A DNA stretch of 64,000 nt. Source: Candidatus Latescibacterota bacterium (GTDB taxonomy: Bacteria; JAAXHH01). Under the pieces are notes generated by a model. The model saw nothing but the letters and a program-made list of their open reading frames with translations. It was not told the origin of the DNA and did no database searches. How positions within the stretch are numbered: the stretch's first letter is position 1; every line of letters begins with the position of its first letter. Position numbers and translations under genes: made by a program. The stretch lies in assembly GCA_022822725.1 (NCBI GenBank), contig JAJEAN010000007.1, positions 383,435-447,434 of the forward strand, written 5' to 3'. Shown here piece after piece: positions 1 to 64,000 of this stretch.

Positions 1-581
1 AGAACATGCACGACGCCCCGGAAGGCGCGTACACGGGGGAAGTGTCGGCCAGAATGCTGTTGACTTCGGGGTGCAGGTACGTTATATTGGGACACTCCGA
101 AAGACGGTCGTATTTCGGTGAAACGAACGAGTCCGTCAACGGGAAAGTGAAGTCGTCGATTTCGGCGGGTCTCACTCCGATCCTCTGCGTCGGCGAGACG
201 CTGGAGGAGCGTGAAGCCGGCCAAACCGAGCAGGTTGTCGGCGAACAGGTTCGAGAAGGTCTGTCCGGTACGGATCCCAAGACGGCCCACGGTCTCGTCC
301 TGGCTTACGAACCGGTCTGGGCGATCGGGACCGGCAGAATGGCTACCCCCGATCAGGCAGACCAGGTGCACGGTCACCTGAGGCAGGTGATCGCGGAAAT
401 GTTCGGCGACGACTTCGCCGACGGGATCCGAATTCAGTACGGAGGCAGCGTCAAGCCTGAAAACGCGGGCGCGTTGATGGCCCGGCCGCACATCGACGGT
501 GCGCTCGTAGGTGGTGCCAGCCTGGACGCCTCCTCTTTCGAGGCCATCGTCCGGGCCGGACTGGGAATCAATGGCGGCTAG
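1..581 (+). CDS. tpiA: Triosephosphate isomerase, C-terminal part (5' end outside window)
   Basis: Glycolytic/gluconeogenic enzyme interconverting dihydroxyacetone phosphate and glyceraldehyde 3-phosphate in the cytosol. The visible 192 residues open inside the conserved segment before the catalytic histidine. That histidine lies in GHSERR, the catalytic glutamate in [12 protein letters not shown], and the phosphate-binding loops in YGGSVKP and GALVGGASL, so the active site is complete. The reading frame enters from the left edge (the codon at 3-5 encodes the Asn before the first Met), so the real start lies upstream. secG follows 44 bp downstream, a common tpiA-secG arrangement. Family assignment is certain; only the first 50-60 residues are missing. 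Confidence 0.97.
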
Positions 582-625
582 CGGAACCTGACCGGCCGCC
601 GGTCGAAAATCGAAGGATACATACC

Positions 626-997
626 GTGTTTACCACCGTGGTTGCAGTACATGTGCTGGTCTGTCTCGTTCTGATCCTGTCCGTCCTGTTGCAATCGGGA
701 AAGGGCGGCGGCCTGTCCAGCGCTTTCGGCGCGGGCGGCGCGGGCGGCGGCATGGCCGGCCAGATGTTCGGCGGCCGGGGCGCCGCGACTTTCCTGGGCA
801 AGGTGACCACCGTGCTGGCGACGCTGTACATGCTGATCGTCATCGGCCTGAACCTGTTGCCCGACGATGTGCAGGGCACGCGAAGCCTCATCCAGGAAGA
901 AGCCCTTAGAAACCAGCAGACGTCCCCCGCCCAGGGATTGCCCGATGCGGAATCGGGCCTTCCCCCCGCGCCCGTGGATCCAGGGTCCACGCCCTGA
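626..997 (+). CDS. secG: Preprotein translocase subunit SecG
   Basis: Small membrane subunit of the SecYEG translocon, assisting SecA-driven export. The 123 residues start with GTG at 626, placed by an AAGGA SD at 613-617. An N-terminal membrane helix ends in LSVLLQSGKGGG, the SecG signature. A Gly/Ala-rich loop, the conserved FLGKVTTVLA segment and a second helix follow, then a cytosolic Pro-rich tail. Length and order match the family. It probably shares a transcript with tpiA upstream, and tRNA-Leu follows 48 bp after its stop. Confidence 0.95.
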   Translation: MFTTVVAVHVLVCLVLILSVLLQSGKGGGLSSAFGAGGAGGGMAGQMFGGRGAATFLGKVTTVLATLYMLIVIGLNLLPDDVQGTRSLIQEEALRNQQTSPAQGLPDAESGLPPAPVDPGSTP

Positions 998-1045
998 TCC
1001 TTCGACCACTGTGAGGCGGTCCAGCCGCCGACCGGTCGTCATGAC

Positions 1046-1129
1046 GCCGAAGTGGTGGAATTGGTAGACACGCTGTCTTGAGGGGGCAGTGGGAGAAATC
1101 CCGTCGCGGTTCGAATCCGCGCTTCGGCA
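1046..1129 (+). tRNA. tRNA-Leu (anticodon GAG)
   Basis: Cloverleaf found by eye. The 7-bp acceptor stem pairs 1046-1052 with 1122-1128, and the discriminator base is A1129. The D-arm holds TTGGTAGA. The anticodon stem CTGTC/GGCAG encloses loop TTGAGGG, with GAG at 1080-1082. A long class II variable arm (TGGGAGAAATCCC) is typical of leucine tRNAs, and the T-arm has TTCGAAT. The 3' CCA is not encoded. It reads CUC and CUU codons. Confidence 0.97.
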
Positions 1130-1241
1130 TCCTTTCCTTCGTTTCTGTCTTACATCCCCGTCCTCGTGAATCCGGAGGGCGTCCCATGCGTCCGGCTGTT
1201 CCGGGAGCCCGCGGCGAAGATACTCGCGTGATCAGCGTGCT

Positions 1242-3068
1242 TCAACGGCCGGATCCGAAGAGCCAGTCCCAGAATCCCTGGCTTCGACCCTCGACAGCAC
1301 CGTCCTTCACGACATCCTCCGTAACATAAAGCGTCGTCGACAGGTTGAGATGCTTGTCGACGCGTATGGCGTATCCGCCCCGGTCGTTCCGCTCGAGTGC
1401 CTCGGTGCGCAGGTAAGGCTTCCACAGTTCGTTGAACTGCCCGTGCCACAGGAACACGCCGGCCACGTCCTCGACCAGAATGCGTTCGGCCTCCTCGTAA
1501 AGCGCAATACGTCGCGCCGGATCGCCGATCAGGCGGTTGGCCTCCGCCATGATGGATTCGAAGCGCTGGTCGTACCAGGCATGGCGGCCCGTCGAAAGCC
1601 AGATGCCAAGCAGGTTGCTGGGATCCATGTAGTCGTATCCGTAGGGGATCATGGCGAAGGCGATGTTTCCCTCGTACATGGTTTCCATGAACAGTTTGGC
1701 CTCGGTGTTCTGCACGCCGATATCCAGGTTCAGGTGTCGCTTCAACATGGCCTGCACCGCCTGCGGCGCCTGTCCCCCCTGAAGATTGGTTCCCCTGGTC
1801 CACATCACGGTCCGGGGAAATCCCCTGCCGTCCGGATAACCGGCTTCCGCGAGCAGTTGTCGCGCCCGGACCGGGTCGAACCGCTGAACCGGTGCGAGTT
1901 CCCGTGGATTGGCCGCGGGAAGTCCCTCGGGCAGCATGGACACCGAGGGAACGGCGACGCCCTGGAGGGCGGACATGACCAGTGCTTCGGTGTCGATGGC
2001 GTGGCTGAACGCCTGCCGCACCCTCAGGTCATCGAAAGGGGGCCTGAACGTGTCCATCATCAGGTACGTGGTCGAGAAGGCCATATAGGTGACCAGCTGG
2101 TCCCTCAGAACGGGATCGTTTTTTACGCGGTTGATTTCAGCCTGGTTCGTCAGGACAGCCTGGTCCACCGCACCGGCCTCGTAGGACGACAGCATCGGCG
2201 GGGGGACCGCGGCGTTGTAAAGCTTCGAGACCACTTTCTCGAGAAAAGGCTTGTGGGGTCCCCTGTAGTGGGGATTCGGCGCCAGCACGATCCGGTCCAG
2301 CTTCGACCATTCCACCAGCCTGAACGGACCGCTGCCCAGCAGCGTTTCCGGCCGCGTCGACCAGCCCGGGCCGTACTTCTCGAAAAGGTGGGTGGGCGTT
2401 ACCCAGCTGAAGGTCAGGATCAGGGGCAGGTAGGGCGTGGGTTCGTCGGTTGCAAAGGCAATGGTCTGATCGTCCAGCGCCGTGACGCCCAGGGAATCGA
2501 GGGGCAGTTCGGCGGCAACGACCTCGCTCCAGTTCCTGATCGACCGGTAGTACCATTCGAGATCGAACCCCGTGGCCGGGTCGGCCCAGCGTTTGAAGGT
2601 GTCCTCGAAATCGAAGGCCGTAAGGGGATGACCGTCGGCGAAGATCAGATCGGGTTGCAGGTGAAACGTCCAGGTGAGCCCGTCCCCGGATACCTCCCAA
2701 CGGGTCGCGGCGGCCGGCAGCAGGTTGTAGTTCCGGTCCATGCGCACCAGCGGCTCGTTGACCAGGGCGTAATCGTGACCGATCACCTGGTAGTGGGAGG
2801 TGGCCATGTCCAGGTAGCGGTCCTCGGCCTTGAAACTGGTGAAGACCTGGCGTTCGGGCGGGGCCGCGTCGGGTGGCAGCGGAACGCCGATGGAATTGGT
2901 GTATGGGGCGGACGGATCCGCGTCCGGCCTGTCCGGCGCATCCGGCGTGCCCAGCGCATCCGGCCACGCCGACGCATCCGGCCAGGCCGACGCATCCGGC
3001 CAGGCCAACGCGGCCGTACCGGCGATCAATGCCGCGGAGAGGAGCGCAATGACGAACCGGACTGTCAA
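1242..3068 (-). CDS. Family 5 extracellular solute-binding protein (orphan)
   Basis: Periplasmic ligand-binding component of a peptide/opine/nickel-type ABC importer (SBP_bac_5). The 608 residues begin with a signal-peptide-like stretch, then an Asp/Ala-rich repeat at residues 23-38. The mature domain opens with YTNSIGVPLP and PERQVF, a signature shared with the protein at 21065-22708. SBP_5 hallmarks include LQPDLIFADGHPLTA, the RVRQAFSHAID helix and ARQLLAEAGYPDG. The TTG start overlaps the Rieske stop by 3 bp (positions 3065-3068) and is backed by an AGAAGGGA SD, so translation is coupled. No permease or ATPase gene is nearby. The ligand is unknown. Confidence 0.88.
   Translation of the reverse strand: MTVRFVIALLSAALIAGTAALAWPDASAWPDASAWPDALGTPDAPDRPDADPSAPYTNSIGVPLPPDAAPPERQVFTSFKAEDRYLDMATSHYQVIGHDYALVNEPLVRMDRNYNLLPAAATRWEVSGDGLTWTFHLQPDLIFADGHPLTAFDFEDTFKRWADPATGFDLEWYYRSIRNWSEVVAAELPLDSLGVTALDDQTIAFATDEPTPYLPLILTFSWVTPTHLFEKYGPGWSTRPETLLGSGPFRLVEWSKLDRIVLAPNPHYRGPHKPFLEKVVSKLYNAAVPPPMLSSYEAGAVDQAVLTNQAEINRVKNDPVLRDQLVTYMAFSTTYLMMDTFRPPFDDLRVRQAFSHAIDTEALVMSALQGVAVPSVSMLPEGLPAANPRELAPVQRFDPVRARQLLAEAGYPDGRGFPRTVMWTRGTNLQGGQAPQAVQAMLKRHLNLDIGVQNTEAKLFMETMYEGNIAFAMIPYGYDYMDPSNLLGIWLSTGRHAWYDQRFESIMAEANRLIGDPARRIALYEEAERILVEDVAGVFLWHGQFNELWKPYLRTEALERNDRGGYAIRVDKHLNLSTTLYVTEDVVKDGAVEGRSQGFWDWLFGSGR
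2956..3009. repeat. Three 18-bp direct repeats inside the solute-binding protein signal region
   Basis: Units begin at 2956, 2974 and 2992, share the core GCATCCGGCCAGGCCGAC and differ at one or two bases each. They lie in frame and encode the WPDASA repeats just after the signal-peptide hydrophobic core. Further degenerate copies extend toward 2915. Slippage would add or remove six residues without a frameshift. Confidence 0.9.
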
Positions 3069-3460
3069 GGCATGTTCCCTTCTGCTTCCGCGGGTGGTCC
3101 CGGACCATCCAGGTACAGGATCACTTCATCCGATTCGATTTCAACCCGGTAGGTCTTGACCCGCATGGCGGGGTCGTAGAGCGCCCGGCCGGTGGCGAGG
3201 TCGAATTCCCACTGGTGCCAGGCGCACTTCAGGACCTGCTTCCCACAATGTTCGACCGAGTAAACTTCATCCGCCGTTACATGGGGCCTCAGGCGGCCGA
3301 GGCAAAGCGGCCCGCCCTTGTGGGGACACCGGTTCCGCAGGGCGTGGAACCGGCCACCGACGTTGAACACGCCGATCCCGCCGCGCCCGCCCACGGGGAC
3401 GATGCGCCGATCGCCCGGTGGAAAGTCATCCACGGCGGATACCACGTAACGGCGGCTCAT
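3065..3460 (-). CDS. Rieske [2Fe-2S] ferredoxin-like protein
   Basis: Small 131-residue soluble Rieske protein, probably an electron donor to an oxygenase or reductase. Ligands are the CPH (RNRCPHKGGPL) and CAWH (LKCAWHQWEF) pairs, separated by an insertion longer than usual. The start is ATG at 3460, overlapping the upstream amidohydrolase stop as ATGA. An open frame continues upstream but is a shadow of the amidohydrolase. The stop in turn overlaps the TTG start of the solute-binding protein, so three genes are coupled. The partner enzyme cannot be read from the sequence. Confidence 0.9.
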   Translation of the reverse strand: MSRRYVVSAVDDFPPGDRRIVPVGGRGGIGVFNVGGRFHALRNRCPHKGGPLCLGRLRPHVTADEVYSVEHCGKQVLKCAWHQWEFDLATGRALYDPAMRVKTYRVEIESDEVILYLDGPGPPAEAEGNMP

Positions 3461-4566
3461 TGGCAGGGGTTCCCCTGTGCGTCCAGGCCGTATAGTTCCC
3501 GCGCTGTATCCACGAATACACGCCGCTTCAGCCCGGCATCCACGCCAGGCAGTACCGAATCCGGCGATTCCCAGTCCCAGTGGGGATAGTCGCTCGCGTA
3601 TACGAGGATCTCGTCCGCGTGCAGCCAGTGGAGGAAGGTCCCGAGGTCTTTCCGGGTCGGAGGTTGTTCCATGGGCTGGCATCCGAATCTGACATGGTCT
3701 CGAATATACTCGCTGGGAAGCCTCCTGACCCACGGCGTGTAGTCCCTGACCGCCTTCCAGTCGGCGTCCATGTGCCACATGAGGCCCGGGACCCAGAAAG
3801 TGTCGTGTTCGATGAAAAGAAACCTGAGGCTGGGGAATTTCTCGAAGGTGCCTTCGCAGATCAGGCTCACCACGTGCGCCATGGCGATCTGGGGCCGGGC
3901 CATGCGCATTTCCAGGTAGTAGGAAGGATATCCGGCGGCCGTGGGGGCGCCGGCGACGCCCGCGCCTTCGACGCCGAAGTGAACGCACATGGGTAGCCGG
4001 CATTCTTGCGCGGCCTCGTATATCGGGTCGTAGAAGCGGTTGCCGAAGGGCATTCGCCCCCCTGCCGGCATGATGACCTGCAGCACCTCGGGGCGACCGC
4101 CGATGCGCCGGATTTCCGCGGACGCCTGCTTCGGGTCCGTAGGCGCAATCGCCACCGAAGCGCGGAATCGGCCGTCCGCCTTGATCCAGGTCTCCAGGGT
4201 CCAGTCGTTGAAGGCCCGGCACATGGCGGCGCCGTAGTCCGCGTCCGGGTGCACCGCCGCGCCGTATACGGTCGATCCTGTCAGAAGGGCGACGTCGACG
4301 CCGTATTCATCGAGATGGTGCCCGCGGGCCAGTTCGATATTGCTGCTCGGATGGGTTTCGGTGTGTTCCCAGAGTTCTGCCCGGCAACCGCCTTTCGGGA
4401 GATTGGTGTACCCCAGGCCGGGCATCATGGATCCGAAATCATTCACGTATTCCACGTAGTGACCGGGGAGATAGGGGAATAGATCCTCGGTCTTCTCAAC
4501 CCCGTGGTGCAGGTCGCAGTCGATGAGGTTGATGGATGATGCGGCTTTCGGTACGGTCTCAGTCAT
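3457..4566 (-). CDS. Amidohydrolase family 2 metal-dependent hydrolase
   Basis: TIM-barrel hydrolase of the Amidohydro_2 (ACMSD/OMPDC-like) family, about 369 residues from the ATG at 4566. The N-terminal metal motif reads DCDLHHG rather than the usual HxH. Later ligand candidates are CVHFG, the HV after IAMAH, and ASDYPHWD near the C-terminus. An in-frame ATG 48 bp upstream (4614) is possible but would run translation into a 16-bp repeat array. The stop overlaps the Rieske start (ATGA), suggesting one transcript. These enzymes hydrolyse or decarboxylate cyclic or aromatic substrates; the substrate here is unknown. Confidence 0.87.
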   Translation of the reverse strand: MTETVPKAASSINLIDCDLHHGVEKTEDLFPYLPGHYVEYVNDFGSMMPGLGYTNLPKGGCRAELWEHTETHPSSNIELARGHHLDEYGVDVALLTGSTVYGAAVHPDADYGAAMCRAFNDWTLETWIKADGRFRASVAIAPTDPKQASAEIRRIGGRPEVLQVIMPAGGRMPFGNRFYDPIYEAAQECRLPMCVHFGVEGAGVAGAPTAAGYPSYYLEMRMARPQIAMAHVVSLICEGTFEKFPSLRFLFIEHDTFWVPGLMWHMDADWKAVRDYTPWVRRLPSEYIRDHVRFGCQPMEQPPTRKDLGTFLHWLHADEILVYASDYPHWDWESPDSVLPGVDAGLKRRVFVDTARELYGLDAQGNPCQ

Positions 4567-4596
4567 GATCTGGTGGCAACTTGCCAGGAATTCGGT

Positions 4597-4676
4597 GGAA
4601 ATCGAATCCGTCAAAAAACGAACCCGTCGGAAATCGAACCCGCTGGAAATCGAACCGGGTGGAAATCCGAAAAGGT
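4597..4676. repeat. Five-copy 16-bp direct repeat upstream of the amidohydrolase operon
   Basis: Units start at 4597, 4613, 4629, 4645 and 4661, exactly 16 bp apart, with consensus GGAAATCGAACCCGNT. The second unit is degenerate (AAAAAACGAACCCG). A 16-bp period is not a multiple of three, so the array is unlikely to be coding. It sits 30 bp upstream of the ATG of the minus-strand amidohydrolase operon, where a promoter, operator or leader would be. Confidence 0.85.
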
Positions 4677-4975
4677 GTTACTGCCATAGATATGCCGTCC
4701 CGGAGCCCTGTCAAGATGATCATGAAATCCGCGGGCCGGACGGGCGCCGGGTAACCCGAGTCGCGGGAGCGCTCCGGTCCGTACGAATGAACCGTTTCGA
4801 TCGGGCCTGCCGGACCGGACTGCCGGAGGACCATGACGATGAGAAGCAGATTGTGCTTTGTATTTGTCGACGAGAAGGTACATTGCCATACCGTTTCGTT
4901 CCTTCGACACATTCGACTGCGGCGCAGCCGGGACGGGTCCGGCCATTAGCCGCGTCCGAAACCGGAGAGGATCAC
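4677..4975. other. Intergenic region between divergent genes, no gene seen
   Basis: About 300 bp between the 16-bp array and the aldo/keto reductase start. It is somewhat less GC-rich than the genes (for example around 4850-4920). I see no convincing open frame, RNA or strong -35/-10 pair. It presumably carries the promoters for both divergent transcripts. Confidence 0.5.
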
Positions 4976-5956
4976 ATGGAATACCGGCAGCTAGGGCGCT
5001 ACGGCGTGCGCGTGTCTCCCATTTGTCTCGGTACGGCGTTCCGGGGTTTCTGGCGCGGTCAGACGGATGAGAAGACCTGCATCCGTACGATCGAAACCGC
5101 GGTGGACCTCGGCATCAACTTCATCGACTGCGCCAACTTTTACTTCGCCGGAAGATGCGAGGAAGTGCTGGGCAAGGCCCTGGCCGTCATGAAGGACAGG
5201 CGGGACAACCTGGTGATCACAAGCAAGGTCTGGAGCGAGATCGGGCCGGGACCGAACGACAAAGGTACATCCCGCTATCATATCATGCGGGAGATCGACC
5301 GCTCGCTGAAACGCCTGGGTCTGGATCACATCGATCTCTACCTGCTCCACAACTGGGATGCGGACACGCCCCTGGACGAGGCGCTGGATGCCATGAACGA
5401 CGTGGTCAGGCAGGGCAAGGCCCGGTATGTCGGCATGTGCAATTACACGGCGGCGCAGGTCGTCGAGGCATTGTGGGTGGCCGACAGGCACAGCTTCGCG
5501 AAACCGGTCTGCCTGCAGAACCAGTACAACCTGATCCATCGATCCGGCGTGGAAGACGAGCTCCTCGACCGGTGCCGCCGGCACGGCCTGGGGATGATGA
5601 CCTACAGCCCCATCGCCGTCGGCCTGCTTTCGGGCCGTTGCCGGCGGGGCGAGGATCCTCCCGCGGACTCGATCTGGGCAAAGGATATCGAGCGCTACAG
5701 GAAAATAATGACCCCGGCGATCGATCAGCTCGTCGCCACGCTGATCGAAGTGGCCGCGGAACTCGGCAAGACCCCCGCGCAGGTCGCTTTTGCCTGGATC
5801 CTGGACCATCCCGAAGTGACGGCCGCCATGACCGGGCCTGACCGGCCGGAACACGTGGAAGAGGTCTGTGGAGGGACGGGCTGGACGCTGCCCGCCGAGA
5901 TCCGAAGCAAACTGGACGAGGCTTCCGCCCCGGACCGGCTCGGTCAGGTTGTGTAA
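4976..5956 (+). CDS. Aldo/keto reductase
   Basis: NADPH-dependent cytosolic oxidoreductase of the AKR superfamily, 326 residues. The ATG at 4976 follows a GGAGAGG SD at 4964-4970; a longer in-frame extension upstream has no such signal. The catalytic tetrad is visible: D51 and Y56 (FIDCANFY), K84 (VITSKVW) and H125 (LYLLHNWD). SNYT-type cofactor residues appear as GMCNYTAAQV, and the C-terminal barrel has YSPIAVGLLSGR. It resembles YajO/L-glyceraldehyde-3-phosphate-reductase-like members, but the substrate is not deducible. It converges with the CNNM gene, leaving 3 bp between stops. Confidence 0.93.
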   Translation: MEYRQLGRYGVRVSPICLGTAFRGFWRGQTDEKTCIRTIETAVDLGINFIDCANFYFAGRCEEVLGKALAVMKDRRDNLVITSKVWSEIGPGPNDKGTSRYHIMREIDRSLKRLGLDHIDLYLLHNWDADTPLDEALDAMNDVVRQGKARYVGMCNYTAAQVVEALWVADRHSFAKPVCLQNQYNLIHRSGVEDELLDRCRRHGLGMMTYSPIAVGLLSGRCRRGEDPPADSIWAKDIERYRKIMTPAIDQLVATLIEVAAELGKTPAQVAFAWILDHPEVTAAMTGPDRPEHVEEVCGGTGWTLPAEIRSKLDEASAPDRLGQVV

Positions 5957-5959
5957 CGC

Positions 5960-7291
5960 TTACCCCTGACCCTTTTCCGCATCCGCATCCGCCGCATCGG
6001 GCATGCCGGCCATGCGATCGATCCTGAGCCGCTGGACGCGGGTCGGCTCCACGCGCAGCGCCGTCATCAGGTGCGTGCCGGCGCGGACCTGTTCCCCCTG
6101 CCGGGGGATGTGGCCCAGCAGTTCGGTCATGACCCCGCCCGTGGTATCCGAAGTCAGTTCATCGGGCAGTTCCAGGCCGCAGGCGCGGACGACCTGGTCG
6201 ACCGGGCAACTGGCTTCGACCTCGAACCGGTGAGGTCCCGTCCGCACGATGAGCGGCGCCTCGCTGTCGAACTCGTCCTGAATCGGGCCTACCAGTTCTT
6301 CCAGTACGTTCTCCAGCGTGATCATCCCGGAAACCGTTCCGAATTCGTCCACCAGCACGGCCAGTACGGAATTGCGCCGCTGAAACTCCAGGAGCAGTGC
6401 GTCGAGGCGGATGGTCTCGGGCAGGAACAATGGCTCACGGGCGATACGCTCGAGAGAGGCGAACTGGTCTTCGTCGTAAATGCCCTTCATGAGGTCCTTG
6501 ACGTGAATGATCCCTATGATCTGGTCCAGGTCCTCGTCACACAGCGGGAAGCGGGTGTGACCGGATTCGGCTACCACGCGCAGTTTTTCTTCGGTAGAGT
6601 CGTTCTGGTTTACGAACACGATCTGATTACGGGGAAGCATGTAGCGCCGGGCCACTTTTTCTTCGAGGTCCAGCACGTTTTCCATGATCCGGCGTTCCCG
6701 CCTGGAAACATGGCCCCCGGCCACCATGCTGACCAGGGCGATGCGCAGTTCCGATTCGGTGAATGATTCGCCGTGCGCGTCGATTACCCGGATACCCAGG
6801 CACCGGAGCATGAGATTCGCGCTTACATTCAGCAGCCAGATGAAGGGTCGGAACAACCTGTAGAACAGGACGAGGGGAATGCCGATAACCAGCGCCACCT
6901 GCCGGTACTTCTGCAGGGCGACGAACTTGGGAACGAGCTCGCCGGCCGTGATGAGCAGGAAGGTCATCACCACGAGGGCAAGCGGGATCGCGATGAAATG
7001 GGCGATTGCCGCGGAAAAACCAAGGGCCAGCACGAGCGGTTCGAGCAATGCGGCCATCGTCCTCTCGCTGAACCAGCCCAGGCCCAGGCTTCCCAGCGTT
7101 ACCCCCAGCTGGCACGAGGAAAGATAGGTATCCAGATTCTGCAGAATATTCCGTAATGTCTGTGCGGTTCTGCTGCCATCCTGGACCATGACCTCGATTT
7201 CGGCCATCCGAATCTTGACGAGGGCGAATTCCGCGGCGACGAAGAAGCCGTTGAACGCGACCAGCAGCAGTACAATTATAAGGTCGTTCAT
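5960..7291 (-). CDS. CNNM/CorC-type membrane protein (HlyC/CorC family)
   Basis: Integral membrane protein of 443 residues linked to Mg2+/Co2+ transport or homeostasis. The first 180 residues form the CNNM (DUF21) domain with FNGFFVAAEFALVKIR, SLGLGW and the GELVPK motif. A CBS pair follows (RNQIVFVNQNDS...HTRFPLCDEDLDQIIGIIHVKDL and LLEFQRRNSVLAVLVDEFG), then a CorC_HlyC C-terminal domain (PIQDEFD). Length and architecture are standard. No obvious SD precedes the ATG. The direction of ion movement is unresolved for the family. Confidence 0.93.
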   Translation of the reverse strand: MNDLIIVLLLVAFNGFFVAAEFALVKIRMAEIEVMVQDGSRTAQTLRNILQNLDTYLSSCQLGVTLGSLGLGWFSERTMAALLEPLVLALGFSAAIAHFIAIPLALVVMTFLLITAGELVPKFVALQKYRQVALVIGIPLVLFYRLFRPFIWLLNVSANLMLRCLGIRVIDAHGESFTESELRIALVSMVAGGHVSRRERRIMENVLDLEEKVARRYMLPRNQIVFVNQNDSTEEKLRVVAESGHTRFPLCDEDLDQIIGIIHVKDLMKGIYDEDQFASLERIAREPLFLPETIRLDALLLEFQRRNSVLAVLVDEFGTVSGMITLENVLEELVGPIQDEFDSEAPLIVRTGPHRFEVEASCPVDQVVRACGLELPDELTSDTTGGVMTELLGHIPRQGEQVRAGTHLMTALRVEPTRVQRLRIDRMAGMPDAADADAEKGQG

Positions 7292-7351
7292 AGTACCGGG
7301 GATTTGCGGAGAGAAAAAATACCTGTCGATAGTCGGGCGCGAATGGACCCT

Positions 7352-7819
7352 TTAAGGAACGGGACGGCCGAATCTTTCGGCGAGGACTTCGCACCGGTAG
7401 TCGAAAATGGCGTTGAGCTGTTTCTTCACGATCGCCGCATGTACCATACGGCCCAGTAAACCAAATGGCAAGGCATAATGGATCAGGTCTTTCATTTCCA
7501 CACCGCCCTCCACCGAACGCAGCCGGTGTTCGTGGTGCCAGAACCTGTACGGACCCGATCGCTGTACATCTATAAAGTAGCTAAGTGGTTCTGCCTGAGT
7601 GATTTCCGTTACCCAATTAAAGTAGAACATCGAGTAAAGTCCGAGCCGGTACGTGATGATGAGACCCGGGTACATGCGGTCGGGGATATGGGAAGTCACG
7701 GTCAGACCGACACCCGGCGGGGTCAGGTCGCGCAGGTGCTCGGGCCGGCACAGGAAATCCCAGGCGGCTTCCAGGGATACGGGCAGAATCTGCGTGCGAT
7801 GCAACCGGTAGACATGCAT
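7352..7819 (-). CDS. SRPBCC-family ligand-binding protein
   Basis: A 155-residue START/Bet v 1-like (SRPBCC) domain with the typical opening RTQILPVSLEAAWDFLCRPEHLRDLTPP and the late KDLIHYALPFG strand. The protein begins and ends with the domain and has no membrane helix. Family members bind hydrophobic ligands. In many bacteria this domain lies beside or is fused to YfcH-like epimerases, and here a YfcH-type gene lies divergently 248 bp away, so a functional link is plausible. The ligand is unknown. Confidence 0.85.
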   Translation of the reverse strand: MHVYRLHRTQILPVSLEAAWDFLCRPEHLRDLTPPGVGLTVTSHIPDRMYPGLIITYRLGLYSMFYFNWVTEITQAEPLSYFIDVQRSGPYRFWHHEHRLRSVEGGVEMKDLIHYALPFGLLGRMVHAAIVKKQLNAIFDYRCEVLAERFGRPVP

Positions 7820-7985
7820 GGGCAGTCAGCGCTCCTGTCCGGATTTCCCCTACAGGTCAAGGCGCGGCAGGTCCATGGCGCAGACGGGCCATCGGAACGG
7901 AACGTTGCCGCGCTGTCTGGATACTACGGAAATCGTCGAAGCGAGTCAAACCACATTAGCCGGCGGGAAGACCGGACGGGGAGGG

Positions 7986-8035
7986 CGTGCGGTCTCCCCG
8001 GCCTTGACACCGTGCGGTCTCCCCGGCCTTGACAC
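7986..8035. repeat. Perfect 25-bp tandem duplication upstream of the YfcH-type gene
   Basis: Two identical adjacent 25-bp units, 7986-8010 and 8011-8035, followed by the first five bases of a third. Each unit ends with CCTTGACAC, so the duplication also copies a TTGACA -35-like hexamer (8004-8009 and 8029-8034). Perfect identity suggests a recent event. Confidence 0.95.
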
Positions 8036-8057
8036 CGTGCAGTACCGGTTTTAACTT
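8029..8057 (+). promoter_or_regulatory. Putative sigma-70 promoter for the YfcH-type gene
   Basis: A consensus TTGACA (8029-8034) lies exactly 17 bp before TAACTT (8052-8057, a weak -10). This would start transcription a few bases before the ATG at 8068, giving a very short leader and agreeing with the lack of an SD. The other copy of the -35 in the 25-bp duplication has no -10 at the correct distance. Confidence 0.4.
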
Positions 8058-8067
8058 TCGCCTAACC

Positions 8068-8985
8068 ATGACCATACTTGTTTCTGGCGGATCGGGCTTG
8101 ATCGGCCGCCGGCTTATTTCCTGCCTCGAGCAGTGGGGCCATCGCGTCCTGCGCCTGGTCCGTTCCAGGGACCTGGCAAGCGACAGGGCGGTCTACTGGT
8201 CCACCTCTGAAGGCGGCTTCGACTGGGACGATTCGGGTTCCATCGACGCCGTCGTCCACCTGGCGGGCGAGTCGATCCTGGGACGATGGACCGAGGCCAA
8301 GAAGGCCCGGATTCGCGACAGCCGCGTAGGCCCCACGGGCAACCTGTGCGCGTTTCTCGCCGGGATGGCGTCGCCGCCTTCGGTCCTGGTGTGTGCGTCG
8401 GCCACCGGTTTCTACGGCAACCGCGGCGATGAACCGCTCGGGGAGGCTTCGCCGCCGGGTGAAGGGTTCCTGCCGCGGGTGAGCAGGCAATGGGAAGCGG
8501 CAACGGAACCGGCCCGAGACGCCGGGATCCGGGTCGTGAACCTGCGCATCGGCATGGTGCTGACCCCGGAGGGCGGCGCGCTGGCCGCCATGCGTACGCC
8601 CTTCCGGCTGGGGCTGGGTGGAAAGGTCGGTGACGGGCGCCAGTACATGAGCTGGATCACCCGGGACGACCTGGTTTCCGTCATACGGTACGCCCTGGAA
8701 TCGGATGGGCTGGCCGGTCCCTTAAACGCGGTGTCTCCGCAACCCGTCACCAACGCGGAATTTACACGGACGCTGGGACGGGTTCTGCATCGTCCGACCC
8801 CGTTTACGGTACCAGCCTTCGCCGTCCGCCTGTTGTTCGGTCAAATGGGAAGCGACCTGCTTCTCGCGAGCGCCCGTGTCGAACCTGATCGGCTCCGGGA
8901 AGCGGGCTTCCGATTCGCGCATGCGGACCTGGAGGCTGCATTGAACGACCTTCTGCAAGCGAAGCCTTCGATCCCGGCGCGTTGA
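8068..8985 (+). CDS. TIGR01777-type NAD-dependent epimerase/dehydratase (YfcH-like)
   Basis: Extended-SDR protein of 305 residues with N-terminal Rossmann motif VSGGSGLIGRRL (GxxGxxG). SATGFYGNRGDE holds the conserved YfcH YG motif, WEAATEPARDAGIRVVNLRIGMVL matches the central family segment, and the C-terminal DUF1731 region is present (GRVLHRPTPFTVPAFAVRLLFG). The ATG at 8068 is chosen because the upstream in-frame extension crosses the repeat region and lacks domain homology. Its physiological role is not established in the family; it may act with the divergent SRPBCC protein. Confidence 0.9.
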   Translation: MTILVSGGSGLIGRRLISCLEQWGHRVLRLVRSRDLASDRAVYWSTSEGGFDWDDSGSIDAVVHLAGESILGRWTEAKKARIRDSRVGPTGNLCAFLAGMASPPSVLVCASATGFYGNRGDEPLGEASPPGEGFLPRVSRQWEAATEPARDAGIRVVNLRIGMVLTPEGGALAAMRTPFRLGLGGKVGDGRQYMSWITRDDLVSVIRYALESDGLAGPLNAVSPQPVTNAEFTRTLGRVLHRPTPFTVPAFAVRLLFGQMGSDLLLASARVEPDRLREAGFRFAHADLEAALNDLLQAKPSIPAR

Positions 8986-9061
8986 ACGGGCCGGACCGAA
9001 TCTCCACGACGGCGGTGCCTCCCACCGCGGTAGACACCACGGAATACGCCACGGAAGGGCC

Positions 9062-10771
9062 ATGAATTCGGATAGTCGGCAACAACCCGCGCAGCATGAA
9101 CCGGGATCCGCACAGCGTCAACCGGCGCAGCGTCAACCGGCGCAGCAACAACCAGCACAGCAACAACCAGCACAGCATCAACCGGCACCGGCGGCCGCAT
9201 CGGCTTCAAGCGGATTCCTGGACGCCATCGAACGGGTCGGGAACCGCCTGCCGGATCCGGCTACGCTCTTCCTGATCGGCGCGCTGTTCATCATCGTCCT
9301 CTCAGACATCGCGGCCCGCGGCCAGTGGGCCGTGGTCCAGCGCCTGCCGGAACAGGTGGTCCTGCAGGACGGTACGACCGGTGTGGAATGGCGCGAGACC
9401 GGGAAGTCCTTCACGTCCACCAGCCTGCTTTCCCGGGACGGCCTCTTCTGGGTCGTGGCCAACATGGTGGAGAACTTCATGCGGTTCCCGCCGCTCGGTG
9501 TCGTGCTGGTCGGGATGCTGGGCATCGGCGTGGCGGAGCGGACCGGCATGATCGGCGCCCTGCTCAAGGCGTTCATGCTGGCGGTCCCGGGCCGGCTGCT
9601 CACCCCGGCCATGGTCTTCATCGGCATCATGTCGTCCATGACGCTCGACGCCGGATACGTCATTCTTCCTCCCCTCGCGGCGGCGCTGTACAAGGCGGTC
9701 GGCCGGTCACCGCTGGCCGGACTTGCCGCCGTATTCGCGGGCGTATCCGCGGGATTCAACGCCAATCTCTTCGTGACGGGCCTGGATCCCCTGCTGGCCG
9801 GCCTTTCCACGGCCGGAGCGCAGACGATCGACGCGGCCTACCAGGTCGCAGCCACGTGCAACTGGTATTTCATGATCGTGTCGACGGTGATCATGACGCT
9901 GTCGGGATGGCTCGTTACGGCCTGGTTCGTCGAGCGGCGCCTGGCGGGCAAGCCGCCCGAGGAAGGCGGACCGGCGCCCGCGTCGTCCGAAGGTCCGGAC
10001 GAACACGCCCTGACCGCAGTGGAAAAGCGGGGCATGGCCAGGGCGTCCCTGGCGTTCCTGGCCGTACTTTCGACCATCGTGTTCATGATCCTGTGGCCCG
10101 GGGCTCCGCTGCACGGCACCGGCAGTCTGTTCGACCGGTGGGTGGAGGCCATCGTGCCCCTGCTGCTTTTCTGCTTCATCCTGCCCGGTATCGTCTACGG
10201 GATCTCGGTGGGCGCCGTCAAGAGCGACAAGGACGCGGCCCGGCTGCTTATCGAAACGATCGCCACCATGGCCCCAATCATCGTCCTGGCCTTCTTCGCC
10301 GCCCAGTTCATCGCCTACTTCCAGTATTCGGGACTCGGGCAGATGCTGGCGATGGCCGGCGGCCAGGCCCTCGGCCAGGCGCAGATGCCGGCATGGATGC
10401 TGATGATCGCCTTCATCCTCGTCACGCTGGTGTTCAACCTGCTGATCGGCTCCATGTCCGCCAAGTACGCCCTCTTCGCGCCGATCTTCATTCCCATGTT
10501 CATGATGGTGGGCATCAGTCCCGAGCTGACGCAGGCGGCCTACCGGATCGGCGACTCCGTCAGCAACACCATTACGCCGCTCAATCCCTACCTGGTGATC
10601 ATCCTGGTCTTCATGCGCCAGTTCGTGCCCAAAGGGGGCATGGGCACGCTGATCTCCACGATGCTCCCCTATACCGTGGTATTCGCCGTCATCTGGACGC
10701 TTCTCCTCGTGGCCTGGATGGCGATGGGCATCCCCCTCGGCCCCGCGGGCGGACTGGTCTACGTACCCTGA
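9062..10771 (+). CDS. AbgT-family transporter
   Basis: Secondary transporter of 569 residues related to AbgT (p-aminobenzoyl-glutamate uptake) and MtrF (drug/metabolite efflux). The core starts with FLDAIERVGNRLPDPATLFL, the classic AbgT entry. It contains VAERTGMIGALLKA, the re-entrant SMTLDAGYVILPPLAAALY, NANLFVTGLDPLLAG and the C-terminal SDSVSNTITPLNPY-type segment (GDSVSNTITPLNPY). About 11-12 helices are expected. The first 50 residues are a Gln/Pro/Ala-rich tail made by five 15-bp repeats, not usual in the family. GGAAGGG lies only 2 bp before the ATG, an unusually close SD. Confidence 0.92.
   Translation: MNSDSRQQPAQHEPGSAQRQPAQRQPAQQQPAQQQPAQHQPAPAAASASSGFLDAIERVGNRLPDPATLFLIGALFIIVLSDIAARGQWAVVQRLPEQVVLQDGTTGVEWRETGKSFTSTSLLSRDGLFWVVANMVENFMRFPPLGVVLVGMLGIGVAERTGMIGALLKAFMLAVPGRLLTPAMVFIGIMSSMTLDAGYVILPPLAAALYKAVGRSPLAGLAAVFAGVSAGFNANLFVTGLDPLLAGLSTAGAQTIDAAYQVAATCNWYFMIVSTVIMTLSGWLVTAWFVERRLAGKPPEEGGPAPASSEGPDEHALTAVEKRGMARASLAFLAVLSTIVFMILWPGAPLHGTGSLFDRWVEAIVPLLLFCFILPGIVYGISVGAVKSDKDAARLLIETIATMAPIIVLAFFAAQFIAYFQYSGLGQMLAMAGGQALGQAQMPAWMLMIAFILVTLVFNLLIGSMSAKYALFAPIFIPMFMMVGISPELTQAAYRIGDSVSNTITPLNPYLVIILVFMRQFVPKGGMGTLISTMLPYTVVFAVIWTLLLVAWMAMGIPLGPAGGLVYVP
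9116..9190. repeat. Five 15-bp direct repeats encoding a Gln-Pro-Ala tail in AbgT
   Basis: Units start at 9116, 9131, 9146, 9161 and 9176; the first two are identical (CGTCAACCGGCGCAG), as are the third and fourth. Each encodes five residues of the (R/Q/H)QPAQ type in the cytosolic N-terminal tail. The in-frame period means copy-number change would alter tail length without disrupting the transporter. Confidence 0.93.
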
Positions 10772-10788
10772 ACATCCTGACTAACGCA

Positions 10789-12567
10789 TTAACTTGGCCA
10801 GAAGAGCGGAATGAAGATAGTGGCGGTGACGAGCAGGATGAGATTGAGCAGGCCGCCGACTTTCACAAAGTCCATGAAGCGGTATCCGCCCGGCCCGTAT
10901 ATTATGACGTTGGTCTGATAGCCGAAGGGTGTAACGAAGGAGGCCGACGCGCCAAACATGACGGCGATCAGAAGCGCGTACGGATTCACACCGCCTTGCG
11001 TAGCCGCGAAGACCGCGACCGGAGTCAGCATCACGGCCGTTGCCGTGTTGGACACGACGGCTGTCATCAGAGCGGTCAGAAGATAGAAGGCCGCGATGAG
11101 TCCAATCTCTCCCAGTGGCGCCGTCAGGTTCACCACCCATACCGCGAGCAGTTCCGCGGCCCCGGTAGTCTCGAGCGCCAGGCCGAGCGGAATGAGCCCG
11201 GCCAGCACGAAGACGACCAGCCATTCCACCTCCCTGTAGATCTCTTCGAAATGCACGCAGCGCGAAAACACCATCAGGACCACCCCCGTGAGCGCGGCCG
11301 TCATGATGTCGAGGACACCAAAACTGGCAATGAGCACGACACCAGCCATGATCGACGCGGCCACACCGGCCGGCGGCCGGTTCCCGGTATGAGTTTTGAC
11401 CTCCGACAGGGGGACGAAATCCGGGTCCTCGGCGAGGACCTGGAGTGCGTCTGGGGTTCCATGTAAGAGGAGCAGATCGCCGACGCGCAGAGTGGTCTCG
11501 GCCAGTTTCTCATGTAGGGTGGCATTGTGGTGCTGTATGGCGATGACCGTCGCGTCGTAGCGTTGCGCGAAGTTCAGATCATGGAGCGTCCGGCCAGCGA
11601 GACTCGAGCCGGGCGCTACGATTACCTCGACCAGCCGCCCTTGCCCGCCCGTCAGGTCGAGGTCGTGGTTCCCTCCTTCTCCTGCGGTCCTGAGTCGCTG
11701 CCGGCTCGCGAGCTCCACGAGAGATTCCGCAGAACCCTGCACAACAAGGATATCGCCTGTTCGTATGTGGCGTTCTCCGTGCGGCGCGGTGATCTCCTCC
11801 CCGCCTCTTTCGATGTCCAGCACCGTGACGCCAAAGCGTTCGCCCCACTTAAGCTGGGACAGCGATAGTCCATTTGTCGAAGAATCGTCCGGGACATAAA
11901 GTTTCGTGACGAAACGTCGAACGTCGTACCTGGCTGACAGGTCAGGAGTCAGAATCCGCCGGGGCAGCAGTACCCTTCCTGCAGTGAACAGATACAGCAG
12001 ACCTACGGCGAGGCAGATCAAGCCCAGTGGTGTGATTGAGAAAATGCCGAGGTCGCCAAACCCTCGTCTCATCGCTTCGCCATGCACGACCAGGTTGGCG
12101 GTGGTGCCCATCAGGGTAACCGTGCCCCCGAGAATCGAGACGAAGGAGAGCGGCATGAGATAACGCGAGGCCGGTTCATCCGCCTGCTCCGCCAGCGCGA
12201 CGAATACGGGCAGGAAGACCAGCACGACGGCAGTGGTCATGAGAAAGGGAGAGAGGGCCGCACAAATGAGGCAAAGCGCAAACATGCGCATGTACTTGCC
12301 GCCCAGGGGTGCGGTTCGCGCCCAGGCCCCGATGGCGGACACGAGGCCGGTCTTGCGAAGTCCCAGACCGAGCACGAGCATGGAACCGACCGTCACGGTC
12401 GCGCGGCTCGACAGGCCCGATACCGCTTCGGCCGGCGTGAGCAAGCCACTTAGAAGGAGGATGACCGGGACGGCCAGCGCGACCTGGTCCACCCGCAGTT
12501 TGTCGAGGGAGAACAGGACGAGCGCCGCCAAGGTCAGGCCGAGCACGAAGGCTATTTCAAACGTCAT
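10789..12567 (-). CDS. SLC13-family permease with two central TrkA-C (RCK_C) domains
   Basis: Membrane permease of 592 residues from ATG 12567 (AAGGA upstream); a TTG 57 bp earlier is less likely. N-terminal and C-terminal CitMHS/SLC13 helix bundles (LSGLLTPAEAVSGLSSRATVTVG, and VSNTATAVMLTPVA with GYQTNVIIYGPGGY) flank two cytosolic RCK_C domains at about residues 200-390, shown by HIRTGDILVVQGS and LRVGDLLLLHG. This is the YbiR/SAC1-like architecture tied to sodium-coupled dicarboxylate or sulfate uptake. The substrate cannot be assigned. Its stop faces that of the AbgT gene 17 bp away. Confidence 0.93.
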   Translation of the reverse strand: MTFEIAFVLGLTLAALVLFSLDKLRVDQVALAVPVILLLSGLLTPAEAVSGLSSRATVTVGSMLVLGLGLRKTGLVSAIGAWARTAPLGGKYMRMFALCLICAALSPFLMTTAVVLVFLPVFVALAEQADEPASRYLMPLSFVSILGGTVTLMGTTANLVVHGEAMRRGFGDLGIFSITPLGLICLAVGLLYLFTAGRVLLPRRILTPDLSARYDVRRFVTKLYVPDDSSTNGLSLSQLKWGERFGVTVLDIERGGEEITAPHGERHIRTGDILVVQGSAESLVELASRQRLRTAGEGGNHDLDLTGGQGRLVEVIVAPGSSLAGRTLHDLNFAQRYDATVIAIQHHNATLHEKLAETTLRVGDLLLLHGTPDALQVLAEDPDFVPLSEVKTHTGNRPPAGVAASIMAGVVLIASFGVLDIMTAALTGVVLMVFSRCVHFEEIYREVEWLVVFVLAGLIPLGLALETTGAAELLAVWVVNLTAPLGEIGLIAAFYLLTALMTAVVSNTATAVMLTPVAVFAATQGGVNPYALLIAVMFGASASFVTPFGYQTNVIIYGPGGYRFMDFVKVGGLLNLILLVTATIFIPLFWPS

Positions 12568-12729
12568 CTTGCTTGCGTCCTTGTCTCCAGGATCCCTATT
12601 CGGGTGCGGCAAACCCGAAGTCAACGGGATCGAGAGTTTTCGTCGCGCGAAGGCCGGTTCTGCGTTCCTGGTTCAACTTTTGCGATGCCTCACATGGATT
12701 CGCGCCTGCAGCGTTCTTCCTGCTTTCGT

Positions 12730-14139
12730 CTAAAGTCCTTTCGCCGGACGTCCGCGCAGGTACAGGTAGGCGGGGATGCCCAGTGCGGTCAGCGCGAGAC
12801 CCGCGATGGATTCGACAGGCGTCTCGAAGAGCATGTTGGCGAGAATTCCGGCGGAACCCGCGATGAACAGCAGGGGGACGACCGGGTAGCCCCAGGCACG
12901 GTAGGGCCTGGGCAGGTCGGGCAGTTTCCTTCGAAGCGTAAACACCGCCGCGGCGCCGGCAATCCACAGCATGAGATTGGCGAAGGTAACAAAAGTAATC
13001 AGGTCTTCGAAGGTGCCGCTGAGGGTGAGCACGCAGGCCCAGGCCGCCTGAAACACCACCGCCGGCCCCGGTGTGCGGAATTTGGGATGCACCGATCCCG
13101 CCCGCCTGAAGAACAGCCCGTCCCTCGCCATGGCGAAATAGACGCGGGGGCCCACCAGGACGGTGGCGTTCAGCGCGCCGACGATGGACACGATGACGGC
13201 GGCCGACAGCAGTATGGCGCCGGTTTCACCGAAGAGCACGTTGGCGGCCGCTTCCCCGACCCGGACGACCCCGGCCATTTCCCCCACCGGCATGGCTTTC
13301 AGGTAGATGAAGTTCACCAGCAGGTAGACCACGGTGACGCACGCTGTGCCCAGGAAAAGTGCGCGCGGCAGGTTCCGGCCCGGATCCCTGACTTCGCCGG
13401 CGACGAAGGTGACCTCCTCCCAGCCGGCAAAGGCCCAGGACACGGCGATCAGCGCGACGCCGAAGGCGACCACCAGTTGCCCGAAGTCTATCCCCTGCGC
13501 GTTGAAACGGAAGTCGATCGGCTGCGTGGACCCGGTCCAGAGCCCGAACAGGATGAACAGCCCGAGCGCGGCGATCTTGATCACCGAGGAAACGTTGGTG
13601 ATGTACTTGCTGAAGGTTACGCCGCGATAGTTCACCACCGTGAGCAGGAGGACCAGGACGAGCGCGGTGAGGTGCCCGGCCGAGAGCGCATAGGGGAAGG
13701 TCCAGCCGGGCAGGGCGATTTCGGTTTCGAAGAACACGTTGGTCATCCCGAGCGCGGGGATGAAGTATCCTGCGTACTCGGCGAATCCCACACCGAGGGC
13801 GGCGATGATGCCGGTCAGGTACATGGTGAAGGACACCCAGCCGAACAGGAACCCGCAGAAAGGTCCGTAGGCTTCCCGTAGGTAGACGTACTGGCCCCCC
13901 GCCCGCGGCATGGCGGCACCCAGTTCGCCGTAGGTCAGCGCGCCGGCGAGGGCGTGCAGGCCGCCGAACAGCCAGGCCAGGAGAATCAGCGTCGCGGACG
14001 GTATGCCCCGGGCCATCAGGCCGGTGGTGAGGAAGATGCCCGATCCGATCACGATGCCGATGATGATCATCGTCGTGTCGAAAAGGCCAAGCTGGCGGAC
14101 CAGGCCAGTCTTTTCTTTTTGATCGCTTGGAATTGCCAT
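12730..14139 (-). CDS. APC-family amino acid permease
   Basis: Twelve-helix amino acid/polyamine/organocation transporter of 469 residues from ATG 14139. A longer in-frame extension encodes Arg/Cys-rich residues foreign to the family and is left out. Signatures are FDTTMIIIGIVIGSGIFLTTG (the helix 1 unwound GSGIF motif), GALTYGELGAAMPRAGGQYVYLREAYG and WAFAGWEEVTFVAGEVRDP. It resembles LAT/SteT exchangers. It is on the same strand as the SLC13 gene, 162 bp upstream of it. The substrate is unknown. Confidence 0.92.
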   Translation of the reverse strand: MAIPSDQKEKTGLVRQLGLFDTTMIIIGIVIGSGIFLTTGLMARGIPSATLILLAWLFGGLHALAGALTYGELGAAMPRAGGQYVYLREAYGPFCGFLFGWVSFTMYLTGIIAALGVGFAEYAGYFIPALGMTNVFFETEIALPGWTFPYALSAGHLTALVLVLLLTVVNYRGVTFSKYITNVSSVIKIAALGLFILFGLWTGSTQPIDFRFNAQGIDFGQLVVAFGVALIAVSWAFAGWEEVTFVAGEVRDPGRNLPRALFLGTACVTVVYLLVNFIYLKAMPVGEMAGVVRVGEAAANVLFGETGAILLSAAVIVSIVGALNATVLVGPRVYFAMARDGLFFRRAGSVHPKFRTPGPAVVFQAAWACVLTLSGTFEDLITFVTFANLMLWIAGAAAVFTLRRKLPDLPRPYRAWGYPVVPLLFIAGSAGILANMLFETPVESIAGLALTALGIPAYLYLRGRPAKGL

Positions 14140-14361
14140 ATATTGTGGGTAGAAGGCGTTACGCCAGGTAGCCGCATCCACCAGATGCGATGGCCGCCGG
14201 CACAGGCGCGTTCGATAGCCGCCGACGCAGGCGCAGGGAATAGGAAAGCGAAAGTCCATTTTACCGGGACGGTCCGCCGAAGTCAAGGCGGGACTGGACG
14301 GGACCAGGCGGGATCAGGCGGACAAGGCGGACCACACGCAATGCGGAAAGGGAACCCCGAG

Positions 14362-15162
14362 GTGAACGATTCAGCGCTGGACCTCATCGACGCGACGACC
14401 TATCCCATTCACCGGCCAGAATCGACCGCATACCGCACGCTGGTCGCCAGGTGCAGGGACGACCTGGCAGCGCAGAGCGCCTGCCTGTTGCCCGGCTTCG
14501 TCACGGAGGAGGCGAGGGTTCGCATGGTGGCGGATGTGGACCTTGCCGCCCCGGACGCCTTTTCGTGCCGGAAACCCCATAACGTCTACCTGGAAGAGCA
14601 CGACGACGCCTTTCCGCCCGACCACCCGCGGCGGAGGCCCCAGGCCACGGAACTGGATTCGGTCGCCTTCGACCAGTTCCGCCCCACTGACGGCCTGCAC
14701 CGGCTGTATGTCTGGGACCCGCTCCTGTCTTTTGTCGCCGACGTGCTCGACAAGGAACACTACTACCGGATGGCCGACCCGCTGGCTGCGCTGACCGTAA
14801 ACGTGATGCGCGAGGGACAGAATCACGGCTGGCACTTCGACGAATCCGAGGCGACGACCACCCTGATGCTTCAGGCGCCCGAAGCGGGCGGTGTTTTCGA
14901 ATACGCCCCGGACGTGCGTCCCGCGGACGGAGAAGGCTACGAGATCGTCGACCAGGTGCTGCGTGGTTGCTATCCCGACATACGCACGCTCGCGGTGGAA
15001 CCCGGTACGCTCATTCTCTTCGTCGGCTACCGGTCCATGCACCGGGTGACCCCCGTCGAAGGTCCGGTGACCCGGTACGTCGCCGCGTTCTGTTACAAGG
15101 ACCGGCCCAATGTGCGCAACAGCCGGGAGGTACAAAAGCTGTTCTACGGGCGAACGGCATGA
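14362..15162 (+). CDS. Fe(II)/2-oxoglutarate-dependent oxygenase (HalD/BesD-related family, HxD retained)
   Basis: Predicted 266-residue cytosolic dioxygenase. The facial triad is H158 and D160 (HGWHFDESEATTTLML) plus H227 (YRSMHRVTPV), with R238 as the likely 2OG-binding arginine. The segment GGVFEYAPDVR and the spacing recall the HalD/BesD family. The carboxylate of HxD is present where true BesD-type halogenases have Gly, so hydroxylation rather than halogenation is expected. The GTG at 14362 is preferred over the ATG at 14341 because AAGGGA sits 8 bp before it. The flavoprotein and polyferredoxin genes follow on the same strand, 110 bp downstream. Confidence 0.8.
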   Translation: MNDSALDLIDATTYPIHRPESTAYRTLVARCRDDLAAQSACLLPGFVTEEARVRMVADVDLAAPDAFSCRKPHNVYLEEHDDAFPPDHPRRRPQATELDSVAFDQFRPTDGLHRLYVWDPLLSFVADVLDKEHYYRMADPLAALTVNVMREGQNHGWHFDESEATTTLMLQAPEAGGVFEYAPDVRPADGEGYEIVDQVLRGCYPDIRTLAVEPGTLILFVGYRSMHRVTPVEGPVTRYVAAFCYKDRPNVRNSREVQKLFYGRTA

Positions 15163-15172
15163 CGGCGTCAGA

Positions 15173-15223
15173 CCGAAGACGGCAGCCAGCCGAAGACGGC
15201 GGCAGTCCGAAGACAGCGGCCGA
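15173..15223. repeat. Three 17-bp degenerate direct repeats between oxygenase and flavoprotein genes
   Basis: CCGAAGAC recurs at 15173, 15190 and 15207, 17 bp apart, each followed by a GGC-rich tail, with a weaker fourth copy at about 15220. The array fills most of the 110-bp gap before the flavoprotein gene. It contains no clear terminator. Confidence 0.7.
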
Positions 15224-15272
15224 CTGGAAACGGCGGCAGGCCTGATATGTGACCGCTCGAGGAGGTGGACCA

Positions 15273-16547
15273 TTGCACACCGTGATCGTTGGGAACGGCG
15301 TAACCGGCGTAACGGCCGCCACGCGGCTCAGGCAGCTTCAGCCGGACTGGAAGATCACGCTGGTATCCGGTGAATCGGCCTACCATTATTCCCGCCCCGC
15401 GCTCATGTATATCTTTATGGGGCACATGACCTACGAGGCGACGAAACCCTTTGAGGACCGTTTCTGGCGCGACCAGCGCCTTGACCTGGTCAGGGACTGG
15501 GTAACCGGCATCGATATCGAGGACAAGCAGCTGGTGCTGCACCGGAACGGACGGTTGCCCTACGACCGGCTGCTGATCGCCACCGGCGCCAAGTCGAACA
15601 AGTTCGGCTGGCCGGGGCAGGATCTCGAGGGTGTCCAGGGCCTGTACAACCTCAAAGATCTGCACCAGTTGTACAAGAACGCCGAACGTACCGAGCGTGC
15701 GGTCATCGTCGGCGGCGGGCTGATCGGCATCGAACTGGCCGAGATGCTCCATTCCAGACACATCCACGTCACCTTTCTCATCCGCGAATCGTCCTACTGG
15801 TGCAACATCCTGCCCATGGAGGAGTCGGGCATGATCAACCGGCTGATCGAGGAGCAGGGCATCGACCTGATCAGGGAGACCAACCTGAAGGAGATCGTGG
15901 ACGACGGATCAGGAAAAGTCGAGGCGGTCATCACCGAGTTCGACGACCGGATCGACTGCCAGCTCGTCGGCCTGACGCCGGGTGTATCGCCCAATACGGA
16001 CCTGGTCCGGTCGACACCCATCGAGACGGGCCGGGGCGTCCTGGTCGACGACTCATTCCGCACGAACATCCCCGACATCTACGCCGCGGGGGACTGCGCG
16101 GAGATCGTCAGCCGGAACGGAGGCCGTAACCTGATCCAGCAGGTCTGGTACACGGGCAAGAAACAGGGCAAGGCCGCCGGTGAAGTGCTGGCCGGGGAGG
16201 ATACGGCATACGATCCGGGGATCTGGTTCAATTCCGCCAAGTTCTTCGACCTGGAGTACCAGACCTACGGCATGATTCTGAGTACGCCCCAGCCCGGCGA
16301 ACGCCACCTGTACTGGGAGCATCCATCCCACCGGCACGCCGTCCGCGTCGTCTCTGCCGACGGCTGCATCAAGGCTTTCAATTTCATGGGAATACGCGCC
16401 CGCCACGAAGTGTGCGAACGCTGGATCTCCGAGCGGCGCACCGTGGAGTACGTCCTGGACCACCTGGAAGAAGCCAACTTCGATCCGGAATTCTTCGTCC
16501 GCCACGAGACGGAAATCGTTCGCTCGTTAAAGGAGCAACTCGCATGA
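15273..16547 (+). CDS. NAD(P)/FAD-dependent oxidoreductase (rubredoxin/ferredoxin reductase-like)
   Basis: Class I pyridine-nucleotide-disulfide oxidoreductase fold, 424 residues. The FAD motif VIVGNGVTGVTAA is at the N-terminus, the ATG-type ATGAKSN motif at mid-length, the NAD motif VIVGGGLIGIELAE near residue 150, and the second FAD motif DIYAAGDCAE near residue 280. There is no redox-active CxxxxC, so it transfers electrons to a separate carrier. The TTG at 15273 is chosen because AGGAGGT (15261-15267) lies 5 bp upstream; an in-frame GTG at 15249 has no SD. The stop overlaps the next start by 4 bp (ATGA), tying it to the membrane polyferredoxin. Confidence 0.9.
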   Translation: MHTVIVGNGVTGVTAATRLRQLQPDWKITLVSGESAYHYSRPALMYIFMGHMTYEATKPFEDRFWRDQRLDLVRDWVTGIDIEDKQLVLHRNGRLPYDRLLIATGAKSNKFGWPGQDLEGVQGLYNLKDLHQLYKNAERTERAVIVGGGLIGIELAEMLHSRHIHVTFLIRESSYWCNILPMEESGMINRLIEEQGIDLIRETNLKEIVDDGSGKVEAVITEFDDRIDCQLVGLTPGVSPNTDLVRSTPIETGRGVLVDDSFRTNIPDIYAAGDCAEIVSRNGGRNLIQQVWYTGKKQGKAAGEVLAGEDTAYDPGIWFNSAKFFDLEYQTYGMILSTPQPGERHLYWEHPSHRHAVRVVSADGCIKAFNFMGIRARHEVCERWISERRTVEYVLDHLEEANFDPEFFVRHETEIVRSLKEQLA

Positions 16548-17998
16548 GTACACCGCCCGCTGGAACGACGTTGATCGACCCGGAGACCATCGCGTACTTC
16601 TACGATGAAGAGGCCGACGGTTTCGGTGAGCCCGCCACCGCGGCCGAAGCGCCAAGGAACCCGGGCATGATGGTCTCGGCCGGCGTGATCGGGCTGGGTT
16701 TCCTCGCACTCGCCGTCATCCTGTTCGGCATGCCCCTCTCCGGCGACTGGACGCCCTTCCTGCTCTCCTTCGGCCTGTTGTCGGCCGGTACGATCGGTTA
16801 CGCCTGGTTCGCCTACAAGGATACCGTGCCCGGCATCAAGCACGACGGCATCATGTTCGGGAACACCACGCACCGCGGCGCCATCGCCTGGGCACTGGGC
16901 ATCGCGCTCACCGGGTTCTACGTCGTACTGTACTGGTGGCCCGAATACCTGGCGCGCGCCATCGCCCTTGTCGAGCCGCTGTCGCAGGCCCTGGCGGGCC
17001 AGCCGGCGAACCAGTGGTTTCTCTACGGGTTTCTCTACACCATGGCCGTGGTCCTCTTCGGTTTCCGCATGTTCATGCGGTACCGCCACAACCGCTACCA
17101 CATCATCCGGACCATATCGGTCATGTTCTTCCAGCTGGTCCTGGCCTTTGTCCTTCCCCAGTTCCTCCGCGCGCTGAACGAACCGGAATTCTATTTCAGC
17201 TATTTCTGGCCGCTGAAATACGATTACCTGTTCCCCGGCACCGTGGACTACCTCGTCAACAGCCCGGGCGCCCTCGGCTCTTTCATGGTGTTCTGGGGCG
17301 CGGTCTGCTCCTTCATCGCCACACCCGTCCTGACTTATTTCTACGGGAAGCGGTGGTACTGCTCCTGGGTATGCGGTTGCGGTGGACTCGCCGAGACCCT
17401 GGGCGATCCCTGGCGGCATCTCACTCCCAAGTCGACCGTGTCCTGGAAGATCGAACGGGCGATCATCTACGCCGTGCTCCTGCTGATCATCCTCACGACG
17501 GCCGTGCTCTGGGTGAGCAGCACGTCCGACGGCGCGCTGAGCGCCATTTCCGCCCCGCTGAAGCAGTGGTACGGATTTTACATCGGCGCCGTATTCGCGG
17601 GGGTCATAGGCGTAGGGTTCTATCCCGTCCTCGGCAACCGGGTCTGGTGCCGTTTCGGCTGTCCGATGGCCGCGGTACTGGGCATCATCCAGCGCTTCTT
17701 CTCCCGCTTCCGCATCACGACCAACGGCGGCCAGTGCATGTCCTGCGGCAACTGCACCACCTATTGTGAGATGGGGATCGACGTGCGGGCCTACGCCGAG
17801 CGCGGCGAGAATATCGTCCGGTCATCCTGCGTGGGGTGCGGGGTCTGTTCGGCCGTGTGCCCCCGAGGCGTGCTCAAGCTCGAGAACGGCACGACCCACG
17901 GCGACCGGTACCCGGGGTCCGACAAACCGTTGGACGCTTTTTCAACGGCTGTCAGCAAGGGCGCCCGGGTGTACGGCGACCGCGACGGGTACGTGTAA
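16544..17998 (+). CDS. Membrane polyferredoxin with NapH/CcoG-like domain
   Basis: Integral membrane electron carrier of 484 residues. About six hydrophobic helices surround two Cys motifs of the NapH/NosR/RdxA type: C273-C277-C279 (CSWVCGCGG, where Cys-Gly replaces the usual Cys-Pro) and C369-C373 (CRFGCPM). The C-terminus holds two [4Fe-4S] sites, C398/C401/C404/C408 and C429/C432/C435/C439. The ATG at 16544 has AAAGGAG 8 bp upstream and overlaps the flavoprotein stop. The likely role is moving electrons between the flavoprotein and the membrane quinone pool or another acceptor; direction is unknown. Confidence 0.88.
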   Translation: MSTPPAGTTLIDPETIAYFYDEEADGFGEPATAAEAPRNPGMMVSAGVIGLGFLALAVILFGMPLSGDWTPFLLSFGLLSAGTIGYAWFAYKDTVPGIKHDGIMFGNTTHRGAIAWALGIALTGFYVVLYWWPEYLARAIALVEPLSQALAGQPANQWFLYGFLYTMAVVLFGFRMFMRYRHNRYHIIRTISVMFFQLVLAFVLPQFLRALNEPEFYFSYFWPLKYDYLFPGTVDYLVNSPGALGSFMVFWGAVCSFIATPVLTYFYGKRWYCSWVCGCGGLAETLGDPWRHLTPKSTVSWKIERAIIYAVLLLIILTTAVLWVSSTSDGALSAISAPLKQWYGFYIGAVFAGVIGVGFYPVLGNRVWCRFGCPMAAVLGIIQRFFSRFRITTNGGQCMSCGNCTTYCEMGIDVRAYAERGENIVRSSCVGCGVCSAVCPRGVLKLENGTTHGDRYPGSDKPLDAFSTAVSKGARVYGDRDGYV

Positions 17999-18079
17999 GC
18001 CGTTCGGTACCACCGATCGTCGGAACCCGCATACACCGGATGGCCGCGCCTGCGGACTTCGGATGTCGGCGCCCCGCAT

Positions 18080-18985
18080 TCACCTTACCAGGAAGATCAC
18101 CACCGCGACCGTGACGATGCTGCAGACGGTGGACAGGAACACGGCGTTGGCCGCGAAGTCCTCCCTGCTGCCGAATTCCATGGCGATCAGCACGGTGTTG
18201 ATCGCGGTGGGGTAACTGGTGGACACCACCAGGATCGGGGCGATCCTGGGATCGATGTCCAGCAGGATCACCAGTCCGTAGCCGATCAGGGGGGAAATCA
18301 CCAGTCGGCATACGAGGGACGCCAGGCTGGCCTGCCACGCCTGCGTGATGCGGGTCCTGGCCAGTTGCATGCCCAGGGTGACCAGGGCCATGGGAACGAG
18401 CGCCTCGGACAGGTACTCGATGGGAAGCCAGACGAAGCCGGGAAGTTGCAGGCCGAAGTTCCGGATGGCGAAGGCCAGGATCAGCGCGTATACGAAGGGC
18501 ATCTTGAAGGACTGAAGGAAAGCCCTCCGGGCCGAAATCCGGCCGACCGAGACGAAGAACAACCCCAGGGTGAACACGAGAAAGTTCTGGACGGCCAGGA
18601 CGATGGACTGCACGGCCAGGCCCAGCGTGGGGAAGGCCAGTTCGCTGGCCGGAAAGCCGTAATTGCCGCTGTTGTAGTACATGACCGACAGACTGAAGGC
18701 CTGCTTCATGTCCTTCCGGTACCGCATGATCAGGGAGCCGGCGAGGCTCAGGACATAGAGCGCGACCAGCATGAGCAGGCAGAACACGCTGGTGTCCCAA
18801 ACGAAATCGGCGGAGAGTTCGGACTGGGTCAGGGATACGACGAGGGTCGCGGGCATGACCAGGTAAAGCAGGACCCGCGTCAGGGCCTGCATATCAAAAT
18901 GCCATTTCTTCTGAAACAGGTAGCCGAGGGAGATGAGGACGAAAATCGGGGCGATGATGTCGAGCAGGATGATCAGGAATGGCAT
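18080..18985 (-). CDS. AEC family (auxin efflux carrier-type) permease
   Basis: Membrane transporter of 301 residues with ten predicted helices, 5+5 inverted. The N-terminus LLDIIAPIFVLISLGYLFQKK, the YYNSGNYGFPASELAF crossing motif in the middle and PLIGYGLVILL with TSYPTAINTVLIA near the C-terminus match the Mem_trans/AEC family. Members move malate, other organic acids or amino-acid-like anions. The substrate is not deducible and the neighbours give no clear hint. Confidence 0.92.
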   Translation of the reverse strand: MPFLIILLDIIAPIFVLISLGYLFQKKWHFDMQALTRVLLYLVMPATLVVSLTQSELSADFVWDTSVFCLLMLVALYVLSLAGSLIMRYRKDMKQAFSLSVMYYNSGNYGFPASELAFPTLGLAVQSIVLAVQNFLVFTLGLFFVSVGRISARRAFLQSFKMPFVYALILAFAIRNFGLQLPGFVWLPIEYLSEALVPMALVTLGMQLARTRITQAWQASLASLVCRLVISPLIGYGLVILLDIDPRIAPILVVSTSYPTAINTVLIAMEFGSREDFAANAVFLSTVCSIVTVAVVIFLVR

Positions 18986-19039
18986 CGGATCGGCGGGGAT
19001 GGGATTCGGGTGGACTCGCGTGGCTGCGTAGTTCGACGG

Positions 19040-19825
19040 TCAGCCGCCGAAGGGATCGAAGCGGCCGTCCGCCGCCGTCCACCCACCGTCGACGAACATG
19101 ACGGAACCGGTGGTGTAGGAACTGGCGTCCGAAGCCAGGTAGAGGACGGCACCCGCGATTTCATCCGGCCTGGCCCATCGCCGGAGCATCGTCTTGTCGG
19201 CGTACGCGTCGTACCATTCCGGGTGCTGCTTGATCTGGGCGGTAAGCGGCGTGTCCACCACGCCCGGGGCAATGGCGTTGGCCCGCACGCCCCGGTCGGC
19301 GAGTTCGGCCGCCAGTGCGCGGATCATGAGCACCACGCCGGACTTCGTCGCGGCGTAGACGCCCTGGCCCGGTTCTACGACCTGTGACCGAATACTCGAG
19401 AAGACGATAATACTGCCCCCGTTGTTTTCGGACATGGACCGGGCGACTTCGCGCACCAGGCGGAAGGTGCCTTTCAGGTTGAGATCGACGACCCGGTCGT
19501 ACTCTTCGTCGGTGTACTCGATGAGCGGTTTGCGTATGTTGACGCCGGGAGTGCTGACGAGGACGTCCGGGGGAGTAATACGGTCGAGAACGCGCTGAAT
19601 GTGGCCCGTATCGCGCATATCCAGCGTTACCGCATCGGCCGATCCGCCGTCCTGGCGTATCTCCTCCAGGGCGGATTCCGCCGCCTCCCGCCGCACGTCC
19701 GCGCAGACCACATGGGCGCCGAACTGGGCCAGGCACCGGGCCGAACTTCGGCCTATGCCGCTTCCACCGCCGACGACCAGCGCGGTGCGGCCTGTCAAAT
19801 CGAAGAGGTTTCTGTAGTCGGCCAT
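19040..19825 (-). CDS. Short-chain dehydrogenase/reductase
   Basis: Classical NAD(P)-dependent SDR of 261 residues. The cofactor loop is G19-G25 (VVGGGSGIGRSSA), DLNLKGTF is the helix 5 motif, and the catalytic triad is S143/S144 with Y157 and K161 (VYAATKSG). The PGVVDTP motif and C-terminal SYTTGSVMFVDGG are standard. The ATG at 19825 begins MADYRNLFDLTGR; longer in-frame upstream extension runs through a repeat and is rejected. The strand-4 sequence VSTPGVN replaces the usual NNAG, a modest variation. The substrate is unknown. Confidence 0.93.
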   Translation of the reverse strand: MADYRNLFDLTGRTALVVGGGSGIGRSSARCLAQFGAHVVCADVRREAAESALEEIRQDGGSADAVTLDMRDTGHIQRVLDRITPPDVLVSTPGVNIRKPLIEYTDEEYDRVVDLNLKGTFRLVREVARSMSENNGGSIIVFSSIRSQVVEPGQGVYAATKSGVVLMIRALAAELADRGVRANAIAPGVVDTPLTAQIKQHPEWYDAYADKTMLRRWARPDEIAGAVLYLASDASSYTTGSVMFVDGGWTAADGRFDPFGG

Positions 19826-19850
19826 AACGTGGTCCGGGCTATCGGCGTTA

Positions 19851-19935
19851 ACGTCCTTGCGCGGCATACGTCTTGGCGCCGCGAACTTCCCGGCGCGGTA
19901 TGGCATACGTCCTTGCGCGGCATACGTCTTGGCGC
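19851..19935. repeat. 29-bp direct repeat (two exact copies, 56 bp apart) with internal half-repeats
   Basis: An identical 29-bp sequence occurs at 19851-19879 and 19907-19935. It starts ACGTCCTTGCGCGGCAT and ends ACGTCTTGGCGC. Partial copies of GGCATACGTC also occur between and after them. The array occupies the 299-bp gap between the divergent SDR and lipid kinase genes; the remainder (19936-20124) shows no gene. Confidence 0.9.
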
Positions 19936-20124
19936 GGCAAGCATCCTTGTGCATGCCGGATCCAGGGGGATGCTTGGCTTTATCCGGCCAGCCCACTATC
20001 TTAGGACGCGGGCTGGCCCCTGTCAAGATGTTCGGCCCGGGGCCGGACGGGCGTATACGGGATCAGGGATGAGTAGCGTCGCCTGTAGGGGGCCGGCTTG
20101 GTCGATTTCGCCTGGAGGCAGTAG

Positions 20125-21015
20125 ATGAACGGTAGAATACGCATCGTCGCGAACCCGGCATCAGGCAGCGGACGCGGAATGAGGTACGCGGAACAGGTGC
20201 GGGACTTGTTGACGGCCAACCATGCGGACGTCGAGATCCGCCCTACCTCGGCCCGGAGCGAGGCGGAGGCCTTCGCGGCGGAAGCGGTGCGCGAAGGATA
20301 TGCCTGCGTGGTTGCCTGCGGGGGCGACGGAACCGTCCACGAGGTAGTAAACGCGCTGGCAGGAACGGACGTAGCCCTCGGCATCCTGCCCTGCGGACGC
20401 GGCAACGATTATGCCCGGGCGATGGGGATACCGGCCGCGCCCGAGAAAGCCGCATCCGTCCTGCTGCAGGGCCATGTCCGTCCCTTCGACCTGGGCAAGG
20501 TTAACGACCGGTACTTCGCGACAGTGGTGACGCTGGGATTGGATTCGGAGGTGGCCAGGCTGGTTTTCGAAGGGCAGGTCCCGTTCAAGGGCATGGCGGC
20601 CTATCTGTGGGGCCTGGCGCGCATGCTGCGCGTCTATCGCGGCGTGGCGTTGCGCATGACCGGAGACTTCGGCACCATCGACCAGACGGTCCTGCTCGCG
20701 GCCACCGGGAACACCAGCACGTACGGAGGCGGGATCAGGATCGCGCCGAACGCCGACCCGGCGGACGGGGCCCTCGACATCTGTCTCGTGCGCATGATGA
20801 GCGTGAGCCGTATCCTGCGGGTATTTCCCCGGGTCTACTGGGGCGGACACCTGACCCACCCCGGCGTCTTCTCCTACAGGACGGGCAGCCTGAGCATGGA
20901 AACGGAGCGGCCGGTCGTAATGTTCGCCGACGGCGAGCCCGTGGGCGAGACCCCAGCGGAGATCATCGCGGTGCCCGGTGCGTTGCGGGTTGCCTGTCCG
21001 GCGCCCGCAGGCTGA
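20125..21015 (+). CDS. YegS/DgkB-type lipid (diacylglycerol) kinase
   Basis: Soluble lipid kinase of 296 residues from the DAGK_cat family, phosphorylating diacylglycerol or a related lipid at the membrane surface. Motifs are IVANPASGSGRG (N-terminal nucleotide loop), VVACGGDGTVHEVVNAL (GGDGT catalytic loop), LGILPCGRGNDYARAMGIP and the C-terminal ADPADGALDICLV with VMFADGEPV. Length is normal. GGAGG at 20114-20118 supports the ATG. It is not in an obvious operon. Confidence 0.92.
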   Translation: MNGRIRIVANPASGSGRGMRYAEQVRDLLTANHADVEIRPTSARSEAEAFAAEAVREGYACVVACGGDGTVHEVVNALAGTDVALGILPCGRGNDYARAMGIPAAPEKAASVLLQGHVRPFDLGKVNDRYFATVVTLGLDSEVARLVFEGQVPFKGMAAYLWGLARMLRVYRGVALRMTGDFGTIDQTVLLAATGNTSTYGGGIRIAPNADPADGALDICLVRMMSVSRILRVFPRVYWGGHLTHPGVFSYRTGSLSMETERPVVMFADGEPVGETPAEIIAVPGALRVACPAPAG

Positions 21016-21035
21016 AGGGCACGGGTTATCCGTAC

Positions 21036-21075
21036 GCTACTCCCTCTGCGCTACTCCCTCTGCGCTACTCCCTGG
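21036..21075. repeat. 14-bp direct repeat (2.8 copies) at the 3' ends of converging genes
   Basis: GCTACTCCCTCTGC begins at 21036, 21050 and 21064. The third, incomplete copy runs into the last codons of the minus-strand solute-binding protein, whose stop is at 21065. It may have arisen by slippage past the stop codon. No terminator hairpin is evident. Confidence 0.88.
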
Positions 21076-22708
21076 TCTTGTAAAGCCGGGAATACATGAG
21101 GGCGCCCACGATACCGTCGTAATCCCTGGAATAACCCTTGAGGTTGGACTTGCGGAGCTGAAGCGTCAGGGGATGGAAGACGAAGGCGGCAGCGTAGTCC
21201 CGCACGAGGATCTCCTCCGCCTGCCTGTAAAGCTTCGTGCGCATTTCCGGGTCCAGTTCGGCCCCGGCTCTTTCCACCAGCGCGTCGAATTCGGGTTGCA
21301 CCCAGTCGTGCCGCCCCGCGCCTTTCGGCTGGGAGCGCCAGGTCATGTCGAGCATGTTGCGCGGATCCATGTAATCGGCGACGAAACGCAGAAAGCCGAA
21401 GTCCATTTCCCAGTTGTACAGCTTGCTCATGTAGGCCGTCCGGTCGAGCGTTCGAACGCTGACGTCGACCCCCAGGTGTTCCAGCAACATGCTTTGTATG
21501 GCCTCACCGGCCATCTTCATGGACGGCGTCGGCGCACGCAACCACATTTCCTGCCTGGGAAACCCTCTGCCGTTCGGATAGCCGGCCTCCCGCATCAGCG
21601 CCTTCGCGCGGGCCGGATCGAATGCCTGGTGCGGTTTCATTGCGTCGCCGTTGTATTCCCTGAAGTCGGGCGGCATCATGGAGTAGGCCGGCGACGCCGC
21701 ACCCCTGAGGACGATCCTGCAGATCGCGTCCCGGTCCAGTGCCCGGGCGAAGGCTTCTCTGACGCGGATGTCGTCGAACGGCGGTTCCGCCACCTGGAAG
21801 AACAGGTACCAGGTCGTTCTTCCCGGCGTCTTCACGAGTTCCCGGCTCAGTACGGGATGCCGTTCAATACGGTCCATGTCGTTGATATCGACCGTCTCCA
21901 CGTCCACCTCGTTGTTCTCATAGGCCAGGACGGTCTGTGCCGCCGCGTAGCGGAATGGATGGATGACCTTTTCCAGCAGGGGCTTGTGGGGGCCGTTGTA
22001 CATGGGATCGGGGACGAAGGTCATGTGGCTGCCCGTTGCCCATTCGGACATCCTGAAACCGGAGTTCGACACGATATTGTCGACGTCGGTCCATTTCCGG
22101 CCGTGCTTTTCCACCGCCCATCGCGGCGCGGGGTAGGCCAGTCCGAAGGAAACCACGTGGGGAAAGTGGGGCGCGCCGCGCTCCATGTCCACCTGGAGCG
22201 TGAGGTCGTCGACGGCACGGACCCCGAGCCGGGCCAGGTCGGTGATCTCCCCGAGGCTGATGGCCTTCGCGTTCATGATGTCGTAATAGAAGAAGGCATA
22301 GGGATTGGCGTTGGCCGGATCGAGCATCCGCCTGAAAGCAAAGACGAAGTCGTGGGCCGTTACGGGCCGGCCGTCACTCCACCGGGCGCCGGGCCGGAGG
22401 TGGAACGTCCACTCCGTGGCGTCGTCGGAGACGTCATAGTGGGTGGCGGCGCCGGGTATGGGCTGCCAGAGCTCGTCCCGGATGAGCAGGGTTTCGAAGG
22501 GCAGGAGCGTGGATTCACCGTCGTAGAGATTGATCTGGATGTCGAGGCTGCGCGGCTCCGGGCTCATCACCCGGAAGACCTGCCGTTCGGGCGCCGCCGC
22601 GTCGGCCGGCAGCGCGACGCCGACGGAGTTGGTGTACTGGCCGTGGGAATCACCGGCAGGCGGCAGGACGGCCGCGGCCAGCAGCAGGACGAAAATTACC
22701 TTGTGCAT
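21065..22708 (-). CDS. Family 5 extracellular solute-binding protein (orphan, second copy)
   Basis: Periplasmic SBP_bac_5 protein of 547 residues with an N-terminal signal peptide (MHKVIFVLLLAAAVLPP, cleavage near SHG-QY). The mature start YTNSVGVALPADAAAPERQVF closely parallels the protein at 1242-3068, so the two are paralogues. Core segments include LRPGARWSDGRPVTAHDF, VREAFARALDRDA and AKALMREAGYPNGRGFPRQEMW. No permease or ATPase is adjacent, so it must share a remote ABC transporter or act otherwise. A good promoter is visible upstream (22769-22798). Confidence 0.9.
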   Translation of the reverse strand: MHKVIFVLLLAAAVLPPAGDSHGQYTNSVGVALPADAAAPERQVFRVMSPEPRSLDIQINLYDGESTLLPFETLLIRDELWQPIPGAATHYDVSDDATEWTFHLRPGARWSDGRPVTAHDFVFAFRRMLDPANANPYAFFYYDIMNAKAISLGEITDLARLGVRAVDDLTLQVDMERGAPHFPHVVSFGLAYPAPRWAVEKHGRKWTDVDNIVSNSGFRMSEWATGSHMTFVPDPMYNGPHKPLLEKVIHPFRYAAAQTVLAYENNEVDVETVDINDMDRIERHPVLSRELVKTPGRTTWYLFFQVAEPPFDDIRVREAFARALDRDAICRIVLRGAASPAYSMMPPDFREYNGDAMKPHQAFDPARAKALMREAGYPNGRGFPRQEMWLRAPTPSMKMAGEAIQSMLLEHLGVDVSVRTLDRTAYMSKLYNWEMDFGFLRFVADYMDPRNMLDMTWRSQPKGAGRHDWVQPEFDALVERAGAELDPEMRTKLYRQAEEILVRDYAAAFVFHPLTLQLRKSNLKGYSRDYDGIVGALMYSRLYKTRE

Positions 22709-22768
22709 GGAGGTTCCCGGATAAGGTGAATCGGGCTAGTCTATGCTGCCTGTGCGTGTTGCATGATG

Positions 22769-22798
22769 AATATAGACTCGCCGGCGGAGGCGGGTCAA
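22769..22798 (-). promoter_or_regulatory. Predicted sigma-70 promoter of the solute-binding protein gene
   Basis: On the minus strand, TTGACC (complement of 22793-22798) and TATATT (complement of 22769-22774) are separated by 18 bp; both match consensus at 5 of 6 positions. Transcription would start about 50 bp before the ATG at 22708. Confidence 0.6.
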
Positions 22799-22896
22799 GA
22801 GATTGTCCACCGCCCTGTATTTGCTTGACATCACCCATCCCTGCGCCTACTTGATTACACGGTGTTTCCGTCAATATCGGCGTTCCGTCCCGGGTC

Positions 22897-24009
22897 ATGC
22901 CCATGCTGTCCGAAAGTCCCATTACCTTCGACCGCGTAGTCCGCATCGCAATCGCCGTGGGCGTGATCTGGCTGTCGATCACCCTGATCGCCTATCTGAG
23001 CGACGTGCTCATACCCTTTGCCGTCGCACTGCTGCTCGCCTACCTGATCAATCCCCTGACTTCATGGCTGCAACGCAAACTGCCCTTCAAGCATCGAATC
23101 ATCTCCGTACTGCTGAGCCTGACGATCATCCTCGCCGCCGTGATCCTTTTCCTGTCGGTCCTGATCCCGATGGTCGTGAGTGAAGTGATGCAGATGCAGC
23201 GACTGCTCTCCGGACTGGTGGACACGGACCAGTGGCAGGCGAGACTGGCGGACTATGTTCCCGAGGAAATCAGGATCTACATCGCTGACCTGGTCCGGAT
23301 CGAGGAACTGGTCCAGCTGTTGAACTTAGAGAACATCCGGCTGTTCTTTCAACAGGTTCTGCCCGGTATCTGGGGTGTGTTCTCAGGTACCATCAGCTTC
23401 ATCATCGGTCTTGCGGTCATCATCGTCATCCTGCTCTACCTGGTCTTCATCCTGCTGGACTTCGACGAACTCTCCAAAGGCTGGAAGGACCTGATCCCCG
23501 ACCAGTACAGGCAGGTCGTACTCGACGTCGTATCCGACTTCACGAAGGCCATGCGGGTTTATTTCCGCGCCCAGGCCCTCATCGCCTTCATCGTCGGACT
23601 GCTATTCGCTCTGGGCTTCTGGCTAATCGGCCTGCCCATGGGGATCATGCTGGGCCTGTTTATCGGGCTGCTCAACATGGTGCCCTACCTGCAGGTCGTG
23701 GGCCTCATTCCGGCGGTGCTGTTCGCGATTGCCGGGGCCCTGGGCGCGGGCGAGAGCATCTGGGTCATGCTCATCCTCGTCCTGGCCGTGTTCGCCGTCG
23801 TACAGGTCATCCAGGACGCCATCCTGGTTCCGAGGATCATGGGCAGCGTGACCGGGTTCAACCCGGCGGTGATCCTCCTCTCCCTTTCCATCTGGGGAAA
23901 ACTGCTGGGTATACTGGGGTTACTGATCGCACTGCCGGTGACGTTCCTGATCCATTCGTACTACAAAAGGTTCCTGAAGGGGTCTCACCCGGTGAAGGAA
24001 CCGGCATGA
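22897..24009 (+). CDS. AI-2E family transporter (TqsA/PerM-like permease)
   Basis: Integral membrane protein of 370 residues with about eight helices. It shows the family features PFAVALLLAYLINPL near helix 2, a cytosolic helical stretch (residues 90-150), and the C-terminal FIGLLNMVPYLQVVG and VIQDAILVPRIMGSVTGFNPAVILLSLSIWGKLLGILG segments. Family roles include AI-2 export and Na+/H+ antiport; which applies is not deducible. A second ATG six bases in is possible. A TTGACA at 22825-22830 upstream lacks a good -10. Confidence 0.92.
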   Translation: MPMLSESPITFDRVVRIAIAVGVIWLSITLIAYLSDVLIPFAVALLLAYLINPLTSWLQRKLPFKHRIISVLLSLTIILAAVILFLSVLIPMVVSEVMQMQRLLSGLVDTDQWQARLADYVPEEIRIYIADLVRIEELVQLLNLENIRLFFQQVLPGIWGVFSGTISFIIGLAVIIVILLYLVFILLDFDELSKGWKDLIPDQYRQVVLDVVSDFTKAMRVYFRAQALIAFIVGLLFALGFWLIGLPMGIMLGLFIGLLNMVPYLQVVGLIPAVLFAIAGALGAGESIWVMLILVLAVFAVVQVIQDAILVPRIMGSVTGFNPAVILLSLSIWGKLLGILGLLIALPVTFLIHSYYKRFLKGSHPVKEPA

Positions 24010-24020
24010 AGGAGCAGTGA

Positions 24021-24279
24021 ATGGACAGAATCTCCTGGGACGAGTGTTTCGCGCGCATCGCCTATGCCGTTTTGGCGCGATCGAACTGCATTCGCCGGCA
24101 CATCGGCGCCGTGATCGTGAACGACAAGATCATCACCAGCACGGGCTGCAGCGGCACCCCACGGGCCGGGGGAGAATCTGCTTGACGCGCAGCCGGACTG
24201 TACGGAAATTACGCGGCAAATCCATAAGGAACATAGCACGTGCGAAACGGGTGACGTTTGCATACCAGCGAACGCATAA
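24021..24279 (+). pseudogene. Decayed cytidine/dCMP deaminase-like gene
   Basis: The first 54 codons, after a clear AAGGAG SD, read like the start of a dCMP/tRNA-type deaminase: MDRISWDECFARIAYAV, then CIRRHIGAVIV and STGCSGTPRAG. The frame stops at 24183. A one-base shift in a G5 run near 24168-24172 lets it continue as CTEITRQIHKEHSTCE up to VCIPANA, then TAA at 24277-24279, where the zinc-binding HAE motif is expected. NAVG in another frame at about 24280 looks like the end of that motif. No PCxxC zinc site follows. I read this as a remnant with at least two lesions; the alignment is by eye. Confidence 0.6.
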
Positions 24280-25013
24280 CGCAGTCGGACTTCGTCTACC
24301 GCCGGCAGCAGGATTCGAAATCGGAGGTCCTGTCCTTTTCCGAAGCGTATCCCGATTACCATCCGCAGGACCGCGTGGGACTGATCTCACCCCGCTTCGA
24401 AGACGGCCTCTTCGGGCTGGCCGGCGCCGTCCTAGGGCTGGCGACCGGGTTCTACGACTGCCTCCGGTCAAAAGGGGGCGAGTTTTTCAATTACCCGCAG
24501 CACCACGTCTTCATCGGTGGACGGGATGTGATAGGGGTACGGGACGCGCGCGTTCACACGCGGAACGGTGACCGGGACCTAACGAACCAGGAGATGGGGA
24601 GTGCCTGGGGATGGCTCGACGTCTGGCCGGAAACCAACTGGCATCTCTGCCCGGCGACTCCGGCAGGCATGCTCGAGGCGGCATTCCGCCACCAGGTCAA
24701 CCGACTGTTCTGGCCGGCATCATTCATGCCCGGTACCGTGGATAAACCGCTTCCGCATTATGCGTATAGACTGCTGCTCGGAAGGATGAAATCCGTCTGG
24801 TATTACGACTGCGAGGATGGGAGTCTGGAAGTCCGGGCATCGGGGTCCGCCGCGGACGTCATCCGGGAAAGCCTGGAACGGCTGCCCCTTGGAGCCCGGG
24901 CTGCGGATCCTGCTCTGAACCCGCCCAGCCGACCGTGGTTCGAGCACAGTTTCAAACCAGTGGAACCTGAAGCGTTTCTTGAAGATATGTCGGCTTGCTT
25001 CAAGGATGAATGA
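24258..25013 (+). CDS. Hypothetical protein, unknown family
   Basis: Open frame of 251 residues that I do not recognise. It is soluble-looking, rich in Trp, Tyr and Phe, without signal peptide or clear membrane helix, although LFGLAGAVLGLATGFYDCL is mildly hydrophobic. Notable segments are HHVFIGGRDVIGVRDARV and GWLDVWPETNWHLCPATP. The TTG start at 24258 is uncertain: it lies inside the decayed deaminase remnant and has only a weak GGGTGA upstream, so the gene could be 5'-truncated. Base composition matches its neighbours, and the stop is 53 bp before the PhyH-HEAT gene, suggesting co-transcription. Confidence 0.6.
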   Translation: MHTSERITQSDFVYRRQQDSKSEVLSFSEAYPDYHPQDRVGLISPRFEDGLFGLAGAVLGLATGFYDCLRSKGGEFFNYPQHHVFIGGRDVIGVRDARVHTRNGDRDLTNQEMGSAWGWLDVWPETNWHLCPATPAGMLEAAFRHQVNRLFWPASFMPGTVDKPLPHYAYRLLLGRMKSVWYYDCEDGSLEVRASGSAADVIRESLERLPLGARAADPALNPPSRPWFEHSFKPVEPEAFLEDMSACFKDE

Positions 25014-25066
25014 AGGTGCAAGAAGTCATGCCAAATCGAGCCATGCCAATAAAGGAGCAGTGACTC

Positions 25067-26467
25067 ATGGTGGACAGATCCTACCTGTTCGACGATGACG
25101 CCATTCGCGACTTCATCGTAAACGGCTACCACGTGATCAGGGTGGACAAGCCGGTCGCGCTGCACGATGACATCTACGAGAAAACGAAGGCGATCATCGA
25201 CGAAGACGGGAATCCCGGGAACAACCTGTTGCCTCGCGTGCCCGAGATCCAGCAGGTCTACGACGATCCCGCGGTGCAGGGCGCGCTGACCAGCCTGCTC
25301 GGACCGGATTACGTCATGCACGCCCATCGCCACCCGCACGTCAATCCGCCGAACAGCCGGGGAGGCGCCTGGCACAAGGACAGTTACTGGGGTTACACCA
25401 AGGTACGGGATCACCACCCGCGCTGGATCATGGCCATGTACTATCCCCAGGACACCCCGGTGGAAATCGGCCCTACGGGGGTAATACCGGGCAGCCACTA
25501 CTTCGAGTCCCGTGAAGAGACTGTCGGCGGGAACGGTTCGGTCCCCGATGGATTCCCCGCAAGCGGCGAGGCCGGCACCGTAGCGATCATACATTTCGAT
25601 CTGTGGCACCGGGCTTTTCCGAACCAGACGGACAAGGTCCGGTACATGATGAAGTTCCAGTTTACGCGGATGTCGGAACCCGATCGTCCCTGGTGGAACA
25701 GGCAGCGCGAAGAAATCGACCTCGGCGGACTGTCGGAAGATCCCCGGGCAGCCATGTGGAGGAACATGTGGCACTGGCTCGCCGGAAACGGGTCGGCCGG
25801 GACCAGGCGGGAAGGTGGAGAGGACGTCGAGGCGCTCGCCGGCGACTTGACCCACAAGCTCGAACAGAAGCGCCTGCACGCGGCCTATACCCTGGCGGAG
25901 CGCGGGGAGGCCGCTCTCCCTCATCTGCTCGATGCAATCCAGCATGAACAGGACGAGGTCCGGCGGGAAGCGTGCTACGGGCTCGGTGCGCTGGGCGCCG
26001 CAGCCGTCGAACCGCTGGTCTCCCTGCTCGGGCACGGCGAAGAGCGGGTCCGGGGTTACGCGGTTTACGCCCTTGGAGACATCCGGCACGACAGCCCTTC
26101 GGTAGCGGCGCGCCTTGCGGGTCTTTCAGACGATCCATCGCCTTTTGTCCGCCAGAATCTGGCCGACGCCCTGGGCCAGATCAAGCTGGCCGCGGATACG
26201 GCCGTCCCCGCACTGGTCGGCATGATGAAGGACGAGGATGAGCAGGTGCGTTCCAGGAGCGCCTACGCGCTGGCCCGGTTCGGGGACGAAGCCCAGACGG
26301 CTATTCCGCATCTCGCTGACGCGTGCTACGATGAAAACCGGTACGTGCAGGGCCAGGCCGCCATCGCCCTGGAACAGATCGGCACGCCGGAAGCCCTGCG
26401 CACGCTGCTGCACTGGCTGCAGGCCTCGAGGTGGTGCCCCCTGACGACGGCGAAGAGTACGTTTTAG
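25067..26467 (+). CDS. Phytanoyl-CoA dioxygenase-like protein fused to C-terminal HEAT repeats
   Basis: A 466-residue two-part protein. Residues 1-245 form a PhyH-type Fe(II)/2OG oxygenase with H103 and D105 (WHKDSYWGY), H181 (HFDLWHRAF) and R192 (KVRYMMKFQF). Residues about 255-455 are at least five HEAT/PBS-lyase-type repeats (RREACYGLGALGAAAVEPLVSLL, VRGYAVYALGDI, VRQNLADALGQI, VRSRSAYALARFG). HEAT repeats usually mediate protein contact, so the dioxygenase may act on or dock to a protein. AAAGGAG lies about 10 bp before the ATG. The last residues are unrelated to the repeat. The substrate is unknown. Confidence 0.88.
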   Translation: MVDRSYLFDDDAIRDFIVNGYHVIRVDKPVALHDDIYEKTKAIIDEDGNPGNNLLPRVPEIQQVYDDPAVQGALTSLLGPDYVMHAHRHPHVNPPNSRGGAWHKDSYWGYTKVRDHHPRWIMAMYYPQDTPVEIGPTGVIPGSHYFESREETVGGNGSVPDGFPASGEAGTVAIIHFDLWHRAFPNQTDKVRYMMKFQFTRMSEPDRPWWNRQREEIDLGGLSEDPRAAMWRNMWHWLAGNGSAGTRREGGEDVEALAGDLTHKLEQKRLHAAYTLAERGEAALPHLLDAIQHEQDEVRREACYGLGALGAAAVEPLVSLLGHGEERVRGYAVYALGDIRHDSPSVAARLAGLSDDPSPFVRQNLADALGQIKLAADTAVPALVGMMKDEDEQVRSRSAYALARFGDEAQTAIPHLADACYDENRYVQGQAAIALEQIGTPEALRTLLHWLQASRWCPLTTAKSTF

Positions 26468-26484
26468 CGGACGATTCCCGCCCG

Positions 26485-28425
26485 CTACCAGTCGTGTATC
26501 ATGTGGCCCTGGCCGGGATAGAACAGGGCGTCCGCGATGAAGGACAGGACGATGCCCAGGGTATACCCGAGCAGCACGCCCAGGAAGAACCGCTGGCCCG
26601 TGCGGTAGGCGCCGGTCCCCACTTTCAGCAGGATGAACTTGGCGAGCCAGGCGAGGAACACTGACAGGATCGAGTCCCGGATATTGCTGGCGAAGCAGAT
26701 GGCGAATCCCACCGGGGCAAGGGGCCACCAGACCAACCAGTGCCTGAGTTTGAGCAGGACCAGGAAGATGGCCGCGCCCGCCGCCATGAACCAGGGCTCG
26801 TTCTGTCCCAGGGACAGCGGGTTCTTCATCCAGGTCACGATCTGGTCGTAGTAATCTATGTTGAGTCCACCGAAGGCGCCCCCGCCGAAGTTGTATGCCC
26901 CGACCGCATATCCCGACTGTATCGAGTAGGACAGCGCCGTGACCATGCTCACCAGGAAGGTGGCGGTGAGCACGAGCAGCAGCCCCTTCTTCCGCGGCCA
27001 GAATCCGTCCGTCAGGCGGTCGGCCAGCACGACCGATCCCATCCCCAGTCCGCGCCAGTTCCGCGCGTAGGCGCTCGCCAGTCCCAGTGACGTGAGACTC
27101 GGCCCCGGCACGTTCCCGGATCCCAGGGACAGCACCGTGATCTGGTGCGCGTTCACGGGCAGGTCGAGGAACACCACGCCCGTCTCCGCGATGACCTTCG
27201 TGGTACCGAAGTACAGGATGAACAGGAAGGCCAGGAACACCGCCATTACGGGCAGGGACAGACCGGACTGGTACAGCCAGGCGCAGATGAAGGCGGATCC
27301 CAGCAGCAACCCGATCACGGCGGTCCGGTAGGATACGAGTTCTTTTGAATCGTCCGGTCCGGCATCCTTTCCGAACGCTTTTCGGAGTACCCCGGACAGA
27401 TGCCGCCTCGCGGTCCAGAGGCTGTACCCCACGTACACGAGGAACCCGCCGAAAAACTGCGCGTTGACGCCGCCGCTGCCGCCGGGACCGCTGCTGGCCG
27501 TGTTGAGGCCGATGTAGTTCAGCGCGCCGATCTCGAAAAGGCCCAGCATGAAGAAGACCCAGATGCTCAGGAGGATGTCGACATTGATGAAGTATCCGAA
27601 GCAGAGCATGTAGGGGCTGATGCGCAAGGGGATGGAGGGGAACATCGGGCTCAGCTGCAGCGGTGTTTCGAAGAAGGTGCCCACGGGCAGCTGCGGCACG
27701 ACCAGGGCGAAGGAGAAGATGTTCCAGATCGCAATGGCCAGCGCGAGGCCGAACCCGGTCTGGAAGAGGCGGTCGTAGACCAGATTCGGCCAGCGGCCGG
27801 GCGACTGGTCCCCGGCGATGAGCTCCAGGGGGACCTGCACGAGGGGAAAGGTGAGCCGCTCGTATTCGACCCACTGCTTCCGGAATATGGTCGCCACGCA
27901 GGCGCCGACGACGAAGATGGCCACGAAAAAGCTCATCCACCAGGCGACGGGCACGATCCAGGGCGACCAGGGCATGGTCCCGCCCGGCGGCACTCCTTCG
28001 TAGAACCACCCCATGGCGTTGTTCTGGTTGCTCGCCACGAGCCATCCCGGCAGATAGGGGTGGAACAGCTCCGCCCACTGGTTCTCGGGCTGGGCGAAAT
28101 AGAAGGGCGTCGAAATGATGGTCAGGAAGTAAGATACGAAGGCCTTGCCGGGTATGAGGCTCGAAATGAGCAGGATGCAAAAGATCAGCGCCAGCTCGCG
28201 GCCGGTGAAGGCGGCTTGTCGGGCGATGCCCCGGACGAAGGGATTGTATACGAATACGACGAGCAGAAACAGGGCCAGGGCGGAGATGGGCAGGTGGGCC
28301 ACCGACATGCGGGACGAGTGCAGGATATAGGTCCCGTAGGTCACCCAGATGTTGAGGACGATGGCCAGGACCAGCCCCGTGGCGAGGGACCGGGTCGTGA
28401 TTACGGAGTCTGGCGTTCCTGCCAC
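26485..28425 (-). CDS. Large OPT-like multipass membrane protein (DUF6785/DUF6784 type)
   Basis: About 646 residues with 14 or more predicted helices, no signal peptide and no ATPase domain. It resembles the OPT/peptide-transporter-like proteins common in uncultured marine lineages; related architecture appears in the incomplete gene at 62153-64000. Distinctive segments are VFVYNPFVRGIARQAAFTGRELALIF, WVEYERLTFPLVQVPLELI and NFGGGAFGGLNIDYYDQIVTWM. The start is uncertain: GTG at 28425 has GGAGG 4 bp upstream, while an ATG at 28482 has no SD and lies deeper inside the sulfatase gene. It overlaps the sulfatase 3' end by 25 bp, so coupling is likely. Possible importer of the sulfatase product. 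Confidence 0.75.
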   Translation of the reverse strand: MAGTPDSVITTRSLATGLVLAIVLNIWVTYGTYILHSSRMSVAHLPISALALFLLVVFVYNPFVRGIARQAAFTGRELALIFCILLISSLIPGKAFVSYFLTIISTPFYFAQPENQWAELFHPYLPGWLVASNQNNAMGWFYEGVPPGGTMPWSPWIVPVAWWMSFFVAIFVVGACVATIFRKQWVEYERLTFPLVQVPLELIAGDQSPGRWPNLVYDRLFQTGFGLALAIAIWNIFSFALVVPQLPVGTFFETPLQLSPMFPSIPLRISPYMLCFGYFINVDILLSIWVFFMLGLFEIGALNYIGLNTASSGPGGSGGVNAQFFGGFLVYVGYSLWTARRHLSGVLRKAFGKDAGPDDSKELVSYRTAVIGLLLGSAFICAWLYQSGLSLPVMAVFLAFLFILYFGTTKVIAETGVVFLDLPVNAHQITVLSLGSGNVPGPSLTSLGLASAYARNWRGLGMGSVVLADRLTDGFWPRKKGLLLVLTATFLVSMVTALSYSIQSGYAVGAYNFGGGAFGGLNIDYYDQIVTWMKNPLSLGQNEPWFMAAGAAIFLVLLKLRHWLVWWPLAPVGFAICFASNIRDSILSVFLAWLAKFILLKVGTGAYRTGQRFFLGVLLGYTLGIVLSFIADALFYPGQGHMIHDW

Positions 28426-29750
28426 ACGACCTCCATGGGATCGGGGATGGCGTAGGGCTTGACCCGCTGTTCGTGAAGCCATTCCGACAAGTGGTGATCC
28501 ATGCTGTGCAGGATCTCCGGCTCGTTATCGGCCAGGTTACGCGTCTGGCAGGGGTCGCTTCCCATATCATACAGGGCCACCGGGTCGAACCGGTATCCGA
28601 AGTCGTCGTAGGTCCGGATCATGAGATGCCCGGGTGTCCGCACCGCACGCTGCAGCGTGTACAGGCCGTGTCCCCAGACCAGGTAGTCGTGCAGGCGGCA
28701 TTGTCCCGTGGCGAGTCCGTCCGCGAAGGACCGGCCGTCATAGTATTCCGGCACTTCGCCGCCGGCCAGTTCGATCAGCGTGGCGCTCAAGTCCACGTTG
28801 TAGAGCAGATCGCCGCAGGAGGACCCGGGCGGCGTTACGCCCGGCCACTTGACGATCAGCGGGATACGGTGTATGCATTCGTCGGCGCATACGTGATCGC
28901 CGTAGACACCGTGTTCCCCCATGGCCTCGCCGTGGTCCGCCGAGACGATGACCGCCGTGTCGTCCAGGTCGCCCAGTGCGTCCAGCACCTGCTGTACGTG
29001 ATGGTCGGTGTACCGGATCTCCGCGTCGTATCCGGTCACCATGTGATTCAGGTCGTCCGCGTTCCGGATTGCGTCCGGCATGTTCGGTGTGGGACTCGGC
29101 CGGTCCCCGGGAAAGAGATGGGACGCGGTGAACCAGCCGTCGATGTCCCGGTGGCCGGCTATCGCTGCTTCGTCGGGCCAGTCCACCGCGGTCGGATGGG
29201 CCGCAATGCGGTCGAACCACTCGCGGGGCGCTTCGTAAACCCGGTGCGGGTCCCAGTAGTTGATGTAGAGGAAGAAATCGTCCCGGCCGCCGTTCGCCGC
29301 GATCCAGCGCAGCACGGCCTCGTTGACTTCGTCCGCCGTCTCCGATCCCGTCTTCAGGTTGGGCGAATGAAACTCCGACCAGCCCAGCCCGAACCAGGTC
29401 GCGCAGTGCCTGGTGGGGAAGTTGGAGAAGCAGACGGTGTCGTATCCGTGCTGGCGCAGCCTTCTCTGCACCAGCTGGTTCCGCTCGTCGGGCCCGCCGT
29501 AGCGCTGTTCGAGTATCTGCAGCTTCGAAGCGGGACCGCCGTGGGTCACCACGCCGTTGTTGATCCCGAAACGGCCGGTGATCCAGCCGTGCCTCGAGGG
29601 CATGCAGGGGGAGTCCGCGCAGTAATACCGGTCGAACCGCATGCCCTGCGCGGCGATCTCGTCGATGGCGGGCGAGGTGGGACGGCCATATCCGTAGCAA
29701 CCCAGGTGATCTGGCCTCAGACTGTCGATGTCGAAATAGACGATGCGCAA
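28401..29750 (-). CDS. Sulfatase (type I, formylglycine-dependent)
   Basis: Arylsulfatase/alkaline-phosphatase-superfamily enzyme of 449 residues that removes sulfate esters. The CxPSR signature is at C49-R53 (CMPSRHGWITGR), Cys49 being the residue converted to formylglycine. Metal ligands are in FDIDSLRPDHLGCYG and VSADHGEAMGEHG. There is no signal peptide, so the enzyme is probably cytosolic unless the start lies elsewhere; the TTG at 29750 lacks a clear SD. The maturase is not in the window. It lies between the oxoacid oxidoreductase and the OPT-like transporter on the same strand. Confidence 0.92.
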   Translation of the reverse strand: MRIVYFDIDSLRPDHLGCYGYGRPTSPAIDEIAAQGMRFDRYYCADSPCMPSRHGWITGRFGINNGVVTHGGPASKLQILEQRYGGPDERNQLVQRRLRQHGYDTVCFSNFPTRHCATWFGLGWSEFHSPNLKTGSETADEVNEAVLRWIAANGGRDDFFLYINYWDPHRVYEAPREWFDRIAAHPTAVDWPDEAAIAGHRDIDGWFTASHLFPGDRPSPTPNMPDAIRNADDLNHMVTGYDAEIRYTDHHVQQVLDALGDLDDTAVIVSADHGEAMGEHGVYGDHVCADECIHRIPLIVKWPGVTPPGSSCGDLLYNVDLSATLIELAGGEVPEYYDGRSFADGLATGQCRLHDYLVWGHGLYTLQRAVRTPGHLMIRTYDDFGYRFDPVALYDMGSDPCQTRNLADNEPEILHSMDHHLSEWLHEQRVKPYAIPDPMEVVWQERQTP

Positions 29751-29787
29751 GGAGGGTTACCGGAATCCTGGGTATGAAGGAAAACCG

Positions 29788-31140
29788 CTACGCGGCTACG
29801 GCCTTGTCGATGATGACCTTCATCTTGTCGCCGTGCTTGTGGCGGCTCGCGGCTTCTGCAAGGGCTTCGATGGGCAGGAATCCATTGTCCTGGAGCCAGA
29901 ACGCGATGGCGGCCAGGGCGGCGCCTTTCGACCCACCTGTCTTCCGGAAGTCCCGGGTCACCAGGTCGGGCGGACCGGGCAGACCGGATGCACCGGTCGG
30001 ACCGTTCGGACCAGTAGCGCCGTTCGCGCCGGTCGCACCGTTCGCGCCGATCTCGCCGTTCGCGCCGATCTCGCCGGCCAGTTCCGCAAGCTCGGGACCG
30101 AGCTTCGTGTCCGCGATCACCAGGGTATGTGCGCCGATGCGTGACCGCACTTTGTCCAGCCCGTCCTGCGAAATGACGATCATGATGTCGGGACAGTCGA
30201 TCCCGGTGTAGTGGATCGGCTGTCGGGACAGGATAACCTCCGCGACGGAGAACCCGGTGCCGATGGTGATGGGATAGTCGCCCTTCTTGGTGGCGGAAAG
30301 TCCCGCGGTGATCCCCGCCGTGGAGAGCAGGTCCCCCGCGGACTGGATGGCTTCGCCGGCCGAGCCCGCAACGATGATCTCCAGGCGGCCTTCGAGCGGC
30401 GCCTCGCAGGTGCGCTCGATCGGTTTCATTCCATCCAGCAGGGACCGGCCGGACACCCTGTGCGGCAGGCCGACCGTGCGCGGGTTCCTCGTCACCACGC
30501 TTTCGTAGTCTGCCGTATCGTGGAGCTCCTGGACCTTCCGCATGCCGTACGCCGGGCACATTTCAACGATTTCGATAAGCGAGAACCCCGGCGTGGACAG
30601 GGCCTCCTTCCAGAGCTCGGCCGTGTCCTTACCGATGAACGTCCGTGCGGTGTAGGCCGCGCCGGCGTTGTGGGCCAGCGCGCAGATGTCGTATCCAGGC
30701 ACGGCCGACTCGGGCCGGTCAGGCTCCTTGAACTCGGTGGAGGACAGCCCGCTGGTCTGGCCGCCCGTCATGCCGTAGACCATGTTGTTCTGCACGACGA
30801 GGGTGAGGTCCAGGTTGTGCCGGGCCGCTTCGAGCAGGTGCTGCAGTCCGATCGTAGCTCCGCCGTCACCCTGCAGGGCGATGATCTTCTTTTCAGGATG
30901 CTCGAGGCCCATGCGGATGCCCATGGCCAGGGCGACCGCCCGTCCGTGAAGCCCGTGAATCGTATGGCAGGTCAGCAGCGGGTCCACGAGCCCCGTGCAG
31001 CCGATGTCGCTCACCACGATGACGTCGAGGGGGTGCAGGCCCAGGTCCGCCAGTGCCTTGCTCATGGACTTGTTGGCGACCGTATGACCACAGCCGGGGC
31101 AGTAGGGCATCTTCAGGTCGTTCAGGATGGTTTCCTGCAT
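29788..31140 (-). CDS. 2-Oxoacid:ferredoxin oxidoreductase, fused beta and gamma subunits
   Basis: A 450-residue fusion. Residues 1-215 are the thiamine-diphosphate beta subunit (YCPGCGH, IGCTGL, ALQGDGGATIGLQHLLEAARHNLDL with the NNMVYGMTGGQ loop). Residues about 240-440 are the gamma subunit (IIVAGSAGEAIQSAGDLL, KKGDYPITIG, CPDIMIVISQDGLDK). Inside gamma is a 12-triplet Gly-X-Y collagen-like stretch at residues 356-391. The complex converts a 2-oxoacid plus CoA into acyl-CoA, CO2 and reduced ferredoxin. The ATG has GGAAGGAG 8 bp upstream and overlaps the alpha gene by 19 bp. No delta ferredoxin subunit is adjacent. The substrate is unknown. Confidence 0.9.
   Translation of the reverse strand: MQETILNDLKMPYCPGCGHTVANKSMSKALADLGLHPLDVIVVSDIGCTGLVDPLLTCHTIHGLHGRAVALAMGIRMGLEHPEKKIIALQGDGGATIGLQHLLEAARHNLDLTLVVQNNMVYGMTGGQTSGLSSTEFKEPDRPESAVPGYDICALAHNAGAAYTARTFIGKDTAELWKEALSTPGFSLIEIVEMCPAYGMRKVQELHDTADYESVVTRNPRTVGLPHRVSGRSLLDGMKPIERTCEAPLEGRLEIIVAGSAGEAIQSAGDLLSTAGITAGLSATKKGDYPITIGTGFSVAEVILSRQPIHYTGIDCPDIMIVISQDGLDKVRSRIGAHTLVIADTKLGPELAELAGEIGANGEIGANGATGANGATGPNGPTGASGLPGPPDLVTRDFRKTGGSKGAALAAIAFWLQDNGFLPIEALAEAASRHKHGDKMKVIIDKAVAA
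29968..30075. repeat. In-frame 9/18-bp repeats encoding a collagen-like Gly-X-Y tract
   Basis: Twelve consecutive Gly-X-Y triplets, opening GEIGANGEIGANG and ending GLPGPP, are encoded by imperfect 9-bp and 18-bp repeats. The first two 18-bp units (30040-30075) are identical. The tract lies inside the gamma domain of the oxoacid oxidoreductase, between TKLGPELAELA and TRDFRKTGGSKGAA. Confidence 0.92.
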
Positions 31141-32255
31141 TGCCTTACTCCTTCCGCGATCTCCTGCGGGGCGATCATGTGGCCGATTTTGTTGACGCCG
31201 TGTATCCGGTCGTGCCGCCGGTTTCCGTAGAGCAGTTCCCGCAGCAGGCCGACGATGTTCTCCTCGACGACGACGACGTTCCGGTATGCCTCGAGCAGTT
31301 CGTAGATGCGCGGCGTTACGGGCAGCAGCGTCTTCATGACCAGGAGCGAAACGGGTTCTCCGCCCGCCCGCAGCAGGCCGACGGCCTCCCGGGCGGCCTC
31401 CGCCGAAATGCCGTAGGTCAGGATGACCGTATCGGCGCCTTCCTCCCGGTCATGGTCGAAATAGGTGTATTCATCGATGCTATCTTCGATCTTGTTCTTG
31501 AGCCGCTCTGTATTGTCCAGGGCCTCGGGGCTGTTCTTCTGGGTGATGCCATCCATGTCGTGCGTCGATGCGTTCAGCCGGACCTGGTGCAGTTCGTTGC
31601 CCAGGGGCAGAAAGGGCGGCGCGAGACTTCCATTTACCCCGTAGGTCTTGTATTCCCCGTTCCCTTCGTGCATGTGGCGTTCGGCGCGTTCGATTTCCTT
31701 CAGGCCGGAAATGTCCATGTTCTGGTTGGTCATGACCATTTCCTTCGAGGTCAACAATACCACCGGGGTGCGGAGGTTTACCGCCGTGTGCACGCTGGCC
31801 GCGGCCATGTCCCAGCAGTCGTTCAGGTTCGAAGGGCAGAACACCGGGAGCGAATACCCCCCGGAGATGCATCCCCGCAGCAGGAGCAGGTCCCCCTGGC
31901 CGCTCGTCGTGGCCGACCCGGTGCTCGGACCCAGGCGCTGGGCGAGAATGATGACCATGGGCAGTTCCATCATGAAGGACATGTTGATCGATTCGATCAT
32001 CAGGGCGAAGCCGGGAAAAGCCGAGGCCGTGACGGGGAACACGCCCGATGAGGAAAACCCGGCGGCCCATTGAAGCGCGGTGATTTCGTCCGGCGCCTCG
32101 AGGGCGATGGGGATGCGCTGCCTGGCGCCCGTGAAGAGCCAGTTGACGGGGGTGATGGGATACCCGATGTAGGCGCCCGCGCCGGCCCGGGCCATCGCCT
32201 CGATGATCAGCCTGGACCCGTCCAGGAAGACCATGCGTTCGTTAACGGTCGTCAT
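31122..32255 (-). CDS. 2-Oxoacid:ferredoxin oxidoreductase alpha subunit
   Basis: About 377 residues from ATG 32255, GGGAG upstream. It has the pyrimidine-binding GYPITP motif near the N-terminus (YIGYPITPVNWLF) and APDEITALQWAAGFSSSGVFPVTASAFPG. LGPSTGSATTSGQGDLLLLRG and the C-terminal domain II segment VVVVEENIVGLLRELLYG follow. It forms the alpha chain with the beta-gamma fusion immediately downstream. Gamma is not fused here, unlike KorA proteins of the gamma-alpha type. The start overlaps the 3' end of the Fe-S oxidoreductase gene by 14 bp, so the genes are tightly linked. Confidence 0.9.
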   Translation of the reverse strand: MTTVNERMVFLDGSRLIIEAMARAGAGAYIGYPITPVNWLFTGARQRIPIALEAPDEITALQWAAGFSSSGVFPVTASAFPGFALMIESINMSFMMELPMVIILAQRLGPSTGSATTSGQGDLLLLRGCISGGYSLPVFCPSNLNDCWDMAAASVHTAVNLRTPVVLLTSKEMVMTNQNMDISGLKEIERAERHMHEGNGEYKTYGVNGSLAPPFLPLGNELHQVRLNASTHDMDGITQKNSPEALDNTERLKNKIEDSIDEYTYFDHDREEGADTVILTYGISAEAAREAVGLLRAGGEPVSLLVMKTLLPVTPRIYELLEAYRNVVVVEENIVGLLRELLYGNRRHDRIHGVNKIGHMIAPQEIAEGVRQCRKPS

Positions 32256-34299
32256 GGCGCTCCCGCTCCCTCTCCCTTTGCTGCTCATCTTGAATGGATT
32301 CCGCCACGATTTCGGCGATGTCCCGGACCCGCATGGGTTCGCCGGCCCGCTTGTTGGCGTCGTTCATCATCCTGGCGCAGAAGGGACAGCCCACGGCCAG
32401 GGTGTCGGCCCCGGTTTCCCAGGCTTCCAGGAAGCGATGGTCGCTGACCGCCTCCCTGCCTTCCTCTTCTTCTTTCCAGACCTGTGCGCCGCCCGCGCCG
32501 CAGCAGAATGACCGGTTCCTGTTCCGGGCCATTTCAACCAGGGAGGGCCGGGTTGCCGCCAGCGCCTGGCGGGGGGCTTCGTATACACCGCCGTGGCGGC
32601 CCAGGTAACACGGATCGTGATAGGTGGTGCGCGTTCCGTCACGCCCCGGCAATGCGAGCCTGCCCGCCTTCGCCAGTTCGCCGATCAGTTGCGTGTGGTG
32701 CATGACCTCGTAACGGCCGCCCAGCGCGCCGTATTCGTTCCCGAGGGTATGCAGGCAGTGGGGGCAACCCGTGACGATTTTCTTCCGGCCGGCGCCCGCG
32801 GCGTTCAAGGTCTCGATGTTCCCCTCGGCTGAGATACTGAAAAGATACTCGTTTCCGGCCCTTCGCGCCAGATCTCCCGTACAGGATTCGTCGTTCCCCA
32901 GCACGGCAAAGTCCACGCCCGCCCGGTGCAGGACCGTGGCGATGGACCGCGCCGTGTCCCGGGCGCCGGGGTCGAAGGCGCCGGCGCAGCCGACCCAGAA
33001 CAGCACGTCGTAGTCCGGATGCTCCGCGACGGTGGACACCTTGAAGTCCAGAGATTCGGTCCATTCCATCCGGTCGCCCGCCATCTGCCAGGGATTGCCG
33101 TTCCGTTCGATCCCGGTGAAGGCGCCTTTCAATTCATTGGGAAACGCGCTCTCCATCAGCACCTGGTTCCGGCGCATGGCGAGGATATCGAACATGGGTT
33201 CATTGCCGACGGGACAGGCCTCCGTGCAGGCTCCGCAGGCTGTGCAGGCCCAGAGGGCGCTTTCGCTCATGGCGTAGCCCAGCATCGGCTCCGTGTCTTC
33301 CCCGCCCGTCGCCAGGGATTTCATGTGGTTGCGAAGGTGATACCGCTTGTTCACCTCCAGGGCCGCGGGAGACAGTTCCTTGCCCGTGGCATAGGCCGGG
33401 CAGGCATCCTGGCACCGGTTGCACATGATGCAGGCGAAGGCGTCCGTGATATGGGTCCGGTCCAGGTCGGTGATCCGGCCAGCGCCGAACTGCTCGATGG
33501 ACTCGTCTTCGAAATCCAGGACATCCAGCGTGCCCGGACTGGTCCGTTCAGGGGCGGTCATCAGGTTGAAGGGGCCCATGAACAGGTGGGCGTGTTTCGA
33601 AAAGGGGAACCAGGGCAGGAAGGCCAGCACCAGGCCGATGGCGATCCACCAGCTGGCGTGCAGGCCGAAATCCAGGAAGGAGGGCGCCAGGCCCGTCCAG
33701 AGTCCGGCCGCCAGCGCAGCGACCGGTTGCCAGGGGTCCGGTCCGTGGATGGCGATGTCGAAGGATGCGCCCAGTAGCCGGAAGCCTACGTGGCCGAGGA
33801 TGAAGCACCCCACGATCAGGGAATCCCGCCTGATGCCGTCGGCTGCCCGGGGGTGCAGTTTGACGTTTGGCGCGACGGCGAGGTCCGTGGACTTCACGAT
33901 GAACCTGCGGATGAGCAAGGCGGCCATGCCGGCGAGCGCGGCCAGGGTCATGAGATCGACGAGCAGGCGGTAGGCCTGGCCGGCGGCGGCATGCTCCAGA
34001 AAAACGAAGCCGGTAACCATGCCTTCCAGCACGTCCACCAGGTTGACCGCCATGTAGAGGATGAATCCCCACGCGATCCCCGTGTGCGCGAGAGAGACCA
34101 GTGGCCGGTTACGGATCATGTTGTTCTGGCCGGCCAGGGCCTTGATGCCGGTCAACAGCCGGCCTGGAAGACCATCCCAGGCAAGGCGGCCCCTGCCCCG
34201 CTTGATCGTCCTGATCATGCGCCTGAAGGTAACGGATGCCAGGTACAGCGAGACGGCCGCAAGGATGGCGAAGAGGATCTTTTCGTAGGGAGTAAGCAT
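32242..34299 (-). CDS. Membrane-anchored heterodisulfide-reductase-type Fe-S oxidoreductase (ETF-linked)
   Basis: A 685-residue protein: an N-terminal NarI-like membrane domain of about five helices (residues 1-260), two [4Fe-4S] motifs (CIMCNRCQDACP and CTACGACTEACPVG), then two CCG domains (VGCAGAFD to CPHCLHTLGNEYG, and HDPCYLGRHGGVY with FCCGAGGAQ to CPFCARMM). This architecture is typical of proteins encoded next to EtfAB and thought to pass ETF electrons to the quinone pool. It is directly downstream of etfA. The last 10 residues (RERERERHDDR) overlap the alpha-subunit start. Confidence 0.92.
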   Translation of the reverse strand: MLTPYEKILFAILAAVSLYLASVTFRRMIRTIKRGRGRLAWDGLPGRLLTGIKALAGQNNMIRNRPLVSLAHTGIAWGFILYMAVNLVDVLEGMVTGFVFLEHAAAGQAYRLLVDLMTLAALAGMAALLIRRFIVKSTDLAVAPNVKLHPRAADGIRRDSLIVGCFILGHVGFRLLGASFDIAIHGPDPWQPVAALAAGLWTGLAPSFLDFGLHASWWIAIGLVLAFLPWFPFSKHAHLFMGPFNLMTAPERTSPGTLDVLDFEDESIEQFGAGRITDLDRTHITDAFACIMCNRCQDACPAYATGKELSPAALEVNKRYHLRNHMKSLATGGEDTEPMLGYAMSESALWACTACGACTEACPVGNEPMFDILAMRRNQVLMESAFPNELKGAFTGIERNGNPWQMAGDRMEWTESLDFKVSTVAEHPDYDVLFWVGCAGAFDPGARDTARSIATVLHRAGVDFAVLGNDESCTGDLARRAGNEYLFSISAEGNIETLNAAGAGRKKIVTGCPHCLHTLGNEYGALGGRYEVMHHTQLIGELAKAGRLALPGRDGTRTTYHDPCYLGRHGGVYEAPRQALAATRPSLVEMARNRNRSFCCGAGGAQVWKEEEEGREAVSDHRFLEAWETGADTLAVGCPFCARMMNDANKRAGEPMRVRDIAEIVAESIQDEQQRERERERHDDR

Positions 34300-34357
34300 C
34301 GGCGTCCCGCGATCACATAGTGCCGCCGAAGGAAGACGCGATGCAAGGCGCGCCGGG

Positions 34358-35344
34358 TTACCGGCCCAGCCGTTTCTTCACTTCTTCCGCGATGGCGGGC
34401 ACGAAACTGAAGAGGTCGCCGGCGATGCCGTAGTGGGCGTACTTGTACAGCGGTACGTCGGCGTCCTTGTTGATGGCCACGATCACGCGGGCGTTTTTCA
34501 TGCCCGCCAGGTGCTGTATCGCACCGGATATCCCGCAGGCGATGTACAGGTCGGGCTGTACCGTCTTTCCGGTCTGGCCGACCTGGTGGGCATAGGGAAT
34601 CCACCCGGCGTCCACCGCGGCCCGGCTGGCGCCGAGGGCGCCGCCCAGGGCGTCCGCCAGTTCGCGAACGGGCCGGAAGCCCTCCGGTCCGCCCACGCCC
34701 CGGCCGCCGGATACAATGATGCTCGCTTCGGTCAGGCTGACGGTGCCGTCCGCGGTCTCCACAGACGTCACGCGGGTGGGGATCTCGTCCTCGGACAGTG
34801 CCGCAGGCACCGTGATGATCTCCCCGGTCCGGGTCGCGTCGGGGTCTGCCGGCTGAAAGATATTGCGCCGCACCGTGACGAAACGGTGCCCGGTGCCCCT
34901 GAATGTTACGGTGGATACCAGGTTGCCGACCAGGGCGGGACGGACCGCGGTCAACCGGTCACCTTCCACATGCAGGTCCGTGCAGTCCGGCGCCAGGCCC
35001 GCCCCGGCGAGGGCGGCGACGTAGGCCGAAAGTTCCAGGCCGGCCGTACTCGCCCCCATCAGGACCACCGACGACGGTTCGTGCTCCAGGACCCGCGCCA
35101 GGAGTTTCGCGCAGGGTTCCACGCGGTAGCGGGCCAGCGAAGGATCATCGGCTGTGTATACGCGGTCCGCGCCGGCCTCTATGGCCTGCCTCGCGATCTC
35201 GCCCACCCCATCGCCGAACACCGCGGCGGTGAGGGAACCGCCGAGATCGCCGGCGACCTTCTCGGCGGCGGCCATCGCCTGCCAGGCGATCGGGTCCGCC
35301 TGCCCATCCACCTGTTCAATCCATACGAGTAGGTTGCTCGCCAT
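34358..35344 (-). CDS. etfA: Electron transfer flavoprotein alpha subunit
   Basis: FAD-binding subunit of the ETF heterodimer, 328 residues. The C-terminal FAD domain is unmistakable: [52 protein letters not shown] and [21 protein letters not shown]. The N-terminal domain is typical. It follows etfB by 16 bp and precedes the membrane Fe-S oxidoreductase by 58 bp, indicating one electron-transfer operon with the acyl-CoA dehydrogenase upstream. Confidence 0.96.
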
Positions 35345-35360
35345 CCGTTCGATTTCCCGC

Positions 35361-36152
35361 CTAAATGACTTTTTCTTCCATCAACCGGTCTACCAGGGTC
35401 CTGGCCGCGTCTTCGGGGCCGCCGTCGATCATTTCGATGTGCGCTTCCCGCACCGGAGGAAGTTCCGTCCGCCATACGACCCCGGAGGCCCCTGCGCCAA
35501 CGCCGGACGGATCGAGACCGAGATCTTCGCAACCCCATACCGGTATGTCGGCCCGGGCCGCCTTGCGTATGCCGATTAGGCTCGGATACCGGGGTTCGTT
35601 GATTTCCTTGACGACCGTGATCAGGGCCGGAAGCCGGCTGGTGACCGTTTCTCGCGCCTTTTCGAGCAATCTGACCGCCGTGACGGTCCGGTCCGACGGG
35701 TCCAGGTTCCGGAGTTTCGCCACATAGGAAACGAGCGGTATACCGAGCAGGGCCGCGACCTGCACGGCCGTCGCGGCCGTGTTGCCGTCAATCGCCGCCC
35801 GGCCGCCGACGATCAGGTCGAAGTCACCGATCTTCCGGATGGCCGCGACGAGAATTCGCGCCGAGGCAAGGCTGTCGCTGTCCGCCATGGCCGGGTCCGA
35901 CACCAGGACGGCTTCGTCCACGCCCATAGCCAGGGCGGTCTTCAGCGCGTCGGCGGCTTCAGGAGGCCCCAGGCACAGCGCGGTCACCTTGCCGCCGTGC
36001 TCCTCCCGGGCCTGCAGGGCGGTTTCCAGCGTGTACTCGTCCCAGGGATTGACGATCCGGGGTCCGCCGTCGGCTGACAGCATCAGGCCGTCCATGGCGG
36101 CGGACAACTGGGCCGTATCGGGCGTCTGCTTCACCAGGGCGATAATGTTCAA
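35361..36152 (-). CDS. etfB: Electron transfer flavoprotein beta subunit
   Basis: Partner of EtfA, 263 residues. Family features are IIALVKQTPDTAQ at the start, NPWDEYTLETALQ, GGRAAIDGNTAATAVQVAALLGIP (AMP/second flavin-binding loop), and the signature LPALITVVKEINEPRYPSLIGIRKA. The TTG at 36152 is supported by a GAGGTAA SD 9 bp upstream. Whether the ETF is bifurcating cannot be decided by eye. The upstream acyl-CoA dehydrogenase gene ends 84 bp away. Confidence 0.95.
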   Translation of the reverse strand: MNIIALVKQTPDTAQLSAAMDGLMLSADGGPRIVNPWDEYTLETALQAREEHGGKVTALCLGPPEAADALKTALAMGVDEAVLVSDPAMADSDSLASARILVAAIRKIGDFDLIVGGRAAIDGNTAATAVQVAALLGIPLVSYVAKLRNLDPSDRTVTAVRLLEKARETVTSRLPALITVVKEINEPRYPSLIGIRKAARADIPVWGCEDLGLDPSGVGAGASGVVWRTELPPVREAHIEMIDGGPEDAARTLVDRLMEEKVI

Positions 36153-36236
36153 GAAACCGTTACCTCGCTTTGTGCCTCGTCATGACCGCGTGGCCGTCAG
36201 CGGTCAGTGGTCGGTGTGGCCGCATGCAGTAATTGG

Positions 36237-37439
36237 TCAGCTTTGCCAGTATGCCGGATCGTAAGCGGGCATTTCGCACCGGAGCGGGCGGTCCGTCCGG
36301 TTGCCGAACTCATAGTCCGCCTGCATGAGCTGGTGGATCTGCGACGTGCCCTCGTAGATGACCGCGCTCTTGCTGTTGCGCAGATGGCGTTCCACGTCGT
36401 ACTCGTCGGAGTATCCGTATGCGCCGTGGACCTGCACGGCGTCGCTGGCCGTGGCGAAGGCCGACTCCGTGCAGTACCACTTGGCCATGCTCGTCTCCCG
36501 GGTGTTCCGCATGCCCCGGTTCTTGAGCCATCCCACCTTGCGTACCGCCAGTTCACCCAGGTCGACGCGCTGCTTCATCTGGGCGATGAGCTGCTTTACG
36601 AGTTGGTGGTCGCCGATGGGCTGGCCGAAGGTGCGGCGCTGCCGGGCGTACGACACGGAAGCTTCCAGGCAGAATTTCATCAGGCCGACGGCCCCCGCCG
36701 CGACGGTATAGCGGGCGTTGTCGAGGCAGGACATGGCGATCTTGAATCCTTCGCCCTCTTCACCCAGCCGGTGGGATTCGGGTACGGGGACCTCGTCCAT
36801 GTTGATCCAGCCCGTGTTGCTGGCCCGCACGCCCATCTTCCCCTTGATCGTGCCGGTGGACAGTCCCTCCCAGCCCCGTTCGAGCAGGAAGGCGGTGATG
36901 CCCCGCGTACCCTCTTCCTGATCCGTCTTGGCAAATACCAGGAAGCGGTCCGCCACGTCGGACAGCGTGATCCACATCTTCTCGCCGCTGACCAGGTAAG
37001 TGTCGCCTTCCTTCCGGGCCCGGCTGGTCATGGCGGCCACATCGGATCCCGCACCGGGTTCGGTCAGTCCGAAACAGGCGATATTCGCGCCCGTGGCCAG
37101 GGGCGGCAGGAACCGTTCTTTCTGTTCTTCCGTGCCCCACTGAAAGACCGGCAGGGCGTGCAGGCCCAGGTGGACCGCGATCGTCTCCCGGACGGAAGAG
37201 TCCGCCCATTCCAGGCCCTCCGAAAGCAGGCCCAGGGAGATGAAGTCCATGCCAGCCCCATCGTAGCGCTCCGGGAGGCAGATGCCCATGAATCCCTGTG
37301 CCGCCATCTTCGGCAGCAGTTCGTGGGGAAAAGTACCGTTGCGGTCGTGTTCCCGGATGGAAGGCAGGATCTCGTTGCGGGCGAAATCGTACACCATCCG
37401 CTCGACCATCCTGTGTTCATCGCTTAGTTCGAAATCCAT
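36237..37439 (-). CDS. Acyl-CoA dehydrogenase
   Basis: FAD enzyme of 400 residues oxidising an acyl-CoA to the 2-enoyl-CoA and passing electrons to ETF. N-terminal, middle and C-terminal ACAD domains are complete: [35 protein letters not shown] (FAD-proximal), [35 protein letters not shown] and [10 protein letters not shown] with the catalytic Glu. The ATG has AGGA 7 bp upstream, within an 18-bp repeat. Directly upstream of etfBA, it probably feeds them. Chain length preference is unknown. Confidence 0.95.
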
Positions 37440-37442
37440 GTT

Positions 37443-37496
37443 CAGTCCTGGTACACTATACAGTCCTGGTACGCTGTTCAGCCCCGGTTGACTCAG
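37443..37496. repeat. Three 18-bp direct repeats upstream of the acyl-CoA dehydrogenase
   Basis: Units at 37443-37460, 37461-37478 and 37479-37496; the first two share the opening 12 bases. On the minus strand the first two carry CCAGGACTG, so the AGGA serving as SD of the dehydrogenase is duplicated. The third unit overlaps the aminotransferase stop codon. Confidence 0.88.
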
Positions 37497-38686
37497 CCCT
37501 GTTTTTCGGCCGTTACCCCGGCCGCTTTACTGAAGTCTCTGCCCGGCGTGGACTCCGGATGAGTGACCGGAATCTCCCGCATCACTTCGAGGAACCGGTC
37601 CACGTCGCGGTCGTTGTTGAAGAAGTGGGTGGATACGCGGGCACGGCCCACGCCGCCATAGGCGCCGAAGATGAGCACATTCCGATCCTCCAGGGCATGG
37701 GTCACCGTGTCGACGTCCGCCGCGGTAAAGCAGACGTTGCCGGCCCTTTCCGCCGCCGCCCTGGGTGTGATGACTTCCCAGCCCAGGTCCGCCAGTCCAT
37801 CCCAGACGCGCGTGCTCAGTCGAAGCACGTGCTCCTCGATGCGGTCGATTCCGATGCCGAGCAGGCAGTCCAGGGCGTTGTCCAGGATGTACACTCCGAT
37901 CCAGGTTTCATTGCCTGGCGTGAACCTGCTGGCGTCCTTGCGGGGAATGTACGCGGAGGGATCCTTCCAGTCCGGGAGGTAGGCCGGCGTATGCCAGCCG
38001 ACGAAAGGCGGGTTCAACTCGGGTACGCGCTGGCGGTTCCAGTAGAAGATGCCGACCCCGTGTACGGCCATTAGCCACTTGTAGCAGCTGGACACGACGA
38101 AGTCCGCATGCTGCGCGTCGACCGGAACGACGCCCGCGGAATGGGTGACGTCGAGACAGAGCAGGGCGTTCTTGCGATGCACGATTTCGGCAAGCTCGGG
38201 AAGCGGCAGGCGTTGGCCGGTGAAATAACTGACATGGCTGACATTGACCACCCGGGTATTTTCATCTATCGCTTTGTCAAGATCTTCCAACTCTGTGCGC
38301 CAGTTGGAGTTTTCTACGATCCGAAGCTCCACGCCCCGGTCCTTCAACAGGGTCCACGGCAATACGTCCGAAGGGAACTCCACGTCGGCGACCACCACGT
38401 TGTCGCCAGGGTTCCAATCAAGGGCGTAGACCAGCAGGTTGATGGCCTCGGAGGTCGAGGTCAGGAAGGCAATGTCGTCGGCCGGGACGCCGAACAGACG
38501 CCCGACTTTTTCTTTGCATCCGTTGGACACCACTTCAAGCCGCCTGCGTCCTTCCTCTCCCAGGAGCTTGTCTTCGAAGAATCGGTTGACGGCGTCGCCA
38601 TGCGTCTTCAGCATGGGCGATTCGCCGCCGGTACACAGGTGGGTTATGCCCTGGGTGCCAATGAACTCGGAAGGGTCTATCAGCAT
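37493..38686 (-). CDS. Class V PLP-dependent aminotransferase / cysteine desulfurase-like protein
   Basis: Fold-type I PLP enzyme of 397 residues. D179 and H182 ([16 protein letters not shown]) and the Schiff-base lysine K203 ([14 protein letters not shown]) are visible, with [10 protein letters not shown] as the phosphate-binding segment. There is no Cys-containing loop that would mark a genuine cysteine desulfurase; it is closer to isopenicillin-N-epimerase-like members. GGAGA lies 6 bp before the ATG. The first gene of the long minus-strand run, ending 54 bp before the acyl-CoA dehydrogenase. The substrate is unknown. Confidence 0.88.
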
Positions 38687-38808
38687 GGGTGTCTCCAGTT
38701 GAAAATCCTGTGGTAACAGCCGGTCGCGAACTCGACTGCCAAGATATCCGCCGGTACTGTTTTTGTACAGGGAATTCGGGAGGTCGTTACCTTGCGTCGC
38801 CTGCGGTG

Positions 38809-38836
38809 TTGTAAATGATATAAAACGGTCTATATT
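38809..38836 (+). promoter_or_regulatory. Predicted promoter of the second amidohydrolase gene
   Basis: TTGTAA (38809-38814) and TATATT (38831-38836) are 16 bp apart in an AT-rich patch that stands out from the surroundings. This would place the start site about 60 bp before the TTG start codon at 38902. Confidence 0.45.
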
Positions 38837-38901
38837 GTCTGGAACCCCTGGAACCGGCCGCGTGCGGGCAGCACGTCCCGTACAACCCCTGGAAGGTCCG
38901 T

Positions 38902-39882
38902 TTGGTATACGATTTCCACACTCATTTCTATACCTCCGCTTACCTCGACGAGATCGAACGGGGAGGTTACCAGGCCGTGCTGGTCAGGGACGCCGGCGGC
39001 AATCGCCTGCTGAAGCTGGATGGCGATTACAGCATGATCGCACCGGGGCATTTCGATGCCGATCGCGTGGTCGAGCATATGGACCGGCACGGCGTGGACC
39101 GGCAGCTGCTGAGTTTCTCGATCCCCGGACTGCACGTCGAGGAACGGAATGACGGCCTTCGCCTCGCCCGGGTCGTGAACGAGGCCCTGGCCGAGACGGT
39201 GGTCCTCCATCCGGGCAGGCTGTCCGCGCTGGCGGTCCTTCCCCTGCAGGATCCGGCCGCTTCGGCGGCGGAACTGCTCTACGCCGTGGAGTCGCTGAAC
39301 CTGCGGGGTGGCATGCTTTTTTCAAATGTCAACGGCCAGTCGCTGGGTGCCCCGGCGTTTCATGAACTCTACGCGGTGGCTTCCGCCCTGGACCTGCCGC
39401 TCTTCATACATCCCACCACCCCCCATGCCCATGATCTTTACGCGGCGTACAGGCTCACGCCCATGGCCGGGTTTCCTTTCGACACGTCGGTGGCCGCCCT
39501 CCACCTGGTATTGAGCGGAACCATGGCGGCTTATCCGGGCCTGAAGGTCGTGCTGGGGAACCTGGGCGGCACCATCCCCTTTCTCGCAGGCCGGATCGAC
39601 CAGGCCTACCGTTCCTACCCCGAGGCTCGCGAGAAACTGGACCGGCCGCCGTCCGAGTACCTGAAGGCCATGTACTACGAATCCGCGGGAATGCCGGACC
39701 GGGGAGCGCTTCGCCTGGCAATCGATTTCGCCGGTACCGACCGGGTGATGTTCGGTTCCGACTTCCCCCAGCAGATCGCCGACGTCGACCTGGGCCTGCG
39801 GACCATCGACGAACTGGGGTTGGATGAAGCGGCTAGACAGCGTATCGTCGGCCGGAACGCGGCAGGACTTTTGAAGGAATAA
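38902..39882 (+). CDS. Amidohydrolase family 2 (ACMSD-like) hydrolase
   Basis: TIM-barrel metal hydrolase or decarboxylase of 326 residues. H6 and H8 (YDFHTHFY), LFIHPTTP in mid-barrel and FGSDFPQQ near the C-terminus give most of the metal site. At the strand where many relatives have His-Leu/Gly-Gly, this protein has LGNLGGTIPFLAGRID, with Asn for His. The TTG start at 38902 is supported by GGAAGG at 38891-38896. Distinct from the amidohydrolase at 3457-4566. It is flanked by its own promoter and by polA; the substrate is unknown. Confidence 0.88.
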   Translation: MVYDFHTHFYTSAYLDEIERGGYQAVLVRDAGGNRLLKLDGDYSMIAPGHFDADRVVEHMDRHGVDRQLLSFSIPGLHVEERNDGLRLARVVNEALAETVVLHPGRLSALAVLPLQDPAASAAELLYAVESLNLRGGMLFSNVNGQSLGAPAFHELYAVASALDLPLFIHPTTPHAHDLYAAYRLTPMAGFPFDTSVAALHLVLSGTMAAYPGLKVVLGNLGGTIPFLAGRIDQAYRSYPEAREKLDRPPSEYLKAMYYESAGMPDRGALRLAIDFAGTDRVMFGSDFPQQIADVDLGLRTIDELGLDEAARQRIVGRNAAGLLKE

Positions 39883-39891
39883 CGCTATTCA

Positions 39892-39920
39892 CTGGTAAAA
39901 TTGGTTTATCGCACTATAAT
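39892..39920 (+). promoter_or_regulatory. Probable polA promoter (consensus -10)
   Basis: A perfect TATAAT at 39915-39920 follows a weak CTGGTA -35 (39892-39897) by 17 bp, in an AT-rich patch between the amidohydrolase stop and polA. The transcript leader would be about 85 bases. Confidence 0.5.
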
Positions 39921-40013
39921 AAAAAACACACCCACATCAGGCAGGAATCGCGGGTTGCCGGATATACATGGGACATACTTGGCCGATTCCCTTGAAGCCG
40001 GAGCGAACCACTT

Positions 40014-42776
40014 ATGACTGAGGTGCAGAAGACCCTTTTCCTGCTGGACGGAATGGCGCTGGCCTACCGCGGTCATTTCGGGTTGATCCGTAATCCGAGG
40101 ATGACTTCGACGGGGTTGAACGTATCCATGGTGTTCGCCATCGCCAATACCATCCTTGGCATCCTGAACAAGAACCGGCCCACCCACATCGCCGCGGTGT
40201 TCGATACGCCCGAGCCGACCCACCGCCACGAGCAGTATCCCGAGTACAAGGCGCAGCGGGACGCTATGCCCGAAGACCTGAGCACCGCGCTGCCCTACCT
40301 GTTCCGGCTGATCGAAGGGTTCAACATCCCGGTGATCCGCGTACCGGGCTGGGAGGCCGACGACGTGATCGGGACGCTGGCGAAGCAGGCCGACCAGGCA
40401 GGTTACACCACCTTCATGGTCACGCCGGACAAGGATTACGCACAACTCGTCTCCGAGCAGTCCTTCATCTGCAAGCCAGGGAACACCGGGGACAACTTCG
40501 AAACGATGGGCGTGGCCGAGGTGCTGGATAAATGGGGGATCGAGCGCGTCGACCAGGTGATCGACATGCTCGGACTGATGGGCGACGCCAGCGACAACGT
40601 GCCCGGCGTCCCGGGCGTCGGAGAAAAGACCGCGCAGAAGCTCATCGCCCAGTTCGGATCCGTGGAGAACCTGCTGGAGAACACCCACCAGCTGAAGGGC
40701 AAGCAGAAGGAGCGCATTGAAGAAAACAGGGACATGGCCATGCTGTCGAAGAACCTGGTCACCATCGAGCGGGACGTGCCGCTGGACATTACGCCGGACG
40801 GGTTGGCCGTCAAGGAACGCAAGGATGACGACCTTAAGAAGCTGTTCGTCGAGCTGGAGTTCAATACCCTGGGCAAGCGGCTCTTTGGCGACGATTTCTC
40901 GGCGGCCCCGCGGCTGACCGTCGCCGGCAGCCAGGAAGACCTGTTTTCCGACGACCAGCTGAAGACGATCGCGGACGTGGAGCATGACTACCACTGCGTC
41001 GACACCCCGGAATCCCGCGCGGCACTCATCGGCGAGCTTACCCGCGCGCCGAACTTCTGTTTCGACATGGAGACGACGAGCCTGGATCCCAAGACCTGCG
41101 ACATCCTGGGTTTCGCCTTCGCGATCGAACCCCATACGGGATATTACGTGCCCATGCCGGACGGGCGGGAGGAGGTACTGCGGGTCGCGGGCGAATTCCA
41201 GTCCCTCTTCGACGACACCGGCAGGGAACTCATCGGGCACAACATCAAGTTCGACCTTTCCGTGCTGCGGTGGCACGGGATCACCGTGTCCTGCCGCATC
41301 TTCGACACCATGCTGGCGGCCTACGTGACCGTGCCGGACCTGCGGCGGACCATGGACTATCTGTCGCAGGCCCTCCTGGGCTACACGCCGATCTCCATCA
41401 CCACGCTCATCGGTGAAAAAGGAGAGGAGCAGGGCACGCTCAGGGACGCGCCGCTGGAGAAGGTCGTCGAGTACGCGGCAGAAGACGCGGACATCACGTT
41501 GCAGCTCGCGGAACTCCTGCGGCCCCGGATCGGCGAGATGAATCAGGATACCGTATTTGCGGACATCGAATGTCCCCTGGTACCCGCGCTCGTGGAAATG
41601 GAGCACGAAGGCGTGCGGATGGACGTGGGGCAGCTCGAGCACCTGTCGCAACTGCTCGGCGAAGAGATCCAGCGGTCCTCGGACCGGATTACCGAGCTGG
41701 CCGGCGAGCCCGTCGATTTCAACTCGGCCAGGCAGCTTGGCCATATCCTTTTCGACAAGTTGAAAATCGATCCCAATGCCAAGCGCACGGCCAAAACGGG
41801 CCAGTATTCGACGGCGGAAGCCATACTCCGCCGCCTCGCGCCCAAACACGAGATCGTGGAGCAGATCCTCCACTACCGGATGTGCACAAAGCTCAATTCC
41901 GTTTACGTCAGCCAACTGCCCCATGCCGTATTCCAGCCGACCGGACGCGTGCATACCTCGTACGAGCAGGCCGTGATCGCCACCGGCCGGATCCAGTCCC
42001 ACGGGCCCAACCTGCAGACCATCCCGGTCCGCACGGAGATGGGCCGCCAGATCCGCAAGGCCTTCGTGCCCCGGGACGAGGACTACTTGCTGCTGGCCGC
42101 GGACTACTCCCAGATCGAGCTTCGCATCGCGGCAGAACTCAGCAGGGACGAGGGCATGATGGAGACCTTCATTCAGAACGAGGACATCCATTCGGCGACA
42201 GCGATGAAGATCTATGACGTAGACACCGACGGGGTGACCGACGAAATGCGCAGGTTCGCCAAGACCGTCAATTTCGGCATCATCTACGGCATCTCCGCCT
42301 TCGGGCTGGCCGAACGGCTCAACATCCCGCGGGGACAGGGCCAGGATTTGATCGACCAGTACTTTGCGAAGTATCCGGGGACGCGCAAATACATGGACGA
42401 AACGGTCAAGTTCGCGGAAGAGAACGGATTCGTCGAGACCATGACGGGCCGGCGCAGGTACCTGAGGGACATCAATTCCCGGAACAACACCACCAAGCGC
42501 GCCGAGCAGCGCGTCGCCATCAATTCCCGCATCCAGGGCACGGCGGCCGACCTGATCAAGCTGGCCATGACCCGGATCCACAATGAACTGAAGAAGCGGG
42601 AGTGCCGGACGCGGATGCTGCTGCAGGTGCATGACGAACTCGTATTCGATCTGCATAAATCCGAACAGGACACCGTGCCCGGCCTTATCGAGGAATGCAT
42701 GCGGGGCGCGCTGCCCATGACCGTGCCCATCGAGGTGGAAATCGGCATCGGCGCGAACTGGCTGGAGGCGCACTAG
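40014..42776 (+). CDS. polA: DNA polymerase I
   Basis: Repair and primer-removal polymerase of 920 residues with all three domains. The 5'-3' exonuclease occupies residues 1-300 (GWEADDVIGTLAKQA, PGVPGVGEKTAQKLI). The 3'-5' exonuclease at about 345-530 retains D351 and E353 (FDMETTSLD), NIKFDLSVL and YAAEDADIT, so proofreading looks active. In the polymerase domain, motif A contains D697 (DYSQIELRIAAEL), motif B is RFAKTVNFGIIYG (Phe, so ddNTP-discriminating type) and motif C contains D874 (QVHDELVFD). Length matches the family. The ATG has a distant GGAG. It is followed by a 13-bp repeat that duplicates its stop codon. Confidence 0.97.
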   Translation: MTEVQKTLFLLDGMALAYRGHFGLIRNPRMTSTGLNVSMVFAIANTILGILNKNRPTHIAAVFDTPEPTHRHEQYPEYKAQRDAMPEDLSTALPYLFRLIEGFNIPVIRVPGWEADDVIGTLAKQADQAGYTTFMVTPDKDYAQLVSEQSFICKPGNTGDNFETMGVAEVLDKWGIERVDQVIDMLGLMGDASDNVPGVPGVGEKTAQKLIAQFGSVENLLENTHQLKGKQKERIEENRDMAMLSKNLVTIERDVPLDITPDGLAVKERKDDDLKKLFVELEFNTLGKRLFGDDFSAAPRLTVAGSQEDLFSDDQLKTIADVEHDYHCVDTPESRAALIGELTRAPNFCFDMETTSLDPKTCDILGFAFAIEPHTGYYVPMPDGREEVLRVAGEFQSLFDDTGRELIGHNIKFDLSVLRWHGITVSCRIFDTMLAAYVTVPDLRRTMDYLSQALLGYTPISITTLIGEKGEEQGTLRDAPLEKVVEYAAEDADITLQLAELLRPRIGEMNQDTVFADIECPLVPALVEMEHEGVRMDVGQLEHLSQLLGEEIQRSSDRITELAGEPVDFNSARQLGHILFDKLKIDPNAKRTAKTGQYSTAEAILRRLAPKHEIVEQILHYRMCTKLNSVYVSQLPHAVFQPTGRVHTSYEQAVIATGRIQSHGPNLQTIPVRTEMGRQIRKAFVPRDEDYLLLAADYSQIELRIAAELSRDEGMMETFIQNEDIHSATAMKIYDVDTDGVTDEMRRFAKTVNFGIIYGISAFGLAERLNIPRGQGQDLIDQYFAKYPGTRKYMDETVKFAEENGFVETMTGRRRYLRDINSRNNTTKRAEQRVAINSRIQGTAADLIKLAMTRIHNELKKRECRTRMLLQVHDELVFDLHKSEQDTVPGLIEECMRGALPMTVPIEVEIGIGANWLEAH

Positions 42777-42802
42777 CGGCGCGCGTTAGCGGCGCGCATT
42801 AG
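42774..42802. repeat. 13-bp direct repeat duplicating the polA stop codon
   Basis: TAGCGGCGCGCGT at 42774-42786 is followed by TAGCGGCGCGCAT at 42787-42799 and a third TAG at 42800-42802. The first TAG is the polA stop. It is a small slippage-type duplication just before the Rieske gene. Confidence 0.85.
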
Positions 42803-42822
42803 AAGAAAGGCAGGTTGGGATT

Positions 42823-44574
42823 ATGGGTTCAGGCAACGGCTGGATCCGGGTCGGTTCCGTCGCGGACGTGCCGGCCGGGGAGTCCCGTGCCGTCAAAATC
42901 AGCGAGGGGCGCAGCGTCGCCCTGTTCAACGTGGATGGCCGGATCCACGCCACCGACAACCAGTGCCCCCACATGGGGTTCCCGCTGACGCGCGGCGTGG
43001 TGAAGGACGGCGTCCTTACCTGCGACTGGCATGGACGCAGCTTCGACCTCGAAGGCGGAGGCTGCTTCAACTACGAATGCGACGATCTGGAGACTTTCGC
43101 GGTCGACATCCGCGGGGACGAACTGTGGGTGCAGGCCGGGGACGCGACCTACCGGCGCCGCGACCAGCACCTGCAGCTGCTCTGGGAGGGTCTCCTGAGC
43201 GGGGATTCATGGACGATCTCCAAGGCCACCGCCCTGTTGCTGTCCGGCGGCGTTTCCGAACACGACATAGTGCAGTTGATCCTGCGGCACCTGGGCCGGC
43301 ACGTGGCGTCGGAGCAGGACGCGGGCGGAGGCGGCAACATCGTTTCCCTCCTGGTCTCCGGCCTCGAAGTCGGCCGAAGGTACGACGGAGAGGACCGACT
43401 GATGGCCCTGTCGCTGGCCGGCCGCGCGGCTTCTGGACGTGCGTCTGAACGGCTCGAGGTCATCACGCTGCCGCCGCCGGTGAGCTGGGAACAGATCGAC
43501 GGCTGGGTGCGCATGTTCTCCCGCAATATGCAGGATTTCCGGATCGAACGGTGCCTGCACACGGCCTGCGAAAACGGCCAGGAAGAACATATCTTCAAAC
43601 TGCTGTTCGAATGCGCCGTGGCCCCGTACTTCCTCGGCTTCGCCCGGAACGTGGCCAACCTGGGCGACCTCGCCCGGGTGGTGGATACTTTTGGATGGGG
43701 CGAGGCGTCCGAACTGGTCTGCAACCTGGCCGCCAAGATGGTCGGACGGGGAAGGGACGAGCCGGAGCGCTTTCACCGCGACGCCGTCCGGCTTCTCACC
43801 GATCTCGCCCCGGACCTCGAATCCCACGATTATACCGGAAACACCCGCACCGACTACGACGAGAACGCCCTCGTGGACGCGCTGTTGAGCGTCGACGTCG
43901 AGCGGTCCTTCGGGGCCGTGGCCCAAGCCCTGAAGGACGGCGTGGCCGTCGAGCGCCTCATCACGACCTTCGTCCTGCTCGCGGCGGACCGCATGGCGCG
44001 CACGCCCGTGAACGTGGACGCCGGCTGGGGTTCGTTGTCCACGGAATACAACCTGGCGGCTTCCCTGCGTCACGTGCACGCCTACGGCGGTCCCGCGGCC
44101 GCGGCGAAGGGCCTTTTCCACGCCGCCTGGCAGATCTTCGATAACCGCTGGATCAACATTCCCGCCCGTGCCCTCGACGAACCCCTTCCGGAACATACGT
44201 CGGACGCGCCGGACGCCGCCTCCGCTTCGGAGCGCATCGTCCAGTCCATCAGGTCGCTCGATATCCACGGCGTGGGCGACCAGGTGGTGGGTTACCTGAA
44301 CAGCGGCTTCGACGGTTCCGAGCTGCTGAAAGAAATCGGCCGGGCGATCCTGTGGGACGATACCAACATGGAGCTTCTGCCCACATTGCGCGTCACCTTT
44401 AATGAATGGGAAGGCGCCAGCGGCGGATCGGGACACCCGTCCCGGTACCAGCTCCTGGTGGGGCTGGCCCGATACGCGACGGACGTGCGGTTGAACAAGA
44501 ACAGCATGGCGTCCATCAACACGGCCATGCGGTTTTCCGAAGGGCGGACGACCGTCGAGGTATTTGACGAGTAG
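42823..44574 (+). CDS. Rieske [2Fe-2S] domain protein with large helical C-terminal domain (copy 1)
   Basis: A 583-residue protein. Residues about 5-105 are a bacterial Rieske ferredoxin domain with C-x-H-x16-C-x2-H ligands (CPHMGFPLTRG and CDWHGRSFDL). The remaining roughly 470 residues are predicted alpha-helical, without a signal peptide or membrane helix, and carry repeated motifs RHLGRHVASE, LFECAVAPYFLGFARN, FGWGEASELVCNLAAK, LAADRMARTPVNVDAGWG and GLFHAAWQIF. I do not recognise this domain; it is shared with the next gene. A Rieske donor fused to a His-containing helical domain suggests an oxidoreductase. AAAGG lies upstream of the ATG. Confidence 0.85.
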   Translation: MGSGNGWIRVGSVADVPAGESRAVKISEGRSVALFNVDGRIHATDNQCPHMGFPLTRGVVKDGVLTCDWHGRSFDLEGGGCFNYECDDLETFAVDIRGDELWVQAGDATYRRRDQHLQLLWEGLLSGDSWTISKATALLLSGGVSEHDIVQLILRHLGRHVASEQDAGGGGNIVSLLVSGLEVGRRYDGEDRLMALSLAGRAASGRASERLEVITLPPPVSWEQIDGWVRMFSRNMQDFRIERCLHTACENGQEEHIFKLLFECAVAPYFLGFARNVANLGDLARVVDTFGWGEASELVCNLAAKMVGRGRDEPERFHRDAVRLLTDLAPDLESHDYTGNTRTDYDENALVDALLSVDVERSFGAVAQALKDGVAVERLITTFVLLAADRMARTPVNVDAGWGSLSTEYNLAASLRHVHAYGGPAAAAKGLFHAAWQIFDNRWINIPARALDEPLPEHTSDAPDAASASERIVQSIRSLDIHGVGDQVVGYLNSGFDGSELLKEIGRAILWDDTNMELLPTLRVTFNEWEGASGGSGHPSRYQLLVGLARYATDVRLNKNSMASINTAMRFSEGRTTVEVFDE

Positions 44575-44644
44575 GGATGCGCGGAATGCAGACACGGATC
44601 GTCTGAGCGGATACAAACACGAATCATCAGAGAGGCAATCGGCT

Positions 44645-46396
44645 ATGACGACGGAACAGAATGGTTACGTGAGGGTGGCGGGCACGGACGAGGTGGTGGA
44701 CGGCAAGCCCAAGGCCGTGAAGGTGGAGGGAAGGAGCATCGCCCTCTTCCGGCACAACGGGTCGATCTACGCCACGGACAACCAGTGTCCCCACATGGGC
44801 TACCCGCTGACCCGCGGGCGCGTTCGCAACGGCGTGCTCACCTGCGACTGGCACGGATGGAGCTACGACCTCGGCGGCGGCGGCTGTTTTACCGGCGGGT
44901 GCGACGACCTGGAGACCTTCCCGGTCGAAGAGCGGAACGGCGGTGTATACGTAAGTGTCGGCGACGGCGGATCGAAACGTTCCGACGCCCATTTCCTGCT
45001 GCTGAAGGAAGGGCTCTATTCCACGGACCAGTGGACGATATCCAAGGCCGTCGCCATCATGCTGGCGCGGGGCGTGTCAGAACGGGACACGCTCAACCTC
45101 ATCATCCGTCACGGCGGCCGGCACATCGCCACGGAACGAGGCGCCAACGACGGCGGTGGAGAGGTTTCGGATTTCGTCAACGGGATCAAGGTGGCCCGCC
45201 AGTACGAAAGCGACGACCGCATCATCCCGCTGACCTTCGCCGCCCATGGATTGTCGGGCCGTGCGGGGGACCGGCCGACTATCCAGCGGCTGCCCGATCC
45301 GGTTACCTGGGAGAAACTCGAAGGTTGGATAAGGGTGTTTTCGAAAGACAAGAAATGGGAAGGCATCGAGAAGTGCCTGATCACCGCCCGGCGGATGGGC
45401 GGCCATGACCACGAGATCCTGCCGCTGCTCTTCGAATGCGCCATGGCGCCCCATTTCCTCGGCAATTCGAACAACCTGCTCAACATCGGTTACATCGCGG
45501 AGGTGCTCGAGGAATTCGGATGGGACGAGGCCGAGGAACTGGTCTGCAACCTGTCGGCCAAGATCCTGGGACAGGAGCGGGGGCTGCCCGACGAGATCCG
45601 GCAGTCGGCCATCGACCGGTTCATCGCTGACACGGAGACGCTGGATTCCATCGGCGAAGGAACGTCCGACGATTCAGGCGCGGCGTTCGACGAAGATGCC
45701 TTCGCCGAGGGCCTGGTCAGCGGCGAAATCGGTCCGACCTTCGGCGCGGTCACCCAGGCGCTGCAGGACGGCGTATCGATCGATCGGATCGTGACGACCA
45801 TGGTGGTACTGGCCGCGGACCGCATGGCGCGCACGCCGGTGAACATGAACCCCGGTTGGGGCGGACTGGTCCGGGAGATGATGATGGCCTCCGCGGTCCG
45901 AAAGGCCCTTCGGTTCGGCGGACACAGGGTCGCCGCCCAGGGGCTCTACCACGTCGCCTGGCAGTTCTACGGCGACCGGTGGCTGAACATCACCCATCGG
46001 CCGTTGTCCGAATCCCGTGGTAGTTTGCAGCCGGGTAGCGCGGACGAAGCAGAAGCGATCGAAAGCGTCCTTTCTTCCATAGAGCAAATCCAGATCAGGG
46101 AGATCGGAAGACAGACTCGCGACTATCTGCGTTCCGGCTACTCGGGCGACGCGTTGCTCCGCGATCTCGGCCTGGTGATTCTCAAGGACGACAACGGCCG
46201 GAACATCCTCTCCACGCTGCGCACGATCTTCGACGAGTGGACCCTGTGCGAAGATCATCCGTCCCGCAACCAGTTGCTGGTGGGCCTCGCACGATGGGCC
46301 ACAGACGTGCGCCGCGCCACGGGAAGCCAGTCCGCCGCGGCGACCGCGCTCAGGTTTGCCAAGGGACAGACGGCGGTGGACCTGTACGAGTCGTGA
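44645..46396 (+). CDS. Rieske [2Fe-2S] domain protein with large helical C-terminal domain (copy 2)
   Basis: Also 583 residues and collinear with the preceding gene, so a tandem duplication. Rieske ligands are CPHMGYPLTRG and CDWHGWSYDL with the same x16 spacing. The helical domain keeps RHGGRHIATE, LFECAMAPHFLGNSN, FGWDEAEELVCNLSAK, LAADRMARTPVNMNPGWGG and GLYHVAWQFY. Divergence is substantial throughout, so the copies are old and both appear to be under selection. The ATG at 44645 has GAGAGG upstream; the longer in-frame start overlaps the first gene and is less likely. The 70-bp gap suggests co-transcription. Heteromeric partner or isoenzyme. Confidence 0.85.
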   Translation: MTTEQNGYVRVAGTDEVVDGKPKAVKVEGRSIALFRHNGSIYATDNQCPHMGYPLTRGRVRNGVLTCDWHGWSYDLGGGGCFTGGCDDLETFPVEERNGGVYVSVGDGGSKRSDAHFLLLKEGLYSTDQWTISKAVAIMLARGVSERDTLNLIIRHGGRHIATERGANDGGGEVSDFVNGIKVARQYESDDRIIPLTFAAHGLSGRAGDRPTIQRLPDPVTWEKLEGWIRVFSKDKKWEGIEKCLITARRMGGHDHEILPLLFECAMAPHFLGNSNNLLNIGYIAEVLEEFGWDEAEELVCNLSAKILGQERGLPDEIRQSAIDRFIADTETLDSIGEGTSDDSGAAFDEDAFAEGLVSGEIGPTFGAVTQALQDGVSIDRIVTTMVVLAADRMARTPVNMNPGWGGLVREMMMASAVRKALRFGGHRVAAQGLYHVAWQFYGDRWLNITHRPLSESRGSLQPGSADEAEAIESVLSSIEQIQIREIGRQTRDYLRSGYSGDALLRDLGLVILKDDNGRNILSTLRTIFDEWTLCEDHPSRNQLLVGLARWATDVRRATGSQSAAATALRFAKGQTAVDLYES

Positions 46397-46497
46397 TCGT
46401 GTGCCGTGGACTTGGCGAGCCGGACGAGTAACCCAACCCGCCTGCACGTCGCACACCTTAACGATACGGTAATCTCGTCTTTGACAGGTCAGTACAT

Positions 46498-47523
46498 ATG
46501 ACCCACACTCCGCCGTACACGATCACGCCACAGATCGTTTCGCGAATAGAGCAGATCGGGGAAGCCATCGGCAAGGCCGAAACTCTGAGGGTTTCTCAGG
46601 ATCTGCGCCTCCGCCGGATTAACCGTATCCGCACCATTCGAGGGTCGCTGGCCATTGAAGGCAACACACTCAGCGAGGAGCAGGTAACCACCCTCTTTGA
46701 CGGCAAACTCGTTGTCGCTCCGCCGAAGGATATTCTGGAAGCACGCAATGCCATCAAAGCCTATGATCGGTACGAGCGATGGGATCCGGCCAGAGAGGCA
46801 CATTTACTGGAGGCTCACCATGTTCTCATGGGCGGACTGATAGACACACCCGGCCAGTACAGACGTGGCGGTGTGATCGTCGCCGGACCCGGTGGGGTTC
46901 AACACGTCGGACCACCGCCCGAGCGTGTTCCCGGACACATGTCGGACCTCCTGGGATGGTTGCAAGACACGGAAGAGCATCCACTGATAGCGAGTTCGGT
47001 TTTCCATTACGAGTTCGAGTTTATTCATCCCTTCGAAGATGGCAACGGTCGGATGGGAAGGCTCTGGCAGACTCTGATTCTCACGCGCTGGAAGGCAATA
47101 TTCGCTCTCCTGCCGGTCGAGAGCCTGATCTATACCCGGCAGCAGGATTATTATCGTGCCATCAGACAGAGTTCGACCCAGGGTGAGAGCACTCCGTTTA
47201 TTGATTTCATGCTGGAGATCATGCTCGAAGCGGTCCGGCTACCCCAGATAAGCGACCAGGAAACCGATCAGGTAAGCGACCAAGTAGCCAAACTGCTCAC
47301 CGCATTGCGTAAGGGACCCGGGACGGCCGTGGAGTTGATGATGGATATTGGTTTATCCCACCGTCCGACGTTCCGAAAGAACTACCTTCAACCGGCGGTA
47401 TCGATGGGGTTGATCGAGATGACTCGTCCGGAGTCGCCTACGGCGAGGAACCAGAAGTACCGGCTTACTCCGCACGGGCGCAGGGTACAGGAGGCGGGGA
47501 ATACGACCGGACCAAATGAGTGA
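46498..47523 (+). CDS. Fic-domain protein (probable AMPylase) with C-terminal winged helix
   Basis: A 341-residue class II-like Fic protein. The inhibitory helix motif is at residues 50-56 (SLAIEGN, with E54 as the inhibitory Glu). The catalytic loop HPFEDGNGRMGR is at 177-188 with H177, and the flap region GGVIVAGPGGVQHVGPP is around 124-140. The C-terminus (about 255-335) looks like a winged-helix DNA-binding domain. Such proteins transfer AMP from ATP to hydroxyl side chains of target proteins; the target is unknown. TTGACA at 46481 is too close to the ATG to be its promoter. It is single, with no antitoxin gene seen beside it. Confidence 0.92.
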   Translation: MTHTPPYTITPQIVSRIEQIGEAIGKAETLRVSQDLRLRRINRIRTIRGSLAIEGNTLSEEQVTTLFDGKLVVAPPKDILEARNAIKAYDRYERWDPAREAHLLEAHHVLMGGLIDTPGQYRRGGVIVAGPGGVQHVGPPPERVPGHMSDLLGWLQDTEEHPLIASSVFHYEFEFIHPFEDGNGRMGRLWQTLILTRWKAIFALLPVESLIYTRQQDYYRAIRQSSTQGESTPFIDFMLEIMLEAVRLPQISDQETDQVSDQVAKLLTALRKGPGTAVELMMDIGLSHRPTFRKNYLQPAVSMGLIEMTRPESPTARNQKYRLTPHGRRVQEAGNTTGPNE

Positions 47524-47583
47524 ATTCGTCCTTGTTCCTTAAACATGCTTGTTTGCCATCTTGCCGGATTTGCCGGGTAGACG

Positions 47584-47611
47584 ATGCTCATCAACAATTG
47601 TAATGGAGCAT
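47584..47611. promoter_or_regulatory. Inverted repeat overlapping the SD of the sulfite-oxidase-type gene
   Basis: ATGCTCAT (47584-47591) is repeated in inverted orientation as ATGGAGCAT (47603-47611) with a one-base bulge. A CAATTG palindrome lies at 47595-47600 inside the loop. The right arm includes GGAG (47605-47608), the SD of the ATG at 47616. It could be an operator or a leader hairpin that hides the SD. Confidence 0.45.
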
Positions 47612-47615
47612 GACA

Positions 47616-48911
47616 ATGCACAGATTCCCCACCGGGAAGATGCTCTTCGACCTCTACCACCAGGACCCTGACGAAGCCGACCGGCTACTGTTCGGACGCC
47701 GCACGTATCCCGACCGGCGCGGGTTCCTGAAGAACGCCGGCCTGGCGGCCATGGGCGCGCTGGTCGGCGCCGCGATCCCCTTCCACCGAAACATACCGGC
47801 CCACTTCATACCCGTGGCGCTCGCCTCCGAACCGGCGATCCCAGGCAAGGACGGCCTCACGGTCCTCAATGACCGGCCCATGTGCGCGGAGACCCCGCCG
47901 CACCTCCTCGATGACGCCATAACGCCCACCGAAAGGCACTTTGTCCGCAACAACGGGCTGATGCCCCAGGACCTGGACGCATCCCGCTGGCGTCTGGCGA
48001 TTGACGGCCTGGTCGACCGCCCGGTGACGCTGGGAATCGACGATCTTGGAGCGCGCTTCGAAGTCGTCACCCGGGCGCTGGCCCTGGAATGCGCGGGCAA
48101 TGGCCGCGCGTTTTTCGACCCGAAGGCGGATGGCGAACAGTGGACCTACGGCGCGGTGGCCTGCTCGGAATGGACGGGAGTCAGACTGTCGGACGTATTG
48201 ACGGCCGCCGGACTGCAGCCCGGTGCCGTCTACACCGCCCACTACGGCGCAGATACCCATGTGTCCGGCCCGGAGAGTGGACTTCCCATCTCTCGTGGCA
48301 TACCCGTCACCAAGGCCATGGACGGACACAGCCTTATCGCCTTTGCCCAGAACGGGCAGCCGATCCACCCGTTGAATGGCGGACCCCTGCGGCTGATCGT
48401 ACCCGGATGGCCCGGTTCCTGTTCCCAGAAATGGCTGACCCGCATAGAGATACGGGACCAGGTACACGACGGGCCCAAGATGACCGGCACTTCCTATCGG
48501 TTGCCGAATCGAAGTGTCGCGCCTGGCGAGGCCGTGGACGAAAAGGACTTCCGCATCATCGAAAGCATGCCGGTGAAGTCTTTGATCACCCATCCCGCGA
48601 CGGGCCACAGGACAGCGGACGATGAGATCGAGGTGCGCGGGCACGCGTGGACCGGTGAGGGGCGTGTAGATAAGGTCGATCTTTCATTCGATTTCGGGGC
48701 GACCTGGAAGCGGGCGTCGCTGGATGAACCGGTCAACGCCTACGCCTGGCAGAACTGGCGCGCTTCGATCGCGTTTCCCGGGAGCGGGTATTACGAGGTA
48801 TGGGCGCGGGCAACGGATTCACGGGGCGTCAGCCAGCCGCACGCCATCGCATGGAATCCCCGGGGATACCTGAACAACGCCATGCACCGTGTCGCGGTTT
48901 ACGTGGAGTAG
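47616..48911 (+). CDS. Tat-exported molybdopterin oxidoreductase (sulfite oxidase SorA/SUOX type)
   Basis: A 431-residue molybdenum enzyme. A Tat signal occupies residues 30-60 (DRRGFLK at 33-39, then AGLAAMGALVGAA). The oxidoreductase molybdopterin domain contains the molybdenum-ligand Cys, C159 (LALECAGNGR), and the VKAMDGHSL-type segment TKAMDGHSLIAFAQNGQPIHPLNGGPLRL. The C-terminal Mo-co dimerisation domain is present (VRGHAWTGEGRVDKVDLSFDFG). No haem domain is fused, so an external cytochrome or carrier is needed. Sulfite oxidation is the family-based guess. The ATG at 47616 is preferred over 47610 by SD spacing. Confidence 0.9.
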   Translation: MHRFPTGKMLFDLYHQDPDEADRLLFGRRTYPDRRGFLKNAGLAAMGALVGAAIPFHRNIPAHFIPVALASEPAIPGKDGLTVLNDRPMCAETPPHLLDDAITPTERHFVRNNGLMPQDLDASRWRLAIDGLVDRPVTLGIDDLGARFEVVTRALALECAGNGRAFFDPKADGEQWTYGAVACSEWTGVRLSDVLTAAGLQPGAVYTAHYGADTHVSGPESGLPISRGIPVTKAMDGHSLIAFAQNGQPIHPLNGGPLRLIVPGWPGSCSQKWLTRIEIRDQVHDGPKMTGTSYRLPNRSVAPGEAVDEKDFRIIESMPVKSLITHPATGHRTADDEIEVRGHAWTGEGRVDKVDLSFDFGATWKRASLDEPVNAYAWQNWRASIAFPGSGYYEVWARATDSRGVSQPHAIAWNPRGYLNNAMHRVAVYVE

Positions 48912-48975
48912 CTCCTGTCCCGCCGGCGTTCTTTCCCACCATTTCAATAGATTCTACATCAAGAAGGGATATAGC

Positions 48976-49338
48976 GTGCAAAAAGTTCAGGGATTCGGTG
49001 GTTTCTTCTTTCGGGCAAACGACCCGGAAGGCCTTACAAAATGGTATCAGGATCACCTTGGCATCAATCCGGCGCCGACGAACATGGAGATGGCGCCCTG
49101 GGTGACCGAGTCCGGGGTCACGGTTTTCTCACCTTTCGACGCGGACACGGACTACTTTGCGGCAGACAAGGCTTTCATGCTGAATTTCCGCGTGGCCGAT
49201 CTGGACGCGATGATCACCCAGCTGAAGTCTGCAGGTATCGGAGCCAGCGACGTAAGCGAGATGGAGGGCATCGGTCGCTTCGCCCGTATCCACGACCCCG
49301 AGGGGAACGCGATCGAGCTTTGGGAACCCGCTTCGTGA
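48976..49338 (+). CDS. VOC (glyoxalase/bleomycin resistance) family protein
   Basis: A 120-residue single VOC domain. It starts GFGGFFFRANDPEGLTKWYQDHLGI, continues with a central KAFMLNFRVADLDAMITQLKSAGI strand and ends with FARIHDPEGNAIELWEP, where the C-terminal Glu metal ligand lies. The GTG at 48976 has AAGAAGGGA 7 bp upstream; an in-frame ATG at 48889 lies inside the preceding gene and encodes non-family sequence. Related to YybH/PhnB-like members; the reaction is unknown. Confidence 0.9.
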   Translation: MQKVQGFGGFFFRANDPEGLTKWYQDHLGINPAPTNMEMAPWVTESGVTVFSPFDADTDYFAADKAFMLNFRVADLDAMITQLKSAGIGASDVSEMEGIGRFARIHDPEGNAIELWEPAS

Positions 49339-49369
49339 GATTCGCGCCGGTTTGAACCCGGTCCGCAGG

Positions 49370-50224
49370 TTAGACGTTGTCCACCGCCGGCCTCGGCAGA
49401 TCGGCCCAGTGGCCCGTGGGATCGGATCCCTTGACGATCACGCCTTCCTTGTTCCAGTTGAGTTCGGCGCGGACGGATGCGGCGCAGAACCTTAAGGTCA
49501 GGCCGCATCGGCGGCGGTCCGAAGTGTTGAGGCCCGATCCGTGCAGCAGCAGGTCGCTGTGCAGCGAAATCTCCCCCGCCTTCAGTTCGATATCCACCTC
49601 GGTACCGTACATTCCTATATCTTTCACCGTCTGGTTGAGCACGTTGTTCTCGGCTTCTTCGCTCATGTGATAGGTCAGGTGCCCGTAGTGGTGCGATCCA
49701 GCCACGAAACGCATGCAGGCGTTGCCCGTGTCCGCATCGTCGATGGCCAGCCAGGCGGTGACCGTCTTCGACGGCGACAGGGGCCAGAAGCTGGCGTCCT
49801 GGTGCCAGTTGACGATCTTGCCGTCCCCCGGCAGCTTGCAGAAGAAGTGGGCGCCCCAGCCCACGACGTCGTCACCCAGCAGGTCGCTGATGTAGGCGAC
49901 GATCCTCGGATCATTCATGATGTCGTGCACCATGCCCGATTTCAGGTGGGCCGAAATGATGGAGTAGTTGTGGTCGCCCCGGGCCATGACCTGCTCGATC
50001 ATGCCGTCGAACTCGTCTCGAATGGCGCCGATTTCGGCATCCGAATAGATCCTGAAGGGTTTCAGGTAGCCCTCTTCGTTGAACTTGTCGATCTGCGCGC
50101 CCGTGAGCACGGCCGGATGGTCGTTGCGTACCGGGTGGTACTGCAGGTCACGGGACATGCGGATCAGGTCTTCCGGGGTCGGCATCTGCTTGAACCGGGT
50201 GTCCTGCAGGGTCGTCTGCGCCAT
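49370..50224 (-). CDS. Phytanoyl-CoA dioxygenase family protein
   Basis: Fe(II)/2-oxoglutarate oxygenase of 284 residues. H141 and D143 (NWHQDASFWPL), H228 (HSDLLLHGSGLN) and R239 (RRRCGLTLRF) complete the active site. FVAGSHHYGHLTYH is the family core. The ATG at 50224 is preceded by AAGGAG 7 bp away; longer starts encode nothing family-like. Single-domain, unlike the HEAT-fused copy at 25067. Family members hydroxylate acyl-CoAs, small amino acids or betaine-like compounds (EctD); the substrate is unknown. Confidence 0.93.
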   Translation of the reverse strand: MAQTTLQDTRFKQMPTPEDLIRMSRDLQYHPVRNDHPAVLTGAQIDKFNEEGYLKPFRIYSDAEIGAIRDEFDGMIEQVMARGDHNYSIISAHLKSGMVHDIMNDPRIVAYISDLLGDDVVGWGAHFFCKLPGDGKIVNWHQDASFWPLSPSKTVTAWLAIDDADTGNACMRFVAGSHHYGHLTYHMSEEAENNVLNQTVKDIGMYGTEVDIELKAGEISLHSDLLLHGSGLNTSDRRRCGLTLRFCAASVRAELNWNKEGVIVKGSDPTGHWADLPRPAVDNV

Positions 50225-50295
50225 GATGCGCTCCTTGTTTTGACTGTTGGATTGGCCGCGGGCGAATGTTTTCGGTCGCTGACAGACCACGGACC

Positions 50296-51153
50296 TCAGC
50301 CGTCGTTCTGTGTCTTCAGTATGACGTTCTCGGTTTCCTTTTCCCAGGTTTCGTTGTAGACCAGGGGTCTCGGCCTGCGCGGCGGATAGTCCGGCGGGGG
50401 ATTCTCCGGGTCGTTCAGTTCGAGGCGGTCGCGCCCCCGGGGCGCCTCGTACCAGTGCTTCTCCCGTTCGGCCGCCTCGATCTCCCGTCGGAGGATGAAT
50501 TCCGCGTGGTCGAAACTTGAGATCGCCGCATCAGCCAAGAACACGCGATGCACCTCGCTGCCGTCCCAGGTTTTCAGGTCCGGCAGGACCACGGGGCCCG
50601 TGCAGACCTGGAACTCGGCGTCTTCTTCGTTAATATTGATCAGGTCCACGGGAAACTCAAGGGTAACCTTCACATTACTGTCCGGTTCAAGATAAGTGAT
50701 CCTGGCGTTCATCAGCGCCCGGTCGAGCGTGGCCTGGACCACTTCCCGCGCACTGGCCAGCGTGTCTTCAGAATCGTACTGGCGGATGTCGATATCGTGG
50801 TCCTGGAACTGTTCCTCCAGCGGGGTTCCCCCGGACTGCGCGAGTTCGGAGCTCGGCCGCCTCGAAATAGGGATGCTCAGGCTTCGGCTGAAGACCATAC
50901 GCCATTCGTCGCTGGGTACCTGGAACAGATTGCTCCGGGCAATGGTGTATTCCGTGCGGCAGGGCGCACCAAGGTACAGATCGGTCTTGCGTCCCGTTTC
51001 CAGGTCTTCCAGGGTGCAGGCCGCCTCCAGGTGGAACCGCACCTGGTAGGCCTGTCCCGGCACGCCCACGAACCCGCCCGTGTACTTGTATACGGGGTCG
51101 GGCTTCCAGGGCCGGGACTTCCAGTGGAAGGAGGAGCGATGAAAAGCGATCAT
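50296..51153 (-). CDS. Hypothetical protein, unknown family
   Basis: A 285-residue protein I do not recognise. It begins MIAFHRSSFHWKSRPWKP, lacks a signal peptide or membrane helix, and is rich in charged residues, with a Pro-rich C-terminal stretch (PPPDYPPRRPRP). A mostly beta-looking middle (TLEFPVDLININEEDAEFQVCTGP) is followed by an acidic helical part. It ends 72 bp before the start of the PhyH gene on the same strand, so it may be upstream in one transcript. No SD is evident. Confidence 0.7.
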   Translation of the reverse strand: MIAFHRSSFHWKSRPWKPDPVYKYTGGFVGVPGQAYQVRFHLEAACTLEDLETGRKTDLYLGAPCRTEYTIARSNLFQVPSDEWRMVFSRSLSIPISRRPSSELAQSGGTPLEEQFQDHDIDIRQYDSEDTLASAREVVQATLDRALMNARITYLEPDSNVKVTLEFPVDLININEEDAEFQVCTGPVVLPDLKTWDGSEVHRVFLADAAISSFDHAEFILRREIEAAEREKHWYEAPRGRDRLELNDPENPPPDYPPRRPRPLVYNETWEKETENVILKTQNDG

Positions 51154-51392
51154 GAGGTGAGCCGTCTTTGCGCACGAGTCGCGCGCGTTCTCGCTACTGT
51201 CGGATCAAGGGGTTTAGAATAAAAAATGGCTCGTTTGACGGGGCGAAGCAATACAAAACTGTTGGCTCGCTGGATGGTCCGCAACCGTGATTTCTGTTGC
51301 GAGCGAAGCGTGGGAACGCTACATTGAAAGAACGTTTTTGACGGAAAAAGACGGCGCGCAGACCATCATACACTACGGTCCACGGACTGGAT
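51154..51392. other. Intergenic region between divergent genes, no feature identified
   Basis: About 240 bp of comparatively AT-rich sequence (51210-51270 and 51320-51350) between the minus-strand hypothetical gene and aceE. TTGACG occurs at 51233 but without a correctly spaced -10. It presumably holds the aceE promoter; I cannot place it. Confidence 0.4.
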
Positions 51393-54074
51393 ATGACGCA
51401 GGATTCCACACGTTCGGAGTATGAAATTGACCTGGATCGCGTAGAGTCACTGGAATGGCTCGAATCGCTGGATTACGTGCTCCAGCATTCCGGTCCGGGC
51501 AGAGTGCGCCAGTTGATCGCCCAGCTCCAGGCCCACGCCCGTGGCAAGGGCGTCCGGCTGCCCTTCGCCGAGAACACGCCTTACATCAACACCATCCCGC
51601 CCGACCAGCAGCCGCCCTATCCCGGCAGCGACGAACTCGAGCACCGGATCCGCAACATCATCCGGTGGAACGCCATGGCCATGGTGGTCCGCGCCAACAC
51701 GGCGGACAAGTCACTCGGCGGCCACATCGCCACGTACGCCTCGGTCTGCAACCTCTACGAGGTGGGATTCAACCACTTCTTCCGCGGACCGGGCGACGGT
51801 TACGACGGCGACCAGATCTTCTTCCAGCCCCATTCATCGCCCGGTATCTACGCCCGGGCCTATATCGAGGGGCGGTTCAACGAACAGCACCTGGACAACT
51901 TCCGCCGCGAGCTTCGGCCGGGCGGCGGGCTCTCGTCCTACCCCCATCCCTGGCTCATGCCCGATTTCTGGATCTTCCCCACGGCATCCATGGGCCTGAG
52001 CGCCATCATGTCCATCTACCAGGCCCGGTTCAACCGGTACCTGGAAGACCGGGGGCTCAAGCAGGCCAACGGCCGCAAAGTCTGGGCGTTTCTCGGCGAC
52101 GGGGAAACGGACGAACCCGAGGCTCTCGGCGCCATTACCCTGGCGGCCCGCGAGAAGCTGGACAACCTGATTTTCGTGGTCAACTGCAACCTGCAGCGGC
52201 TGGACGGTCCGGTGCGGGGCAACGGGAAGATCATACAGGAACTCGAAGCCGCCTTCCACGGGGCCGGATGGAACGTCATCAAGGTCATCTGGGGGAGCGG
52301 CTGGGATCCCCTGCTCGCCCAGGACGACGAAGGGCTGCTCGTGAAGCGCATGGGCGAGATTGTCGACGGCCAGTACCAGAAATACACCGTTTCCGACGGC
52401 CAGTACCAGCGGGATCACTTTTTCGGCGTGCATCCCAAACTCATGGAGATGTCCAGGCTGCTCACCGACGAGCACGTGCGGACCATCATCCGGGGCGGTC
52501 ACGACCAGGATAAGATCTACGCGGCGTACAAGGCGGCGGTGGAACACCCCGGCGCGCCGACCGTCATCCTGGCCAAGACGATCAAGGGCTACGGCCTGGG
52601 CGAATGGGGGGAGGGCAAGAACACGGCCCACCAGCAGAAGATGATCGACGAGGACGGGCTGCGCCACCTGCGCACCGAACTGGGCATCCCCCTTTCCGAC
52701 GACGAAGTCCGCGAGGCGCCCTATTTCAGGCCGTCGGCGGACAGCGCCGAAATGGAGTACATCCGCGAACGACGGGAAAGCCTCGGCGGCTACATACCCC
52801 GGCGCAACGTTGTGAACCCCGGCCTGCCCGCCGCGCCGCCGGACGAGGTGTTCGAGGAATTCAAGGAGGGGACGGACGGACGCGAGGTCTCGACGACCAT
52901 GGTGTTCACCCGGATGCTGTCGCGCCTGCTGCGCGAACCCGAAATCGGCAAGCTTATCGTCCCCATCGTGCCCGACGAGGCCCGGACCTTTGGCATGGAG
53001 GCCCTGTTCCGCCAGTGCGGCATCTATTCCCACGCCGGCCAGCTTTACGAACCGGTGGATATCGATACGCTCCTTTACTACAAGGAGGCGCAGGACGGAC
53101 AGATCCTCGAGGAAGGCATCACGGAAGCCGGTTCACTTTCCTCCTTCGTGGCCGCCGGGACGGCCTATTCGACCCACGGCGTCAACACGATCCCCTTCTT
53201 CATCTTCTATTCCATGTTCGGCCTGCAGCGCGTCGGCGACCTGATCTGGGCCGCCGCGGAGATGCGCACGCGGGGTTTCCTGCTGGGTGGAACGGCGGGT
53301 CGGACGACGCTGAACGGCGAGGGGCTGCAGCACCAGGACGGGCAGAGCCACCTGCTGGCCGACCCGGTACCCAACCTGCGGACCTACGATCCGGCCTACG
53401 CCTACGAACTGGCGACCATCATCAAGGATGGCATACGGCGCATGTACGTGGACCAGGAGGACCTGTTCTACTACATCACCGTGCAGAACGAGAACTACGC
53501 CATGCCGCCCATGCCGGAAGGGGTGGAAGAAGGCATCCTGAAGGGCATGTACCGGCTCAGTTCGCTGAACGGGGGCACGGCGAAGGCCCACCTCTTCGGA
53601 AGCGGTTCCATCATCAACGAATCGCTGAAGGCCCAGGAGATGCTGGCCGAAGACTTCGGGGTGGAAGCGGACGTCTGGAGCGTCACGAGCTACAAGCAGC
53701 TGCGTCGGGACGCCATGGAGACCGAGCGCTGGAACCTGCTGCACCCGTCGGAAGCGCCCAGGGTGCCGTATGTTACAGCATGTCTCGAGGATGCCCGAGG
53801 CGTGTACGTCATGGCCTCCGATTATGTCAGGACGCTGCCGGATTCCATCGCGCGCTGGGTGCCGGGCCCCGTGGTCTCGCTGGGGACGGACGGTTTCGGG
53901 CGGAGCGACAGCCGGCCGGCGCTGCGGAACTTCTTCGAGATGGATGCCCGCTTCATCACCCTCGGGACCCTGAATGCCCTCGCCCGGAAAGGCGATATCT
54001 CCCCGGACGTCCCCGAACGGGCCATGCGCAAGCTGGAAATCGACCCCGAAAAAGCCAATCCCCTGGACGTATGA
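51393..54074 (+). CDS. aceE: Pyruvate dehydrogenase E1 component, homodimeric type
   Basis: Thiamine-diphosphate enzyme of 893 residues, close in length to Escherichia coli AceE. It decarboxylates pyruvate and acetylates lipoyl-E2. The thiamine motif starts at about residue 235 (GDGETDEPEALGAI, ending NLIFVVNCNLQRLDGPVRGNGK). HFFRGPGDGYDGDQIFFQPHSSPGIYARA, TIKGYGLGEWGEGKNTAHQQK and LGGTAGRTTLNGEGLQHQDGQSH are highly conserved AceE segments. E2 (aceF) and E3 are not in the window, so aceE is transcribed alone here; its stop abuts the stop of the opposite thioredoxin gene. Confidence 0.97.
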   Translation: MTQDSTRSEYEIDLDRVESLEWLESLDYVLQHSGPGRVRQLIAQLQAHARGKGVRLPFAENTPYINTIPPDQQPPYPGSDELEHRIRNIIRWNAMAMVVRANTADKSLGGHIATYASVCNLYEVGFNHFFRGPGDGYDGDQIFFQPHSSPGIYARAYIEGRFNEQHLDNFRRELRPGGGLSSYPHPWLMPDFWIFPTASMGLSAIMSIYQARFNRYLEDRGLKQANGRKVWAFLGDGETDEPEALGAITLAAREKLDNLIFVVNCNLQRLDGPVRGNGKIIQELEAAFHGAGWNVIKVIWGSGWDPLLAQDDEGLLVKRMGEIVDGQYQKYTVSDGQYQRDHFFGVHPKLMEMSRLLTDEHVRTIIRGGHDQDKIYAAYKAAVEHPGAPTVILAKTIKGYGLGEWGEGKNTAHQQKMIDEDGLRHLRTELGIPLSDDEVREAPYFRPSADSAEMEYIRERRESLGGYIPRRNVVNPGLPAAPPDEVFEEFKEGTDGREVSTTMVFTRMLSRLLREPEIGKLIVPIVPDEARTFGMEALFRQCGIYSHAGQLYEPVDIDTLLYYKEAQDGQILEEGITEAGSLSSFVAAGTAYSTHGVNTIPFFIFYSMFGLQRVGDLIWAAAEMRTRGFLLGGTAGRTTLNGEGLQHQDGQSHLLADPVPNLRTYDPAYAYELATIIKDGIRRMYVDQEDLFYYITVQNENYAMPPMPEGVEEGILKGMYRLSSLNGGTAKAHLFGSGSIINESLKAQEMLAEDFGVEADVWSVTSYKQLRRDAMETERWNLLHPSEAPRVPYVTACLEDARGVYVMASDYVRTLPDSIARWVPGPVVSLGTDGFGRSDSRPALRNFFEMDARFITLGTLNALARKGDISPDVPERAMRKLEIDPEKANPLDV

Positions 54075-54890
54075 TCAGGCGTACAACGCGTTGCTGAAGG
54101 CGCGGCGGTACTGCTTCGTGGTGGGGTGGCTCTCTCCAAGCATGCCGAAAATGGCGACGCAGCTCCGCCGGGCCCCGTCGTCGTCGTAGGACCGGTTCAT
54201 CTCCAGCACCTCGATGAAACCTTCCAGGGCGAGATCGTACGCCCCCTGCCTGAGATGCCCGATCGCCTGGACGTAGGCCGGCTTGACCGTGTCTTCCGCG
54301 AGATTCTCCGGCGTGTCGAGGTACAGGAACAGGCCGGCGATCGTCCGCAGGACTTCCGCCGAGTCATGGTATTCCGTGCCCGGTTCGATCGGCTTCAACA
54401 GGTCCAGGCTCCGGCCGGGGTCTTCATCCAGCCAGGTGCGCGCCAGGCAGACCGACGCCTGCACGTTGTCCGGCTCGGACGCCAGCACCTCCTCGAGCAG
54501 GGCGCGGCCACCCTGCATATCGCCGGCTTCCAGGTGCCGGAGCGCCACTTCGAGCTGTTGCGCGTGGGGACTCGGCAGGGCCTTTTTCAGCCACTGCTCG
54601 ATCATGGGTTCCGGCAGCGCGCCGGTAAACTCGTCCCTTACCTCCCCATCCACGAACATCTTCACGTTCGGTATGCCCTGAATACCGTACCGGCGCGCGA
54701 TCTCCTGGTGTATTTCCGTATTCACCTTCACGAGTTTCCACCGGTCCCTGTGTCGTTCGGCGAGGGATTCGATCACGGGGCCCAGCACCTTGCAGGGCCC
54801 GCACCATTCCGCCCAGAAATCGACTAGTACGGGGACCGTGTGGCTCTGTTCGACCACTTCTCTGTTGAAGTCCGAAACCTCGTAGTTCAT
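54075..54890 (-). CDS. Thioredoxin-TPR protein (CnoX/YbbN-like)
   Basis: Two-domain cytosolic protein of 271 residues: a thioredoxin fold (residues 1-108) with an intact CGPC redox motif at C30-C33 and a cis-proline segment (GIQGIPNVKMF), followed by a TPR-type helical domain (108-271). The arrangement matches CnoX/YbbN chaperedoxins that protect proteins from oxidation and pass clients to chaperonins; some lineages, as here, keep both cysteines. AAGGA lies 7 bp before the ATG. The stop touches the stop of aceE. The cytidylate-kinase-like gene precedes it by about 100 bp on the same strand. Confidence 0.9.
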   Translation of the reverse strand: MNYEVSDFNREVVEQSHTVPVLVDFWAEWCGPCKVLGPVIESLAERHRDRWKLVKVNTEIHQEIARRYGIQGIPNVKMFVDGEVRDEFTGALPEPMIEQWLKKALPSPHAQQLEVALRHLEAGDMQGGRALLEEVLASEPDNVQASVCLARTWLDEDPGRSLDLLKPIEPGTEYHDSAEVLRTIAGLFLYLDTPENLAEDTVKPAYVQAIGHLRQGAYDLALEGFIEVLEMNRSYDDDGARRSCVAIFGMLGESHPTTKQYRRAFSNALYA

Positions 54891-54994
54891 CGCCGTTCCT
54901 TACCGGTTAGCGGTGCGCGCATCGGCGAGCCGCCGGTTGACACGAATACTGCCTGGCGTTATCTTTCATCGCGGTTCGTCCGGGTGAACGGGCT

Positions 54995-55690
54995 TCAATC
55001 GCCGTCGCCGAAGAGTCTGCGACGGGTATCGATCACGATGTCGGCCATGTTCTCCCACGACGTGCGGGATGTGTTGAAGACCGTGTGGTACAGCGTCGGG
55101 TCCGCCCAGTCGCGATGGTAGTTGTGCTGCAGGTAGAGCGACCGTTGCCGGTCCTTCTCCTTGATGAGTTCGGCGGCCCGGTCCCGCGACAGGTTCATCT
55201 CGTCCATGATTACGTCGACCCGGTACTCGAAAGGCGCGATGAACAGGGTGTGGAAGACGTCCTTGCGGTCCGCCAGGATGCACTGGCTCCCGCGCCCGAC
55301 GATGATGACGTGCTGCCTTCCGGCCAGCGAACGGATGGTATCCTGGAGGATCTGGAGGTATTCGTCCCGGTCCAGGAAGGTGTTCTTCAGGGAGGTGGGA
55401 TCCTTCGTCCCCTCGTCGTCGCCCGGCACGTACGGCCAGATGAGGGGTGGGTATTCCGGGGAAAGGGAGTAGACGGTCGAAGGAGTGAACAGTTCGCCGA
55501 GAAAGCGCCGGATGGCCGATTCGCCCACTTCGTCAATCTGCTCGACGACATCTTCCGAAACACCCACGGCATGGGCGGTTTCGGCGATGAGTTCCTTGTC
55601 CACGCAATCATAACCGAGGCGGTCCGCGACGATCTTCGCGATGTCCCTCCCACCACTGCCGTATTCCCTGGCGACCGTGATGATGCTCAT
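54995..55690 (-). CDS. Cytidylate-kinase-like protein (Cytidylate_kin_2)
   Basis: P-loop kinase-fold protein of 231 residues with the variant N-terminal motif ITVAREYGSGGRDIAKIVADRLGYDCVD. HVIIVGRGSQCILADRKD is the next conserved segment, followed by LSRDRAAELIKEKDRQRS (LID-like region) and a C-terminal YHTVFNTSR. It differs from canonical CMP kinase (Cmk) in length and motif, and the substrate of this subfamily is unproven. The ATG at 55690 has AAGGAG 7 bp upstream; the extended in-frame upstream segment is disfavoured. Confidence 0.88.
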   Translation of the reverse strand: MSIITVAREYGSGGRDIAKIVADRLGYDCVDKELIAETAHAVGVSEDVVEQIDEVGESAIRRFLGELFTPSTVYSLSPEYPPLIWPYVPGDDEGTKDPTSLKNTFLDRDEYLQILQDTIRSLAGRQHVIIVGRGSQCILADRKDVFHTLFIAPFEYRVDVIMDEMNLSRDRAAELIKEKDRQRSLYLQHNYHRDWADPTLYHTVFNTSRTSWENMADIVIDTRRRLFGDGD

Positions 55691-55754
55691 GATGGACTCC
55701 TTGTTGCATGCAACCGTCGAAGGAGACGAGGCAATCGTTCTAAAGCGCCGCGCC

Positions 55755-56666
55755 ATGCCCCGTTATGAATCGTTGGACGAGACTGGGGATTTCCTGGATA
55801 CGCAGGGGTTCGCGCCCGCCCGTTTCGGCATGATCCTGGGTACGGGATTCGGGGCGTGCGTCCGGGCGGTCGAAAAGAAAACTGTTGTACCCTACGGTTC
55901 CATCCCCCATTTTCCGGTGTCGACAGTAGAAGGTCACGAAGGCAACCTGGTCTTCGGCGCCCTGGGCGATGCATCCGTGATCGTGATGCAGGGCCGGATC
56001 CACCTGTACGAGGGCTACGACGCACGTCAGATCGCCTATCCCCTCGAGGTTATGCGCCGGTTCGGCGTCGAGGTCCTGCTCTTGACCAATGCCGCCGGGG
56101 GACTGAATCCCCGGTACGTGCCGGGAGACCTCATGGCCGTACGGCAACATATACATCCCATCGGCGATAAACTGATGGGAGACTTGACATCAGATACGAC
56201 GGGCGAACCCTGTTACGATGCGTCATTGAGGGATTCGCTTCACGAGTTCAGTATACAAAAAAACCTGTTCGTCCAACAGGGAATTCTGGCGTGGATGCCC
56301 GGTCCTTCCTTCGAGACCCGGGCCGAAATCGCCCTGCTGAAATCACTGGGGGCGGACGCGGTGACCATGTCGACCGTCCCGGAAGCGCTGACGGCCCGGC
56401 GGCTCGGAATGCGGACCGCGGCCGTATCGTGCATATCCAACGTGTGGACGGGCCTGGCCGGCGAGACCGTAGACCCGGACGACGTGGTGTCTACGGTCGA
56501 ATCGGCGGCCGACCGCTGTGCGGACCTGCTGACCGGGCTGGTTGGCGCGGACGGCCCGAACGGCCCGGACCACGCGGACGCCCCGGACCACGCGGGCGGC
56601 TTGGGCGGCCCGGACCGCGCGGACGGCCCGGACCGAAGTGTCACTCCCGGAGCCTCACGTTCATAG
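55755..56666 (+). CDS. Purine nucleoside phosphorylase (trimeric type) with low-complexity tail
   Basis: Phosphorolyses inosine or guanosine to base plus ribose 1-phosphate. The core of about 265 residues contains MILGTGFGACVRAVE (phosphate site), FPVSTVEGHEGNLVFG, MQGRIHLYEGY, LTNAAGGLNPRYVPGDLMAV, WMPGPSFETRAEI and VTMSTVPEALTARRLGMRTAAVSCISNVWTG, with the purine-contact Glu and Asn. The last 38 residues are a Gly-Pro-Asp-Ala-rich tail coded by imperfect repeats. The ATG at 55755 has GGAGA about 30 bp upstream, too far for a normal SD, so the start is tentative. accD follows 37 bp downstream. Confidence 0.93.
   Translation: MPRYESLDETGDFLDTQGFAPARFGMILGTGFGACVRAVEKKTVVPYGSIPHFPVSTVEGHEGNLVFGALGDASVIVMQGRIHLYEGYDARQIAYPLEVMRRFGVEVLLLTNAAGGLNPRYVPGDLMAVRQHIHPIGDKLMGDLTSDTTGEPCYDASLRDSLHEFSIQKNLFVQQGILAWMPGPSFETRAEIALLKSLGADAVTMSTVPEALTARRLGMRTAAVSCISNVWTGLAGETVDPDDVVSTVESAADRCADLLTGLVGADGPNGPDHADAPDHAGGLGGPDRADGPDRSVTPGASRS
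56548..56638. repeat. Imperfect in-frame repeats coding the Gly-Pro-Asp-Ala tail
   Basis: GCGGACGGCCCG- and CCGGACCACGCG-type 9- to 12-bp units recur from 56548 to 56638 at the 3' end of the nucleoside phosphorylase gene, giving NGPDHADAPDHAGG-like sequence. Very high GC and no homology to the enzyme core. Confidence 0.8.
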
Positions 56667-56703
56667 CAGGTCACCGGTTCAAAAAGGGGCGGGTGCGTAC
56701 ATC

Positions 56704-57579
56704 ATGGCCTGGTTTGAGAGAAGACAGCGGGGATTGAGCCCGCAGAAGCGCAAGGAAATCCCGAAGGGGCTGTGGGTCAAGTGCGACAAGTGCGACGCCA
56801 TGCTGTACAAGGCTGAGCTCGAACGGGACTTCAATGTGTGCGGGCAGTGCGGGTACCATTTCAAGATCGGCCACCAGGGGTACATCTCCCTGATCATGGA
56901 TCCGGACACTTTCACGGAGACCGACACGGATCTGCGCACCGTCGACCCGCTCGAGTTCAAGGAGAAGGAAAACTATCCGGACTACATGAAGCGGTACCAG
57001 AAGCGGACCGGCATGATGGAGGCCGTGGTATCGGGCACGGGACGCATAGAGGGAAGGCTCGTTTCCCTCTCCATCCACGACGGTTCCTTTCTGGCCGGAA
57101 GCATGGGGTCCGTGGTCGGCGAGAAGGTAACACGGTCCATCCGGCGGTCGCTCGACCTGGAGATCCCGCTGCTGGTGGTCGCCACGTCGGGTGGTGCGCG
57201 CATGCAGGAAGGCATCCTCTCCCTCATGCAGATGGCGAAGACTTCCCTCTGGTTGAACCGCCTGTCGGAGGAGAAGATCCCCTTTGTCGTCGTGATCACC
57301 AATCCCACCATGGCCGGCGTGATGGCGAGTTATGCCTCGCTGGGAGACTTCACCCTGGCCGAACCGGGCGCCATGATGGGCTTCGCCGGCGGAAGGGTGA
57401 TCGAACAGACGATAGGATCGAGCCTGCCGGAGGGGTTCCAGACCGCGGAGTTTTTCCTGACGAAGGGCTTCGTCGACCAGGTCGTGCCCCGGACCGGTTT
57501 GCGGGAGACCCTGGCCACGATCCTGAGCTATTTCCCCGACCGGGAGAAGAAGGAGGCGTTGGAACCGGAAGTGCCGTGA
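56704..57579 (+). CDS. accD: Acetyl-CoA carboxylase carboxyltransferase subunit beta
   Basis: Beta subunit of the carboxyltransferase that makes malonyl-CoA for fatty acid synthesis, 291 residues. The zinc ribbon is C27/C30/C46/C49 (VKCDKC...VCGQC). The carboxyltransferase domain has GTGRIEGRLVSLSIHDGSFLAGSMG, LVVATSGGARMQEGILSLMQMAKTS, ITNPTMAGVMASYA and GFAGGRVIEQTIGSSLPEGFQTAEF. The start at 56704 opens MAWFERRQRGLSPQKRKEIP; upstream in-frame sequence is the shadow of the phosphorylase tail. accA is not nearby. Confidence 0.96.
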   Translation: MAWFERRQRGLSPQKRKEIPKGLWVKCDKCDAMLYKAELERDFNVCGQCGYHFKIGHQGYISLIMDPDTFTETDTDLRTVDPLEFKEKENYPDYMKRYQKRTGMMEAVVSGTGRIEGRLVSLSIHDGSFLAGSMGSVVGEKVTRSIRRSLDLEIPLLVVATSGGARMQEGILSLMQMAKTSLWLNRLSEEKIPFVVVITNPTMAGVMASYASLGDFTLAEPGAMMGFAGGRVIEQTIGSSLPEGFQTAEFFLTKGFVDQVVPRTGLRETLATILSYFPDREKKEALEPEVP

Positions 57580-57619
57580 CGCGCCTGGCGTCCCCGTAAG
57601 GGTTGCCGGTCGGCGGCTT

Positions 57620-59029
57620 TCACGATTCCAGCATGAGCTTGTTGAGCGAATCTTCCGGGACGACCGGGTAGTCCCCGCTGAAGCAGGCCGTGCAGTAGCC
57701 CACCCCGGGCTTTCCATACTCCTTCCCGGTTTTTACCATGCCCTCGATGGACAGGTAGCCCAGACTGTCCGCCCCCAGATATTGACGGATCTCCTCCACC
57801 CGGGTCTGCGAGGCGATGAGTTCGCCCCGGCTTTGCATGTCGATCCCATAGTAGCAGGGATGGCGGATGGGAGGACTGCTGATCCGCACGTGCACCTCGG
57901 AGGCCCCCGCGCCGCGGATCAGCCTGACCAGCTGATTGAGGGTCGTACCCCGCACGATGGAATCGTCCACGAGGACCACGCGCCGGTTACGCAGCACACC
58001 CTGGACCGGATTGTACTTCAGTCTCACCGTGAATTCGCGCATCGACTGGTCCGGATCGATGAAGGACCGCCCCACGTAGTGGTTCCGGATCAGACCGATC
58101 TCGAACCGGATTCCCGACTGCTCCGAATAGCCCAGCGCGGCGGTCGTGGCCGAATCCGGCACGGCGATGACGATGTCGGCGTCCACCGGGTGTTCCTCCG
58201 CCAGCTGGCGGCCGAACCTCCGGCGGAACTTGTCGCTGTTTTCGCCGAATACCTTGCTGTCGGGCCGTGCGAAATAGATGTACTCGAAGATGCAGGCGGC
58301 CGGCTGCGCCTCTTCGAAGGGGAAGAAGGACCGGATGCCCTGTTCGTCGATGACGACCATTTCGCCGGGTTTCACCTCGCGGACGTATTCCGCTTTCATG
58401 ATGTCGAAGGCGCAGGTTTCCGAAGCGAGCACGTGGGCATCACCCAGGCGTCCCAGGCACAGGGGCCGGAATCCCCGGGGGTCCCGGACGCCGATCAACT
58501 GCGTTTCGGACAGGAACACGATGGAATAGGCGCCTTCGACCTGTTGCAGGGCGTCGGCGATCATGCCGGGCAGGTCGGGTTCGTTCGATCGTGCGATGAG
58601 GTGGAGTACGATTTCGCTGTCGGACGAGGTGCGGAAAATGGAACCGGTCTCTTCCATCGACAGGTGCAACGCGCCGGTATTGGTGAAATTGCCGTTGTGG
58701 GCGGTGGCCAACTGCCCGCGCTTGAAGTTGACCATGAAGGGCTGCGCGTTATCGACGTTGGACGTGCCGGTGGTGGAATAACGGTTGTGGCCGATGGCCA
58801 TATGGCCTTCGAGGTCGTTCACCCGTTCGCCATGTTCGTAGGCTTCGCTGACCAGGCCCATGGCCCGGTGGGAGTCGATGTGACTGCCGTCGGAGACGGC
58901 CATCCCGGAGCTTTCCTGGCCGCGGTGCTGTAGGGCATACAACCCCAGGAAGGTCAGCCGGGCGGCTGCGGGGTCGCCATAAACGCCGAAGACACCGCAC
59001 TCCTCGCGAATTTCATCGTCTTCCCACAT
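57620..59029 (-). CDS. purF: Amidophosphoribosyltransferase
   Basis: First enzyme of de novo purine synthesis, 469 residues, converting PRPP and glutamine to phosphoribosylamine. C11 (REECGVFGVYG) follows a 10-residue propeptide, so maturation must expose this Cys as the Ntn nucleophile. The glutaminase domain shows ALQHRGQESSGMA, HNGNFTN and SDSEIVLHLI. The PRTase motif is VVLVDDSIVRGTTL. Late cysteines (GYCTACFSGDYP) suggest a [4Fe-4S] form as in Bacillus subtilis. A strong promoter lies at 59068-59096. It is transcribed divergently from ndk. Confidence 0.97.
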   Translation of the reverse strand: MWEDDEIREECGVFGVYGDPAAARLTFLGLYALQHRGQESSGMAVSDGSHIDSHRAMGLVSEAYEHGERVNDLEGHMAIGHNRYSTTGTSNVDNAQPFMVNFKRGQLATAHNGNFTNTGALHLSMEETGSIFRTSSDSEIVLHLIARSNEPDLPGMIADALQQVEGAYSIVFLSETQLIGVRDPRGFRPLCLGRLGDAHVLASETCAFDIMKAEYVREVKPGEMVVIDEQGIRSFFPFEEAQPAACIFEYIYFARPDSKVFGENSDKFRRRFGRQLAEEHPVDADIVIAVPDSATTAALGYSEQSGIRFEIGLIRNHYVGRSFIDPDQSMREFTVRLKYNPVQGVLRNRRVVLVDDSIVRGTTLNQLVRLIRGAGASEVHVRISSPPIRHPCYYGIDMQSRGELIASQTRVEEIRQYLGADSLGYLSIEGMVKTGKEYGKPGVGYCTACFSGDYPVVPEDSLNKLMLES

Positions 59030-59067
59030 GGCCTTGCCCCGATTGTATGTTGATGCAGCCCACCGAC

Positions 59068-59096
59068 ATTATATGCGCCGGAGCGCGAAATGTCCA
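59068..59096 (-). promoter_or_regulatory. Strong predicted promoter of purF
   Basis: On the minus strand, TGGACA (complement of 59091-59096, 5/6) and TATAAT (complement of 59068-59073, 6/6) are exactly 17 bp apart. Transcription should begin near 59060, about 30 bases before the purF ATG. I see no PurR-like palindrome. Confidence 0.7.
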
Positions 59097-59142
59097 CCGC
59101 ATTTTTGCGCAATCGAAGCACTTTGCGGCGGGGGCATTTCCG

Positions 59143-59171
59143 TTGACACTCCGGGGGCCGCCGCCTACATT
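59143..59171 (+). promoter_or_regulatory. Predicted promoter of ndk
   Basis: Perfect TTGACA (59143-59148) and TACATT (59166-59171, 4/6) with a 17-bp spacer. Divergent from the purF promoter, with -35 elements 46 bp apart. The transcript would begin just inside the 12-bp repeat array. Confidence 0.6.
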
Positions 59172-59175
59172 GCAC

Positions 59176-59233
59176 GAGGCTCGTCACGAGGCCTGGAAAG
59201 AGGCCTGGAAAGAGGCTCAGCACGAGGCTTTAA
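59176..59233. repeat. 12-bp periodic array in the predicted ndk leader
   Basis: GAGGC occurs at 59176, 59188, 59200, 59212 and 59224, exactly 12 bp apart; the second and third full units (59188-59199 and 59200-59211) are identical (GAGGCCTGGAAA). The array lies between the predicted ndk promoter and its AAAGGAG SD at 59256-59262, so it would form most of the 5' leader. Confidence 0.88.
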
Positions 59234-59271
59234 ACCACTGTTTCGACTCACATTTAAAGGAGAATCAATCC

Positions 59272-59733
59272 GTGGAACGAACGCTTGTTCTCATTAAACC
59301 GGATGCCGTGCAGCGCGGTATGATCGGCCTTGTCGCAGGCCGTTTCGAAAGCAAGGGACTCAAGGTCGCCGGCCTCAAGATGATTCAGCTGACCGACGGT
59401 ATCCTGAACGAGCACTACGCGCACCTGTCCGACAAGCCCTTCTTCCCCCGAATCAAGTCCTTCATGCAGGAAACGCCGGTCGTGGCGATGTGCCTGGAAG
59501 GCGTCGACGCCGTGGACGTCGTGCGGAGCCTGTGCGGCGTGACGAACGCCAGGGAGGCTGCCCCGGGAACGATACGCGGCGATCTCGGCATGAGCGTGCA
59601 GTGCAACCTGGTGCACGCTTCCGACTCCCAGGAAACGGCGCGGGATGAAGTGCCCCGCTTCTTTTCCGGTGAAGAACTGTTTACCTACGCAAAGGCGGAA
59701 GACGCCGTCGTCTACGCCAGCGACGAACGTTAG
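59272..59733 (+). CDS. ndk: Nucleoside diphosphate kinase
   Basis: Transfers the gamma-phosphate between NTPs and NDPs through a phosphohistidine, 153 residues. ERTLVLIKPDAVQRGMIGLVAGRFESKG opens the protein, SFMQETPVVAMCLEGVDAV is central, and NLVHASDSQETA contains the active-site His (family VHGSDS, here Ala for Gly). The GTG at 59272 is chosen because AAAGGAG lies 9 bp upstream and the family begins here; the in-frame upstream stretch is the repeat-containing leader. recD2 follows 21 bp downstream. Confidence 0.96.
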   Translation: MERTLVLIKPDAVQRGMIGLVAGRFESKGLKVAGLKMIQLTDGILNEHYAHLSDKPFFPRIKSFMQETPVVAMCLEGVDAVDVVRSLCGVTNAREAAPGTIRGDLGMSVQCNLVHASDSQETARDEVPRFFSGEELFTYAKAEDAVVYASDER

Positions 59734-59754
59734 GCGCCTTTACTCCGGTCAGGC

Positions 59755-61971
59755 ATGGACATACTCACCGGTACCATCGAGCGCATCACCTACCAGAGCG
59801 AAGAGACCGGTTACACGGTCGCGCGGTTGCGCGCCGAACCGGACGCCTGCCGGACCGCCGAAAACCTGGCGCGCGCGGCCACGCGGGACGGCCTGCTGAC
59901 CGTCACTGGCGAACTGGCGAAGATCGCGCCGGGCGAGCGCGTCGAAGTCGCGGGGTTCTGGGTAACCCACAAGCAGTACGGCAAGCAGTTCAAGATCGTC
60001 GAATCGAAATCGATCCAGCCCACGACCACGGACGGTATTCGAAAATACCTGGGTTCGGGGCTCATCAAGGGACTGGGTCCGGCAAAGGCCGCCATGATCG
60101 TCGATCACTTCGGCGAGGGCACGCTGGAGGTCATCGAGAAGACGCCCGGCCGGCTGTCCGAGGTGAAGGGCATCGCGAAAAAGACCATCGACGTCATACG
60201 GTCCGGCTGGGAGGAACAGAAGCACATCCAGGAGGTCATGCAGTTCCTGCTCGGACATGACGTCAGCATGGCCTATGCGGTGAAGATCTACAAGGCCTAC
60301 GGCAACGAGGCCATCGGGCAGGTCACGAAGAATCCGTACCGCCTTTCCACGGACATCTGGGGCATTGGCTTCAGGACCGCCGACAAGATCGCCATGAATC
60401 TGGGGGTGGATCCCGGCGCGCCCGCCAGGGTAGAGGCCGGCATCCGGTACGTCCTGGAGTCGCAGGCCGACGACGGACACGTATTCGTGCCGCTGGATAC
60501 CCTCACCGAGGAAAGCGCCGCCGTGCTCGATGTCGACGCCAAGACCATTCCGGCCGGCATCGAAGCCCTGGTCCGGGCCGAGGTCGTCCTTCGCGACGAG
60601 GACCGGGTCTATCTCCAGCCGCTCTACTACGCCGAGCAGGGCATCGCGCGAAACATCGCGCGCCTGGTCGACCATCCCCGCACTCCGCCACCCGCCGAAC
60701 GGATCGACGAACACATCCTGCACATCGAGAAGGAGCGCAGCATCGTCTTCAACGCGGAACAGCGCGAGGCGATACACTCCTCGGCATCCCGCAGCGTCCT
60801 GGCGGTTACCGGCGGCCCGGGGACCGGCAAGACCACCTGCGTGCAGGGCATCGTGTACCTTTTCAACCGCGTGGGCGCGAAGGTGCTGCTGGCCGCGCCG
60901 ACGGGCCGGGCCGCGAAGCGGTTGTCGGAGGTGACCGGCGCCGAGGCGAAGACGATCCACCGGCTGCTCGAGTTCAATCCGGGACTGATGGAGTTCGGCC
61001 GCGACCAGGACAACAGGCTGGAAGCCGACCTGGTCATCCTCGACGAGTCTTCCATGGTGGATACGGCCCTGATGAACGCCGTGCTGCGAGCCGTGAAGAC
61101 CTCGGCCCGTTTCATCATGGTGGGCGACGTCGACCAGTTGCCTTCCGTGGGGGCGGGCAACGTCCTCCGGGACATGATCGACGCCGGCCGTCTCCCGGTG
61201 GTCCGCCTGACCGAGATCTTCCGCCAGGCAAGGGAGAGCAGCATCGTGATGAACGCCCACCGGGTCAACCGGGGCGAAATGCCGGACACGAAGAACAGGG
61301 ACCAGGGCGACTTCTTCTTCATTCACGAGCCGGATCCATCGGCCGGCGCGGAGCAGATCGCCGAGTTGTGCACGGACCGCCTGCCGCGCAAGTACGGACT
61401 CGATCCCTTCAACGACATCCAGGTGCTCACTCCCATGTACCGCGGCGACATCGGCGTGGATCAGCTCAACCGGAAGCTCCAGCAGGTGCTGAATCCGTCG
61501 GGGGCCTCGTTGAAGCGGGGCGACCGGGAACTGCGCGTGGGCGACAAGGTGCTGCAGACACGGAACAACTACGGGAAAATGACCTTCAATGGCGACATCG
61601 GCCGCATAGCGCACATAGACCCGGACGACCAGGCCGTGGACATCTCCTTCCAGGAATCCGTCCGGTACGATTACGGCGAACTGGACGAGTTGGTCCTGGC
61701 CTACGCCATCAGCGTCCACAAGAGCCAGGGCTCCGAGTATCCCGCCGTCATCCTGCCGCTCTACAGCACCCATTACATCATGCTGCAGCGGAACCTGCTG
61801 TACACCGCGCTGACCCGGGCCCGGGCGCTGGCCGTCCTCATCGGCACGCCCAAGGCCCTTGCCATAGCGGTGAAGAACAACCGGGTCGTCGAGCGTTACA
61901 CGGGGCTGCGGGAAGCACTGGGCGAGTTGATCGGCGACCGGACGGAAAGCCTTCCTGGCCTTGCGCCCTAA
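59755..61971 (+). CDS. recD2: ATP-dependent RecD2-like DNA helicase
   Basis: 5'-3' SF1B helicase of 738 residues, without RecBC partners in the window. The N-terminal RecD2-specific region includes helix-hairpin-helix-like motifs (LGSGLIKGLGPAKAAMIVDHFG, LSEVKGIAKKTIDVI). Walker A is GGPGTGKTT with K359, DESSMVD is motif II, GDVDQLPSVGAGNVL is motif III, and AISVHKSQGSEYPAVILPL with LLYTALTRARALAVLIG are the C-terminal motifs V/VI. Family length is normal. It probably has a role in DNA repair or replication fork handling. Close behind ndk, it may share its promoter. Confidence 0.95.
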   Translation: MDILTGTIERITYQSEETGYTVARLRAEPDACRTAENLARAATRDGLLTVTGELAKIAPGERVEVAGFWVTHKQYGKQFKIVESKSIQPTTTDGIRKYLGSGLIKGLGPAKAAMIVDHFGEGTLEVIEKTPGRLSEVKGIAKKTIDVIRSGWEEQKHIQEVMQFLLGHDVSMAYAVKIYKAYGNEAIGQVTKNPYRLSTDIWGIGFRTADKIAMNLGVDPGAPARVEAGIRYVLESQADDGHVFVPLDTLTEESAAVLDVDAKTIPAGIEALVRAEVVLRDEDRVYLQPLYYAEQGIARNIARLVDHPRTPPPAERIDEHILHIEKERSIVFNAEQREAIHSSASRSVLAVTGGPGTGKTTCVQGIVYLFNRVGAKVLLAAPTGRAAKRLSEVTGAEAKTIHRLLEFNPGLMEFGRDQDNRLEADLVILDESSMVDTALMNAVLRAVKTSARFIMVGDVDQLPSVGAGNVLRDMIDAGRLPVVRLTEIFRQARESSIVMNAHRVNRGEMPDTKNRDQGDFFFIHEPDPSAGAEQIAELCTDRLPRKYGLDPFNDIQVLTPMYRGDIGVDQLNRKLQQVLNPSGASLKRGDRELRVGDKVLQTRNNYGKMTFNGDIGRIAHIDPDDQAVDISFQESVRYDYGELDELVLAYAISVHKSQGSEYPAVILPLYSTHYIMLQRNLLYTALTRARALAVLIGTPKALAIAVKNNRVVERYTGLREALGELIGDRTESLPGLAP

Positions 61972-61992
61972 GATTCGGGCATGAAATACACC

Positions 61993-62020
61993 TTGACAGG
62001 GGTATAAGGCGTCCTATCTT
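61993..62020 (+). promoter_or_regulatory. Predicted promoter of the terminal OPT-like gene
   Basis: TTGACA (61993-61998) and TATCTT (62015-62020, 4/6) are 16 bp apart in the 181-bp gap after recD2. A leader of about 125 bases would precede the TTG start. Confidence 0.55.
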
Positions 62021-62152
62021 GTCCAATTTGTTATCCGAACATGCGGAAACTGGTGAATCCCCACAAAACTACGCCGATGTGTATACATTGTATCTACTTG
62101 GCGTACAATAGGTTGCGTGATTTAATGGCTGTACCGCTTCAGGAGGCGCGCG

Positions 62153-64000
62153 TTGTCCGTCCGTGAAGAGGAACTGAGGGAAGACAGTCCGGAACAGTAC
62201 CAGAATCCGGATACCGCTTTGTTCGGCGAAGCGGACGAACCCTACCTGCCGGGATTCAACCTGAAGACGGTCTGGGCCTGCCTGTTCGTCGGATTCGTCA
62301 TGCTGCCGGGATCGATCTATCTCAGCCTGGTGACGGGCGGGCAGACCGGCGCGGCGGACTGGGTCACCGTCATCCTGTTCCTCGAGATCGCGAAGCGCTC
62401 CCTCGTCAAGATGACCCGGCAGGAAATCATGATCCTGTACTGGGCCGCGGCCGGGCTGGCCGCCGCGGGGAACGCCATGAACACGGGCATCACCGGCGGC
62501 CCCTTCGCCCATCTGATCTGGGAGCAGTACTACAAGCAGTCGCCGGAAGCCACGGGCATCGCCACGCTGATCCCCACCTGGGTCGTGCCGACCCTGGACT
62601 CCACCGCGATGGCGAGCCGGACCTTCTTCCACATGGACTGGTTCGTGCCCGTCCTCGTCCTCACCGCGGTGACGGTCCTCTTTGCCATCAACTCCTATTC
62701 GATGGGGTACATCCTCTTCCGGGTCACCAACGACGTGGAAAGGCTGACCTTCCCCCTTGCGCGGGTGCACGCGGGCGGCGCCACGGCGCTGGCCGAGACG
62801 TCGCAGAACCGGGAGGGCTGGCGATGGCGGGCCTTCAGCATCGGGTCGGTGATCGGCGTATCGTGGGGACTGCTGTATGTGATGATCCCCATCCTGTCCA
62901 GCACGTTCCTGGTCACGCCCATTACCATACTGCCCATCCCCTTCATCGATTTCACCACCAGCCTCAAGGAAGTGCTGCCGGCGACCATGGTGGGCATAGG
63001 GACCGATCTCGGAACCCTCGTCGCCGGGTTCGTCCTGCCCTTCTGGGTCGTGATCGGCACCTTCGTGTCCTCCGCCCTGATCGCCTTTGTGGCCAACCCG
63101 GTGCTCTACCACAACGGCATCCTGACGACCTGGGAGCCCGGGATGTCGCTCATTCCGACCCAGATATCCAACAACATCGATTTCTGGCTCAGCTTCACCA
63201 TCGGCGCTTCCCTCGTCATCGGCATCGTGGGCTTCACCGCGACCATACGGGCCATAACGAAGTCCAACCGGGAGCGGCGGAACGACCCCGACCGGGCAAC
63301 GGGGGTGCGTACGACGCCGAAGGGCCGGGGCGACCTGCCGATCTGGCTCGTTTTCATCTTCTGGTTCGTCAGTACGGCGGGCTTCGTGATCATCCTCTAC
63401 ATCCTGATCCCCGACTTTCCCTGGTGGATCAGCGCCATTTTCGGATTCCTCTGGTCGCCGGTTTTTTCCTACATCGGGGCCCGGATGATCGGCATCACGG
63501 GTTCGCCCTACGGATCCTCCTTCCCCTTCGTCAAGGAAGCCTCGTTCCTGCTTTCCGGTTACCGGGGCGTCGACGTGTGGTTCGCGCCCATACCCATCTT
63601 CGAGCACGGGAAAGTGGCGGAAACCTTCAAGCAGCTGGATCTTACCAAGACGACCTTCGGCAGCGTGATCAAGCTGACCGCCATAACCACCATCCTGATG
63701 TTCGTGTGCAGCTTCATCTTCTACTCGCTCGTATGGAAGCTGAACCCGATCCCGTCGGCGGCCTATCCCTACGTGCAGAAGATGTGGCCCCTCAACGCGG
63801 CCATGCGGACCATCTGGGTGAAGTCCACCCTGCCCGGCGGCATCACGTTCATCTTCGACATCATCAAGATCGAGTACATCATCGCCGGCCTGGGCGTAAC
63901 GGGCGGGCTCTTCGGCCTGCTGACGCTGGTGGGCGCCTCGCCCCTCTTCTTCTACGGCCTGGTCGGCGGACTGGCCATGCCGCTCTGGCAGACCCTGCCG
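62153..64000 (+). CDS. OPT-like multipass membrane transporter, 3' end outside window
   Basis: An uninterrupted frame of 616 codons runs to the right edge, so the protein is incomplete. The TTG start at 62153 is placed by AGGAGG (62141-62146) 6 bp upstream and gives MSVREEELREDSPEQYQN, a charged N-terminus. At least ten hydrophobic helices follow, including FNLKTVWACLFVGFVMLPG near residue 40. GNAMNTGITGGPFAHLIWEQYY and YSMGYILFRVTNDVERLTFPLARVHAGG are notable; the latter parallels ERLTFPLVQVPLE in the protein at 26485-28425. An OPT/peptide-type transporter is inferred from this resemblance; the substrate is unknown. Confidence 0.75.
   Translation, partial: MSVREEELREDSPEQYQNPDTALFGEADEPYLPGFNLKTVWACLFVGFVMLPGSIYLSLVTGGQTGAADWVTVILFLEIAKRSLVKMTRQEIMILYWAAAGLAAAGNAMNTGITGGPFAHLIWEQYYKQSPEATGIATLIPTWVVPTLDSTAMASRTFFHMDWFVPVLVLTAVTVLFAINSYSMGYILFRVTNDVERLTFPLARVHAGGATALAETSQNREGWRWRAFSIGSVIGVSWGLLYVMIPILSSTFLVTPITILPIPFIDFTTSLKEVLPATMVGIGTDLGTLVAGFVLPFWVVIGTFVSSALIAFVANPVLYHNGILTTWEPGMSLIPTQISNNIDFWLSFTIGASLVIGIVGFTATIRAITKSNRERRNDPDRATGVRTTPKGRGDLPIWLVFIFWFVSTAGFVIILYILIPDFPWWISAIFGFLWSPVFSYIGARMIGITGSPYGSSFPFVKEASFLLSGYRGVDVWFAPIPIFEHGKVAETFKQLDLTKTTFGSVIKLTAITTILMFVCSFIFYSLVWKLNPIPSAAYPYVQKMWPLNAAMRTIWVKSTLPGGITFIFDIIKIEYIIAGLGVTGGLFGLLTLVGASPLFFYGLVGGLAMPLWQTLP

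Follow-up and report, generated by a model that had tools for sequence, protein, structure and literature searches.

A matched pair of Rieske iron-sulfur proteins from Latescibacterota that probably acts as a repurposed redox complex

The window, a 64,000-nucleotide stretch of a Candidatus Latescibacterota genome, carries two consecutive genes on its + strand, P1 (42823–44574) and P2 (44645–46396), each of which encodes a 583-residue protein that joins a Rieske domain to a helical domain and has orthologues in all pair loci described below. The longest reading of the P2 open reading frame begins with a TTG codon at 44564, and it is the ATG at 44645 that yields the 583-residue product. The translated proteins are 49% identical, are collinear end to end, and have in common the motifs RHxGRHxAxE, LFECAxAPxFLG, FGWxEAxELVCNLxAK, LAADRMARTPVN and GLxHxAWQ. 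Translation and the alignment of P1 with P2 bear out the coordinates, protein lengths and motifs that the original prediction had read from this DNA. Relative to their orthologues, P1 and P2 alike display a dN/dS of 0.06–0.10, which corresponds to strong purifying selection. Because of these values, and because orthologous pairs are present in dozens of genomes, the two open reading frames are not chance occurrences.

Residues 1–105 of both proteins constitute a Rieske [2Fe-2S] domain (42823–43137 in P1 and 44645–44959 in P2, + strand). The domain matches PF00355 with an E-value of 9e-18 and a score of 64.4 bits in P1, and with an E-value of 2e-20 and a score of 72.7 bits in P2, the gathering cut-off being 20.3. 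The cluster ligands are arranged as C48-x-H50-x16-C67-x2-H70 in both proteins and are unchanged across all 57 P1 and 57 P2 sequences. Near these ligands in sequence is an extra cysteine pair, C81 and C86 (44885–44902 in P2, + strand), which is invariant in the pair; in single-copy relatives, the C81 site is T or C and the C86 site is A, G or D, and the two cysteines never occur together. A Rieske domain able to donate electrons is what P1 and P2 share with the Rieske non-heme iron oxygenases of the naphthalene dioxygenase type. The match, however, is limited to this part, as the catalytic domain of those oxygenases has another fold, whereas the C-terminal part of P1 and P2 is all-helical. Neither protein shows the C-terminal catalytic domain that characterises ring-hydroxylating oxygenases: the Pfam and NCBIfam matches of P1 and P2 are confined to the Rieske part, and the structural model of the remainder is all-helical.

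The helical domain, about 475 residues long (43144–44571 in P1 and 44966–46393 in P2, + strand), can be aligned between the two proteins and with their relatives. It belongs to no Pfam or NCBIfam family in P1 or P2, and a Pfam scan of all 63 relatives returned no family either. PDB sequences and a viral fold library likewise contained no match to it. An ankyrin-like repeat was considered and dropped, the Ank_3 model having scored an E-value of 0.19 in P1 only. The earlier description of a Rieske–helical fusion whose helical part belongs to no curated family agrees with the Pfam and NCBIfam searches, and the twin genes are a real find, absent from curated libraries.

Profile comparison of the helical domain, as proposed in the original prediction, ties it to two kinds of relatives. 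Single-copy Rieske-fused proteins share the domain with the pair at an hhalign probability of 100 (E 2e-94), and so do proteins that have no Rieske domain (E 1e-15). As judged from these alignments, P1 and P2 are members of an unnamed family defined by an N-terminal Rieske domain followed by a helical domain of ~475 residues. In a sample of 384 genomes from around and outside the phylum, 26 contain members. The genome of the window itself has a third copy elsewhere (L003, at C9:1923651–1925375, L003:1483–3261), which is 28% identical, is of the single-copy type and keeps all the family histidines. By sequence reading, the neighbors of L003 are an NHL/SMP-30-like repeat gene and a SufR/DeoR-like helix-turn-helix regulator.

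The single-copy type is also carried on plasmids of Priestia, Nostoc, Microvirga, Paraburkholderia, Sinorhizobium and haloarchaea, where the annotation mostly reads just Rieske protein. The Priestia (WP_177564172.1), Nostoc (BAY35606.1) and Halorussus (WP_158058992.1) proteins have, as does L003, the domain order and length of the pair, and are annotated only as ‘Rieske 2Fe-2S domain-containing protein’. The single-copy type differs from the pair in that it is encoded by one gene, keeps H280, K287, H417 and H527, which are lost in the pair, lacks C265 and C86 and, as a rule, also lacks H156 and H538. We found no described function for the single-copy Rieske-fused proteins, and the plasmid-borne relatives have no gene context in common. 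The homologues that have no Rieske domain (L178–L183) contain the helical domain of the pair with three family histidine positions kept, and an N-terminal histidine-rich stretch takes the place of the Rieske domain. At one locus (L190, G377:C13:16000–35500), such homologues are found in an apparent catabolic cluster with an ABC transporter, a glutamine-synthetase-like gene, an amidohydrolase, an AMP-ligase and an open reading frame of the metallo-beta-lactamase fold. At another (the L154 locus, L162), an open reading frame that fuses a ferredoxin to a metallo-beta-lactamase-like part closely follows a single-copy Rieske-helical gene.

The AlphaFold2 model of P2 has a pLDDT of 88.7 for the whole chain and 88.4 for the helical domain, which is predicted to be all-helix. 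When the whole-chain model was used in a PDB fold search, the results were filled by Rieske proteins. The search with the helical domain by itself, also suggested earlier, retrieved with Foldseek the structure of AflY (8yxs), a non-heme iron dioxygenase, at a probability of 0.98, with TM-scores of 0.41/0.43 over 457 columns and an E-value of 0.085, both of them modest. This structure is the sole high-probability PDB match among the matches listed and spans the whole helical domain; other helical matches have a similar E-value and a very low probability. PDB sequences link AflY to BTG13 and to the hydroquinone dioxygenase PaD, and the questin-oxidase-like set (PF14027) considered here comprises BTG13 (7y3w, 7y3x and 7y3y), PaD (8z4q) and AflY (8yxs). 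At the level of primary structure, PF14027 had no Pfam match to the pair in the protein scans and none in the genome of the window up to an E-value of 10, and its hhalign probability was at most 1.1, level with a reversed control. Sequence proof of the link was sought with several profiles, none of which was significant against the reversed control. Placement of the C-terminal domain in a characterised family, an outcome that the original prediction had named as counting against it, is suggested by the fold and by no profile.

A second line of comparison comes from distant single-copy members (L153, L154, L155 and L185), in which consecutive histidines are spaced by 101–106, 134–140 and 107–112 residues and are then followed by a lysine at +3. 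In BTG13, the corresponding residues are H58, H158, H296, H374 and K377 (spacings of 100, 138, 78 and 3), and the iron is presumably bound by these four histidines and carboxylated K377. A pattern resembling H..H..H..HxxK arises in 0.1–0.8% of shuffles of the distant members, L155 falling just outside the tolerance. The pair is thus similar to the questin-oxidase-like dioxygenases in its predicted fold, and its distant single-copy relatives in the H..H..H..HxxK pattern, but the pair itself is without their ligands, has a Rieske domain and does not match their Pfam model. Descent of the helical domain from the questin-oxidase fold is likely, not proven.

We compared the family histidines (numbered as in L003) in a joint alignment of 57 P1, 57 P2, 22 single-copy and 5 Rieske-less sequences. 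H280, H417 and H527 are conserved in 22/22, 20/22 and 22/22 single-copy proteins, respectively, and in all five Rieske-less ones. At the same columns, P1 displays D/H/Q/R, M/T/R and E/Q, and P2 displays R/N/D/E, E/D/R/H and D/N/E/H (n = 57 for each), with conserved flanks anchoring the alignment around the drifted positions. The residues of the window that stand in for H280, H417 and H527 are R275 (43645–43647), T407 (44041–44043) and E517 (44371–44373) in P1, and N276 (45470–45472), R410 (45872–45874) and N520 (46202–46204) in P2, all on the + strand. The iron-ligand positions of questin oxidases have thus drifted in the 57 P1 and 57 P2 sequences, and the pattern is present only in distant single-copy members. 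As both proteins have lost the predicted mononuclear-iron histidine set, P1 and P2 are not canonical questin-oxidase-like oxygenases.

A different set of residues is fixed in the pair. C81, C86, H156, C244, C265, H436 and H538 are invariant, with H156 (45110–45112 in P2, + strand) and H538 (46256–46258) being pair-specific and H436 of the GLxHxAWQ motif (45950–45952) being a histidine in 14 of the 22 single-copy proteins as well. K134, D392, R393, W405, R445, N448, D516 and R550 are also invariant, some of them in common with the single-copy family, and each copy has invariants of its own (R240/R243 in P1, G240/K243 in P2). H436 was dropped as a universal metal ligand because several single-copy proteins have D, Y, A, Q or F in its place, and H156/H160 was dropped as an ancestral ligand because most relatives have Y or F there. 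The motif conservation asserted in the original prediction therefore holds between the two copies, whereas RHxGRH (H156/H160) and the cysteine residues are not kept in the wider family. The same prediction had reasoned from conserved His and Cys residues and the fused Rieske domain to a redox enzyme. A broad redox role stands, the Rieske ligands being invariant, but P1 and P2 no longer have the ancestral histidine set, and the notion that they are an ordinary redox enzyme of the oxygenase kind has to be corrected accordingly.

Both full genes were read at 56 loci, and in every one of them P1 comes first and P2 follows on the same strand. A scan of a species-genome collection returned pair-type loci labelled Latescibacterota, Poribacteria, Acidobacteria, Gemmatimonadota and Gammaproteobacteria, and, within the order, the tandem pair occurs both in the genomes of its own genus and in one other family. 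Many of these loci look, from their isolate names, like sponge-associated metagenome-assembled genomes (MAGs), and others carry groundwater labels. The taxon labels of some MAG records (L058, L060, L066, L055 and L056) are inconsistent, as near-identical loci, 93–95% to the window, are labelled Gemmatimonadetes or Latescibacterota (L058, L060 and L066 versus L055 and L056). The gap between the genes is mostly 10–140 bp in Latescibacterota, Acidobacteria and Gammaproteobacteria, and 0.4–2.6 kb in many Poribacteria, usually with an ankyrin-repeat gene inside; this separation weakens a strict operon argument. Among the pair loci, we saw none that had one complete gene and intact flanks without the partner.

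In a tree of 130 proteins, P1 and P2 occupy separate clades with sub-groups that match in each half. Their pairwise distances mirror each other (r = 0.97), and no locus has a P1 that is nearer to its partner P2 than to the most distant P1. The separate clades and mirrored distances indicate that the duplication is older than the spread among phyla and that the two genes travelled together. A local duplication devoid of conserved context, which had been named as one outcome that would undo the original prediction, is rejected on account of the shared gene order across phyla and the separate clades. The long-term retention of both copies despite their divergence, also foreseen, is compatible with a heteromer or with a pair of linked functions. 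Co-inheritance supports a functional unit, of which a heteromer would be the simplest form.

The suggested comparison of neighborhoods assigned no function from context: across the pair loci, the pair has no constant neighbor, whether a reductase, a pathway gene or any other. The Poribacteria loci repeatedly carry ankyrin, SHMT-like, WD40, HHH and MORN genes. In Poribacteria, an ankyrin-repeat gene of ~425 residues either separates P1 from P2 or lies just upstream of them, on the same strand (L065:4493–5770 and 37 other loci), and a second ankyrin open reading frame, of 188 residues, is present in 12 loci. In the window, a DNA polymerase I-like gene (40014–42776) stops 46 bp short of P1; pair loci beyond the genus do not retain this neighbor. 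The open reading frame at 47610–48911 resembles a molybdopterin-dependent enzyme of the sulfite-oxidase type with a signal peptide.

P1 and P2 make up a previously undescribed pair of matched iron-sulfur proteins, probably acting together as a repurposed redox complex. The reading that we favor, with a probability of roughly 0.5, is an ancient two-subunit Rieske redox complex in which the helical halves are a repurposed oxygenase fold. P1 and P2 would most likely assemble as a hetero-oligomer, and their helical halves would descend from a Rieske-fused branch of the questin-oxidase-like non-heme iron oxygenases. Each Rieske [2Fe-2S] cluster would accept a single electron supplied by a cellular reductase and relay it to a centre that lies within or between the helical domains, where the chemistry would rest on the pair-specific invariants H156, C244, C265, H436, H538, K134, D392–R393 and C81/C86. 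A tentative and less probable proposal goes further: an obligate two-subunit Rieske enzyme of an undescribed kind, in which a new metal or thiol/disulfide centre, putatively drawn from C81/C86, H156, C244, C265, H436 and H538, replaces the ancestral iron site.

P1 and P2 could instead be two separate oxygenases that work on successive or different substrates and adjoin through a shared pathway, each with its own Rieske donor and with iron bound by replacement residues (e.g., H156/H160, H436 and H538). Both proteins do retain the Rieske domain together with the fold, polar residues are invariant at many positions, and each protein has its own invariants at positions 240 and 243, but this arrangement is unlikely considering (i) the hypothetical nature of the new metal site, (ii) the lack of a conserved pathway gene flanking the pair, and (iii) the lack of any locus with a complete gene deprived of its partner. 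We also think it rather improbable that P1 and P2 serve as a redox sensor or a scaffold without catalytic activity, in which dead oxygenase domains bind and the Rieske cluster and C81/C86 thiols report the redox state. The complete drift of the ancestral histidine positions in both copies, the extra invariant cysteine pair near the Rieske ligands in sequence and the ankyrin-repeat gene adjoining the pair in Poribacteria are in line with such a role; the strongly conserved polar residues (K134, D392–R393, W405, R445, N448, D516 and R550), however, are more like those of an active pocket, and the pair has no linked regulator. About as doubtful is an unrelated alpha-helical fold that came to resemble questin oxidases by structural convergence, a view that accommodates the missing profile signal to PF14027, the weak Ank_3 score (E 0.19) and the many other helical matches at similar E-values, albeit of very low probability. 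It accords poorly with 8yxs being the sole high-probability PDB match among those listed and covering the whole domain, and with the colinear H..H..H..HxxK of BTG13-like spacing in distant members, which so few shuffles reproduce.

If the favored reading of a repurposed two-subunit complex is true, the questin-oxidase-like iron dioxygenases, a small group, would gain a Rieske-coupled branch that spans Bacteria and haloarchaea and whose members have hitherto passed simply as ‘Rieske domain protein’. The pair would furthermore represent a deeply conserved heteropair in which both halves have lost the canonical metal site, and it would pose the question of what role a Rieske cluster plays once the oxygenase site has been lost. 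Among the Poribacteria and Latescibacterota of sponges, whose core biochemistry is little known, the pair is common.
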